Shown here in pieces: positions 1 to 41,349 of a stretch of 41,349 bases of DNA (its first letter is position 1; every line of letters starts with the position of its first letter). The position numbers and the translations under genes are program-made. Origin of the DNA: an uncultured Oscillospiraceae bacterium (lineage in GTDB: Bacteria; Bacillota; Clostridia; Oscillospirales; Oscillospiraceae); the NCBI GenBank assembly GCA_949935795.1, contig CATLFX010000022.1, positions 1-41,349 of the forward strand, in the 5' to 3' direction. The notes under the pieces were generated by a model, which was given only the letters and a program-made list of their open reading frames with translations, did no database searches and was not told the origin of the DNA.

Positions 1-268
1 GGATCTTTTCCGCCACACCTTCGTTGTGATTTCTTGAAATAAACACAATTATTCCTGCGAAATCCCGCCTCGTTGTGGCGAAAAATCTCTCGCAAATCGC
101 TCTTGCCGATTTATTCAGAGCTTCCTTTATATGGACTCCCCGCAAAGCCTCTTAACATCGGGGCCCCCGCAAAGCCGCCCTTCAGGCTTTGCGGGGAGAG
201 GAGGGGCAAGGGAGCGCCGTGCGGAATGTCCAAAGGACGTTCCGCACAGAGCGGACTTTGCCCCGACG
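1..268. repeat. structured intergenic repeat-like region
   Basis: No gene is visible here. The stretch is packed with symmetry. CCCCGCAAAGCC occurs twice directly (138-149 and 165-176). The second copy pairs with GGCTTTGCGGGG at 185-196, giving a 12-bp stem with an 8-nt loop. A 13-bp hairpin with one G-U pair and an AAA loop lies at 219-231/235-247, and an outer 7-bp helix GGGGCAA/TTGCCCC (203-209/258-264) encloses it. TTTTCCGCCACA (7-18) nearly inverts TGTGGCGAAAA (75-85). The hairpins lie just downstream of the minus-strand M23 gene and may end or stabilise its transcript, but no U-tract follows. A dispersed intergenic repeat is an equally good reading. Confidence 0.5.
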
Positions 269-1531
269 TCAGCCTCCGCTGATCCGGCCGCCGCCGGGGG
301 AGGTGAAGGTCATGCCGGGGTAGAGCTTCAGCACGTCGTTGCGCACACCGTTCACCCGCAGCTCGAAATGGAGGTGGTTGCCGGTGGACCGGCCCGTGGT
401 GCCCACATATCCGATGACCTGGCCCTTCTTCACCGTCTGCCCCTCCCGAACGATGGGCACCTGGTTCTGGTGGGCGTACAGGGTGGCGTAGCCGCTGCCG
501 TGGTTGATGATGCAGTAGTAGCCGTAGGAGGACGCGTTCTTGTTGGCGTTCACCGTGGTCACCACCCCGTCCTTGGCGGCGTAGATGGGGGTGCCGCCGG
601 GGGCGGGTATGTCGGTGCCGGTATGGTTGTCCCGCCTGCCGTTGATGGGGTCGATGCGCCCGCCGAACAGGGAGGAGATCTTATACCGTCCCGGCAGGGG
701 CCAGTACCAGTCCCCGCTGGTCATATTGACGGCGGCGTTCTGCTGGGCCTCCAGGGCGGCGATCTGGGCGGCGTACTTGCGCTCCGCCTCCTTCAGCTCC
801 TTGTTGATCTTGGCCTCGCTGTCCGCCAGCTCCTTGGCCTCCTTGGCGTACTCGCTCTCCGAAGCGGCGATCTGGTTGAGCAGCTGCTGGGCCTCTGAGC
901 GCTTGGCCTCCAGCTCGTCCTTTTTGGCCTCCAGCTCCTGCTGGACCAGGGCCTGGGCGTCCCGGTCGGTCTGGAGGGCCTCGCGGGCCATATCCAGATC
1001 CCGCTGGGTGGCCTTCAGCTTCTCAATGATGCCGTTGGAGTATTCCATGATGTCGCCGATGAGCATGGCCTGATCCAGCATGTCGGCAAAGCTGTTGGCC
1101 TCAAAAAGGATGGACAGGTAGTTCACGCCCCCCGTCTCCTCCATCCAGCGCACCTGCTGGTAAAACTCCTGGTACTGCTCCTCCTCCTGCCGCTCCAGTT
1201 CGGCGATCTCCGCCTCCTTCACGGCAATCTGGTTGTCGTACTCATCCAGCATGGCCTGGCTGGCGTTGATCTCCTGCTCGGTGAGCAGCACCTGGTTCTG
1301 GATCAGCTCCACCTGCTCCTTGGCCTTAGACAGGTCGTTCCGAATGGCCTTCAGCCGGGCCTCCGCCTCCTTTTTCTGAGACTGGATGTCGCTCAGCTCG
1401 TCCTTGATGTTCTGGATATCGCTCTTGGTGACGCCGGCCTGGGCGAACACACTGAGCACAGGGAGCATCACGGACAGCAGCAGCGCCGCCGCCACGATGA
1501 TGACAATGATACGCTGGGTCTTTTTGTTCAT
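269..1531 (-). CDS. M23 murein endopeptidase with coiled coil (EnvC/PcsB-like), paralogue 1
   Basis: Predicted secreted 420-residue peptidoglycan hydrolase. Residues 8-30 form a signal peptide or anchor. Residues about 35-265 are a long Glu/Lys/Gln-rich coiled coil, interrupted by a conserved hairpin segment near 125-165. The LytM/M23 zinc-peptidase domain spans about 275-405, with zinc and catalytic residues H303, D307, H354 and the HLH pair H386/H388 all present, so it should be active. The ATG is chosen because AGGAGG sits 8 nt upstream. It is the last gene of the ftsE-ftsX-M23-M23 operon, 17 bp after its paralogue. In characterised systems (EnvC, PcsB, CwlO) the coiled coil docks on FtsX and ATP hydrolysis by FtsE activates hydrolysis at the septum or side wall. 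That role is inferred here from gene order and architecture. Confidence 0.9.
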   Translation of the reverse strand: MNKKTQRIIVIIVAAALLLSVMLPVLSVFAQAGVTKSDIQNIKDELSDIQSQKKEAEARLKAIRNDLSKAKEQVELIQNQVLLTEQEINASQAMLDEYDNQIAVKEAEIAELERQEEEQYQEFYQQVRWMEETGGVNYLSILFEANSFADMLDQAMLIGDIMEYSNGIIEKLKATQRDLDMAREALQTDRDAQALVQQELEAKKDELEAKRSEAQQLLNQIAASESEYAKEAKELADSEAKINKELKEAERKYAAQIAALEAQQNAAVNMTSGDWYWPLPGRYKISSLFGGRIDPINGRRDNHTGTDIPAPGGTPIYAAKDGVVTTVNANKNASSYGYYCIINHGSGYATLYAHQNQVPIVREGQTVKKGQVIGYVGTTGRSTGNHLHFELRVNGVRNDVLKLYPGMTFTSPGGGRISGG

Positions 1532-1548
1532 GTACCGTTCCTCCTGTC

Positions 1549-2727
1549 TCAGCTTCTGTCAATAAAATTTAAATTGGGGTATAGCTTGAGCACGTCGTCC
1601 CGCACCCCGTTCACCCGCAGCTCAAAATGCAGGTGGGCCCCAAAGCTGTTGCCTGTATTGCCCACGTAACCGATGACCTGACCCTTTTCCACCGTATCCC
1701 CCGCCTTCACCAGGGGAAGCTGGCTCTGGTGGGCGTACAGGGTGGCGCGGCCATTGCCATGGCTGATGATGCAGTAGTTGCCGTAGGACGAATTATACCG
1801 GGACAGGGTGACCACCCCGCTCTGGGCGGCGTGGATCTCCACCCCCTGGGGCACGCCGATGTCGGTGCCGGTGTGGTTGTCCCATCTTCCGTTTAAGTAC
1901 CGTCCGCCAAAATAAGAAGTGATGCCGTAATAGCCGGGGACGGGCCAGTACCAGTCGCCGGAGGCGCCTCCCGCCGCGATCTGCTGGGCCCACTTGGCCT
2001 CCGCCTCTTTCAGCTCCCGTTCCATCTCCGCCTCGTCGGCGGCCAGCTGGGCGGCCCTTTGCACATATTCATTTTCCGACGCGGCAAGCTGGGCCAGCAG
2101 GGCCTCCGCCTGCGCCTTTTTGTCCCTCAGCTCCGCCAGGCTGGCCTCCAGTTCGCTCTGGACCTGGGCCTGCTGGTCCCGGCTGGCCTGCAAGTCCTCC
2201 CGGGCGCTGTTCAGCTCCTCCTGGGTGGCCTGGAGCCGCTCCACAATGCGGTCGCTGTACTCCATCACGTCGGTGACCAGCAGGGCGTAGTCCAGCAGGT
2301 CGGCAAAGCTGTTGGCCTCGAACAGCACCGACAGGAAGGACGCCTCTCCTGTCTCCTCCAGCCACCGCACCTGCCGGTAGAATTCCTCCAGCTGGGCCGC
2401 CTCCTGGGCCTCCAGCTCCGACACACGGCGCTGGTTCTCCTCGATCCGCCCATCCAGCTGGGCCAGCAGCTCCCGGCCCGCGTTCACCTGCTGCTCACAC
2501 AAGAGCACCTGGGTCTGAATCAGTCCCGCCTGTTCCTCCGCCTGGGCCATGTCTCCCTGGATGGCGGCCAGACGCTCCTCCGCCTCCTCCTTCTGGGCGA
2601 CAGCGGCGTCCAGCCGGTCCCGGATGGCCTGGATATCGCTCTGAGTCACCGCTCCGGCGGGCAGCAACGCCGTCACCAGCATCGCCGCCGCCAAACAGGC
2701 GGACAATATTCTCTTTCGCAGTTTCAT
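1549..2727 (-). CDS. M23 murein endopeptidase with coiled coil, paralogue 2
   Basis: 392-residue paralogue of the next gene downstream, with the same plan: signal peptide (1-26), coiled coil (about 28-250) containing the same EFYRQVRWLEETG and LFEANSFADLLD segments, and a C-terminal M23 domain (about 258-385). The zinc set H285, D289, H332, H365 and H367 is complete. It starts 19 bp after ftsX, with GAGG about 6 nt before the ATG. The closest neighbour in sequence is its own tandem copy, so a local duplication is likely. Both copies keep catalytic residues and the same FtsX-docking-like hairpin, which suggests two alternative hydrolases for one FtsEX complex, or one for division and one for elongation. 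That split is inference. Confidence 0.9.
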   Translation of the reverse strand: MKLRKRILSACLAAAMLVTALLPAGAVTQSDIQAIRDRLDAAVAQKEEAEERLAAIQGDMAQAEEQAGLIQTQVLLCEQQVNAGRELLAQLDGRIEENQRRVSELEAQEAAQLEEFYRQVRWLEETGEASFLSVLFEANSFADLLDYALLVTDVMEYSDRIVERLQATQEELNSAREDLQASRDQQAQVQSELEASLAELRDKKAQAEALLAQLAASENEYVQRAAQLAADEAEMERELKEAEAKWAQQIAAGGASGDWYWPVPGYYGITSYFGGRYLNGRWDNHTGTDIGVPQGVEIHAAQSGVVTLSRYNSSYGNYCIISHGNGRATLYAHQSQLPLVKAGDTVEKGQVIGYVGNTGNSFGAHLHFELRVNGVRDDVLKLYPNLNFIDRS

Positions 2728-2746
2728 CGTTGACCTCGGTCTCCCG

Positions 2747-3646
2747 TCATACCTGGAGGAACTTCCGGATGGCGAAGCTGGAGCCCAGCGCGCCGATGAC
2801 GGAGCCGGACAGCATGAACACCGCCAGCACCCGCTTCCACAAATCGCTGAAATTCATCAAGCCGAACAAATCCGCCGCGCCGCCCTCCACCAGGGCGCGG
2901 CTCACCGCCGCATACACCGCCCATTGCAGGAAAAAGGCCACCAGCGCCCCCATGACGCCCAGGATCAACCCCTCCACAATAAAGGGCCAGCGGACAAAGC
3001 CGTCGGTGGCGCCGCACATCTTCATGATCGCGATCTCCTCCCGGCGGGCAAAAGCGGCCAGCCGGGTGGTGTTGGAGATGATAAACAAGGACACCGCCGC
3101 CAGGATGCCAATCAACACGTAGGCCAGCGCCGTGACGGCGTTGCGCACCGCCACAAAACCCTCGGCCACCTCACCTGCGGCCCGGTGGTTGACCACGCCG
3201 GGCAGGCCGTCCACCGCGTCCACCGTCTCGGTGAACCGCTCCAAATCCTTCACGTGGATGGACAGCCGGTCCCGGAACACCTCGTCGGGGATATTGGCGT
3301 ACAGGCCGTCCGACTCATGGCCCTTCAGGTAGTCCCGCTTGGCCTGCTCCCGGCTGACGAAGGTGACGGAGCCCGGATCGGAGCCCACGTTGTCCAGCGC
3401 CCGCACCTGATCCATGAGGGCGCGGATCTGGTCGTCCGTGTAATCCTCGTCCACAAAGGCCAGAAACTCGTTCTCCTCCTCCAGCTGGCTGAGCATATTG
3501 TCCACGTTCACCGCCAGCAGGGAAAAGGACCCCATGATAATCAGGCAGGCCACAATCATGCACACGGCGGCAAAGGACATCAGACCGTGGGAAAATATGC
3601 TGGAAAAGCCCTCTTTGATGAAATAACCTATATTCAATCGTCTCAT
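2747..3646 (-). CDS. ftsX: cell-division ABC permease FtsX
   Basis: 299-residue membrane subunit of the FtsEX complex. One membrane segment near 23-45, an extracellular loop (about 46-170) that in the family binds the coiled coil of a wall hydrolase, then three segments near 171-191, 221-245 and 270-295. The cytoplasmic motif EIAIMKMCGAT (204-214) after the second segment is typical of FtsX. Its ATG overlaps the ftsE stop by 4 bp (ATGA), indicating translational coupling and fixing the start. Two M23 hydrolases follow directly in the same operon, the expected arrangement for FtsEX-activated peptidoglycan hydrolysis. Confidence 0.95.
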   Translation of the reverse strand: MRRLNIGYFIKEGFSSIFSHGLMSFAAVCMIVACLIIMGSFSLLAVNVDNMLSQLEEENEFLAFVDEDYTDDQIRALMDQVRALDNVGSDPGSVTFVSREQAKRDYLKGHESDGLYANIPDEVFRDRLSIHVKDLERFTETVDAVDGLPGVVNHRAAGEVAEGFVAVRNAVTALAYVLIGILAAVSLFIISNTTRLAAFARREEIAIMKMCGATDGFVRWPFIVEGLILGVMGALVAFFLQWAVYAAVSRALVEGGAADLFGLMNFSDLWKRVLAVFMLSGSVIGALGSSFAIRKFLQV

Positions 3647-4323
3647 GCTCTGTAGTAGCCTCCCTGACCGTCCCGTATCATTTCTCCGTCCTTGATGGCC
3701 ACCACCCGCTTGGAGAAACGGTTGACCAGGTCCCGCTCATGGGTGACCACCAGCATGGTGGTGCCCATGGCGTTGATGCGCTCCAGCAGCGTCATGATCT
3801 CCAGCGACCGCTTGGGGTCCAAATTGCCGGTGGGCTCGTCGGCAATAATCATCCGCGGGTTGTTCACCAGCGCCCGGGCGATGGCCACCCGCTGCTGCTC
3901 GCCGCCGCTCATCTCGTTGGGGTAGGCGTCCGCCTTGTCGTTCAGCCCCACCAGGTCCAGCACGTAGGGGATGCGCTTGCGCATTTCCCGGCCGCTGGCC
4001 CCCACGGTGCGCATGGCGAACTCCAGATTGCCCTGCACCGTCTTTTTCTCAATGAGCCGGAAATCCTGGAAGATGATGCCCAGGGTGCGGCGCATATGGG
4101 GAATCTGCCAGCGGCGGATGTTGTTCAGGTTATAGCCGTTGACGATGACCCGGCCCTGGCTGGCCACGATCTCCCCGGTGAGCAGCTTGATGATGGTGGA
4201 CTTGCCCGACCCGGACGGCCCCACCAGAAACACAAACTCCCCGTCCTCAATGCGCAGGTTGATCCCCTTCAGGGCCTTGGTGCCGTTGTCGTATTCTTTA
4301 TGTACGTCGATCAATCGTATCAT
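3643..4323 (-). CDS. ftsE: cell-division ATP-binding protein FtsE
   Basis: 226-residue ABC ATPase, the usual FtsE length. Walker A GPSGSGKS at 35-42, Q-loop Gln at 86, signature MSGGEQQR at 138-145, Walker B MIIADE at 158-163 and H-loop His at 195 are all intact. It powers FtsX, a mechanotransmission complex rather than a classical transporter, and so controls wall hydrolases. First gene of the operon; a GGAG box lies about 10 nt before the ATG. A perfect-consensus promoter sits about 90-120 bp upstream. Confidence 0.96.
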   Translation of the reverse strand: MIRLIDVHKEYDNGTKALKGINLRIEDGEFVFLVGPSGSGKSTIIKLLTGEIVASQGRVIVNGYNLNNIRRWQIPHMRRTLGIIFQDFRLIEKKTVQGNLEFAMRTVGASGREMRKRIPYVLDLVGLNDKADAYPNEMSGGEQQRVAIARALVNNPRMIIADEPTGNLDPKRSLEIMTLLERINAMGTTMLVVTHERDLVNRFSKRVVAIKDGEMIRDGQGGYYRA

Positions 4324-4413
4324 GGGCCCGCATCTCCACAGTTCTCTGAGTCTTTTGATCTTGCCGCGTTGTTACCGTTTTGTAATCTTTATGCGCGGAC
4401 GGAATCGACTATC

Positions 4414-4442
4414 ATTATATCCGCTGAATTCGCCCCTGTCAA
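4414..4442 (-). promoter_or_regulatory. sigma-A promoter of ftsEX operon
   Basis: Read on the minus strand: TTGACA (4437-4442), 17-nt spacer, TATAAT (4414-4419), a perfect match to the housekeeping consensus. It leaves a leader of roughly 80-90 nt before the ftsE ATG at 4323. Confidence 0.85.
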
Positions 4443-4523
4443 CGGCTGTCGGCCGATTCCCAGCATTCCCCTGGAAGAGATTATGTAAACTTTTTGGAAA
4501 CACCCGCCGCTGACCGCATAAGG

Positions 4524-4546
4524 AAAGCCGCCCGCCGGGCGGCTTT
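4524..4546 (-). terminator. hairpin after the CdaR-type regulator gene
   Basis: A 10-bp perfect stem AAAGCCGCCC/GGGCGGCTTT with a 3-nt loop lies 6 bp past the regulator stop. On the minus strand it is followed by TTTCCTTAT, a weak U-rich tail. It also separates this transcript from the ftsE promoter. Confidence 0.65.
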
Positions 4547-4552
4547 CGGAGG

Positions 4553-5644
4553 TCAGGATTCGATGCCACGGGAGACCAGATATTTCTTCACCATCAGCGC
4601 TACCTTGAAGGTGATGGCGTCGTCAAACTCCCGCAGGTCCAGGCCGGTGAGCTTTTTGATCTTCTCCAGCCGGTACACCAGGGTGTTCCGGTGGACAAAC
4701 AGCTTCCGGGCCGTCTCGGACACGTTCAGGTTGTTCTCAAAGAACTTGTTGATGGTGAACAGGGTCTCCTGGTCCAGGGCGTCGATGGGGTTCTTCTTGA
4801 ACACCTCCCGCAGGAACATCTCACACAGGGTGGTGGGCAGCTGGTAGATCAAGCGCCCGATGCCCAGATTCTCATAGTTGATGATGGACCGCTCCGTCTC
4901 AAACACCCGGCCCACGTCGATGGCCACCTGGGCCTCCTTGTAGGTGCGGGCCAGGTCCCGGATGTGCCCCACGATGGTGCCGATGCCCACCACCGTCTTG
5001 ATGCCCAGGTCCCGGGTCAGCGCCTCCTGGACGTTCTGGGCGATCTTGTGCAGGTCACGGGCATCGGCGTTCTCCCCCAGGTGCTTCACCAGGGCCACGT
5101 CGGTCTCGCTGACGGACAGCACAAAGTCGGTCTGCTTGTCGGGGTACAGCCCGGACACCACGTCCACGGCGGACACGTCGGGCGCGCCCAGCTGGCGCAC
5201 CAGAATCACCGCCCTGGGGGCCTCGGACACAAAGTGGAGCTCCTTGGCCCGGACGTAAATGTCCCCCAGCAGGATGTTGTCGCACAAAATATTCTTCACA
5301 AAGGCGGCCTTGTCGTTTTTCTCCTCGTAGTAGGTCTTAGCCCCGTTGAGGGCGATGACCGCCATGGAGCAGATCAGAGCGGCGCGCTCGTCCTCCCCCT
5401 TGACGAAGGCGGCGTAGTCGTACTGTCCGCTCCAGCCGGGGAGCGCCTTGAAGGTGAAGCCGCCGCTGACCACCTGAGCGTCCTGCTCAGCCGCCAGCAG
5501 CGCCGCCGCGCTGGCCCACTTCTCCCCAATGCAGGCCAGCTCGTTACAGGCCACCACTGTGCCCTGTTCATCAATGACGCCGACCGCCCGGTCGGAACAA
5601 TCCTTCATCTGAAGAACGACGCTTTGGAAAATCCTGCTGGACAT
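4553..5644 (-). CDS. CdaR/PucR-family transcriptional regulator
   Basis: 363-residue regulator. The C-terminal about 55 residues form the PucR/CdaR helix-turn-helix (LNVSETARKLFVHRNTLVYR near 307-326, followed by LEKIKKLTGLDL). A central region (about 150-270) resembles the GGDEF-like, non-catalytic domain of CdaR, including a GIGTIVGHIRDLARTYKEA stretch. The N-terminal about 130 residues may be a sensory domain, with the motif VGVIDEQGTVVACNE near 22-36. Family members respond to sugar diacids, purine intermediates or stress signals; the ligand here is not visible. It is a single-gene transcript with its own promoter and terminator, next to but not in the ftsEX operon. Confidence 0.82.
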   Translation of the reverse strand: MSSRIFQSVVLQMKDCSDRAVGVIDEQGTVVACNELACIGEKWASAAALLAAEQDAQVVSGGFTFKALPGWSGQYDYAAFVKGEDERAALICSMAVIALNGAKTYYEEKNDKAAFVKNILCDNILLGDIYVRAKELHFVSEAPRAVILVRQLGAPDVSAVDVVSGLYPDKQTDFVLSVSETDVALVKHLGENADARDLHKIAQNVQEALTRDLGIKTVVGIGTIVGHIRDLARTYKEAQVAIDVGRVFETERSIINYENLGIGRLIYQLPTTLCEMFLREVFKKNPIDALDQETLFTINKFFENNLNVSETARKLFVHRNTLVYRLEKIKKLTGLDLREFDDAITFKVALMVKKYLVSRGIES

Positions 5645-5720
5645 TGCGTTTTCTCCTTTCTACGCGGCCGGCCATGGGGCTCTCTGCCACTTTGTTGATT
5701 TTTCATACAGACGCTTTTCT

Positions 5721-5749
5721 ATTATACCGATTTCCTTAGCGGATTTCAA
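5721..5749 (-). promoter_or_regulatory. promoter of CdaR-type regulator gene
   Basis: Minus strand: TTGAAA (5744-5749), 17-nt spacer, TATAAT (5721-5726). It lies about 80 bp upstream of the ATG at 5644, which has AAAGGAG close upstream. The surrounding sequence is markedly A/T-rich against the GC-rich genes. Confidence 0.8.
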
Positions 5750-5793
5750 TAGTTTTCTGAAATTTTTTTGTTGAAATTGCCAAAATTTTCGTT

Positions 5794-6495
5794 TCATTGA
5801 CTGAAAATTCCTTTCAGCTCCCGGTCATTCAGCTGACGGTACGCCCCTTTGGGCAGGCTCTCATCCAGCTCCAGAGGGCCGAACCGCACCCGTTTGAGAT
5901 AGGTCACCGGCTTGCCCCGGGCGGCCAGCATCCGCTTTATCTGGTGGTATTTTCCCTCATGGATGGTAATACGAGCGCTTTGGCTGGATAAAAGTTCCAG
6001 CTCTCCGGGGAGGCAGGTATAGCCGTCCCCCAGGACCACTCCGGCCCGCACCGCCTCCACGTCGTCCTGGTCCAGCGCGCCGTCCACCTCCAGGTAGTAC
6101 ACCTTGTCCACATGGCGTTTGGGGGACAGCAGCCGGTGGGCCAGGGGGCCGTCGTTGGTGAGCAGCAGCAGCCCCTCCGTGTCCTTGTCCAGACGCCCGG
6201 CGGGGAAGATGCCCAGATTTTGGTACTCCTCCCCCAGCAGGTCCAGCACCGTCCGCTCCCCCGGCTCTGCGGTGGAGGACACCACCCCCGCCGGCTTGTT
6301 CAGCATCAGATACACCGGCCCCTGGGGACCGATGGGGACGCCGTCCACCGTGACGGCGTCCTCCTCCCCCACCTTTTGCTCCGGGGTACGGCACACCTGG
6401 CCGTCCACAGCCGCCCTGCCCGCCCGGATCAGTTCCCGGGCCTCCTTCCGGCTCCACTTTCCCGTGGCCGCCAGACGCTTATCCAAACGCTCCAT
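5794..6495 (-). CDS. rsuA: RsuA/RluB-family 16S rRNA pseudouridine synthase
   Basis: 233 residues, the normal length for the RsuA family. Residues 1-46 are an S4 RNA-binding domain (MERLDKRLAATGKWSRKEAR). The catalytic domain follows, with LNKPAGVVSS (65-74) and the catalytic signature GRLDKDTEGLLLLTNDG (100-116), where D103 is the nucleophilic aspartate. KYHQIKRMLAA near the C-terminus is also typical. The reading frame stays open far upstream, but the ATG at 6495 is the only start that gives a correct S4 N-terminus, so the longer frame is rejected. Exact target (16S U516 for RsuA) cannot be proven from sequence. It is divergent from the DUF4830 gene. Confidence 0.9.
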   Translation of the reverse strand: MERLDKRLAATGKWSRKEARELIRAGRAAVDGQVCRTPEQKVGEEDAVTVDGVPIGPQGPVYLMLNKPAGVVSSTAEPGERTVLDLLGEEYQNLGIFPAGRLDKDTEGLLLLTNDGPLAHRLLSPKRHVDKVYYLEVDGALDQDDVEAVRAGVVLGDGYTCLPGELELLSSQSARITIHEGKYHQIKRMLAARGKPVTYLKRVRFGPLELDESLPKGAYRQLNDRELKGIFSQ

Positions 6496-6543
6496 GCCAT
6501 CCGCCCTCTCCCGCCCGCGGCGTTTTGCCGGCGCAAACTCACA

Positions 6544-6573
6544 TTGACCGGCCTTTGACCGCCAGTATATCAT
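6544..6573 (+). promoter_or_regulatory. possible promoter of DUF4830 gene
   Basis: TTGACC (6544-6549) followed after 18 nt by TATCAT (6568-6573), or after 16 nt by TATATC. It lies about 60 bp upstream of the ATG at 6631. The spacing is plausible but the boxes are only moderate. Confidence 0.4.
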
Positions 6574-6630
6574 ATTTCCCGTCCCAAGTACATATTCTCT
6601 CCCTGAGAAATCAGGAAAGGTCGTGCTGCT

Positions 6631-7170
6631 ATGATCATCTTCACCGCGCGCGTACCAAAGAGACAGCTGATGGCCGCCGGGGCCGCCGCCCTGTGCTGTG
6701 TGTTCGCGGTCCTGGCCTTCACCCTCACCCTGGGCGGGCGGGCGGTGGCCGCTTCGGCGGAGGTGAAACACGTCAAAACCAATGACGACCGTCTGGCCTA
6801 CCTCAACGGCCTGGGCTGGCAGGTGTCCCCCCAGCCCATCGCCACCGAGGAGCTGCTCATCCCGGAGCAGTTCGACGACAGCTACCAGGGCTATCTCCAG
6901 CTCCAGTCGGACCAGGGCTTTGACCTCAACCAGTACAGGGGCAAGCGGGTGAAACGGTACACCTATCAGCTCACCAACTACCCTGCCCAGGCCGAGCCGG
7001 TGCAGATCGCCCTGCTGGTCTACAAGAACAAGGTGGTGGGCGGTCAGATTCAGTCCTCCTCCGGCAGCTTTCTCCACGGGCTCACCCTTCCGGCTCCGGA
7101 CTCGGGCGGTCCGGCTTCCCCCGCCCCCTCCCCCGCTCCCTCGGCGGCGGCAAGCGGGCTGACCCTCTGA
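6631..7170 (+). CDS. DUF4830 membrane-anchored/secreted protein
   Basis: 179 residues. An N-terminal hydrophobic segment (about 13-42) follows a positively charged start and acts as anchor or signal. Residues about 50-150 match the DUF4830 pattern as I know it: a GLGWQV segment, the run IPEQFDDSYQGYLQLQSDQG, GKRVKRYTYQLTNYP, and LLVYKNKVVGGQIQSSSG. A Pro/Ser/Ala-rich tail ends the protein. The function of DUF4830 is unknown; no catalytic motif is apparent. It is divergent from rsuA and converges on nagA, with the shared terminator between. Start supported by GGAAAGG about 10 nt upstream. Confidence 0.75.
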   Translation: MIIFTARVPKRQLMAAGAAALCCVFAVLAFTLTLGGRAVAASAEVKHVKTNDDRLAYLNGLGWQVSPQPIATEELLIPEQFDDSYQGYLQLQSDQGFDLNQYRGKRVKRYTYQLTNYPAQAEPVQIALLVYKNKVVGGQIQSSSGSFLHGLTLPAPDSGGPASPAPSPAPSAAASGLTL

Positions 7171-7212
7171 CAAAACAATGGAGACGCGCTTTGACGCGTC
7201 TCCATTGTTTTG
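7171..7212. terminator. bidirectional terminator between DUF4830 gene and nagA
   Basis: A perfect 18-bp inverted repeat (7171-7188 with 7195-7212) and a 6-nt loop. The outer part of the stem is A-rich on the left and T-rich on the right, so it can end transcripts from both converging genes. It begins directly after the DUF4830 stop and ends one base before the nagA stop. Confidence 0.9.
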
Positions 7213-7213
7213 T

Positions 7214-8332
7214 TTAAACGACCTGCCGTCCTTTGAAAAACACGGCCTTCACACCCAGATCCCGGTCAAGCACCACCACATTGGCCCGCTTGCCCGGCTC
7301 CAGGCTGCCCACCCGGTCAAAGACGCCGACGGCCTGGGCGGGGTTCACCGCCGCCGCCCGCACTGCGTCCGCCAGGGGAATGCCGAAGGAGACGGCGTTC
7401 CTCATGCAGGCCATCAGGTCGGTGACCGATCCGGCGATGGTGCCGTCCGCCAGGGTGGCCAAGGGGCCCTTTACCGTGACCTCCTGCCCCCCCAAATCGT
7501 ACTTGCCGTCGGTCATCCCCGCCGCCCGCATGGTGTCGGAGATGAGCACCACCCGGTCCGGGCCGAACATTTTGAAGGTGGCCCGCACCACTGCGGGGTG
7601 GATGTGGACGCCGTCGGAGATGAGCTCCACCCGGCTCCAGGGGGAGTCCAGCGCCGCCCCCACCACGCCGGGGGCCCGGTGGGTGAAGCCGGGCATGGCG
7701 TTGAACAGGTGGGTGACCTGCCGCGCCCCCGCCCGAAATGCCTCCACCGCTGTATCGTAGTCAGCGGTGGTGTGGGCCACCGACACGCCCACCTCCTCGG
7801 ACGCCTCCCGGATAAAGTCCAGCGCCCCTGGCTCCTCCGGGGCCACCGACACCAGCTTCACCAGCCCCTCGGCGGCCTCCATCAGGCGGCGAAGCATGGC
7901 CGCGTCCGGCGCGTGAAGCCAGTCGCCGTTCTGCGCCCCCTTTTTCGCCAAGGACAGGAAGGGCCCCTCCAGGTTGACGCCCACCAGGTCCGCGCCAGGG
8001 CGGTTTTTCCTCCGGTGGGCGGCGGCTGTGCGGCACACCTCCATCAGCCGGTCCTCCAGCAGGGTCATCCCCGCCGGACAGATCTGGGTCACCCCACGGC
8101 TGAGCTCGTACTCCGCCATGGTCTGGAGGCCCTCCGGGTCCGCGTCGGACAGGTCCGCCCCCCGGCAGCCGTGAAAGTGCACGTCGGTGAGGCCGGGGAT
8201 CACCCAGCAGCCCGAGGCGTCATAGGTTTTTTCGTCCCGGCTGTCCGGGGTGAGCAGGGCGCCGTCAAAGCACACGTCCCGCTCCACAAAGCCCTTTGCC
8301 AGGTCAAATACCTTCCCGCCGGAAATTTTCAT
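7214..8332 (-). CDS. nagA: N-acetylglucosamine-6-phosphate deacetylase
   Basis: 372 residues, normal for NagA. It hydrolyses GlcNAc-6-phosphate to glucosamine-6-phosphate and acetate in the cytoplasm. Visible amidohydrolase features are the metal-site VHFHG (H52, H54), [14 protein letters not shown] with E122, metal/substrate histidines H187 and H208 (THLFNAM) and the catalytic aspartate D266 in [10 protein letters not shown]. The ATG overlaps the nagB stop by 4 bp (ATGA), so translation is coupled. It is the last gene of the sialic acid/amino-sugar operon and its product is the substrate of NagB. Confidence 0.95.
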
Positions 8333-9069
8333 CCCTTGGCCCCCGTCAGCTTGGACAGAGCGCTCTCATCTCCCACCAGGGTCACATCGGGGTGGAGCTG
8401 GAGGATGGAGGCGGGCACCTCCGGGGTGATGGGCCCGGCAAAAGCTTTCAACACCGCGTCGGCCTTGTCCGCGCCGCTGACCACCACCAGAATCTTCCGG
8501 GCCTTCATGATGGTGCCGATCCCCATGGTGAGGGCCTGGCGGGGCACATCATCGGCGCTGGCGAAAAACCGGGCGTTGGCCTCGATGGTGCTCTCGGTGA
8601 GGTCCACCAGGTGGGTGGCCAAGGGGAACTCGGCGCAGGGCTCGTTGAAGCCAATGTGGCCGTTGCGGCCCATGCCCAGCAGCTGGAGGTCGGCGTAGCC
8701 TAGGTCCGCCGCCACCTGCTCATACCGGGCGCACTCCGCCGCCGGGTCCTTGGCCAGGCCGTCGGGCACGTTGGTATTCTCAGGCACGATGTCCACGTGG
8801 TCGAACAGGTTGGCCTGCATAAAATAGCGGTAGCTCTGGTCGTGGTCGGGAGCCAGCCCGTAATACTCGTCCAGGTTCACGGAGCGGACCTCACGGAAGC
8901 TCAGGTCCCCCTGCTTGTGCCACTGGATGAGCTGCTTGTAGGTCCCCACGGGGGAGGACCCGGTGGCCAGCCCCAGCACACAGTCCGGCTTGGACACCAC
9001 CTGAGCGGCGATGACGCAGGCCGCCCGGCGGCTCATGGCATCGTAATCTTTTTCACAATAAATTCTCAT
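8329..9069 (-). CDS. nagB: glucosamine-6-phosphate deaminase
   Basis: 246 residues. It converts glucosamine-6-phosphate to fructose-6-phosphate and ammonia. Key motifs are [13 protein letters not shown] (32-44), NLDEYYGL with catalytic D67, and [13 protein letters not shown] (132-144), holding the ring-opening H138 and E143. The frame extends upstream, but the ATG at 9069 has AGAGGTG 7 nt before it and gives the correct MRIY N-terminus. Length matches the short Bacillus-type NagB without the E. coli allosteric C-terminal extension. It follows the lyase gene by 44 bp and overlaps nagA. Confidence 0.95.
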
Positions 9070-9113
9070 ATCAAAACACCTCTTATCCATCATATACCTG
9101 TTGGCCCCGTCCG

Positions 9114-10022
9114 TCAACAATACTTTTTCACCGCGGCGGCGATCATGTCCGCCGCCTCCCTCACCACGGGGGCGTCGCCGGGCTCCAGCTCCAGCAGCGG
9201 GGCGCGGACGCTCCCCACGTCGGGCCCGCCCTGGAGGCGGATGATCTCCTTGATGACGGCGTACATATTGCCCTGGGCGGAGCACATCTTGTAGATGATC
9301 CGGCAGCACTCGTTCTGGATCTCCCGGCCCTTCTCCAGATTCCCCTCATGGAACAGGCGGAAAATGGCCAGATACAGCTCGGGCATAGCGGCGTAGGTGC
9401 CGCCGATGCCGCCCACGGCTCCGGCCGCCAGGCCGGACAGCAGCTGCTCGTCGGGCCCGTTGAACACCACGGCCCCCTCGTCCCGCCACATCTGGATGTC
9501 CTGGACGGGCATGGAGGAGTTCTTCACACCGATGACCCGGGGATTTTTCAGCATCTCCTGGAGCAGGGGCACAGACAGGGCCACTCCCGCCAGCTGGGGG
9601 ATGTTATAGATGACAAAATCCGTATCCGGCGCGGCGTCGGAGATGTCGTTCCAATACTTGGCGATGCCCTTGGGGGGCAGGTGGAAGTAGATGGGCGGGA
9701 TGGCGGCCACGGCGTCCACCCCAAGAAACTGGGCGTGGGCGGCCAGCTCCCGGCTGTCCGCGGTGTTGTTGCAGGCCACGTGGGCAATGACAGTGAGCTT
9801 GTCCCCCACCTCCGCCATCACGTTCTCCAGCACCAGCTTGCGCTCCGCCACGCTCTGATAGATGCACTCGCCGGAGGACCCGCCCACATACAGGCCCTTG
9901 ACCCCCTTATCCAGCAGGTACCGGGCCAGGGCCCGCACCGCCTCCGGGCTGATCTGCCCATCCCTGCCGTAGCAGGCGTAAAACGCGGGGATCACGCCCG
10001 CGTACTTGGAAAAGTCTCTCAT
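9114..10022 (-). CDS. nanA: N-acetylneuraminate lyase-like (DapA/NanA family) aldolase
   Basis: 302-residue class I aldolase of the DHDPS/NAL superfamily. The Schiff-base lysine is K167 in IGVKNSS, the catalytic tyrosine is Y139 in [10 protein letters not shown], and the carboxylate-binding loop is GGSSGE (47-52). The YNIP form and the setting among nagA, nagB, an N-acylglucosamine epimerase and a sugar ABC transporter point to cleavage of sialic acid to ManNAc plus pyruvate. The superfamily also includes dihydrodipicolinate synthase and other aldolases, and the canonical GSTGE loop is altered, so substrate is a strong inference rather than proof. Confidence 0.85.
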
Positions 10023-10051
10023 GTTGTCAACTCCTTTTCAATATCACATTC

Positions 10052-10080
10052 GCGCCCCGCCGGTGCCTCCGGCGGGGCGC
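10052..10080 (-). terminator. intercistronic hairpin between permease and lyase genes
   Basis: A perfect 12-bp GC-rich stem (10052-10063 with 10069-10080), 5-nt loop, in the 100-bp gap between the second permease gene and the lyase gene. No U-tract follows on the minus strand, so it more likely adjusts relative mRNA levels or blocks 3' exonucleases than fully terminates. Confidence 0.6.
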
Positions 10081-10122
10081 TGGGGTTTCCAGGATGGTCC
10101 GATTCCTTGACCGCGCCCCAGG

Positions 10123-11187
10123 TTATCCCTTGACGGCGCCCATGGTGATGCCCTGGGTGAAGAACTTCTGGAAGATGAGGAAGATGGCCACGATGGGCAC
10201 CGCACCCAGGGCCGCTCCCGCCATCATCAGGCCATAGTTGGTGGCGAACTCCGCCTGGAGGGTGGCGATACCCAGGGAGATGGTCAGGTTCGCCCGGGAC
10301 TGGAGCATAATCAATTGCAGGAAGTAGTCGTTCCAGGTGTTGATGAAGGTGAAGATGGCCAGGGCCCCGAAGCCCGGCTTGATGATGGGGCACACCACCG
10401 TCAGGAAGGTGTTCAGCTCCCCGGCGCCGTCGATGCGGGCGGCCTCCAAAATCTCGTTGGGGATGGTCTCGGAGAACTGCTTCATCAGGAACACGCCGAA
10501 GGGCCAGCCCACGGTGGGCAGAATCACCGCCCACAGGGTGTCGGTCATGGGGGTGTTTTCCTTGGTCTTGACGATCAGGCCGCCGGGCATAAACAGCACA
10601 ACCAGGTAGACTACCGCCAGCACGGCGATGGCCGCCACAAGCAAATGGAACAGGTAGTCCTTGACCTTCCAGTCCCGCCGGGCCTCCGCCGGGAGCCAGT
10701 TATAGCTGTTTTTGACGGCGGTCACCACAATCATCACCAGGGCGATGACCGCCACCACCCCGATGGCATAGTACAGCCAGCGCAGGCGCAGGTTGGCCAT
10801 CATGCGCACCAGGGGGACCAGCACCACCTGCTTGGGCAGGGCCATGGCGCAGATGATGAGGCCGAAGACGATGGACTGGCCGTAAAACCGCTTTTTCGCC
10901 AGGGCATAGCCGCACAGCGACGCGGTGCCGCACACCAGCAGCATGCTGCCCAGGGCCATGAGCACCGTGTTGAGCATCCACTGCAGGGCCGGGTTTTTGA
11001 ACAGCCGCTCAAAATTGGCCAGCGTGGGCTCGGTGGGGAACCACTCCGGGGGCAGGGCGATGGCCACGCTCTGGCTCTTGAACGCGCCGGTGATGATCCA
11101 GTAGAAGGGGAACACAAAGGTGAAGGCCACCACGCACAGAATGATGACCGATATCACCTTATAGGGAGTGATCTTGTTCTTTTTCAT
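10123..11187 (-). CDS. sugar ABC transporter permease (MalG type) with internal insertion
   Basis: 354 residues, about 80 longer than the usual 270-280 of CUT1 MalG-type permeases. The N-terminus (segment at 11-33), the core and the EAA loop EAARIDGAGELNTF (248-261), which contacts the ATPase, are normal. Between LPKQVVLVPLVRMMANL and TDTLWAVILPTVGWPFGVF, two sequences adjacent in ordinary family members, lies an insertion at roughly 132-213. It carries two extra hydrophobic stretches (about 138-157 and 180-202) joined by a charged loop. It pairs with the MalF-type permease gene upstream (18 bp gap). No ATPase gene is in the operon, so a shared MsmK/UgpC-type ATPase encoded elsewhere is expected. 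Confidence 0.88.
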   Translation of the reverse strand: MKKNKITPYKVISVIILCVVAFTFVFPFYWIITGAFKSQSVAIALPPEWFPTEPTLANFERLFKNPALQWMLNTVLMALGSMLLVCGTASLCGYALAKKRFYGQSIVFGLIICAMALPKQVVLVPLVRMMANLRLRWLYYAIGVVAVIALVMIVVTAVKNSYNWLPAEARRDWKVKDYLFHLLVAAIAVLAVVYLVVLFMPGGLIVKTKENTPMTDTLWAVILPTVGWPFGVFLMKQFSETIPNEILEAARIDGAGELNTFLTVVCPIIKPGFGALAIFTFINTWNDYFLQLIMLQSRANLTISLGIATLQAEFATNYGLMMAGAALGAVPIVAIFLIFQKFFTQGITMGAVKG

Positions 11188-11205
11188 GGCGTTGTCCTCC
11201 CCTCC

Positions 11206-12126
11206 TTAATACGAGACGTCCTTGCTCATCACCTTGAACTGGATGGCGCTGAGAATGGCGATGATGATGGCCAGAACCACGCCCATGGAGTTGGCGTAGC
11301 CGTACTTGTACAGGCTGAAGGCGTTGGTGTAGAGGTAATACATCACCGTGTTGGTGGTGCCCTCCGGCCCGCCGGAGGTGAGCAGCTGGATCAGCGAGAA
11401 GCACTGGAAGGTGTTGATGGTGGTGATGACCACGATGTACAGGGTGGTGGGCATCACCTGGGGCCACTTGATCTTCCAGAACACCTGGAGGTCGGTGGCG
11501 CCGTCCACCTGGGCGGCCTCCACCAGGGACTGGTCCACGTTGCCCAGGGCCGCCACATACAGCACGATGGGCTGGCCCACATAGGTGGTGAACATGATGA
11601 GGATGATGCACCAGATGGCAAAGCGGGTGTCCCCCAGCCACATGATGTTCTTGTCAATAAGCCCCAGGGCGCTGAGGACGTAGTTCAGGATGCCGCTGTA
11701 GCCGTCGAACATCCACTTCCACACCACCACCACGGCCACGGTGCCGGTGACCACGGGGAGATAGAACACGCAGCGGAAGAAGGAGCGCACCCCCTCCTTC
11801 ATCTGGTAGATGGCGGAGCTCACCCACAGGGAGAACAGGGTGACGGCGGGGACGGTGACCACCACCAGGATCAGCGTGTTGAGCATGGCCCGCAGGAAGG
11901 TCTTGTCCTGGAACAGGTCGATGTAGTTTTTCAGGCCGATGAAGGTCTCCGCGGAGACCGGGTTCTTCATGGTGTAGTTGAACAGGCTGGTGACCACACC
12001 CATCACCATGGGCAGGATGACGAAGGCCGCGAAGAAAAACAGCGCGGGCAGCATGAACAGGTAGGCCACCACAGTCTCATGCCGCTTGAGCGCGTGGCTG
12101 TTGAGCCGGGCAGGCGTCTTTGCCAT
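11206..12126 (-). CDS. sugar ABC transporter permease (MalF type)
   Basis: 306 residues with six predicted membrane segments starting at about 18-40. The EAA loop EAAQVDGATDLQVFWKIKWP marks it as a binding-protein-dependent sugar permease of the CUT1 type. It forms a heterodimer with the MalG-type protein downstream and receives substrate from the lipoprotein encoded upstream. Context suggests sialic acid, an amino sugar or a glycan fragment. No insertion or broken motif was seen. Confidence 0.9.
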   Translation of the reverse strand: MAKTPARLNSHALKRHETVVAYLFMLPALFFFAAFVILPMVMGVVTSLFNYTMKNPVSAETFIGLKNYIDLFQDKTFLRAMLNTLILVVVTVPAVTLFSLWVSSAIYQMKEGVRSFFRCVFYLPVVTGTVAVVVVWKWMFDGYSGILNYVLSALGLIDKNIMWLGDTRFAIWCIILIMFTTYVGQPIVLYVAALGNVDQSLVEAAQVDGATDLQVFWKIKWPQVMPTTLYIVVITTINTFQCFSLIQLLTSGGPEGTTNTVMYYLYTNAFSLYKYGYANSMGVVLAIIIAILSAIQFKVMSKDVSY

Positions 12127-12160
12127 AGGATACCCCTCCCTAAATTATGGCAGAAAAGGA

Positions 12161-12201
12161 ATCCGTCCCGCCCCCCGCCCATGCGGGAAGGCGGGACGGA
12201 T
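12161..12201 (-). terminator. intercistronic hairpin after solute-binding protein gene
   Basis: An outer 12-bp perfect stem (12161-12172 with 12190-12201) plus an inner 5-bp stem (12174-12178 with 12183-12187). On the minus strand it is followed by TTCCTTTTCTG. It lies 43 bp after the binding-protein stop. In ABC operons this placement commonly gives high binding protein and lower permease expression by partial termination or mRNA protection. Confidence 0.7.
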
Positions 12202-12243
12202 GTTCATTCACAGGTCTCGTTCCGGATTTCAGTCAAGCCCTCG

Positions 12244-13593
12244 TCAGCCAGCCATACCGGCGTTGGAGGCCTCCACAGCGGCGTTGGCCAGCTCGGTGAC
12301 ATCGCCGCCGCCCGTGATCTTCTGGAGCATGTCGAACCACTGGGCGCGCATGTTGGCGAAGCCGTCCATGGTGTTGTAGTAGGGGCCGTACATCTTGGTG
12401 AACTCCACCAGCAGCTCCTTCTCGGCGTCGCCGGGATAGAGGTTGCCCATGGACTGGAGCACGGGGAACGCGCCGGTGCGGGTGACATTCTCCGTATTGT
12501 CGCACAGCCACTTGATGAAGGTCTTGGAGGCCTCGGCCTTGGCGGCGTCGCCGTTGTCAAACACGCAGAAGCCGTTCACCAGGTACTCCAGGACGGGCTT
12601 GCCGTCGGCAGAGGGGAAGGGCAGGGAGATGGGAGTCACGCCGTTGGACTCCATGGTGGCGGCGTTGTTGCCCGCCGCGGAGGTGCCCCAGCAGAACTCG
12701 AAAGCGGTGGTGCCGGCCGCGAACAGCTCAATGGAGCCGCCGCCGTTGTACTGCACGCCGTTGCCCAGCCAGCCCTTGTTGATCCACTCCTGAGCCTTGG
12801 TCAGGCCCTGGATCATGGCGTCGCTGTTAAAGGTGTACTTCTCGCCGTCGGCCACGGAGCCGTCATACAGGTTGGCGATGAAGGCGCGGGTGCCCTGGTC
12901 GCCGCCCTGGCCGGAGCAGAACAGCACGCCGGGGTTGTAGCCCGCCGCGGCCAGCTTCTCGATGGCCTTCTCGAAGTCGTCGGTGGTCCAGGCCCGGTTG
13001 CCCTCCAGGTTCACGTGCTCGATGGCGCCGGAGTCGGTCCACATCTTCTCATTGATGGCCATGTAGAAGGGGGAGGCGGAGATGGGGTACATGTAGTAGG
13101 TGCCGTTGCCCTGGCAGGAGGTGAGCAGGTCGTCGTTGCCCACGTCCTTCTTGAACTCGTCGGTGAACATGTCGTCCAGGGAGACCAGCTTGCCGTTCTT
13201 GCCGTACTCGATGATGCGGCCCGGGGCGTCGAACAGGACGTCGGCGGCGGTGCCGGACTCGATGGCGGTGGTGATCTTGTCGCTGGCAGTGGTGAAGTCG
13301 ATGGTCTCGACCCTCACGGTGATGCCGGGATGGCTGGCGTTGAACTCCTCCACCAGCTTCTGCTCATAGGTGCCGGCGGGGTCGTCCGCGTCCTGGATGA
13401 ACGTGGGAGGAGCCCACCACAGCAGCTCCACGTCGTCGGCGGGCTCTCCGCCCTGCTCGGTGGGGGTGGTGTCGGGCGCCTTGGACGCCTCGGGAGCCTT
13501 GGACTCCGCGGGCGTGTCGCCGCCGCAGGCGGACAGAGCCAGCACCATACACAGAGCCAGCATCAGCGCGAGGGCCTTCTGAATTTTTTTCAT
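12244..13593 (-). CDS. sugar ABC transporter solute-binding lipoprotein (family 1)
   Basis: 449-residue extracellular binding protein. A lipoprotein signal with lipobox LSAC (cysteine near residue 21) is followed by a Ser/Ala/Pro/Thr linker, then the periplasmic-binding fold. The ATG at 13593 is chosen because GAGGAGG lies 9 nt upstream and the signal peptide starts there; longer readings of the frame would bury it. First gene of a promoter-led segment that also encodes both permeases and the catabolic enzymes. It delivers substrate to the permease pair. Length and family suggest an oligosaccharide or amino-sugar ligand; the exact sugar cannot be read from sequence. Confidence 0.92.
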   Translation of the reverse strand: MKKIQKALALMLALCMVLALSACGGDTPAESKAPEASKAPDTTPTEQGGEPADDVELLWWAPPTFIQDADDPAGTYEQKLVEEFNASHPGITVRVETIDFTTASDKITTAIESGTAADVLFDAPGRIIEYGKNGKLVSLDDMFTDEFKKDVGNDDLLTSCQGNGTYYMYPISASPFYMAINEKMWTDSGAIEHVNLEGNRAWTTDDFEKAIEKLAAAGYNPGVLFCSGQGGDQGTRAFIANLYDGSVADGEKYTFNSDAMIQGLTKAQEWINKGWLGNGVQYNGGGSIELFAAGTTAFEFCWGTSAAGNNAATMESNGVTPISLPFPSADGKPVLEYLVNGFCVFDNGDAAKAEASKTFIKWLCDNTENVTRTGAFPVLQSMGNLYPGDAEKELLVEFTKMYGPYYNTMDGFANMRAQWFDMLQKITGGGDVTELANAAVEASNAGMAG

Positions 13594-13636
13594 TCTTTGC
13601 GTCCTCCTCATAATTTCAATAATCTGACCCCAAATT

Positions 13637-13653
13637 ACAACGCGGGCCGTTGT
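13637..13653. promoter_or_regulatory. palindromic operator-like site at start of SBP transcript
   Basis: The sequence ACAACG-5 nt-CGTTGT (read on the minus strand) is a perfect hyphenated dyad lying over the expected transcription start of the binding-protein promoter. A longer 10-bp inverted repeat, AACGCGGGCC (13639-13648) and GGCCCGCGTT (13671-13680), has one arm in the promoter spacer and one just after the start site. Because one arm is not transcribed, a DNA-level operator is a better reading than an RNA hairpin. The RpiR protein encoded directly upstream is the natural candidate binder. Confidence 0.6.
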
Positions 13654-13657
13654 ATAG

Positions 13658-13686
13658 ATTTTACAATTCCGGCCCGCGTTTGTCAA
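13658..13686 (-). promoter_or_regulatory. promoter of the SBP-permease-nan/nag operon
   Basis: Minus strand: TTGACA (13681-13686), 17-nt spacer, TAAAAT (13658-13663). It sits between the RpiR gene and the binding-protein gene, showing that the transport/catabolic genes can be transcribed separately from the upstream epimerase-regulator pair. Confidence 0.8.
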
Positions 13687-13747
13687 TATGATATTGAAAA
13701 TAATTTTTACATTTTTCAGGATTTGAAATGATTTTACGCCCAGATTT

Positions 13748-14602
13748 TTACATGTGCTTGTCGGCCAGGGCGTCCGCCACCTGTCTGCGCCGCTCCCGGC
13801 AGGCCTCCATGTCCCGGCGGCACACCTCGTTGAACAGCACGTCGGTCAGGTAGAGCTGGCCCATCCGGGCGGCCACCGAGCCCATCTGGAGGGGGCTCTC
13901 CCGGGCGCCGCACTCCAATACCACATCGGCGCAGGCCGCGCCGGGGGACTTGGGGAAACGGGTGACCAGGATGGTCTTGGCCCCCCGCTCCTGGGCGATC
14001 TTCATCACGTCCACCAGATCCTTGGTGGAGCCGGAGTAGGAGTAGTACAGCACCACGTCCCGGGGGGTGAGCATGGAGCAGCGGATGGCCTGGAAGTGGG
14101 CGTCCGACACGGCGTAAAAGTTGGGCATGGCGGTGGAGAACAGGTGGGCCGCCTCCTGCGCCAGCACCATGGACCCTCCCAGCCCCATGCACAGCACCCG
14201 CTCCGCCGCCGTCAGCAGGTCCGCCGCCGCAGACACGCTGGCCGGGTCCAGCATGGCCATGGTCTGGGTGATGGCCTCCACGTTGGCGGCGCACAGCTTG
14301 CGGCACATCTCCGCCACGTCGTCCTCCGCGGCGATCTCGCCGTACAGAGGGTTCACCGGCTTGGTCCCGGCGGCGGCCCCGGCCACCGCCAGCTTGAACG
14401 CGCTGTATCCCTTGTACCCCAGCCGCCGGCAGAACCGGGACACGGTGGCCTCCGCCACCTCCGCCACCTCCGCCAGCTCGGAGATAGACATGTACTGGCA
14501 GTCCTGACGCTGGAGCATGATATAATCGGCGATCTTCCGCTCCGCCCCGGTGAGCTGGTAATACTCCCGGTTAATCCTGGTGAAAACGTCGCCGTAGGAC
14601 AT
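13748..14602 (-). CDS. RpiR-family transcriptional regulator (HTH + SIS)
   Basis: 284 residues. The N-terminal RpiR helix-turn-helix (about 1-75) includes QLTGAERKIADYIM and the recognition segment AEATVSRFCRRLGYKGYS. A SIS phosphosugar-binding domain (about 110-250) includes CMGLGGSMVLAQEAAHLF and VLYYSYSGSTKDLVDVMK. The start at 14602 is preferred over an in-frame ATG at 14635 because AAGGAGG lies just upstream and the HTH begins there; the earlier start would overlap the epimerase gene by 23 bp. RpiR regulators of sialic-acid operons sense ManNAc-6-P or GlcN-6-P, so it probably controls this block, with sites at the two dyads near its flanking promoters. Confidence 0.9.
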   Translation of the reverse strand: MSYGDVFTRINREYYQLTGAERKIADYIMLQRQDCQYMSISELAEVAEVAEATVSRFCRRLGYKGYSAFKLAVAGAAAGTKPVNPLYGEIAAEDDVAEMCRKLCAANVEAITQTMAMLDPASVSAAADLLTAAERVLCMGLGGSMVLAQEAAHLFSTAMPNFYAVSDAHFQAIRCSMLTPRDVVLYYSYSGSTKDLVDVMKIAQERGAKTILVTRFPKSPGAACADVVLECGARESPLQMGSVAARMGQLYLTDVLFNEVCRRDMEACRERRRQVADALADKHM

Positions 14603-14612
14603 ACGCCCCTCC

Positions 14613-15818
14613 TTACTGCCCGTCCAGGAGCCCATCCAGCATCCGCTCGCACATGGTCAGCATCCGGGGCAGATGGAAGGGACCCTTGAACGTGCTCCCC
14701 TTGCACGGGGGTTCAGTCGGCTTTCCGTCCCGGCGCAGATATCCGTACCACTCGCCATAAGCCGGGTCGGAGAAGTGCTCCTTGCAATAGTCCAGCGTCT
14801 TTTCAAACCAATCCAGATATTTTTCCTCCCCGGTGTCCCGGTAGAGCATGAGGCTGGAGATGAGGATCTCATCGTGGGGCCACCACAGCTTCATGTCGTG
14901 CTCATAGGCCTCGGGGGGCCTGCCAAGGCAGTCGATGAAATACAGCAGCCCGCCGTACTCCTTGTCCCAGCCCGCCTCGATGGCCCAGTCAAAGATCTGG
15001 GCCGCCTGTTTCACCAGCTCCTGGTCGCCGGTGCGCCGGGCGTGCTCCAGCAGGAACCACACCCCCTCGATATCGTGGCCGGGGTTGACCACCCGGCCCT
15101 CGGTGTAGTCCAGCCGCGCCTCACCGTCCGGGCCCACGTTCTCCAGCACGCACTTCAGCTCGGGCTTCACGTGGTACTTGAAAATTTCCTCCACGCACTG
15201 GCGGGCCCGGTCCTCGTACAGCTCCCTGCGGGCCGGGTCCACCCGCAGCAGCACCCCGGTGACGTTGAGAATAATCATGGGGATGCCGAAGGCCCGGCCG
15301 GTGCGGGTCTCGGGGATGGTCTTGGGCCCCAGCCCCGTGGGGTCGGCCATGCCGTGGTTCAGGTCCCAGTAGAGGTCGTATCCCCGGCGGGCCCGCTCCA
15401 GGCAGGCCTCGTCCCCGGTGACGCCGTAGTACTCGCCGTTGGCCATGGCGTAAAACGCCTCGGAGAAGCAGTACCGCCGCTGGCGCAGGGGCCTGCCGTC
15501 CTCGGTGACGGTGAAGTACAGCCGCCCCCCGGCCTCATGGTTGATGCAGTGCGCCTCCAGGAAGTCCAGGCAGCTCTTGCTGGCGGCCAGCCACTCCTCC
15601 TTCCTGCCGTAGAGGTGGCACAGCCAGGCAAAGATCCAGCCGCACCGCCCCTGCATCCACACGCTCTTGTCGGTGGAGAACACCCTGCCCTCCCGGTCCA
15701 GACAGGTGTACACCCCGCCGTGCACCGGGTCCATGCCGTTTTTCAGCCAGAACTCCACACAGCGGTCCAGCTCCTCGCGAAGCCACTGCTGATGGCCCCG
15801 CATACGGGTCGTATCCAT
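14613..15818 (-). CDS. N-acylglucosamine 2-epimerase (AGE/RenBP family)
   Basis: 401 residues, the usual family length. An alpha/alpha-barrel protein with signature sites NPGHDIEGVWFLLE (H248), KLWWPHDEILIS (H315) and FKGPFHLPRML (H382); the first two histidines correspond to the catalytic pair in the family. It should interconvert ManNAc and GlcNAc without phosphate, as in Bacteroides-type sialate catabolism, instead of the NanK/NanE route. The ATG at 15818 has AAGGTGG 8-9 nt upstream; further upstream codons lack support. Its stop lies within the ribosome-binding region of the RpiR gene. Cellobiose epimerases share the fold, but context favours the acyl-sugar activity. Confidence 0.88.
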   Translation of the reverse strand: MDTTRMRGHQQWLREELDRCVEFWLKNGMDPVHGGVYTCLDREGRVFSTDKSVWMQGRCGWIFAWLCHLYGRKEEWLAASKSCLDFLEAHCINHEAGGRLYFTVTEDGRPLRQRRYCFSEAFYAMANGEYYGVTGDEACLERARRGYDLYWDLNHGMADPTGLGPKTIPETRTGRAFGIPMIILNVTGVLLRVDPARRELYEDRARQCVEEIFKYHVKPELKCVLENVGPDGEARLDYTEGRVVNPGHDIEGVWFLLEHARRTGDQELVKQAAQIFDWAIEAGWDKEYGGLLYFIDCLGRPPEAYEHDMKLWWPHDEILISSLMLYRDTGEEKYLDWFEKTLDYCKEHFSDPAYGEWYGYLRRDGKPTEPPCKGSTFKGPFHLPRMLTMCERMLDGLLDGQ

Positions 15819-15891
15819 CAAACATTCCACCTTTCCCTGTAAAATTGATCCATTTTTTCGATGTCTTGACACCCTTCTTGCTTCTTTTTCT

Positions 15892-15921
15892 ATCATAACC
15901 TGTTCCATAGGAACCCGTCAA
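15892..15921 (-). promoter_or_regulatory. promoter of epimerase-rpiR transcript with dyad in spacer
   Basis: Minus strand: TTGACG (15916-15921), 18-nt spacer, TATGAT (15892-15897). The dyad GTTCC-3 nt-GGAAC (15902-15914) lies inside the spacer, where a bound repressor would occlude RNA polymerase. It probably serves the epimerase and RpiR genes. Confidence 0.65.
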
Positions 15922-15960
15922 GAGATAAAGAAAATAATTTTCATTTTTCGTGCAAAATGC

Positions 15961-15989
15961 TTGACAAAATCCAAAACCCTGTATAGTCT
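15961..15989 (+). promoter_or_regulatory. possible promoter of SGNH esterase gene
   Basis: TTGACA at 15961-15966 is a perfect -35 box. The -10 choice is uncertain: TAGTCT at 17 nt, TATAGT at 15 nt, or TATACT at 23 nt. It is divergent from the epimerase promoter, about 40 bp away, so both could respond to one regulator. Confidence 0.45.
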
Positions 15990-16091
15990 TATACTGTTAG
16001 TTTGATATGTTTTTGTGCGTATCCGCCAAAAATCCCGGAAGGAAATTCCAGCCCCGGCGGGCGGGGCCTTTATGAAAGAGAGGGACATTCC

Positions 16092-16742
16092 ATGAAAAAG
16101 CATATTCTCTGCCTGGGGGACTCCAACACCTTCGGCTACTGCGCCGACCCCTCCGACTGCGCCGACGGCGGCTGCCGCTTCAACGAGGACGAGCGGTGGA
16201 CCTGCCGCCTGCAAGCCGCCCTGGGGCCGGACTACCTGGTCACTGAGGAGGGGCTGGGGGGGCGCACCACCGTGTTTCCCGACCCCCTCCACGAGTCCAT
16301 GGACGCGCTGAGCGTGCTCTACGCGCTGCTGAAAAGCCACGAGCCGGTGGACCTGCTCATCATCATGCTAGGCACCAACGACACCAAGGAGCGGCTGGGG
16401 ATGAACGCCGCCTGCATCGCCCTGGGCATGGACCGGCTGGTGCGCAAGGCTCAGGCCACCGACTGCTGGGGGGACCGCGCCCCCAACATCCTCATCGTCT
16501 GCCCGCCCCCTATCCTGCCGCTGATGGAGCAGGCGGAGTGCGGCGTTCCCATGGGCCGGGGCTGTGTGGAAAAGTCCAGGGAGCTGCCCAAATACCTCAG
16601 CGCCACCGCGCGGCAGCTGGGCTGCCACTACCTGGATGCGGCCCCCTGCCAGTTCAACCCGGTGGACGGGATGCACCTGACCCGGCAGGGCCACGCGCAG
16701 CTGGCCCAGATGCTGGCGGAGCTGACCCCCACTCTTCTGTAG
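16092..16742 (+). CDS. SGNH/GDSL-family esterase
   Basis: 216 residues, no signal peptide, so cytoplasmic. The four SGNH blocks are present: GDSN with nucleophile S11, G57 in EGLGGRTT, GTND with N96, and D192-x-x-H195 in VDGMHLTRQGH. The GDSNTFGY block resembles the arylesterase-like subgroup. Removal of O-acetyl groups from imported sialic acids or other glycans would fit its position divergent to the amino-sugar operon; that substrate is inference from context. The ATG at 16092 is chosen for AGAGGG 7 nt upstream and block I at residues 9-12. A strong terminator follows. Confidence 0.85.
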   Translation: MKKHILCLGDSNTFGYCADPSDCADGGCRFNEDERWTCRLQAALGPDYLVTEEGLGGRTTVFPDPLHESMDALSVLYALLKSHEPVDLLIIMLGTNDTKERLGMNAACIALGMDRLVRKAQATDCWGDRAPNILIVCPPPILPLMEQAECGVPMGRGCVEKSRELPKYLSATARQLGCHYLDAAPCQFNPVDGMHLTRQGHAQLAQMLAELTPTLL

Positions 16743-16753
16743 AGATCAAAAGG

Positions 16754-16780
16754 GACCGTGACGCCCCAGGCGTCACGGTC
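16754..16780. terminator. terminator between SGNH esterase and TetM-like gene
   Basis: A 12-bp perfect stem (16754-16765 with 16769-16780) and a 3-nt loop, 11 bp after the esterase stop. On the plus strand it is followed by CTCTTCT; on the minus strand by CTTTTGATCT. It can serve both converging genes. Confidence 0.8.
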
Positions 16781-16785
16781 CTCTT

Positions 16786-19380
16786 CTATCCGCTGATGAT
16801 CCGGTGGATCTCCCCCTCCGCCTGCTTGAGCTCGAACTCCAGCTCGGCGGCGGGCATACGCACCGCCCCGTGGCCCAGAATGATCATCTGCTCCAGGCCG
16901 TCGGAGGTGGCCACCCGCACCCGGTGCTCCCGGCGCTCCTTCGCCAAAGCGTAGGTGGTCTTCTCAATATACATATCCGCCGTCTCCGCCTCTTTTGTGT
17001 ACACCACCCACAGGTCCCCCATCCGCTCGATGCTGCCGGGGTTTCCCTTCACCTTGTAGGCGTCGAACACCACGATGACCTTGCACCGCTTCCACCCCTG
17101 GTAGTTGCGCAGCCGGTGGATCAGCCGCTCCCGGGCGCTGTCCAGGTCCTCCCGGCCCAGTGAGCGCAGCTCGTCTAAAGCGTGGATGATGTTATAGCCG
17201 TCCACCAGCAGGAAATCGTCGCCGTCCCGGACCTTCAGCCCCTTCCAGGGCTTGGGCTTGGGGGCGGCGCTTTTCTGCACCGGCCGGAAGGCGTGGGGCT
17301 GCTTCACCGGGCCGTAGGCCCGCTCAAAGATGGCCTCCAGCTCCTTGTCCAGCGCCGCCCGGGACTCGTAGCTCATGGCCTCCCGGCGGACGGGGGCGGA
17401 CTCGGCCTGGACGGGGCGATCCTCAGGCGGCCTCCAGCCGCTGTCCAGGTGCATGTGCTCCCGCACCTGGTCCCAGGGCACGTTGAACCCCGCCCCGTGG
17501 GCGCAGAACACCGACCCGGAGGGGTTGTCCACATCCCGGTCCGGGTCATAGCCCGCCGCCTCCACGACGGCCTCCCCGTTGTGGCAGGGCCGGTAACCCT
17601 CCACCACGCAGGAAAACCGCCCTCTCCCCCCGGTGTAAGCCGCCACCTCGGACCAGTACCCCCCCGCCTCCGACACCGGGACCGCGCCGGTGAGGACGGA
17701 CAGCTCCCCGTCTCCCTCCGGGGGCTGGAACTCCGCCCCCATCCGCTGGAGGTCGGTCATGGCCCGGCCCACGCTCCCCGTGGGCACCTCCAGCCGGAAG
17801 GCGTACCAGGGCTCCAGCAGAACGCTTTTGGCGCTCATCAGCCCCTGGCGCACCGCCCGGTAGGTGGCCTGGCGGAAATCCCCGCCCTCGGTGTGCTTGA
17901 GATGGGCCCGGCCCGTCAAAAGCGTGATTTTCATGTCCGTGATGGGCGAACCGGTGAGAACGCCCAGATGGGTCTTTTCCATCAGGTGGGTCAAAATGAG
18001 CCTCTGCCAGTTCCGGTCCAGCTCGTTTTCCGGGCAGGCGGTGTCCAGTACCAGCCCCGCCCCCCGCTCCAGGGGCTCCAGCAGCAGGTGGACCTCGGCG
18101 TAATGCCGCAGGGGCTCGAAGTGGCCCACCCCCTCCGTCGGGGCGGCGATGGTCTCCAGATACACAATGCGGCCGGGGCCGAAAGCCACCTCCGCCCCGA
18201 ACCGGCGCTCCATCAGCCGGGAGAGCACCTCCAGCTGCACCTCTCCCATGAGATGGACCCGGATCTCCCCCGGCAGCTCGTTCCACTCCACCTGGAGCTG
18301 GGGGTCCTCCTCCTCTAAAATCCGCAGCTGGGCCAGCAGGGTGTGGACGTCCCCCCCGGCGGGGGGCAGCACCTGATAGGCCAGCACCGGCTCCAGCTCC
18401 GGGCCCGCCCAGTCCTCCTCCGCCCCCAGGCCCTGGCCCGCATGGGTGCGGCTCAGTCCAGCGACGGCGCACACCGCCCCCGCCGGGACCTCCTCCGCCG
18501 GGGTGTATTTGGCCCCGGAGTACAGCCGGAGCTGGGTAGCTTTTTCCTCCCAGTCCGGGCCCTTCACCAGGTCCCGGACCTTTAAAACGCCACCGGTCAC
18601 CTTCAGCCAGCTGAGCCGCTCCCCCTTGTCGTCCCGGGAGATTTTGTACACCCGGGCGGCGAACTCCTCCGGCCAGTCCGGCTCAAGGGTGAACCGATCT
18701 AGCCCGTCCAGCAGCTCCTCCACCCCCTCCGCCCGGAGGGCGGACCCAAAATAACAGGGAAACAGCCTGCGCTCCACGATGAGGGCGGACAGGTCCCCGT
18801 CGTCCAGCGTCCCCGTCTCCAGATAGCGCTCCATCAGCTCCTCATCGCACAGGGCGGCCTGCTCCAGCAGCTCCTCCCAGCCGCCGGAGAAATCGGCGCA
18901 GCCGTCGCTCAGCCGCGCCCGCAGCTGGGCCAGCAGCTTGTCCCGGTCCGTGTCCGGCTGGTCCATCTTATTGATGAACAGGAAGGTAGGCACCTGGTGG
19001 CGCTCCAGCAGCTTCCAAAGCGTCTCCGTATGCCCCTGCACCCCGTCCGACCCGCTGATGAGCAGCACGGCGTAGTCCATCACCTGCACCGCCCGCTCCA
19101 TCTCGGCGGAAAAATCCACGTGGCCGGGGGTGTCCAGCAAGGTGATCTCGCAGCTCTTCCAGGTCATCCGGGCCTGCTTGGAGAAAATGGTGATGCCCCG
19201 CTCCCGCTCCTGCTGGTCGGTATCCAGGAAAGCGTCGCCGTGGTCCACCCGGCCCAGCCTGCGCACCCCGCCGGACAGGTACAGCATGGCCTCGGACAGA
19301 GTGGTCTTTCCCGAGTCCACATGGGCCAACAGGCCCGTACAAAGGCGCTTGATATGTTTATTTTCAAGGCTTCCAGCCAC
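16786..19380 (-). CDS. TetM/EF-G-like ribosomal GTPase fused to Rae1/YacP-like NYN nuclease domain
   Basis: 864 residues from a GTG start preceded by GGGGGTG. N-terminal GTPase: G1 AHVDSGKTT (19-27), switch RGITI (61-65), G3 DTPGHVDF (83-90), G4 NKMD (137-140), G5 GSAL (212-215). Domains II-V of the TetM/TetO kind follow, with IV-V near 410-630. The loop that in TetM carries the tetracycline-displacing YSPVST motif is different here (about 491-501, containing HLKHTEGG), so drug resistance should not be assumed. After a linker (about 650-720) comes a NYN/PIN-like domain (722-850) strongly like B. subtilis Rae1 (YacP): VDGYN (D727), VVFDAYKVKG (D773), YTKEAETADMYIEK (E799, D802) and VATSDGLEQ (D827). 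Rae1 cuts mRNA in the ribosomal A site, the same site TetM-type GTPases enter. A ribosome-targeted nuclease is therefore the inferred role. Confidence 0.88.
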   Translation of the reverse strand: MAGSLENKHIKRLCTGLLAHVDSGKTTLSEAMLYLSGGVRRLGRVDHGDAFLDTDQQERERGITIFSKQARMTWKSCEITLLDTPGHVDFSAEMERAVQVMDYAVLLISGSDGVQGHTETLWKLLERHQVPTFLFINKMDQPDTDRDKLLAQLRARLSDGCADFSGGWEELLEQAALCDEELMERYLETGTLDDGDLSALIVERRLFPCYFGSALRAEGVEELLDGLDRFTLEPDWPEEFAARVYKISRDDKGERLSWLKVTGGVLKVRDLVKGPDWEEKATQLRLYSGAKYTPAEEVPAGAVCAVAGLSRTHAGQGLGAEEDWAGPELEPVLAYQVLPPAGGDVHTLLAQLRILEEEDPQLQVEWNELPGEIRVHLMGEVQLEVLSRLMERRFGAEVAFGPGRIVYLETIAAPTEGVGHFEPLRHYAEVHLLLEPLERGAGLVLDTACPENELDRNWQRLILTHLMEKTHLGVLTGSPITDMKITLLTGRAHLKHTEGGDFRQATYRAVRQGLMSAKSVLLEPWYAFRLEVPTGSVGRAMTDLQRMGAEFQPPEGDGELSVLTGAVPVSEAGGYWSEVAAYTGGRGRFSCVVEGYRPCHNGEAVVEAAGYDPDRDVDNPSGSVFCAHGAGFNVPWDQVREHMHLDSGWRPPEDRPVQAESAPVRREAMSYESRAALDKELEAIFERAYGPVKQPHAFRPVQKSAAPKPKPWKGLKVRDGDDFLLVDGYNIIHALDELRSLGREDLDSARERLIHRLRNYQGWKRCKVIVVFDAYKVKGNPGSIERMGDLWVVYTKEAETADMYIEKTTYALAKERREHRVRVATSDGLEQMIILGHGAVRMPAAELEFELKQAEGEIHRIISG

Positions 19381-19425
19381 TTTTTCACCCCCTAATCAGG
19401 GAAGCTCCGAACACATATTAGAAGG

Positions 19426-19434
19426 ATTATAGCA
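19426..19434 (-). promoter_or_regulatory. extended -10 promoter of TetM-like/NYN gene
   Basis: Minus strand TGCTATAAT, an extended -10 element, about 46 bp upstream of the GTG start. No convincing -35 is seen, which is acceptable for extended -10 promoters. Confidence 0.55.
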
Positions 19435-19496
19435 CAAGGCAGGCCGTTAGTCGATAGGTATTTCTTTCGGGCCGCTTTTTCGCAGGTTGTAATATT

Positions 19497-19551
19497 AAAC
19501 GCGAAAGAACACGAAGCCCTGTGAACGGGGCGGTTCGGTTCTTTCGCGTTT
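19497..19551. terminator. long hairpin terminator downstream of the M20 operon
   Basis: An outer 14-bp perfect stem (19497-19510 with 19538-19551) encloses a further imperfect stem. On the plus strand it is followed by TATTTTTTAT; on the minus strand by AATATTACAACC. It lies 180 bp past the M20 peptidase stop and upstream of the TetM-like promoter. The rest of the 350-bp gap (19552-19730) is GC-rich and shows no gene or clear site. Confidence 0.75.
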
Positions 19552-19730
19552 ATTTTTTATATCATAGCAGGCCGGTTCTGGACCGGAACCGGCGGCGGGC
19601 TTATAGACCGGTTATCGCCCAGCGCCCATTTGTCAAACCCCCATCTGCCCGCCTGGAGGCTGAGTCCGCAGGCATTCAAAAGGGACGGGGCCGGCGGCGC
19701 ACACAGCGGCCCCATCCCGCTCCAAACTGG

Positions 19731-21305
19731 TTACCGCTCCTCCTGGGCGCGGATGAGGTTCTTGTAGAAGTCCACCGCGCCGGGCAGGCAGTCCACACCC
19801 ATGGTCTCGTTGAGGCCGTGCATCCCCCTCATCTGCTCCGGCCCGGCCACCACCGGGGCAAAGCGGATGCAGTTGTCGCAGATGGCCTGATAGAAGCTTG
19901 CGTCGGTGGCCCCGGTCATCACGTAGGGGCACACGGGCAGCTCGGGGAAGGTGTCGCTGATGACACGCTCCACCTGTCGGAAGGCCGCGCCGCGGATATC
20001 CACCGGCTTGGTATAATCGCTGGAGTGCATGATCTCCATCTCCAGGCCGTACTTGGCAGCCACCGCCCGGATCACCTCCAGGCTCTCCCGCTCGCCCTGG
20101 TGGGGGATGAAGCGCATATTGGCGCTGACGCTGGCCTCCTGGGGCAGGACGTTGCAGGCGTCCGACCCGGACTGCATGGTAAAGGCGATGGTGGTCTGGA
20201 GCATGGCCGCCGCCTGGGCGGAGATGGCGGGCATGACCTTTTTCATCACCGGGCCGAACAGCCACAGGTTGCCCATCACCAGCCGCAGGTGGAAGGGCGC
20301 GTAGGGCGACAGCCGCCGGAACATGGCTTTGACCTCCGGCAGGAATTTACGCCGGAAGGGGGGCCTGGTCTCCACCTCATGGACGAAGGCGGACAGCCGG
20401 GCGATGGGGGTGTTTTTCCCCGGGGCGCTGGCGTGGCCGCCGGAGCTGCGGGCGGTAAAGCGCACGTCGGCCTTGCCCTTCTCAAACACGCCCACCATGG
20501 CGAAGTTGCCCTTCACGCCGCCGATGGGGTCGGTGATGACGCCGCCCCCCTCGTCGATGACCAGGAAGGGGCGCACGTTCCGGCGCTGGAGCTCGGCCAC
20601 CAGCTTGGGGGCCCCGTCCCCCGCCCACTCCTCGGTGCAGGAGGAGGCCAGGAAGACGTCGCACTCCGGCACATAGCCCTCGGCCAGCAGCTCCTCCACC
20701 CCCTGGAAGAAGGCCATGAGGGAGGCTTTCGTGTCGAAGGCGCCCCGGCCCCAGACCTTACCGTCCACAATGGCCCCGGAGAAGGGCGGGTGGAGCCATT
20801 CGCCCTCGGCGGGCACCACGTCCTGATGACTCATAAGGACGATGGGGGCGGCGCTGGTGCGGCCCTTCCAATAGAACAGCAGGTTGCCGTCAATGACGGT
20901 CTTTTCCAGGTTTTGATGCACCAGGGGGAACAGCTTTTCCAGCTCCCTGTGGAAGGCCAGGAACTTCTCCGTCTCCTCCACCCCGGCGTGGGAGGTGGTG
21001 TCGCACTGGACCATGGCGGACAGCTTCCGGGCGTAATCCATGGCCCTGTCGTCGGGGACGGGGACGTACTGGGATTTTTTCTTCGGGGTCAGGGCGGTAT
21101 GGAGCACCGCCGCCCCCAGAGCGGTTCCCAACCCGATGCCCACTCCCGCCAGGGCCGTTTTGGCGGCTTTCGCGCAGGGGCACTGCTTCGGCGGCTCCGG
21201 CTGGCGGCGTTTGGGCACGTTTCGGGCCGCCGCCTTGTCCAGGAACAGCTCCCCGGCCTTTTTCGCGGCCATCAGGGCCAGCGCGCGCTTGTGACGTTTC
21301 TTCAT
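19731..21305 (-). CDS. membrane-anchored M20 family metallopeptidase
   Basis: 524 residues. A basic N-terminal tail (1-48) with a CPC motif precedes one hydrophobic segment (about 50-72). The M20 dizinc peptidase follows: LMSHQDVVPAEGEW (H160, D162), GRGAFDTKAS (bridging D191), TEEW (catalytic E225, ligand E226), DEGGG (D251) and GMHGLNETMG near the C-terminus. It resembles the PM20D1/carboxypeptidase S branch, which hydrolyses N-acyl amino acids or short peptides. The ATG overlaps the preceding membrane-protein gene by 4 bp (ATGA), coupling the two. Last gene of the aconitase-X operon, so it likely supplies or processes that pathway's substrate. Confidence 0.88.
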   Translation of the reverse strand: MKKRHKRALALMAAKKAGELFLDKAAARNVPKRRQPEPPKQCPCAKAAKTALAGVGIGLGTALGAAVLHTALTPKKKSQYVPVPDDRAMDYARKLSAMVQCDTTSHAGVEETEKFLAFHRELEKLFPLVHQNLEKTVIDGNLLFYWKGRTSAAPIVLMSHQDVVPAEGEWLHPPFSGAIVDGKVWGRGAFDTKASLMAFFQGVEELLAEGYVPECDVFLASSCTEEWAGDGAPKLVAELQRRNVRPFLVIDEGGGVITDPIGGVKGNFAMVGVFEKGKADVRFTARSSGGHASAPGKNTPIARLSAFVHEVETRPPFRRKFLPEVKAMFRRLSPYAPFHLRLVMGNLWLFGPVMKKVMPAISAQAAAMLQTTIAFTMQSGSDACNVLPQEASVSANMRFIPHQGERESLEVIRAVAAKYGLEMEIMHSSDYTKPVDIRGAAFRQVERVISDTFPELPVCPYVMTGATDASFYQAICDNCIRFAPVVAGPEQMRGMHGLNETMGVDCLPGAVDFYKNLIRAQEER

Positions 21306-21994
21306 TTGTCGCTCGACTTCCTTTCATGGCGGTATAGGATCCAGGTGATGGCAATGGCCATAGCTCCGCTGGGAATAATCATGAAGCTGGTGGAGCCGGT
21401 AAGACTGGGTACCAGGATAAACAGCAGACTCATGACCACCAGCGGCGTCACAGCAATCTTCATGTTGCCCCGGAAATATTTGTAGGCCATGGCCCCGAAC
21501 AGCGCCGGGACCACGTTGGCAAAGGCGGGCTGGAGCACCTCGCTTTGCAGAATGGGCTGGAGGGGTACCAGCAGGAGCACCCCCAGGGCCAGCACCAGGA
21601 TGGTCACCAGGGAGGACGCCGCGATGGACAGGGTGGAAATCACCTCGTTCTCCGCCGTCCCGGTCTTGGCCCCCACCATGTCCCGGGCACTGATGGCACA
21701 GGGGATCTTCATGTTGATGAGATTGCCGGTGATAAAGGCCAGGTAACCGCCCCCGGCCCCCAGCATAGGGGTGTAGATCAGGTATTCTGCCACGCCGCTG
21801 ACCATCCACACCAGGCCCACGGAGACGAAGCCTTTGGCCACCGCGCCCACGTCGGGCATGGCCCCCAGGATGACACCCAGCACAAAGGGCGCGCCAACGA
21901 GTAAGACGAGGGTGATAACGCTCACCACCCGGCCGATGATGTGGGTGCGCTCGTTGTAGCGCTCAAAGACCGCCCGTTTTTCCTGTTCATTCAT
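21302..21994 (-). CDS. polytopic membrane protein, putative transporter subunit
   Basis: 230 residues, hydrophobic, with about six membrane segments. I do not recognise a named family with certainty. Notable segments are EYLIYTPMLGAGGGYLAFITGN (in two parts) and the charged ISARDMVGAKTGTAENEVISTLSIA loop region, both looking functional rather than structural. It is always read with the DUF5058 gene here (15 bp upstream) and overlaps the M20 gene by 4 bp. The pair looks like a two-subunit transporter for the substrate of the neighbouring enzymes. This is inference from topology and operon position. Confidence 0.65.
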   Translation of the reverse strand: MNEQEKRAVFERYNERTHIIGRVVSVITLVLLVGAPFVLGVILGAMPDVGAVAKGFVSVGLVWMVSGVAEYLIYTPMLGAGGGYLAFITGNLINMKIPCAISARDMVGAKTGTAENEVISTLSIAASSLVTILVLALGVLLLVPLQPILQSEVLQPAFANVVPALFGAMAYKYFRGNMKIAVTPLVVMSLLFILVPSLTGSTSFMIIPSGAMAIAITWILYRHERKSSDK

Positions 21995-22009
21995 GTGACG
22001 GCCCCCTTC

Positions 22010-22768
22010 CTAGACGGCCAGCCGCAGCAGCACCGCCGCGGCCATGCCCACCAGCATACTGCCCGCGATAGAGAAGCTCTCCAGCCAGGCCATGCCCTTT
22101 TTCTCCGACAGGTAGACGCACCCGGCCATAGTCAGGGCGGACACCCCCGCCACCGCCAGGGGCGTCCAGTCCCCGGAAAAGGTAAACAGCCCCTCCCCGG
22201 ACACGAATCCGCCAATGTAGCTTCCCACATAGGCGCAGATCAGGCCGATGAACATGGCGGTCATGGCCTTATCGCCAAAGCCAGCCGCCCCGCCTCCGCC
22301 GGAGGAGCCCGACCCGCCCAGCTTTTTCAGATACCGCTTGCTGAACAGGGTGGACAGCAGCATCCCCCATATAATGCACACGCTCATCAGCAGGGCGATG
22401 GTGGTGAAGGCCCGGGGCGTCATCTCGGCGGCGGACAGGGAGGACATGCCCACCTGCTCGGCGGCGGCCTGGGCCACCTGGGTCTCGTAGTGGAGGGCTC
22501 CCACCACCGACAGCCTCAGCCAGGGCCAGGGGGTGCCCAGACTGCCGGACAGGGCGATGACCCCCAGCAGGATGCCTATGCTGGGCAGGATGGTAAAGGT
22601 GACGCTGGAGGTGATGACCCGGCGCATTTTGGTTTTGTCCATGCCCAGGGCCACCCCGGCCCGCCAGGCCCGGATCATAAACACGACGCAGATCACGGCC
22701 ACAAAGGCGACGATGCCGCCGCACACGGCGTAGATCGCGGGGCCGTTCAGTTGGGATAATATCGTCAT
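22010..22768 (-). CDS. DUF5058 family membrane protein
   Basis: 252 residues with six or so membrane segments. The stretch MRRVITSSVTFTILPSIGIL followed by LGVIALSGSLGTPWPWLRLS matches what I know of DUF5058. A Gly/Ser-rich hinge (SGSSGGGG) splits it near residue 155. The ATG at 22768 is chosen for GGAGG 5 nt upstream and because longer frames run into the aconitase-X small-subunit gene. Function unknown; with the next membrane protein it may form a transporter serving the aconitase-X pathway. Confidence 0.72.
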   Translation of the reverse strand: MTILSQLNGPAIYAVCGGIVAFVAVICVVFMIRAWRAGVALGMDKTKMRRVITSSVTFTILPSIGILLGVIALSGSLGTPWPWLRLSVVGALHYETQVAQAAAEQVGMSSLSAAEMTPRAFTTIALLMSVCIIWGMLLSTLFSKRYLKKLGGSGSSGGGGAAGFGDKAMTAMFIGLICAYVGSYIGGFVSGEGLFTFSGDWTPLAVAGVSALTMAGCVYLSEKKGMAWLESFSIAGSMLVGMAAAVLLRLAV

Positions 22769-22779
22769 AGGCTCCTCCG

Positions 22780-23229
22780 TCAGATGATCTGGACCCTGCC
22801 GTCGGGCAGCACGTTGATGGTCATACCGTCCTGGACATAATTCAGAAACTCCTCCCCCAGGCTGTCCACCACCGGCATGGAGGTATGGTCCCCCTCCAGC
22901 CACACATCGGCCAGCACCGCCCCGGCGGCGGCCAGGGAGTCGATGGGCTCGGAGAACAGCAGGCAGGCGGGCTGACGGCCCATGGAGCAGGCGCAGTACA
23001 GCACCAGACCCCCGGTGGTGGAGCCGATGGTCCGGGGCAGGCACAGGGCTTTGCCCGCCATCTCCTTGCCATAGAGGTCGGGGTTGTTCTGGTCGCCGCA
23101 GGTGGCCTTTTTGTCGCCAAACTGCAAAGCCTTTTGGAAAGAGGCCAGGGTATTCAGCCCTCCGTGGGATACCAGGGCTTTTGCTGTGAGTTTTCCCGGA
23201 GATACCACCCGTCCTTGAAACTCGCGCAT
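22780..23229 (-). CDS. aconitase X small subunit (DUF126, swivel domain)
   Basis: 149 residues. The swivelling domain of aconitase X, encoded separately from the large subunit as in type II members. Recognisable parts are the N-terminal GKLTAKALVSHGGLNTLASF, LPRTIGSTTGGLVLYCA and SEPIDSLAAAGAVLADVW. Its ATG lies 1 nt beyond the large-subunit stop, so translation is coupled. Bacterial aconitase X enzymes characterised so far are cis-3-hydroxy-L-proline dehydratases; archaeal ones are mevalonate-5-phosphate dehydratases. The former is likelier here. Confidence 0.88.
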   Translation of the reverse strand: MREFQGRVVSPGKLTAKALVSHGGLNTLASFQKALQFGDKKATCGDQNNPDLYGKEMAGKALCLPRTIGSTTGGLVLYCACSMGRQPACLLFSEPIDSLAAAGAVLADVWLEGDHTSMPVVDSLGEEFLNYVQDGMTINVLPDGRVQII

Positions 23230-23230
23230 C

Positions 23231-24514
23231 TCAATTGCCCCCTTTCGTGATTTGGACCAGAATCTCGTCGTCGGTGTAATAGCGGGCCGTGGTGTAGGTG
23301 CGCAGCTTGTTGCTGGAGGTGATGACGGGCATTTTGCCGCTGAGGGGGTTGTTCATGTACATCAGCGGGCAGATATAGCTGAGGATGACGCCGGTTTGTT
23401 TCAGCCGTTCCGCATAAGGCGTGGCCTCAAACTCCTTAATGACCGCCGGAGCGGCGGTAAACACAGTGGGGATGACCACCTTTTTCTTCCCGGATTCCTT
23501 CAAACCCCGCTCCACCCGCTGGGTCCAGGTGGTGAGCTGCTCCAAACTCATGTGGGGACAGCCCATGAAGCACAGCTTGGGTTTGGCGTTCTTGTTCTTC
23601 CACACCAGCGGGTAGCTGTCGTACACCCGCTGGAGCTCCGCGTCGTCCACCACGTAGACCTGGGCGTCCTCCGCCACCAGCTCCCGGCCCAGCCGGACCG
23701 CCTCGGGGGTAATGCCCTCCACGTGGTACAGCCCCACCGCGCCATTGGAGGCCGTGGCCGCGCCAAAATCCTTGAGGTAGGTTTTCGCCCCGTCGTCCAG
23801 AGTGCCCAGCCACTGGTCCAGCCCCACGATATAGGGCACGTCCTCCATGACCTTCATGCCGATGGCGGAGCCCAGCAGCTGGGCCTCCGGCTTTTTGGTG
23901 GTCTTGATCTCCACCACCCACGTCGCCTTTCGGCCCTCGTCGGTGAGCAGTCCGAAATTCGGCACATAGCCCACCACCGAGCCCATCAGATCAATGATGC
24001 CCGAATTGCGGTTGCACCGGGCCCCTAAAACGGAATTGGCGTAGACCACGGCAGAGGACTCCGACCAGGACAGGATATCCCCCTCTTTGGGGGTGTTGCC
24101 CACCTGGTCCATGTAGCAGGCGCAGGTAAAGGCGTCCTTGTCCATCAGTCCCAGCTTTTGGAGCTGTTCCTCATAAAAATCCTGCTTGGTGTACATGAAG
24201 TTCTGAAACACGAAGTTTTGCAGGAAGGAGCTGGGGACGTTTTTATCCAGCGGCCGGGGGTCGGCGGAGAATTTCTGCTGAGACGCCGCGCCCTCAGCGA
24301 TGAGTTTGTCCATCAGGTCATATACCGGCCCCAGGGCCTTCAACCCGAAGGAGGTGACCAGGTGGTTGTACTGGCTGGTGACGGGAACCATGGAGTCCGC
24401 GCCGAACAGCTCACCGTAGCGCACCAGGGTCTCCATCACCTTGGCCAGAGTCTCGCCCTTTTCGCCATCTAAGATGGCCTGTTGTTCGGCGGTCAGCTTC
24501 ATTTTTTCGCTCAT
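23231..24514 (-). CDS. aconitase X large (catalytic) subunit (DUF521)
   Basis: 427 residues. Conserved aconitase-X signatures include WSESSAVVYANSVLGARCNR (150-169), GLDQWLGTLDDG, and C319 in GCPHMS with C382 in ICPLMYMNNPLSG as likely iron-sulfur ligands; C167 in GARC is a further candidate. Expected reaction: dehydration of a hydroxy acid, probably cis-3-hydroxy-L-proline to pyrroline-2-carboxylate. It follows the flavoenzyme gene by 9 bp and precedes the swivel subunit. No frameshift or lost motif seen. Substrate assignment rests on family knowledge; the operon partners (OYE-type reductase, transporter-like genes, M20 peptidase) do not match the classical proline-racemase-linked clusters. 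Confidence 0.88.
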   Translation of the reverse strand: MSEKMKLTAEQQAILDGEKGETLAKVMETLVRYGELFGADSMVPVTSQYNHLVTSFGLKALGPVYDLMDKLIAEGAASQQKFSADPRPLDKNVPSSFLQNFVFQNFMYTKQDFYEEQLQKLGLMDKDAFTCACYMDQVGNTPKEGDILSWSESSAVVYANSVLGARCNRNSGIIDLMGSVVGYVPNFGLLTDEGRKATWVVEIKTTKKPEAQLLGSAIGMKVMEDVPYIVGLDQWLGTLDDGAKTYLKDFGAATASNGAVGLYHVEGITPEAVRLGRELVAEDAQVYVVDDAELQRVYDSYPLVWKNKNAKPKLCFMGCPHMSLEQLTTWTQRVERGLKESGKKKVVIPTVFTAAPAVIKEFEATPYAERLKQTGVILSYICPLMYMNNPLSGKMPVITSSNKLRTYTTARYYTDDEILVQITKGGN

Positions 24515-24523
24515 ATGCCCTCC

Positions 24524-26581
24524 TTATATCCTCATGGCCGCCTCATAGGCGCCCCAGACCACGGTCTTGACGTTGCCCACCTGCTTGCAGTCGCCCACGA
24601 AATGGATGTTTCGCCCCTTGCCCTCCAGCGGCCGGGGCAGGTAGCCCACGGAGCTGATGACACTGTCACAGGGAATTTCAATCGTTTTGCCGTCCTTGTC
24701 CTGGCAGAGGACCTTGTCCTCATGGACGGCGGTGAGGATGGTCTCCAGGTGGACGGGCACCCCGTGGAGGGCAAACCACTCCCGGAGATAGGAGCTGTTG
24801 GCCAGGCACACGCCCTTTTGCGCCACCAGGTCGTTCTTCATCTCAATGATGACGGCCTCCTTGCCCTGGAGGGCCAGCTCATAGGCGATTTCGCATCCGG
24901 TGAGCCCGCCGCCGACGACGGCTACCCGCCGCCCCACGGCCTTCTCCCCGTTCAGGAATTCGATGGCTTCCACCATCCGCTCGTGGCCGTGGATGCCCCG
25001 CAGGACAATGGGGGACGCGCCGGTGGCCACGATGACCTGGTCGGTGCCGAACCGGGTCACGTCTTTGATCTCTGTGTCATAGTGGACCTCCACTTTCAGT
25101 AGCTGCATCTGCCGCTCATACCAGGCCAGCAGGTCCCGGAGCTTCCCCTTGTAGGATTCCGCCCCGGCGGCAATGAAGGCCCCGCCCAGGCGGTCGCTCT
25201 TTTCGTAAATGATAGGCTCGTGTCCCCGGAGCTTGAGCACCCGGGCCGCCTCCATGCCGCCCAGCCCGCCTCCGATGATATGTACCCGCTTTGGGGAGAC
25301 GGCCTTTTTGATGTAGTGCCTGTCCCACTGCATGGTTTCCGCATTGACGGCGCACCGGGCCAGATTCAGGCTGTCCCCCAGGTCCTGGTCGTTGGGGACG
25401 CCCTCGTAGTGGCACATATTGAAGCAGCCGTTGTGACACAGGATGCAGGGCCGGATGTCCTCCTCCCTGCCCTCCATCAGCTTGGTCACCCACTGCTGGT
25501 CGGCCAGGAACTGACGGGCAAAGCCCGCGCCGTCCAGCTTCCCCGCCGCGATGGAGTCCGCCGCCGTCCCGGGGTCCAGCCGCCCGGCGCACACCACCGG
25601 GATGTCCACGAACTGCTTGATGTGCTCCACGTCGGCCAGGTTGCAGTTTTCCGGCATATAGATGGGCGGGTGGGCCCAGTACCAGGCGTCATAGGTGCCG
25701 TTGTCGCAGTTGAGCATGTCGTACCCGGCGTCCTGGAGGTACTTGGCGGCGCGCTCCGATTCCTCCATATCCCGGCCCGCCTCCACGAAGTCCTCCCCGG
25801 GAAGGGCGCCTTGGCGGAAGCCCTTGGTCTTGGACACCACGCTGTAACGCAGAGAGACAGGGAAATCCTTTCCGCAGGCCGCCTTGATGGCTTGGACGAT
25901 CTCCACTGGGAAGCGGTAGCGGTTCTCGAAGGAGCCGCCGTATTGGTCGGCGCGCTTGTTCACGTATTTCAGCGTGAACTGGTCCAGCAGATAGCCCTCG
26001 TGGACGGCGTGGACCTCCACCCCGTCCACCCCCGCCTCCTGGAGGAGCTTGGCGGTCCGGGCGAAGGCGTCCACAAACTCCTGGATCTCCGCCACCGTCA
26101 TCTCCCGGGAGGGCACCTTGTCCGACCAGCGGTTGGGAGAGGGGCTGGCGGAGGCGGTGATTTTATCCAGATCCATAAAGGGCTTGGAGACGGCCCGCAA
26201 GGCCGGGTTGGTATACAGCGCCTCCATCATGGAGCTGATGGTGAAGGAGCGGCCAAAGCCCGCCGTCAGCTGGACGAACAGCTTGGCCCCCGTCTTGTGG
26301 AACTCGGGCATCCAGGCGGCCAGATCCCGGTACATCTTCTTGTTCTTGTGGAGCCACTGGCCAAACATGGGATTGTACACTGGCTGACAGCCGGGGAGCA
26401 CCAGCCCCACATTGTTTTTCGCCGCCTCCATGATGAACCGGGCCCCGGCCTTGTCGAAGTGGTTTTTCTCCATCCAGCCGAACAGGTCGGTGCCCCCCAT
26501 GGAGGTGAGCACCACGCGGTTCTTGATCTCACAGCTTCCGATGCGCCACGGGGTAAACAACGGGTTTAATCTTTCGTCCAT
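24524..26581 (-). CDS. NADH:flavin oxidoreductase, 2,4-dienoyl-CoA/2-enoate reductase type (FMN, 4Fe-4S, FAD)
   Basis: 685 residues in three parts. Residues 1-370 are an Old Yellow Enzyme TIM barrel with VEVHAVHEGYLLDQF (188-202), where H191 and H194 sit at the substrate-site position. Next come cluster cysteines C379-x2-C382-x3-C386 and C410; the gap to the last Cys is about 12 residues longer than in E. coli dienoyl-CoA reductase. The C-terminal part binds FAD (IIGGGLGGMEAARVL, from 435) and NAD(P)H (VAVVGGGLTGCEIA). It reduces C=C bonds of an enoate, dienoate or imino-type substrate. First gene of the aconitase-X operon, so it may reduce the dehydration product or a related unsaturated acid. 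Confidence 0.9.
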   Translation of the reverse strand: MDERLNPLFTPWRIGSCEIKNRVVLTSMGGTDLFGWMEKNHFDKAGARFIMEAAKNNVGLVLPGCQPVYNPMFGQWLHKNKKMYRDLAAWMPEFHKTGAKLFVQLTAGFGRSFTISSMMEALYTNPALRAVSKPFMDLDKITASASPSPNRWSDKVPSREMTVAEIQEFVDAFARTAKLLQEAGVDGVEVHAVHEGYLLDQFTLKYVNKRADQYGGSFENRYRFPVEIVQAIKAACGKDFPVSLRYSVVSKTKGFRQGALPGEDFVEAGRDMEESERAAKYLQDAGYDMLNCDNGTYDAWYWAHPPIYMPENCNLADVEHIKQFVDIPVVCAGRLDPGTAADSIAAGKLDGAGFARQFLADQQWVTKLMEGREEDIRPCILCHNGCFNMCHYEGVPNDQDLGDSLNLARCAVNAETMQWDRHYIKKAVSPKRVHIIGGGLGGMEAARVLKLRGHEPIIYEKSDRLGGAFIAAGAESYKGKLRDLLAWYERQMQLLKVEVHYDTEIKDVTRFGTDQVIVATGASPIVLRGIHGHERMVEAIEFLNGEKAVGRRVAVVGGGLTGCEIAYELALQGKEAVIIEMKNDLVAQKGVCLANSSYLREWFALHGVPVHLETILTAVHEDKVLCQDKDGKTIEIPCDSVISSVGYLPRPLEGKGRNIHFVGDCKQVGNVKTVVWGAYEAAMRI

Positions 26582-26631
26582 CGTCAGTCTCCTTTCTCAT
26601 ATCAGCAATACACACAAACACTGGATATTAT

Positions 26632-26660
26632 AGTATACCAGAAGCTGGCAAAAATAGCAA
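26632..26660 (-). promoter_or_regulatory. promoter of the OYE-aconitase X operon
   Basis: Minus strand: TTGCTA (26655-26660), 17-nt spacer, TATACT (26632-26637) with a TGG extension. It lies about 50 bp upstream of the ATG at 26581, which has AAAGGAG upstream. Confidence 0.75.
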
Positions 26661-26742
26661 TCATTCTTCTTGTGTTATCTTCGCCGGGTGCTGTATGAGT
26701 GAATTTACTATGGACAGATTGAGGGAAAACCCGGATGCCCTT

Positions 26743-26797
26743 AAAAACGCCTCTCCCCATCATCCGCGTTTGCTCCATGATGGGGAGAGGCGTTTTT
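26743..26797. terminator. strong terminator after the OPRT-like gene
   Basis: A perfect 21-bp stem (26743-26763 with 26777-26797) and a 13-nt loop, with A-rich and T-rich ends, 16 bp past the phosphoribosyltransferase stop. It insulates the OYE operon from upstream transcription. Confidence 0.9.
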
Positions 26798-26813
26798 TCA
26801 GTTTGATTGGCTG

Positions 26814-27455
26814 TTACAGCGCGGCATAACCGTATTTGTCGATCACGGCATCCAGAGGCTGTCCCAGCTTGCAGCAGGGGCACTCGTCGGGGCGGTGGCT
26901 GACATACCCGGGAAGGTCGTTGGTATTGAACAGGGACACCACCGGCATTCCATCTACCTCCTTCACATGGCTGTAGATAGAGGCGACTCCCACTACGTTT
27001 CCCTTATAGTACTGAACACAGCGCATTCCCTTGCGGACTGTGCCGCCAGTCGTGACAGAGGCCAGCAGAAGCAGTACGTTTTTCCCATCCAGCATAAAAC
27101 GGGCGTTGTCCCGGAAAATGAACTTTCCATCGCGGCTCAAATTTTCTCGGAGCAAATAAATCTTTTTTCCGGCGTTGATCGAGCGGTTGCCGCTCTGGGT
27201 GAGCTCCTGGGCCAGACAGGTGCCGATCACCCGGGTTCCGTCCAAGCATAGGATGGTATCCACCATTGTGCTGCGGGTCAAATCCTGCTGGGCCAACTGC
27301 CGGGCCACCGCCTCCGCCTCCATAAGGCAGGATTGCTGCTCGGTCACGTCGATAAAATAGTTGGTGTGGCTGTTTCTAGTCGCAAAGTGGCCCTTGGCCA
27401 CCCGCAGAGAGACATTGCCGACACTGACGGGAATTTTAAAAAACTTGGGTTCCAT
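26814..27455 (-). CDS. orotate phosphoribosyltransferase-like protein with altered PRPP loop
   Basis: 213 residues, type I phosphoribosyltransferase fold. The PRPP loop region reads VLLLLASVTTGGT (127-139): the TTGGT half is kept, but the paired acidic residues of the canonical DD-x-TTG motif are replaced by Ala132-Ser133 after a run of Leu. A C-terminal CPCC (192-195) could bind metal. I recall similar OPRT-like proteins with an AS-x-TTG loop in other Clostridia, so the change looks like a subfamily trait rather than decay. GHFATRNSHTNYFIDVT near the N-terminus is also typical of that group. Not linked to other pyr genes here; the true substrate base is uncertain. Good ribosome site (AAAGGAGG) before the ATG. 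Confidence 0.75.
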   Translation of the reverse strand: MEPKFFKIPVSVGNVSLRVAKGHFATRNSHTNYFIDVTEQQSCLMEAEAVARQLAQQDLTRSTMVDTILCLDGTRVIGTCLAQELTQSGNRSINAGKKIYLLRENLSRDGKFIFRDNARFMLDGKNVLLLLASVTTGGTVRKGMRCVQYYKGNVVGVASIYSHVKEVDGMPVVSLFNTNDLPGYVSHRPDECPCCKLGQPLDAVIDKYGYAAL

Positions 27456-27500
27456 CGTCTTTCCTCCTTTTTCTCCACAGCGGGGAATAGTTTCCTTCTA

Positions 27501-27529
27501 AACATACCATATTTTCCAGCTGTTGTCCA
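27501..27529 (-). promoter_or_regulatory. promoter of OPRT-like gene
   Basis: Minus strand: TGGACA (27524-27529), 17-nt spacer, TATGTT (27501-27506), about 45 bp before the ATG. A moderate match in an A/T-rich stretch. Confidence 0.55.
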
Positions 27530-27664
27530 GATGTTTTTATGCAGATTCACAAAAAAGAAAATGTCACGGTATAAACGAAGAAAAATCCAGACTTCTTTTT
27601 TGTGTATTATTTATAAAGGCAGTGTCAAATGGAGGGCAGAAAGCATCTCCCCAGCCTTCTTTTG

Positions 27665-27687
27665 AACCACTCGCCCAGCGAGTGGTT
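27665..27687. terminator. second hairpin downstream of ptsI
   Basis: A perfect 10-bp stem AACCACTCGC/GCGAGTGGTT with a 3-nt loop, 17 bp beyond the main ptsI terminator. It may back up that terminator or be an unrelated small dyad. Confidence 0.5.
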
Positions 27688-27703
27688 TTCTATACGGCAA
27701 AAA

Positions 27704-27727
27704 GAGCCCCCGCTTGGGCGGGGGCTC
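27704..27727 (-). terminator. ptsI intrinsic terminator
   Basis: A perfect 10-bp stem GAGCCCCCGC/GCGGGGGCTC with a TTGG loop. On the minus strand it is followed by TTTTTGCC, a proper U-tract, 9 bp after the ptsI stop. Confidence 0.9.
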
Positions 27728-27736
27728 CGGCGGCAA

Positions 27737-29392
27737 TCAGCACTCCAGCTTTTCCAGGGTGCAGGTCTTGGCGATGGACTTGCGGATCTCCGCCCGGAGG
27801 GGCAGGACGGAGGAGGGAGACACGGACAGCTCGTCAATGCCGATGGCCAGGAAGGTCTCCAGCAGGGACAGGTCCGCCCCCAGCTCGCCGCAGATGCCAA
27901 TCCAGATGCCCGCCTTGTGGGCGGCATCTGCGGCGATTTTCAGCGCCCGGAGGACGGCGGGGTGGTGGGGGTCGAAGAACTTGCCCAGATCGTTGGCCTG
28001 GCGGTCGCAGGCCAGGGTGTACTGAGTCAGGTCGTTGGTGCCCACGGAGAAGAAATCCACCTCACGGGCCAGCTCCTCCGCCACAAAGACGGAGGCCGGG
28101 GTCTCGATCATGATGCCCAGCTCGGTGTCCTTGTTGTAGGGGAGGCCCTCCTTGTCCAGCTCGGCCATCACCTTCTGGCAGGCCCGCTTGCACTCCTTCA
28201 CCTCCCACACAGAGGTAATCATGGGGAACATGATGGCGATCTTCCCGTAAGCGGAGGCCCGGTACAGCGCCCGCAGCTGGGTGCGGAACACCTCGGGACG
28301 GTTCAGGCAGATGCGGATGGCCCGGACGCCCAGGGCGGGGTTTTCCTCCTTTTGCAGGTTGAAATAGCCCACCTGCTTGTCCGCGCCGATGTCCAGGGTG
28401 CGGATCACCACCCGTTTGCCGCCCATGGCCGCAGCCACTTCTTTATATGCCTGGAACTGCTCCTCCTCGGTGGGATAGTCGCTGGAGGCCAGGTACAAAA
28501 ACTCGGAGCGGAACAGGCCGATGCCCTGGCCGTCGTTGGACAGCACCGCCGCCACATCCCCGGGAGAGCCGATGTTGCAGTACACCATCATGGGCCGCCC
28601 GTCCAGGGTCACGTCCTCCTGACCCTTCATGGTCTCCATGAGGGTCTTCATCTCCTGCTGCTTCTCGTATTTTGCCTGGAATGCGGTGAGCGTGATCTCA
28701 TCCGGGTCGATTGCCGCTTGGCCCGTCTCGCCGTCGATGTAGGCCATCCGGCCGTTCAGCTCCTGCTTGAGGGCGTCCCCCAGGCCGCAGATGGCCGGGA
28801 TACCCATGGTCCGGGCCAGGATGGCGGTGTGGCTGTTGCTGGAGCCCCCCTGGGTGATGAAGCCCAGGATCTTGCTCTTGTCCAGCTGGAGGGTCTCGGA
28901 GGGCGCCAGATCATCGGCGGCCAGAATCACCGGCTTCTCGGAGTCGATGCCGCCCTCCACCACGCCCATCAGGTTGTTCAGAATGCGCCGGGCCACGTCC
29001 TTGATGTCCGCCGCGCGGGCCTGCATGTAGGCGTCGTCCATAGCGGCCAGCATGGCGGCGAACTGCTCCCCGGCGATCTCCACCGCCCGCTCGGCGGTGC
29101 AGTGTTCCTCCTCCAGGGCGGCGTTCATGCAGTCCACAAAATCCTCGTCCTCCACAAACATGGCATGGGTCTCGAAAAGCATGGCGGATTCGTCTCCCGC
29201 CTCCTCCCGGGCCTTGTCCGCCAGGGCGTTGAGCTGTTCCACGGATTTCTCCTTGGCCTCCTCCAGGCGGCGCTTCTCCTCCTCCACATCGGCCGCCGCG
29301 GCGGTGGATACCGCCGCCGTTCCCCGCTGATAGAAGTAGATGGGGCCCTGGACCACGCCTTTGGATACGCCTTGTCCCTGCATCAGAATCAT
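27737..29392 (-). CDS. ptsI: phosphoenolpyruvate-protein phosphotransferase (PTS enzyme I)
   Basis: 551 residues. Enzyme I takes phosphate from PEP and passes it to HPr, starting every PTS sugar uptake. The phosphorylated histidine is H188 in GGSSNSHTAILARTMGIPAI. PEP-domain motifs include GLFRSEFLY and GICGELGAD with active-site C501 near the C-terminus, and VSPSSVLPLR. The ATG at 29392 is preferred over an earlier in-frame codon because GGAGG lies 7 nt upstream and the N-terminus then aligns with the family. No ptsH or EII gene is adjacent, so HPr must be encoded elsewhere. Monocistronic between its promoter and terminator. Confidence 0.95.
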   Translation of the reverse strand: MILMQGQGVSKGVVQGPIYFYQRGTAAVSTAAAADVEEEKRRLEEAKEKSVEQLNALADKAREEAGDESAMLFETHAMFVEDEDFVDCMNAALEEEHCTAERAVEIAGEQFAAMLAAMDDAYMQARAADIKDVARRILNNLMGVVEGGIDSEKPVILAADDLAPSETLQLDKSKILGFITQGGSSNSHTAILARTMGIPAICGLGDALKQELNGRMAYIDGETGQAAIDPDEITLTAFQAKYEKQQEMKTLMETMKGQEDVTLDGRPMMVYCNIGSPGDVAAVLSNDGQGIGLFRSEFLYLASSDYPTEEEQFQAYKEVAAAMGGKRVVIRTLDIGADKQVGYFNLQKEENPALGVRAIRICLNRPEVFRTQLRALYRASAYGKIAIMFPMITSVWEVKECKRACQKVMAELDKEGLPYNKDTELGIMIETPASVFVAEELAREVDFFSVGTNDLTQYTLACDRQANDLGKFFDPHHPAVLRALKIAADAAHKAGIWIGICGELGADLSLLETFLAIGIDELSVSPSSVLPLRAEIRKSIAKTCTLEKLEC

Positions 29393-29477
29393 AGTAACTC
29401 CTCCCATGACGTTTCATTTTCGGCTTGTCTTTCTTCTCTTTACAATAAGAGCGGCTTTCTATTTTTTCCTATCATAT

Positions 29478-29506
29478 CAGATTGGGACAGTCGATGTAAA
29501 TTGAAC
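29478..29506 (-). promoter_or_regulatory. possible ptsI promoter
   Basis: Minus strand: TATGAT near 29470-29485 with a TTACAT-like -35 box 17 nt further upstream. The -10 is good, the -35 weak; coordinates are approximate. The leader to the ATG at 29392 is about 75-85 nt. Confidence 0.4.
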
Positions 29507-29588
29507 ACATTGGCCAAGGATGACAGGCATTTTTTATACAGTATGACGGAACGATGGGGCGTCTTTTCCTTCGCTGGGACTGGGGCGC

Positions 29589-29617
29589 TTGCGCTTTTTG
29601 GAAGTCCATAGTATAAT
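29589..29617 (+). promoter_or_regulatory. promoter of CAT-like gene
   Basis: TTGCGC (29589-29594), 17-nt spacer, TATAAT (29612-29617), about 26 bp upstream of the ATG, so the leader is very short. Confidence 0.75.
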
Positions 29618-29642
29618 GGCAAAAAAGAGAGGAGCAAACGGG

Positions 29643-30308
29643 ATGGAATACCGCGTCATCGACTGGGAGCAATACCCCCGCCGGGCACATTTTGAATACT
29701 TTAACGCCATGCCCGACCCCTACGCCGGAGTGACGGTCCCGGTGGATGTCACCCAATTTCTGGCCGCCTGCAAAGGGGCGGGCCTGCCCTTTTTCCTCAG
29801 CTTCCTGTACTGCGCCGGACGGGCGGCCAACACCGTCCCCCAGCTGCGCCAGCGCATTCTGGAGGGCAGGCCGGTGGAGTTCCGCTCCTGCGACACCTCC
29901 CACACGGTCCTGCGGGAGGACGGGACCTACAGCTACTGCCGCCTGGACTGTATGCGTCCCTTCGAAGAATTTTTCCCCGCCGCCCAGGCCGCCCAGGAGG
30001 AGGCCCGGGCCCACGGGGACCTGGATGACGGGGAGGATGGGCTGAGCCTGCTGTTTGTGTCCACCCTGCCCTGGGTGGGATATGCCGCCCTGCGCCAGCC
30101 CACCCCTGTGCCGGCGGACAGCAATCCCCGCCTCACCTGGGGGAAATACGGGCGGGAAGGCGGGCGGACCATCCTGCCCGTCACCCTGCTGGTCAACCAC
30201 GCCCTGGTGGACGGGGTGCACATAGGGCAGTTCTACGCCGCCCTGGAGGAGGAGCTGAACCGCTTCGTCCAGGAGCGGTCGGAAGCGGAGTCGCAAAATA
30301 ATCTGTGA
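29643..30308 (+). CDS. chloramphenicol acetyltransferase (CatA) family protein
   Basis: 221 residues, the CatA length. The C-terminal active site reads LLVNHALVDGVHIGQF (183-198): catalytic H186 and structural D190 are kept, while the first residue of the usual HH pair is Asn. Other family parts are the N-terminal FEYFNAMPDPYAGVTVPVDVT and LPWVGYAALRQP. It should transfer acetyl from acetyl-CoA to a hydroxyl. Chromosomal CatA-like proteins of gut Firmicutes often have unknown acceptors, so chloramphenicol resistance is not shown. ATG at 29643 chosen for GAGGAG 7 nt upstream; the frame extends 54 nt further without a ribosome site. Divergent from ptsI. Confidence 0.82.
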   Translation: MEYRVIDWEQYPRRAHFEYFNAMPDPYAGVTVPVDVTQFLAACKGAGLPFFLSFLYCAGRAANTVPQLRQRILEGRPVEFRSCDTSHTVLREDGTYSYCRLDCMRPFEEFFPAAQAAQEEARAHGDLDDGEDGLSLLFVSTLPWVGYAALRQPTPVPADSNPRLTWGKYGREGGRTILPVTLLVNHALVDGVHIGQFYAALEEELNRFVQERSEAESQNNL

Positions 30309-30434
30309 AAAAATTTGGAAGGGCTGTGACCATCTGGCATAAAACGCGTCTTTATAGGTAGACCTGTTGACCTCTCAGCCCGGAGCTCTGTCGGCGGGGT
30401 ATTACCTCATTTTTTGTGAAAGGGGAAGAAAAAC

Positions 30435-32615
30435 ATGAAAAAGCGCATCTTATCTCTTGTGCTGGCTCCCATTCTGCTGCTTTCCATGGCCGTTCCCGGA
30501 AGCGCGGCGGACAGCGGCGACAGCGCGGCCCGCCTGGCCGCCGTCACCGAAAAGGTGAAGACCGCCCTCGCGCTGGACACGGCCCAGTACAAGGAGTTCA
30601 ACGGACAGCTCACCGAGGGGGAGCTGGCGCCCACCTGGCGGCTGAGCTGGAGCGGCGTGGACGGTTCTCTTGAGATCACGGCCTCCGAGTCGGGCAAGAT
30701 TCTGAGCTATTACAGCTACAGCGCGGACGAAAACCGGGATGATGTGCCGCTCTCCCTGCCCAAGAGCGACCCGGCCAAGGCAAAGCAGGCGGCGGCCGCG
30801 TTTTTAAAGCGGGTCCTGGACTCCACGGAGACGGTGGACCTGGACGCCGCCGCTGGAAACACGGGCTCTCTGCGGGAGACCCGGTATTATTTCCGGGGGA
30901 CCGTGCTGCTCAACGGCCAGCCCTCGCCCCTGAACTTTTTCCTGTCGGTCCGCACCTCGGACTACGCAGTCACCCAGTTCCACCGGGACAGCGTGGAGAC
31001 AGGCTATATCGGCACAGTCCCCGCCGCTGTCTTCCACACGGAGCAGAGCGCGGCGGAGTCCCTGCTCCAGGGCACCATATCCCTGCGGCTGGAGTATGTG
31101 CTGGACGAGGGCAAGGATACCGCCGTTCTCCGCTACCTGCCCAACCAGATTCACAGCTTCTATGTGGACGACGCCACCGGCAAGCTGGTGGACCTGACCC
31201 AGCTGTATGAGGACCTGGACAAGCGGTACAATGGCAGTGCGGACGAGGACGCGGGGGCCGCCGACGCCCCCTCGGCGGACGTCAGCGGCGGCGGCCTGAC
31301 CCAGGCGGAACAGCTTGGGGCGGATAAGCTGAAGGGCACGCTGAGCAAGGAAGCGTTGGACCAGAAGGCTCGGGCCGTGTCCCAGCTGGGCCTGGGCAGC
31401 TATACGCTGGCCTCCGCCTCCTACCGGGAGGAGCAGATCAACGGCGCTTCCGTGATCGTGGCCCGGCTGACCTACGCCAAGCGGGTGGAGCAGGAGACCC
31501 AGCGCCGCTGGGTGACCCTGGACGCCAAGACCGGGACGCTGATCGCCGTGTCCAGCTCCGGGCGCTGGAACGACGATGAGGCCAAAAAGGTGGACGAGGA
31601 TACCGCCCGCAAGACGGCGGAGGCCTTCCTGGAAGCCCAGCAGAAGGCGCGTTTCGCCCAGTGCGAGGCCTATACCGACTTCTCCGCCTTCCAGCGGGAG
31701 AACGGCCGCTATGGGACCTGGAGCTTCCAATACGCCCGGAAGGAAAAGGGCTACTTCTTTGCCAGCGACCAGCTGTCGGTGGGCATTGACACCATTGACG
31801 GGTCTGTCTCCGCCTACTCCCAGTCCTGGACCGAAAAGGTGAAGTTTGACTCTGCCAACGGGATCATCTCCGAGGGAGAGGCGGTCAGCGCCTACTTCAA
31901 AACCTTCCAAGTCGCCAAAGGATATGTGGCGGTCCCCCAGAAGCTGGACCTCTCAGACCCGGATTACGCCCCTCTGGGCGAGATGGGGTACACCGCCCTG
32001 AACAGCCTGAAACTGGGCTGGCAGCTCGCCGCGCCGGAGAAAAACGTCACCGCCATCGACGCCAAAACCGGCCAGCCGGTCTTTTGGACCGCGGAGGAGA
32101 AGGGCTCCCTGCAATACAGCGACCTGGCGGGGTCCCAGGCCAAGGACGCTGCCGAGGCGCTGGCCAAGTATAGCATTGGCTATGCCGGTGGCAAGTTCCG
32201 TCCGGCCAAGGAGCTGACCCAGCTGGACCTGGTGGCCCTGCTGGCCAGCACCCAGGGCACTCTGATCGACCCAGACAACCTGGCCGACGGCGACGCGGAC
32301 CGGGCCTACCGGACGGTCTACAGCATGGGAGCGCTCCGGCGCGCCGAGCGCAAGGACAGCCAGGTCCTGTCCCGGATGGACGCCGTCAAGCTCCTGCTGG
32401 ACGCGGGAGGCTACCGGCCCGCCGCCCAGCTCCAGGGCATCTACCGGACAGATTTCTCCGATCAGAAGGACATTCCGGAGAATATGCTGGGATACGCCGC
32501 GCTGGCCCAGGCCATGAAGGTGGTCCAGGGCGATGGCGAGGGGCGCTTGAACCCCAGCCAGTCCGCCACCCGAGGAGACGCCGCCATGATGCTGCTGGCC
32601 TTTATGCAGAGATAA
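30435..32615 (+). CDS. secreted YcdB/YcdC-repeat protein with C-terminal SLH-like region
   Basis: 726 residues. A clear signal peptide (1-25, ending near SAAD). Residues about 30-540 contain PepSY-like/YcdB-YcdC repeats: alternating KAKQAAAAFLKRVL helices and strand segments such as TWRLSWSGVDGSLEITASESG, RRWVTLDAKTGTLIAVSSSG and AYTDFSAFQRENG. The last about 170 residues resemble SLH repeats: YSDLAGSQAKDAAEALAKYS with IGYAGGKFRPAKELTQLDLV, later LGYAALAQAMKVVQGDGEGR with LNPSQSATRGDAAMMLLAF. It is probably attached to secondary wall polymers. PepSY-type domains are linked to protease inhibition or localisation; the role here is unknown. AAAGGGG precedes the ATG; no convincing promoter was found in the 126-bp gap upstream. 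Confidence 0.82.
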   Translation: MKKRILSLVLAPILLLSMAVPGSAADSGDSAARLAAVTEKVKTALALDTAQYKEFNGQLTEGELAPTWRLSWSGVDGSLEITASESGKILSYYSYSADENRDDVPLSLPKSDPAKAKQAAAAFLKRVLDSTETVDLDAAAGNTGSLRETRYYFRGTVLLNGQPSPLNFFLSVRTSDYAVTQFHRDSVETGYIGTVPAAVFHTEQSAAESLLQGTISLRLEYVLDEGKDTAVLRYLPNQIHSFYVDDATGKLVDLTQLYEDLDKRYNGSADEDAGAADAPSADVSGGGLTQAEQLGADKLKGTLSKEALDQKARAVSQLGLGSYTLASASYREEQINGASVIVARLTYAKRVEQETQRRWVTLDAKTGTLIAVSSSGRWNDDEAKKVDEDTARKTAEAFLEAQQKARFAQCEAYTDFSAFQRENGRYGTWSFQYARKEKGYFFASDQLSVGIDTIDGSVSAYSQSWTEKVKFDSANGIISEGEAVSAYFKTFQVAKGYVAVPQKLDLSDPDYAPLGEMGYTALNSLKLGWQLAAPEKNVTAIDAKTGQPVFWTAEEKGSLQYSDLAGSQAKDAAEALAKYSIGYAGGKFRPAKELTQLDLVALLASTQGTLIDPDNLADGDADRAYRTVYSMGALRRAERKDSQVLSRMDAVKLLLDAGGYRPAAQLQGIYRTDFSDQKDIPENMLGYAALAQAMKVVQGDGEGRLNPSQSATRGDAAMMLLAFMQR

Positions 32616-32722
32616 GCCGTTTGTCAGAACTCATGACGGACTGCTGGCGCTTGCGTAGAGACGCCGTCCAGATCTTGCCGTGTCAGGCTTAACAATTTTA
32701 GAGAGATTATCTATAACAGACA

Positions 32723-32756
32723 CATGAAAACCGCTGGGCAGCCAGCGGTTTTCATG
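32723..32756 (+). terminator. terminator of YcdB/YcdC-repeat gene
   Basis: A perfect 15-bp stem (32723-32737 with 32742-32756) and a 4-nt loop, about 107 bp after the stop. The T-run falls within the right arm (GGTTTTCATG). Confidence 0.75.
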
Positions 32757-32807
32757 TTGGAGAACGGCGGAGATAACAAATCCAAACCCATGTCCCATTT
32801 GGGGAAC

Positions 32808-33014
32808 GGCGTGCCCGTGCAGAGCGGCCATGTGGCCATCCCCGGCTCCAAAAATCCCGACCACATCCGGGACAACTTCGACATATTCGATTTTGCCCTG
32901 ACGGACGAGGAGATGGCGGAAATCGCCAAGCTGGACAAGGGCGTGCGCTGCTACACCGCCGCTTCGGAACTGCTGGCGGCCTACGCCGTTATGGTGCTCC
33001 AGCCGAACCTGTAA
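32808..33014 (+). pseudogene. aldo/keto reductase C-terminal remnant
   Basis: About 65 codons encode a recognisable C-terminus of an aldo/keto reductase: VAIPGSKNPDHIRDNFDIFD, then FALTDEEMAEIAKLDKGVR and CYTAASELLAAYA. The catalytic Tyr/Lys/Asp/His barrel part is absent, and the upstream sequence is the terminator hairpin of the previous gene. So a 5' deletion removed roughly four fifths of the gene. The frame remains open to a proper stop, which suggests a recent loss. An ATG in the hairpin opens the same frame but has no ribosome site, so expression is unlikely. Confidence 0.75.
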
Positions 33015-33071
33015 CATCAAAGAGGGATTGCCCATGCCGGGCGTTGGGCACGCCGCCGAAAGGAACGCATC

Positions 33072-33167
33072 ATGTCAAAAAAGAAAAAGGTTATCATCGG
33101 GATTGCCGCCGGAGCCCTTGCGGTCATACTAATTGCGGACGCAGTCCTCCTCGCGCTGTCCAAATGA
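33072..33167 (+). CDS. 31-residue single-span membrane peptide (putative)
   Basis: A short frame beginning MSKKKKVIIGIAAGALAV and ending LLALSK: five charged or polar residues, one hydrophobic helix of about 21 residues, then a Lys and stop. AAAGGAA sits 6 nt before the ATG. It follows the aldo/keto reductase remnant and precedes the nitroreductase promoter. It could be a genuine small membrane protein or the surviving signal peptide of a deleted secreted gene. The nearby deletion makes the second reading attractive. Confidence 0.45.
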   Translation: MSKKKKVIIGIAAGALAVILIADAVLLALSK

Positions 33168-33205
33168 TCTCTATTCGGTAAAAAGTTCTTTTCTAAAATC
33201 AGGAG

Positions 33206-33234
33206 TTGTCATTTCTTTCTGAATCGTGTAGAAT
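33206..33234 (+). promoter_or_regulatory. nitroreductase promoter
   Basis: TTGTCA (33206-33211), 17-nt spacer, TAGAAT (33229-33234), about 73 bp upstream of the ATG. Confidence 0.75.
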
Positions 33235-33307
33235 ACATGAATACGCAGACTAATATATTGTTCCGGCGCTGACCGCCCAAATATACCAATTGAGAGGGGA
33301 ACTTGAC

Positions 33308-34042
33308 ATGAATGAGATCCTGGCCGCGCTCCATGCGCGGAAGTCCATGCGTGCTTACACGGGAGAACCTGTCTCAGCGGAGAAAAAGGAAATGATCCTG
33401 AAAGCCGCCTGTGCGGCGCCCACTGCCGGCAACCAGCAGCTCTACACCATTTTGGATATTACAGATCAGAGCATCAAGGATAAACTGGCCGTCTCCTGCG
33501 ACAACCAGCCATTCATCGCAAAGGCGGAGATCGTACTGATTTTCTGCGCAGACTGCCAAAAGTGGTATGACGCATTTGCCGCCGGCGGCTGTGAACCGCG
33601 TCCCCCAAGGGCGGGAGATTTGATGCTCGCGGTGACGGACTGCGCGATTGCCGCTCAAAACGCGGTAACCGCCGCGGATAGCCTTGGGCTGGGCTCCTGC
33701 TACATCGGAGACATTATGGAGCAATGTGAGTTTCACCGGGAGCTGCTCAGCCTTCCAAGTTATGTATTTCCAGCTGTCATGCTCGTGATTGGGGTGCCGA
33801 CCCAACAGCAGCTGGAACGGCCAAAGCCGGAGCGGTGCGGTTTGAAACACATTGTCCATGAAAACACGTACCGCCGCATGGGCGCAGAGGAGCTGCAAGA
33901 AATGCTTGCTCCGCAGGCCGGGCAGCGGCCATACGGAGAGTGGCTGGCGGCCTTTTGCAGCCGAAAATACCAGTCCGATTTTTCCCGGGAAATGTCTCGT
34001 TCCGTAGAGGAATATCTGAAAGCGTTTCAGCAGGGCTGTTGA
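33308..34042 (+). CDS. nitroreductase family protein (FMN)
   Basis: 244 residues. N-terminal signature RKSMRAYTGEPVSAEKKEMI followed by AACAAPTAGNQQLYTI gives the FMN-binding Arg-x-Ser/Arg and the AP(T/S)xGN loop of nitroreductases. LGLGSCYIGDI (about 139-149) is the second flavin motif. The last about 45 residues form a longer tail than in minimal members. It transfers hydride from NAD(P)H via FMN to quinones, nitro compounds or similar acceptors. The ATG at 33308 has GAGAGGGG 8 nt upstream. Lower GC and less GC-biased codons than the neighbouring operons hint at a different origin. Single gene with its own promoter and terminator. Confidence 0.88.
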   Translation: MNEILAALHARKSMRAYTGEPVSAEKKEMILKAACAAPTAGNQQLYTILDITDQSIKDKLAVSCDNQPFIAKAEIVLIFCADCQKWYDAFAAGGCEPRPPRAGDLMLAVTDCAIAAQNAVTAADSLGLGSCYIGDIMEQCEFHRELLSLPSYVFPAVMLVIGVPTQQQLERPKPERCGLKHIVHENTYRRMGAEELQEMLAPQAGQRPYGEWLAAFCSRKYQSDFSREMSRSVEEYLKAFQQGC

Positions 34043-34088
34043 GATCCTTCAATATGATAGACTGGTTGCCGGACCCCTTTCCGGCAGG

Positions 34089-34121
34089 AAAAGAGCGCGA
34101 TGTGTATCATCGCGCTCTTTT
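34089..34121. terminator. bidirectional terminator, nitroreductase / PilZ genes
   Basis: A perfect 14-bp stem (34089-34102 with 34108-34121), 5-nt loop, with AAAA and TTTT ends. It lies 46 bp past the nitroreductase stop and 46 bp beyond the converging PilZ gene stop. A small 7-bp dyad (TGCCGGA/TCCGGCA) precedes it. Confidence 0.88.
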
Positions 34122-34167
34122 TGAAATGTCACGCCAAGCTCGCTCGTACCGCATTCATATGGGTTCC

Positions 34168-34860
34168 TCATCGGCCATTGCGCTCTTTCAGCTGGGCCGC
34201 GAAGATATTTTGGCTGATCCGATCCTGATCCGCCTCAGTGAGCTCCAAAAATTGACTCCCATATTCAAATTTTCCATCTTTTGCCTCAATCACCCGAAGC
34301 ACCTCGCAGTACATCACAGAGGTGTCCCGGTCCTCTAACAGTTTCACTTTAAGCAGAAATTTGTCTCCGGTGTGGAGCTTGCTGTCTAAGCTGATACGGG
34401 CCCCGCCCACACTGATGTTCAGCAGACGGCACTCCCGCTCCCCACCCCCGAAGCCGCTCCCAAAGACGGTGATGCTGGCGGGCAGATCAGTCTCCAAGCG
34501 GAAAAAAGCCCGGTCATTGCCCGCCCGGACTACGTGAAGGTCCTCCACTTTCCAGATATGCTTGGGCAGAGGAGAGATACTCCCCTCCATGTACACCGCC
34601 TTGCGCTTGCGGTCATTGTAGCCCCGGATGCGCACCGGCAGCGGTTCCTCACTCTCCGTGGCCGTTCCCTCGGTGTATTGGTAGAGTTCTGCGCGCCCTC
34701 CATTGGGACCCATCAGCTTCCCGGCGAACAGAGGCTGTCCCTCCATGCTGGTGACCTCCACCCGCATGCCAGAGTAGACCTCCGGCTCCTCATATTCTTC
34801 CTCCAGGACGTTCTGACCGGCCTCTTTTTCTTTTTTGCGGAATAGATCCAACAGGCTCAT
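34168..34860 (-). CDS. PilZ domain c-di-GMP receptor
   Basis: 230 residues. After a charged N-terminus, residues about 28-112 resemble a YcgR-N-like beta domain (GMRVEVTSMEGQPLFAGKLM). The PilZ domain (about 113-225) has both c-di-GMP-binding motifs: RAFFR (R117, R121) and NISVGG (N148, S150, G153). It should bind cyclic di-GMP and relay the signal to a partner. Position downstream of an SLH surface protein suggests control of surface attachment or motility, but no flagellar or pilus genes are in view. It has its own promoter inside the gap to that gene. Confidence 0.85.
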   Translation of the reverse strand: MSLLDLFRKKEKEAGQNVLEEEYEEPEVYSGMRVEVTSMEGQPLFAGKLMGPNGGRAELYQYTEGTATESEEPLPVRIRGYNDRKRKAVYMEGSISPLPKHIWKVEDLHVVRAGNDRAFFRLETDLPASITVFGSGFGGGERECRLLNISVGGARISLDSKLHTGDKFLLKVKLLEDRDTSVMYCEVLRVIEAKDGKFEYGSQFLELTEADQDRISQNIFAAQLKERNGR

Positions 34861-34914
34861 GCCGCTGCCTCCCTCTGCGGGCCGCGCCCGCGTGCAAATA
34901 GATGTTCTCCATTG

Positions 34915-34943
34915 AGGATAGCACTTCCCTCCAACCCTGTCAA
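34915..34943 (-). promoter_or_regulatory. promoter of PilZ gene
   Basis: Minus strand: TTGACA (34938-34943), 17-nt spacer, TATCCT (34915-34920) with a TGC extension. It begins 14 bp after the SLH-gene terminator. Confidence 0.75.
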
Positions 34944-34957
34944 GTGGGGGCGCAAAA

Positions 34958-34986
34958 GGCCGGACCCGGTAAACCCGGGTCCGGCC
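34958..34986 (-). terminator. terminator of SLH surface protein gene
   Basis: A perfect 12-bp stem GGCCGGACCCGG/CCGGGTCCGGCC with a 5-nt loop, followed on the minus strand by TTTTGCG, 39 bp after the SLH gene stop. Confidence 0.88.
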
Positions 34987-35025
34987 CTGTGCTGTTTTGT
35001 TCCGTTACGCCCTTATGGCTTCCGC

Positions 35026-38000
35026 TCAGGCGCGGGTGCCGGTGGCGTTGCGGTACATAAAGGTCACGATCTGCTCACGCAGGCAGTAGCCGTTGGGGCT
35101 GAACTTGACGGTGCTGCCGTCGCCGTTGGTGATGCCCTTGCCGACCGCCCAGGACACGGCCTTGGCGTAATACTCGCTGCTGGGCACATCATAGAAGCCG
35201 CTGTTGGTGCTGGCGGCGGGCTCACCCGCGGCGCGGTACAGGAAGGTCACGGCCTCGCCGCGGGTCACGGCGCGGCCCACGCCGAACTGGTTGGCGCTCA
35301 CGCCCTTGGTGATGCCGTTCTTAACGGCCCACATCACGGCGTTGTAGTAGTAGCTGCCGACCTGCACATCCCAGAAGGGATTGCTCACGCCGGTGACGAT
35401 GGGGGAACCGGCGTTGCGCCACAGGAAGGTCACCATATCCTCGCGGGTGCAGCTCTTGCCGGTGCCGAAGCGGTAGACGCTGCCGTCGCCGTTGGTGATG
35501 CCGCGGCCGACGGCCCAGCCCACCGCGTTGGAGAAGTAGTCAGTGGACCAGACATCCTCAAAGAGGGTGCCGTTGTTGCGGTCGAACCTGGGGGTGACCA
35601 CCACGTTGGTGACGCCGGAGGGCACGATGAAGCTAAAGGTGTTGGCCCCGGTGCGGGTGGCGGTAGCGTTGGTGACGTAAATACCCATGGTGCGGTAGCC
35701 GGTGGCGGGGCTGACGGTCACGGAGACCGGCGTGCCGGGAGCCACCTGGCTGTTGCCCGCGCTGGTGACGGCGGTGCCGCCGACGGCCGGGTTGGACACG
35801 GTGACGGTGGCGTTGGTGTTCACCTTGACAAAGGACGGGGTGACGGTGACGCTGGTAGCGCCGGTGGGCACCACGAAACGCCAGCTGTTGGCGGAGGCCG
35901 CCGTGGTGCTGACAGTGGTGTTGGTGGTAACGCCGGTGGTGCTGTTCTTCACCGCCGCGGTGACGGTGACGCCGCCCACGCGGTAATTGGCCGCCGGGGT
36001 CAGGGTGACGGTGATGGTTTCGCCCTCGTCGGCGCGGGAGGCGCTGAGGCTGGCGGAGCCGCCCGTGACGCTGGCCACGCTGATGGCAATGGGCTTCTGG
36101 GTGGGAGTGGTGGGCTTGACGGTATCCCTTGTCAGCTGGATGGTATAATAGATACCAGCCGTCTTCTCCGCGAACACCACATTGCTGCTGGTGGCGTTGC
36201 TAATGGTAGCGTTGCCGTGGGTGTCGACATAAATGGTACGGGCGTCGCCGCTCATGGTGATGGGGAAGTTCTGGTTCATCGGGGACAGCACTTCCACCTG
36301 CTCGCCGTTCTTCGCGTCGTCTACGGCAGCCTGGATAGTGTCATACAGCTTCGGTCCACCCTCCGCCGCCGTAAAGGAAATGAATTTCTTACTTGCATCG
36401 TCGTACTTTTTCAGCTCCACCGGAGCGGACACCGCGTTGAGGACGATGGTGCCGAAGCCGTTGCCGTTAGCGGCGGCGTGGGTGATGGTAAAGTCCGCAG
36501 TCTTTGGCGTTTGTGTCGGCGTCACTTTATAAACATACGTACCATTCTGGTGAGCCACATTGCCGCCCACCATATAGCTGCTGCCTACCGGGAGCTTGAC
36601 ATCGACCTCGCCCACCTCGCTGTTGAGGGCCCGCAGGGGCTGGCCGGTACGTACCACGATGGGGGTCTCATTTTTCGTGGTGGAGGTGCCGTACGCGTCA
36701 TTATTGTGCCACACCTCTACCTTCATGTAGGGGGCCATCACGGCGGTGAGGGAGCCCGGTCTTGCCGAATCGCTCCACTGGCTCACCCGGACATCCATGT
36801 ACAGGATGGCTACTACCTTGGAGTAGCCGGTACCCTCCCGCTGGGTCTGGGTCGTGGGGTTCTGCTTATGCACTGCGTAGTACGCCTGATTCTGGGCCTG
36901 GGTGCGCCAGGAGTCCACTTGAGCTTTGTCAATACCGGCGATAGCCGAGCCAAAAGCCTCCAGCACGGCGGGGCTGTCGGAGAAGTCCACTTCGCCGCCG
37001 CTCATGGCCTTAGCCAGGTTCTCATTGTTCGTCTGAGCGTTGGTCCCGGTGTAAACCGTGGAGGTGGTCACAATCTTGGCCTTAGAGGGGTTCGTGCCTG
37101 TCCCGTCGCCGTTACCGGCAAAGTTCAGGCCCACGGCCTCCACCTTCAGCCCCGCGTTTTGCAGGGTGTACTTGACGTTGTTCACCGTCAGCTGGACGGA
37201 CTTGCCCTCGTCAGCCAGACGCATAGCGCCCTTAGTGGCCTTGGTGGGGTCGGTGGAGAAGGTGAGGGAATTGGTGCTGGGCACCCAAGCCGCTTTCAGG
37301 TCCACGTCGCCCGCGTCGGTCTTCAGCCGCAGGTCGATGGTGGCGGTGTTCTTACCGGCTGTGATGCCGGACACAGAGCCCTTCAGCTGGATGGTGTTGC
37401 CCACCAGCTTGACTTCCACACCGGGGTTACTGCCGTTCAGCGGCACCACCACATTGTTCACCTTGGTGATGGTGTAGCCCACAACGTCCGTAAAGAACTC
37501 CACCTTATCGCCGGTCGGATTGACAGGCAGGGTATAGGACTGCTTTCCGGCCCAGGTGGTGGTGGAAGAAGCCCCCTGATTCCACTCCACGATGGACAGA
37601 CCGCCCACCTTGCTGGGCATCTGGATACTAATGTCCGTGGCGGTCTTGGTGTAGGTGAACTCAAAGGCCTTCTCACTTGTCGTCCCACCCTTGTACATGG
37701 TCACAGTGGCTGCGGCACCACTGTCGGTACCAATGATCTTAGTGGTATGGGTTTTGCCGGGAGTCTCCCAATAGGCCACCAGCTCGTCAGTCCGTGCGCT
37801 GGGCCAGTAGGTGGTTGCATTGTCAACCCTATCTTCATAGAGCAGATCGCCGTTGAGCAATTCGATATTGGCATTCGTAATGGCTGTTGAGAACTTGCCG
37901 CCCGCAATGGTGTACTTGGTCCACTTGGCCATATTCGTGGCAACCACGCTGGTAATCGTGTTGTTATCCAGAGAGGGGTTGGAGGAATGGGCGGGGATGG

Positions 38001-39303
38001 TCACGGTGATGTTGTTCACATTGTCCGCCGCCTCCGTGACCGCACCCAGGCTGGAGTTCCCCTGCTGGTACATGGTCACCGTCACGGAGCCGGGGAACGT
38101 CTTGCTGCCCAGCGTCGTAGTACCCACGCTGGAGCGGTTGGTGGCGTTGGCCTGACCCAGGGCCACACTGCCCGAGGCCAGCGACAGGGTGCCAATCGCG
38201 CCATTGTTCACCTTGATATCCGCATTGAGCAGGTCCACAGCGGTCACCGTGCCGTTCCCTGTCACGTCGAGGGACACGCCCTTGGTAAGCACATCGGTGT
38301 TCGCGGCGGGAGTGGTAGTATTCTTGACAGAATCCACCACACAGCCATAGCCGTTGACATTGATGTCGGCGGCGGCCTGTTCCTTCTGGGTGGTGTCAGT
38401 GGTGCCGAACACGGTGACATCGCCCACCTTGCTGGAGACGATATCCAGGTGGGTGCCGTAGCCCGTGAGCTCAATGGAGGTGACCTTGGTGGCGACATTT
38501 GTCACGTCAACATCGCCGCCGTTGGTGCTGTTTACCTTAACAGCACCGGCCTTCGCCAGAGAGCCGCTCAGAGCGACCGTACCGCCGGAGGTGGCCACAG
38601 TGCCCGTAGAGGTGGCGGGGACGCTCTTAACAGTGATGTCATTGGCCTCGGCATTGGTCACGTTCACGACGCCGGTGCCAACATGATAAATCGAGATATT
38701 CTTGCTGGCCGCCATCTTGACATTGGTCAGATTGAGCGTGAAGTTTTTGCCGTTTCCGGCGCCGATCCCGCCCACCGTGATGTCGCCGTCGACTACAGAG
38801 CCAGCCTTGATTGCGCCAGTATCATCCAGTCTGTCCGTGATGGTCAGGCTGGTGAGGGGGGTTGTGCTCAAGATGTTAGCGTTCCATGTCAAGGTTCTGC
38901 CATTCAAGTCAACGGTCAGGGAGGTCAGCGCTTTCAGGTCGCTGATCGAACCGTCCGCAACCAGTTCAAAAGCGCTGACGCCGCTCGCAATCGCCAAATC
39001 GGCCGATGCGTACCATTTGGCGTTCTGGCCGTTGGTCCAGGCCCCGGTAGCCGCCACAACGCCGCCGACCGCGTACAGTTTCTGGGTGCTGGTGATATAA
39101 TACCAGCCGTCCGCCGGTATCTCAATATCGCCGACTTTTGCGTCCTTGGTATAGTAGATCATGTCCACGATTCCATTGCTCTCCACTGTCGCAGTGAAGC
39201 CGCTGGGAGCCGTGGGAGCCGTTGTCGCCGCGAACGCGGAAACCGGCAGCAATGTCAGCACCATGGCCAGGGCCAGGGCCGCCGACAAAAGTCGTTTCTT
39301 CAT
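35026..39303 (-). CDS. large SLH-domain cell-surface protein
   Basis: 1425 residues. Signal peptide 1-25 (ending VSAFA). The first about 450 residues are Thr/Val/Asn-rich with repeated short strands (ITVKSVP..., VKVNSTNGGDVDVTNV), probably a beta-helix. A central part (about 450-1060) is more varied. Two related beta modules follow (near 1075-1240), each ending in a PTGATSVTVTPSF- or PSGVTNVVVTPRF-like strand. The C-terminus carries three SLH repeats (about 1247-1300, 1310-1361, 1370-1420) that anchor to pyruvylated wall polymer. The start used has AAGGAGG 6 nt upstream, but an in-frame ATG at 39393 also has a strong GGAAGGAGGG box. Low Cys and high Thr/Val/Asn are typical of S-layer or adhesin proteins. 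Confidence 0.9.
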   Translation of the reverse strand: MKKRLLSAALALAMVLTLLPVSAFAATTAPTAPSGFTATVESNGIVDMIYYTKDAKVGDIEIPADGWYYITSTQKLYAVGGVVAATGAWTNGQNAKWYASADLAIASGVSAFELVADGSISDLKALTSLTVDLNGRTLTWNANILSTTPLTSLTITDRLDDTGAIKAGSVVDGDITVGGIGAGNGKNFTLNLTNVKMAASKNISIYHVGTGVVNVTNAEANDITVKSVPATSTGTVATSGGTVALSGSLAKAGAVKVNSTNGGDVDVTNVATKVTSIELTGYGTHLDIVSSKVGDVTVFGTTDTTQKEQAAADINVNGYGCVVDSVKNTTTPAANTDVLTKGVSLDVTGNGTVTAVDLLNADIKVNNGAIGTLSLASGSVALGQANATNRSSVGTTTLGSKTFPGSVTVTMYQQGNSSLGAVTEAADNVNNITVTIPAHSSNPSLDNNTITSVVATNMAKWTKYTIAGGKFSTAITNANIELLNGDLLYEDRVDNATTYWPSARTDELVAYWETPGKTHTTKIIGTDSGAAATVTMYKGGTTSEKAFEFTYTKTATDISIQMPSKVGGLSIVEWNQGASSTTTWAGKQSYTLPVNPTGDKVEFFTDVVGYTITKVNNVVVPLNGSNPGVEVKLVGNTIQLKGSVSGITAGKNTATIDLRLKTDAGDVDLKAAWVPSTNSLTFSTDPTKATKGAMRLADEGKSVQLTVNNVKYTLQNAGLKVEAVGLNFAGNGDGTGTNPSKAKIVTTSTVYTGTNAQTNNENLAKAMSGGEVDFSDSPAVLEAFGSAIAGIDKAQVDSWRTQAQNQAYYAVHKQNPTTQTQREGTGYSKVVAILYMDVRVSQWSDSARPGSLTAVMAPYMKVEVWHNNDAYGTSTTKNETPIVVRTGQPLRALNSEVGEVDVKLPVGSSYMVGGNVAHQNGTYVYKVTPTQTPKTADFTITHAAANGNGFGTIVLNAVSAPVELKKYDDASKKFISFTAAEGGPKLYDTIQAAVDDAKNGEQVEVLSPMNQNFPITMSGDARTIYVDTHGNATISNATSSNVVFAEKTAGIYYTIQLTRDTVKPTTPTQKPIAISVASVTGGSASLSASRADEGETITVTLTPAANYRVGGVTVTAAVKNSTTGVTTNTTVSTTAASANSWRFVVPTGATSVTVTPSFVKVNTNATVTVSNPAVGGTAVTSAGNSQVAPGTPVSVTVSPATGYRTMGIYVTNATATRTGANTFSFIVPSGVTNVVVTPRFDRNNGTLFEDVWSTDYFSNAVGWAVGRGITNGDGSVYRFGTGKSCTREDMVTFLWRNAGSPIVTGVSNPFWDVQVGSYYYNAVMWAVKNGITKGVSANQFGVGRAVTRGEAVTFLYRAAGEPAASTNSGFYDVPSSEYYAKAVSWAVGKGITNGDGSTVKFSPNGYCLREQIVTFMYRNATGTRA

Positions 39304-39455
39304 GTACTTCTTCCTCCTTGTTTCTGGTTTAAGCAGCTGATTTCGCCGGTCTGGCCGGCAGTGTTTGTCCCGTTCCGGGGCGTGGCCGGGCATACGGCCC
39401 TCCTTCCATCGGAATGATTGGCTGACGCCTCCGACGCCACAGTTATACGGCTACT

Positions 39456-39483
39456 ATTATACTCTATCGGCAAAATTTTGCAA
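39456..39483 (-). promoter_or_regulatory. promoter of SLH surface protein gene
   Basis: Minus strand: TTGCAA (39478-39483), 16-nt spacer, TATAAT (39456-39461). The leader to the ATG at 39303 is about 145 nt, long enough for regulation; it contains GC-rich dyads such as GCCGG-CCGGC. Confidence 0.7.
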
Positions 39484-39541
39484 GCCTTAACAGAAATTTT
39501 CTGGAAAAATAAATGGAAGGCCCGGCAGAATCTGCCAGCCC

Positions 39542-39570
39542 TTGCGTTTCTTATTATAATGTGGTATACT
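39542..39570 (+). promoter_or_regulatory. promoter of 48-residue ORF
   Basis: TTGCGT (39542-39547), 17-nt spacer, TATACT (39565-39570), about 35 bp before the ATG at 39605. Divergent from the SLH gene promoter. Confidence 0.7.
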
Positions 39571-39604
39571 GTTTTTGCACCCTATGCGAAAGGAGGCCAG
39601 GAAA

Positions 39605-39751
39605 ATGCCCACCGAAAATGAGCGTAAGGACGTGCAAAAGGCCATGGCGTATGATTTGCTCCGCATTTTTGAAGCCAACCCCGACAAGACCTACACAGCC
39701 AAGGAGCTGAAAGAGCTGATCGACGCCTATATCCGGGGGACCGCTCCGTAA
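39605..39751 (+). CDS. 48-residue small protein, helical, unknown
   Basis: Starts MPTENERKDVQKAMAYDLLR and ends AYIRGTAP. It has AAAGGAGG 8 nt before the ATG, a promoter upstream and a terminator directly after, so it is very probably a real gene. The segment ANPDKTYTAKELKELIDAYI looks like the second and third helices of a small winged-helix or HTH unit. No family recognised. The terminator between it and the exporter gene may allow read-through, linking their expression. Confidence 0.72.
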   Translation: MPTENERKDVQKAMAYDLLRIFEANPDKTYTAKELKELIDAYIRGTAP

Positions 39752-39758
39752 CAGCGCG

Positions 39759-39781
39759 AAGGGGCCGGTTTCCGGCCCTTT
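39759..39781 (+). terminator. terminator/attenuator between small ORF and thrE
   Basis: A 10-bp stem with one G-U pair (39759-39768 with 39772-39781), TTT loop, followed by TCTTTTC. It lies 20 bp before the exporter start, and no separate promoter for that gene is obvious, so partial read-through is likely. Confidence 0.75.
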
Positions 39782-39801
39782 TCTTTTCAGGAGGCCCATT
39801 C

Positions 39802-41019
39802 ATGGACTACGACACATTATTATCCGGCTGCTGCGAGGTGGGCCGGCGGCTTTTGGAATACGGCGCGGAGATCCAGCGCTCGGAGGACACGGTGCGGCGG
39901 CTGCTGGCGGCCTACGGCCTGGAGGGCCAGGTGTTCGCCATCCCCAACTGCGTCATCGTCAGCGCCCCCTGCCCCGACGGGCCGGTGCGGACGGTGATGC
40001 GCCGTGTAGCCCCCGCCTCCGTGGACATCGAGGGCATTGAGCGGTTTAACGATCTGTCCCGGCGGCTGTGCGCCGCCCCGCCCGACGACCCCGCCGAGCT
40101 GCCCCGCCTGTGCCGCGAAACGGCCGAAAACCTGCGGCGGTATCCGGCGGCGCTGTGCCTGCTGGGGTACTTTGTGGGCGCGTTTTTTTTCGCGCTGTTT
40201 TTCTCCGGCGGCTGGGCCGAGGCCGCCGCCGCGGGACTGGCGGGACTGGCCTGCGGGGCCTGCCTGACCCTCTTGAACCGGGCGGGCGTCAACCCCTTCC
40301 TGGCCACGGTGGCGGCGGCCTTTGTGCTGGGCGGGCTGGCCTGCGGCCTGTCGGCGCTGGGGGCCCCCATCAGCCTGGAGATCACCGTCGCCGGGGCCAT
40401 CATGGTGCTGGTGCCGGGGCTGGTGTTCACCAATTTCATGAGCGACCTGCTCACGGGGGACATGGTGGCGGGGCTGGCCACCTTTGCCCGGGCGGTGCTG
40501 TCGGCGGGGGCCATCGCCCTGGGGGCGGGCGCGGCCATGGCCCTCTTCCGGGAGGCGGTGCCCGCCCAGGCCGGGCCGGTGCAGGCCTACGGCCCGGCGC
40601 TGTACTGCGCGTTCGCCTTTGTGGCCTGCCTGGGGTTCTGCATCCCCTTCAACGCCCAGGGGGTAGGGGTGCTGCTGTGCTGCCTGGGCGGAGCCCTGGG
40701 CTGGGCGGTGTACCTGGGGGCCATGGGGCTGTGGAACAACCCCTTCGCCGCCAGCCTTGTGGCGGCGATATCGGTCTCAGCCTATTCTGAGTGGATGGCC
40801 CGGCGGCGGCGGTGCCCGGCCACCTCCTATCTGGTCATCGCCATGTTCCCGCTGGTGCCGGGGCTGACCATCTACCAGGCCATGGACCACGGCCTGCGGG
40901 GAGACACGGAGCTGTTTCTGGAGACCTTTTTCCGCACCATGGGCATTGCCGGATGCCTGGCCCTGGGCCTGCTGGTGGTGGCGTCGGCCCTGGCGCTGAA
41001 AGGCCGGCCCCGGCGCTGA
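39802..41019 (+). CDS. thrE: threonine/serine exporter ThrE, fused form
   Basis: 405 residues. The N-terminal half (DUF1212; about 1-255) has the soluble region EYGAEIQRSEDTVRRLLAAY and IPNCVIVSAP, then five or so membrane segments with LVPGLVFTNFMSDLLTGDMVAG. The C-terminal half (ThrE_2/DUF3815; about 265-400) adds more segments with AFVACLGFCIPFN and FPLVPGLTIYQAMDHG. Many Firmicutes encode these halves separately; here they are one chain, as in Corynebacterium ThrE. It exports threonine/serine using the proton gradient. The ATG is set by AGGAGG 7 nt upstream. Confidence 0.92.
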   Translation: MDYDTLLSGCCEVGRRLLEYGAEIQRSEDTVRRLLAAYGLEGQVFAIPNCVIVSAPCPDGPVRTVMRRVAPASVDIEGIERFNDLSRRLCAAPPDDPAELPRLCRETAENLRRYPAALCLLGYFVGAFFFALFFSGGWAEAAAAGLAGLACGACLTLLNRAGVNPFLATVAAAFVLGGLACGLSALGAPISLEITVAGAIMVLVPGLVFTNFMSDLLTGDMVAGLATFARAVLSAGAIALGAGAAMALFREAVPAQAGPVQAYGPALYCAFAFVACLGFCIPFNAQGVGVLLCCLGGALGWAVYLGAMGLWNNPFAASLVAAISVSAYSEWMARRRRCPATSYLVIAMFPLVPGLTIYQAMDHGLRGDTELFLETFFRTMGIAGCLALGLLVVASALALKGRPRR

Positions 41020-41062
41020 GCTCCTGTTACTAATTCGACACCACTTCGTAACCCTTCGTATC

Positions 41063-41091
41063 TTGACCCTTTTCGGCAGGTGTGTTAACAT
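41063..41091 (+). promoter_or_regulatory. promoter of terminal lipoprotein gene
   Basis: TTGACC (41063-41068), 17-nt spacer, TAACAT (41086-41091), about 35 bp before the ATG. Confidence 0.6.
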
Positions 41092-41125
41092 AACATGGAC
41101 ATCAAGAAAAGGAGTATGGATCGAA

Positions 41126-41349
41126 ATGCACCGCAATCAGTTATTCCTCCCCCTGTGCGCCCTGGCTCTGGCCCTGCTGGCGGGCTGCGGGACCACCTCC
41201 GGGCACTATGGTCCCCCCTCCCCTTCCCCGGACGCCGCCCCGCCCGCAGCCTCTGAGCCGCCGGCCGCCTCAGAACCCGCCCCCTCTCCCACCCCGGAAC
41301 CCACCCCCACCCCGATCACGGCGGAGCTCTATGAGTTCGGCAAACCGCT
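41126..41349 (+). CDS. lipoprotein, 5' part only (runs off window)
   Basis: The first 74 codons are visible. A signal sequence with lipobox LAGC (cysteine at about residue 22) is followed by a long Pro/Ser/Ala/Glu/Thr linker (PSPSPDAAPPAASEPP...), typical of wall-spanning lipoproteins. The functional domain lies beyond the window. AAGGAG lies about 10 nt upstream; an ATG at 41116 is in another frame and gives no signal peptide. Confidence 0.7.
   Translation, partial: MHRNQLFLPLCALALALLAGCGTTSGHYGPPSPSPDAAPPAASEPPAASEPAPSPTPEPTPTPITAELYEFGKP

Follow-up and report, generated by a model that had tools for sequence, protein, structure and literature searches.

An EF-G-type GTPase fused to a Rae1/YacP-type nuclease domain, an apparent replacement for the free enzyme in Clostridia

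In the 41,349-nucleotide stretch of DNA that was analyzed here (the window), a single gene joins an EF-G-type translational GTPase to an NYN nuclease domain of the Rae1/YacP type. The fusion is real, widespread and maintained, and it seems to have replaced Rae1 as an enzyme of its own. The architecture itself is already known: the available excerpt of Atkinson (2015, PMC4342817) describes Tet proteins of ten clostridial species that acquired a YacP-like NYN domain, and guesses at a role in resistance. These proteins are identical in architecture to the one described here and were, according to the excerpt, filed under Tet, whereas the present family lies outside the Tet-like clade, is widespread and stands in for Rae1. 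As far as the literature could be searched, the separation from Tet, the link to Rae1, the replacement of the free enzyme, the orthologs that lack the NYN domain and the linker motif are new. In the literature searched, PMC4342817 was the one report found to mention the fusion, and no functional study or experiment on any member came up.

Domain architecture and genomic location

The fusion gene is located at positions 16786-19380, as given in the preliminary description. It lies on the minus strand and encodes 864 amino acids with a GTG start, the stop codon being included in the coordinates. All features of the protein listed below lie on the same strand. The G domain (residues 15-230, positions 18691-19338; GTP_EFTU PF00009, 4e-51) carries the motifs G1 AHVDSGKTT, G2 RGIT, G3 DTPGH, G4 NKMD and G5 GSAL, which were confirmed as intact by motif inspection and are invariant or almost so in an alignment of 33 rows. 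Domain II (residues 240-316, positions 18433-18663) was assigned by its fold and by a match to EF-G_D2 (PF22042) just below the Pfam cut-off (24 vs 27 bits). It is followed by domain III (residues 330-401, positions 18178-18393; EFG_III PF14492, 1.6e-9), by domain IV (residues 404-518, positions 17827-18171; EFG_IV PF03764, 1.7e-15), which was also recognized by conserved columns and by its tip loops GHFEPLRHYAEV and HLKHTEGGDF, and by domain V (residues 520-601, positions 17578-17823; EFG_C PF00679, 6.9e-16). By G1-G5 and domains II-V the protein is a translational GTPase of the EF-G superfamily. Comparison of the structure model with the PDB found an EF-G-type fold for residues 6-612; since this whole-model comparison covered these residues only, the NYN domain was folded separately.

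Behind domain V, a C-terminal extension of the GTPase (residues 602-650, positions 17431-17577, GSVFCAHGAGFNVPWDQV...MH) is predicted with a model confidence of about 80-90 per ten-residue block. Its end was set by the end point of eleven orthologs without an NYN domain (L202-L206, L267-L272), which stop 24 to 32 residues past the start of the SxFC motif in the extension. Because these orthologs end with the extension, the apparent start of the linker is the terminus of the GTPase itself, and the NYN domain was added behind it. The linker proper (residues 651-719, positions 17224-17430) is mostly of low model confidence, with pLDDT values below 50 at residues 655-672 and 693-717; its length, determined for 98 of 107 proteins, ranges from 69 to 118 residues with a median of 77.5. 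It contains one conserved short helix around DxELxxIFERTYG, with a motif at residues 676-692 (positions 17305-17355). All 51 rows of one alignment share E680, L681 and G690 of this motif; in a more diverse alignment of 33 rows only E680 is near-constant (97%), I684 and T688 are found at 85%, and the window has A688. The NYN domain fills the remainder of the chain (residues 720-864, positions 16789-17223), and its Pfam match to NYN_YacP at residues 724-859 reached 2.3e-44 and 151.7 bits at a cut-off of 24.6. The pairing of an EF-G-type GTPase with an NYN domain, first noted from the open reading frame, is thereby borne out.

A promoter-like site (TCGACT-17-TATAAT with TG ahead of the second hexamer, positions 19426-19454, minus strand) and a terminator-like hairpin of 13 pairs directly 3' of the stop codon (positions 16753-16781, minus strand) flank the gene, which therefore looks like a transcription unit of its own. 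Both are consensus matches, with one promoter-like site found in 16500-19900 vs 0.5 expected from shuffled sequences, and three terminator-like sites in the whole stretch vs 1.7 expected. According to Pfam, the upstream neighbor encodes an M20 peptidase (19731-21305, minus strand) and the convergent downstream neighbor a GDSL lipase (16002-16742, plus strand). Rfam gave no match in the window at gathering scores. A set of 118 loci, containing 107 GTPase genes of which five lack the NYN domain, was searched for recurrent neighbors by simple blastp clustering, with many of the contigs being short. No conserved neighborhood of the GTPase genes was found in this set, the commonest neighbor family lying near 8 of the 107, and the gene neighborhood supports no pathway.

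Comparison of the NYN domain with Rae1

The four aspartates D727, D773, D802 and D827 align with D7, D53, D81 and D105 of B. subtilis Rae1/YacP (PDB 5MQ8/5MQ9, E 7e-23; the Rae1 numbers were counted from this alignment), which agrees with the earlier observation that the acidic residues of Rae1 are kept. The identity to the Rae1 structures amounts to 41-42% over about 140 alignment columns and extends over the whole core fold. As modeled, the fused NYN domain has the Rae1 fold with its four acidic residues.

In contrast to the fused domain, which is attached to a GTPase and encoded at another genomic site, Rae1/YacP is a stand-alone protein with a C-terminal tail and is encoded in an rlmB-sigH operon in the relatives examined. 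The tail is missing in the window fusion, where the Pfam match stops at position 135 or 141 of 166, while the stand-alone NYN_YacP matches listed end at profile positions 158-166. By comparison of tail lengths, it has been shed in many members of the fusion. Furthermore, residue 735 is L in the window copy and W in 98% of 107 fused NYN domains and in 25 of 25 stand-alone ones.

Occurrence of the fusion and replacement of the free enzyme

The order was sampled with 197 genomes of at least 90% completeness, leaving out the genome of the window, and GTPase matches were accepted at E <1e-100. NYN_YacP was found in 79 of these genomes, and in all 79 a fusion frame was present. In 76 of them the frame covers both profile ends; the other three (G160, G124, G154) are cut by contig ends. 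An assembly error as the source of the fusion, which the preliminary description had named as a possible objection together with an NYN domain normally lying elsewhere, is ruled out by these 79 frames and by the presence of the fusion in the named isolates Faecalibacterium An121, Pseudoflavonifractor An507 and Intestinimonas An565. A second NYN match occurred in two genomes, in G189 below the cut-off and in G160 on another contig as a 43-aa frame matching the profile end, the latter being probably the broken-off end of the same fusion gene. Five genomes (G183, G052, G088, G119, G018) carry the GTPase without an NYN domain, and G042, in which a GTPase fragment of 379 aa but no NYN domain was seen, was assigned to neither form.

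For the phylum, 398 genomes of at least 95% completeness were used, again without the genome of the window and with GTPase matches at E <1e-145; the three weakest of these (G490, G531, G387; 500-563 bits) were left out of the family. NYN_YacP was detected in 229 genomes, in 224 above the cut-off. The fusion is present in 30 genomes, and each of the 30 has exactly one NYN_YacP, in line with the earlier expectation that genomes with the fusion lack a second, stand-alone yacP. In seven genomes (G052, G467, G359, G379, G471, G417, G510) the GTPase occurs without NYN; four of these (G467, G359, G379, G417) have a separate NYN_YacP, which in G417 was placed outside the 651-aa GTPase frame, and three have none. 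These separate copies were considered as proof of a partnership between the GTPase and Rae1, and the idea was dropped, since 4 of 7 is no enrichment over the 199 of 368 non-fusion genomes with a separate NYN_YacP (5 of these matches below the Pfam cut-off).

A search of named genomes with the linker-plus-NYN alignment returned at least 588 relatives. Among the best 80 of them, 70 have a GTPase frame at E <1e-100 and 64 passed a full-length filter, including members of the genera Faecalibacterium, Flavonifractor, Intestinimonas, Lawsonibacter, Oscillibacter, Butyricicoccus, Blautia and Herbinix. As had been suspected, sister fusions stand under a generic name, 'translation factor GTPase family protein' at NCBI. 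In the genome of the window the fusion is the sole NYN-bearing form seen; as this genome is about 70% complete, the absence of a free yacP there proves little.

The surroundings of rlmB were inspected in 14 genomes, comprising six chosen for a stand-alone yacP, seven with the fusion, and G052. All six genomes with stand-alone yacP show the order mrnC, rlmB, yacP, sigH, with thyX before rlmB in one of them, and one C. difficile record gives the stand-alone arrangement in full, as cysS, a gene for a ribonuclease III domain protein, thyX, rlmB, NYN and sigH. In none of the seven fusion genomes is yacP located beside rlmB. Four of them (G392, G519, G532, G315) have rlmB and sigH adjoining without yacP, at a gap of 47 to 356 bases, and mrnC or thyX lies on the opposite side. 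The remaining three (G011, G141, G021) and G052 say nothing on this slot, because only rlmB was found there. One NYN domain per fusion genome and the empty slot between rlmB and sigH indicate that the fusion and free Rae1 are alternatives. The replacement may have been one inherited event rather than many independent ones.

Phylogeny of the GTPase and origin of the fusion

The best NCBIfam model for the GTPase is tet_protect (NF012153), which is covered from 3 to 614 of 614 and scored 397 bits vs a cut-off of 775. For the phylogeny, 84 GTPase rows were collected; a 72-row tree was calculated after dropping 12 near-identical rows, and 41 of the 84 were used in a more careful tree. In the latter, the family of fusions and NYN-less proteins has a support of 100/99 and the Tet-like clade is placed elsewhere (99/92). 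A topology that unites the family with bona fide Tet proteins was rejected (AU p 0.00017). From these trees, the GTPase is placed in a clade of its own beside the Tet-like clade and not inside it. The earlier label 'TetM-like' holds as a distant likeness; as a placement it is superseded by this separate clade, with NYN-less forms in 11 sampled genomes.

Proteins of the Tet(M)/Tet(O) type share with the fusion the EF-G-type domains I-V, a small G-prime region and an extension behind domain V; the fusion family differs by its separate clade, by other tip loops, by another and longer extension, and by the added nuclease. With EF-G it shares G1-G5 and the five-domain fold, whereas the G-prime insert of EF-G is almost absent from the G domain of the fusion, the domain IV tip is unlike, and extension and NYN domain are added. 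At this conserved tip, GHFEPLRHYAEV and HLKHTEGGDF of the window protein stand against IHIEVPPNPFWA and YYSPVSTPADF in Tet rows and against RQSGGRGQYG and the form YHxVDSSEMAF in EF-G rows. Loop I matches its family pattern in 37 of 44 fusions and 10 of 11 NYN-less proteins; for loop III, with the pattern HxxHTxxGD in place of the Tet loop, the counts are 39 of 44 and 11 of 11. The Tet sequence YSPVSTP, which we take to be the drug-displacing loop itself, is absent from all 55 family rows and present in 4 of the 17 Tet-like ones. Its replacement, noted earlier for the window protein and seen there as HLKHTEGGDF for YSPVSTPADF, thus extends to the family. Displacement of the drug by domain IV loops of Tet proteins is described in the excerpt of PMC4342817. 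Since the NYN-less orthologs share the tip loops of the fusions, the GTPase has work of its own, for which the nuclease is not needed.

The fusions together with the NYN-less L202 have a support of 100/100 in the 41-row tree, and the fusion clade one of 99 in the 72-row tree. Forcing L202 outside the fusions was rejected (AU p 0.018), and thus the NYN domain was most simply lost there once. The other NYN-less rows were placed differently by three trees, as successive branches in a further tree, as one group at 85 in the 72-row tree, and as three groups with an unresolved fork in the 41-row tree. Because the Tet-like and EF-G rows compared are without NYN, a single gain is the simplest reading. 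The NYN domain would thus have joined the GTPase in an ancestor of these Clostridia, and the separate rae1/yacP gene between rlmB and sigH would have been lost.

For the NYN tree, five fused and three stand-alone near-identical rows were dropped beforehand. Here, 39 fused domains and one stand-alone domain form a group at 100/99, to which the 24 other stand-alone domains do not belong. The stand-alone member of the group (S_L087, from genome G541 of the same class, adjoining rlmB) falls inside the fused rows at 83/87, and for this reason the fused rows alone form one group in only 14% of the bootstrap trees. S_L087 is read here as a candidate pre-fusion form; alternatively, it may be a re-split gene.

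Proposed function and alternative explanations

The fusion is probably a form of Rae1 tethered to a GTPase, which took over from the free enzyme and would cut mRNA on stalled ribosomes. The GTPase would recognize ribosomes whose A site is stuck or empty via its conserved domain IV tip, and GTP hydrolysis would reset the A site and swing domain IV out. The NYN domain, kept close by the flexible linker of about 70 residues, would then enter the A site and cut the mRNA like Rae1, and the broken message would pass to rescue and decay. On such a linker the NYN domain would need no docking tail of its own, if docking is the role of the Rae1 tail. EF-G-type factors, including TetM, fill the A site with their own domain IV. 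A simple picture, in which the nuclease is carried to the A site by the GTPase, would clash with this occupancy; since domain IV and NYN cannot be there together, the action would be sequential or directed elsewhere on the mRNA. A sequential course is in keeping with the length and flexibility of the linker and with the shedding of the Rae1 tail in many members.

Several observations speak against this explanation. The GTPase exists without NYN in 11 orthologs, of which all share the loop III pattern and 10 that of loop I, and only four of the seven such phylum genomes have a separate NYN_YacP. The window copy has L in place of W735, which all stand-alone rows compared share. The low bootstrap value for the fused NYN rows and the lack of a supporting neighborhood also count against it, as do the possibly single origin of the replacement, the incompleteness of the window genome and the competition of domain IV and NYN for the A site. 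A more far-reaching version is put forward tentatively: the protein may be a GTP-gated, single-chain nuclease of ribosome quality control, in which a sensor GTPase tests the A site and hands over to the tethered mRNA endonuclease, and the linker motif would dock a partner in decay or rescue. In the sampled order, the fused form is the only Rae1 seen (79 of 79 NYN-bearing genomes). In eukaryotes, Hbs1/Dom34 is paired with an endonuclease in ribosome quality control, and the logic of a GTPase-tethered nuclease may be comparable.

That the NYN domain acts on rRNA or tRNA, the whole protein being a factor of ribosome maturation, quality check or hibernation, is unlikely. The GTPase side belongs to the general ribosome machinery, stand-alone yacP adjoins an rRNA methyltransferase gene, and an earlier proposal, given in the excerpt of PMC4342817, places the NYN/YacP domain in rRNA and tRNA maturation. 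The nearest solved relative, however, is Rae1, which according to excerpts of the respective reports destabilizes mRNAs in a translation-dependent way (PMC10100781) and acts as an endoribonuclease in the A site of the ribosome (PMC6613710). Rather improbable is also a chain with two independent jobs, on which the GTPase clears a ligand or a stall from the A site and the NYN domain is an ordinary Rae1, co-expressed and kept near ribosomes. The tip loops and extension retained by the eleven NYN-less orthologs, the long linker of mostly low confidence and the one later loss of NYN in L202 would suit such a protein, but the fusion was kept through a deep clade, and this retention, together with the tail shed in many members and the conserved linker motif, suggests an adaptation to the joined state.

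The proposal of Atkinson (2015) that the fusion is a ribosomal protection protein of the tetracycline type, using the RNase as a new resistance mechanism, is considered unlikely, even though tet_protect is its best NCBIfam model over the full length, domains I-V and the extension resemble those of Tet proteins, and NCBI names at least one gut-species member as a tetracycline resistance protein (TetM/TetW/TetO/TetS family). The score of this model falls far below its cut-off, the AU test speaks clearly against a common group with bona fide Tet proteins, and YSPVSTP is absent from the family rows. Furthermore, thirteen fusion genomes also hold a protein of 644 or 662 aa at 386-394 bits, and for two of these proteins (L216, L217) NCBIfam bore out the identity as Tet. 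The 18 other window proteins scanned with Pfam gave no match to recombinase or transfer families, and the promoter-like site about 45 bases before the start leaves little space for a drug-sensing leader.

Implications

To our knowledge, it is an open question how Rae1 is brought to particular ribosomes. The joining of Rae1 to a ribosomal GTPase, with the free enzyme dropped, suggests that the event in which Rae1 acts includes a GTPase step, and the fusion gives a single purified protein with which such a step in Rae1 action can be tested. Nature also offers ready-made controls, in the orthologs without NYN and in the single later loss of this domain. Since a member is called a Tet protein while the family lies outside the Tet clade, such names could inflate counts of resistance genes. 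Taken together, many gut Clostridia carry an EF-G-type motor and a Rae1-type RNA cutter on one chain, which may act as motor-tethered scissors for messages on stuck ribosomes.

Other genes in the window

On the minus strand of the contig, an aconitase X gene (23231-24514) is located beside a gene for an NADH:flavin oxidoreductase (24524-26581). A DUF5058 gene (22010-23044) is found near this pair. Furthermore, the minus strand carries an ORF of 1455 aa with S-layer homology domains (35026-39393).

Related GTPases outside the fusion family

In the phylogenetic tree, the whole family comprising the GTPase-NYN fusions and their NYN-less orthologs has the GTPase L273 as its sister with a support of 100/98, and the HTHGGDF tip is shared by this protein. 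L273 is a lone GTPase of 669 aa, encoded in the sampled genome G490.

A broad set of Tet-like GTPases with lengths of 639-755 aa (L207-L215, L218, and L274) was also found, and those members included in the tree form a separate branch. All five proteins of this set that were tested (L209, L211, L214, L215, and L218) stay below the NCBIfam Tet cut-off. Their domain IV tip differs as well, reading HTHPLDF or HTHPMDF, and MPKPCWA.

Matches in plasmid and phage records

Two large circular records labeled in the database as non-mobilizable plasmids contain matches within fusion-sized genes, namely a 2589-base gene in Monoglobus (L307, 518 kb) and a 2802-base gene in Agathobacter rectalis (L308, 252 kb), the latter adjoining a toxin-antitoxin pair made up of BrnT and CopG.

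Of 12 'plasmid' records of Clostridioides difficile, including NZ_CP149721.1 (L309), the eight that were listed match the NYN query, and rlmB is covered in them as well. One inspected record of 96,641 bases looks like a chromosome fragment assembled as a circle, since cysS, thyX, rlmB, the NYN gene, sigH, tuf, nusG, and genes for ribosomal proteins follow one another in a single row.

Among fecal 'Bacteriophage sp.' records, MT835563.1 and MT835514.1 were matched over 100% and 95%, respectively, of the query consisting of the C-terminal GTPase extension, the linker and the NYN domain. These matches perhaps represent bacterial DNA that is present in phage collections, or else a prophage-borne gene.
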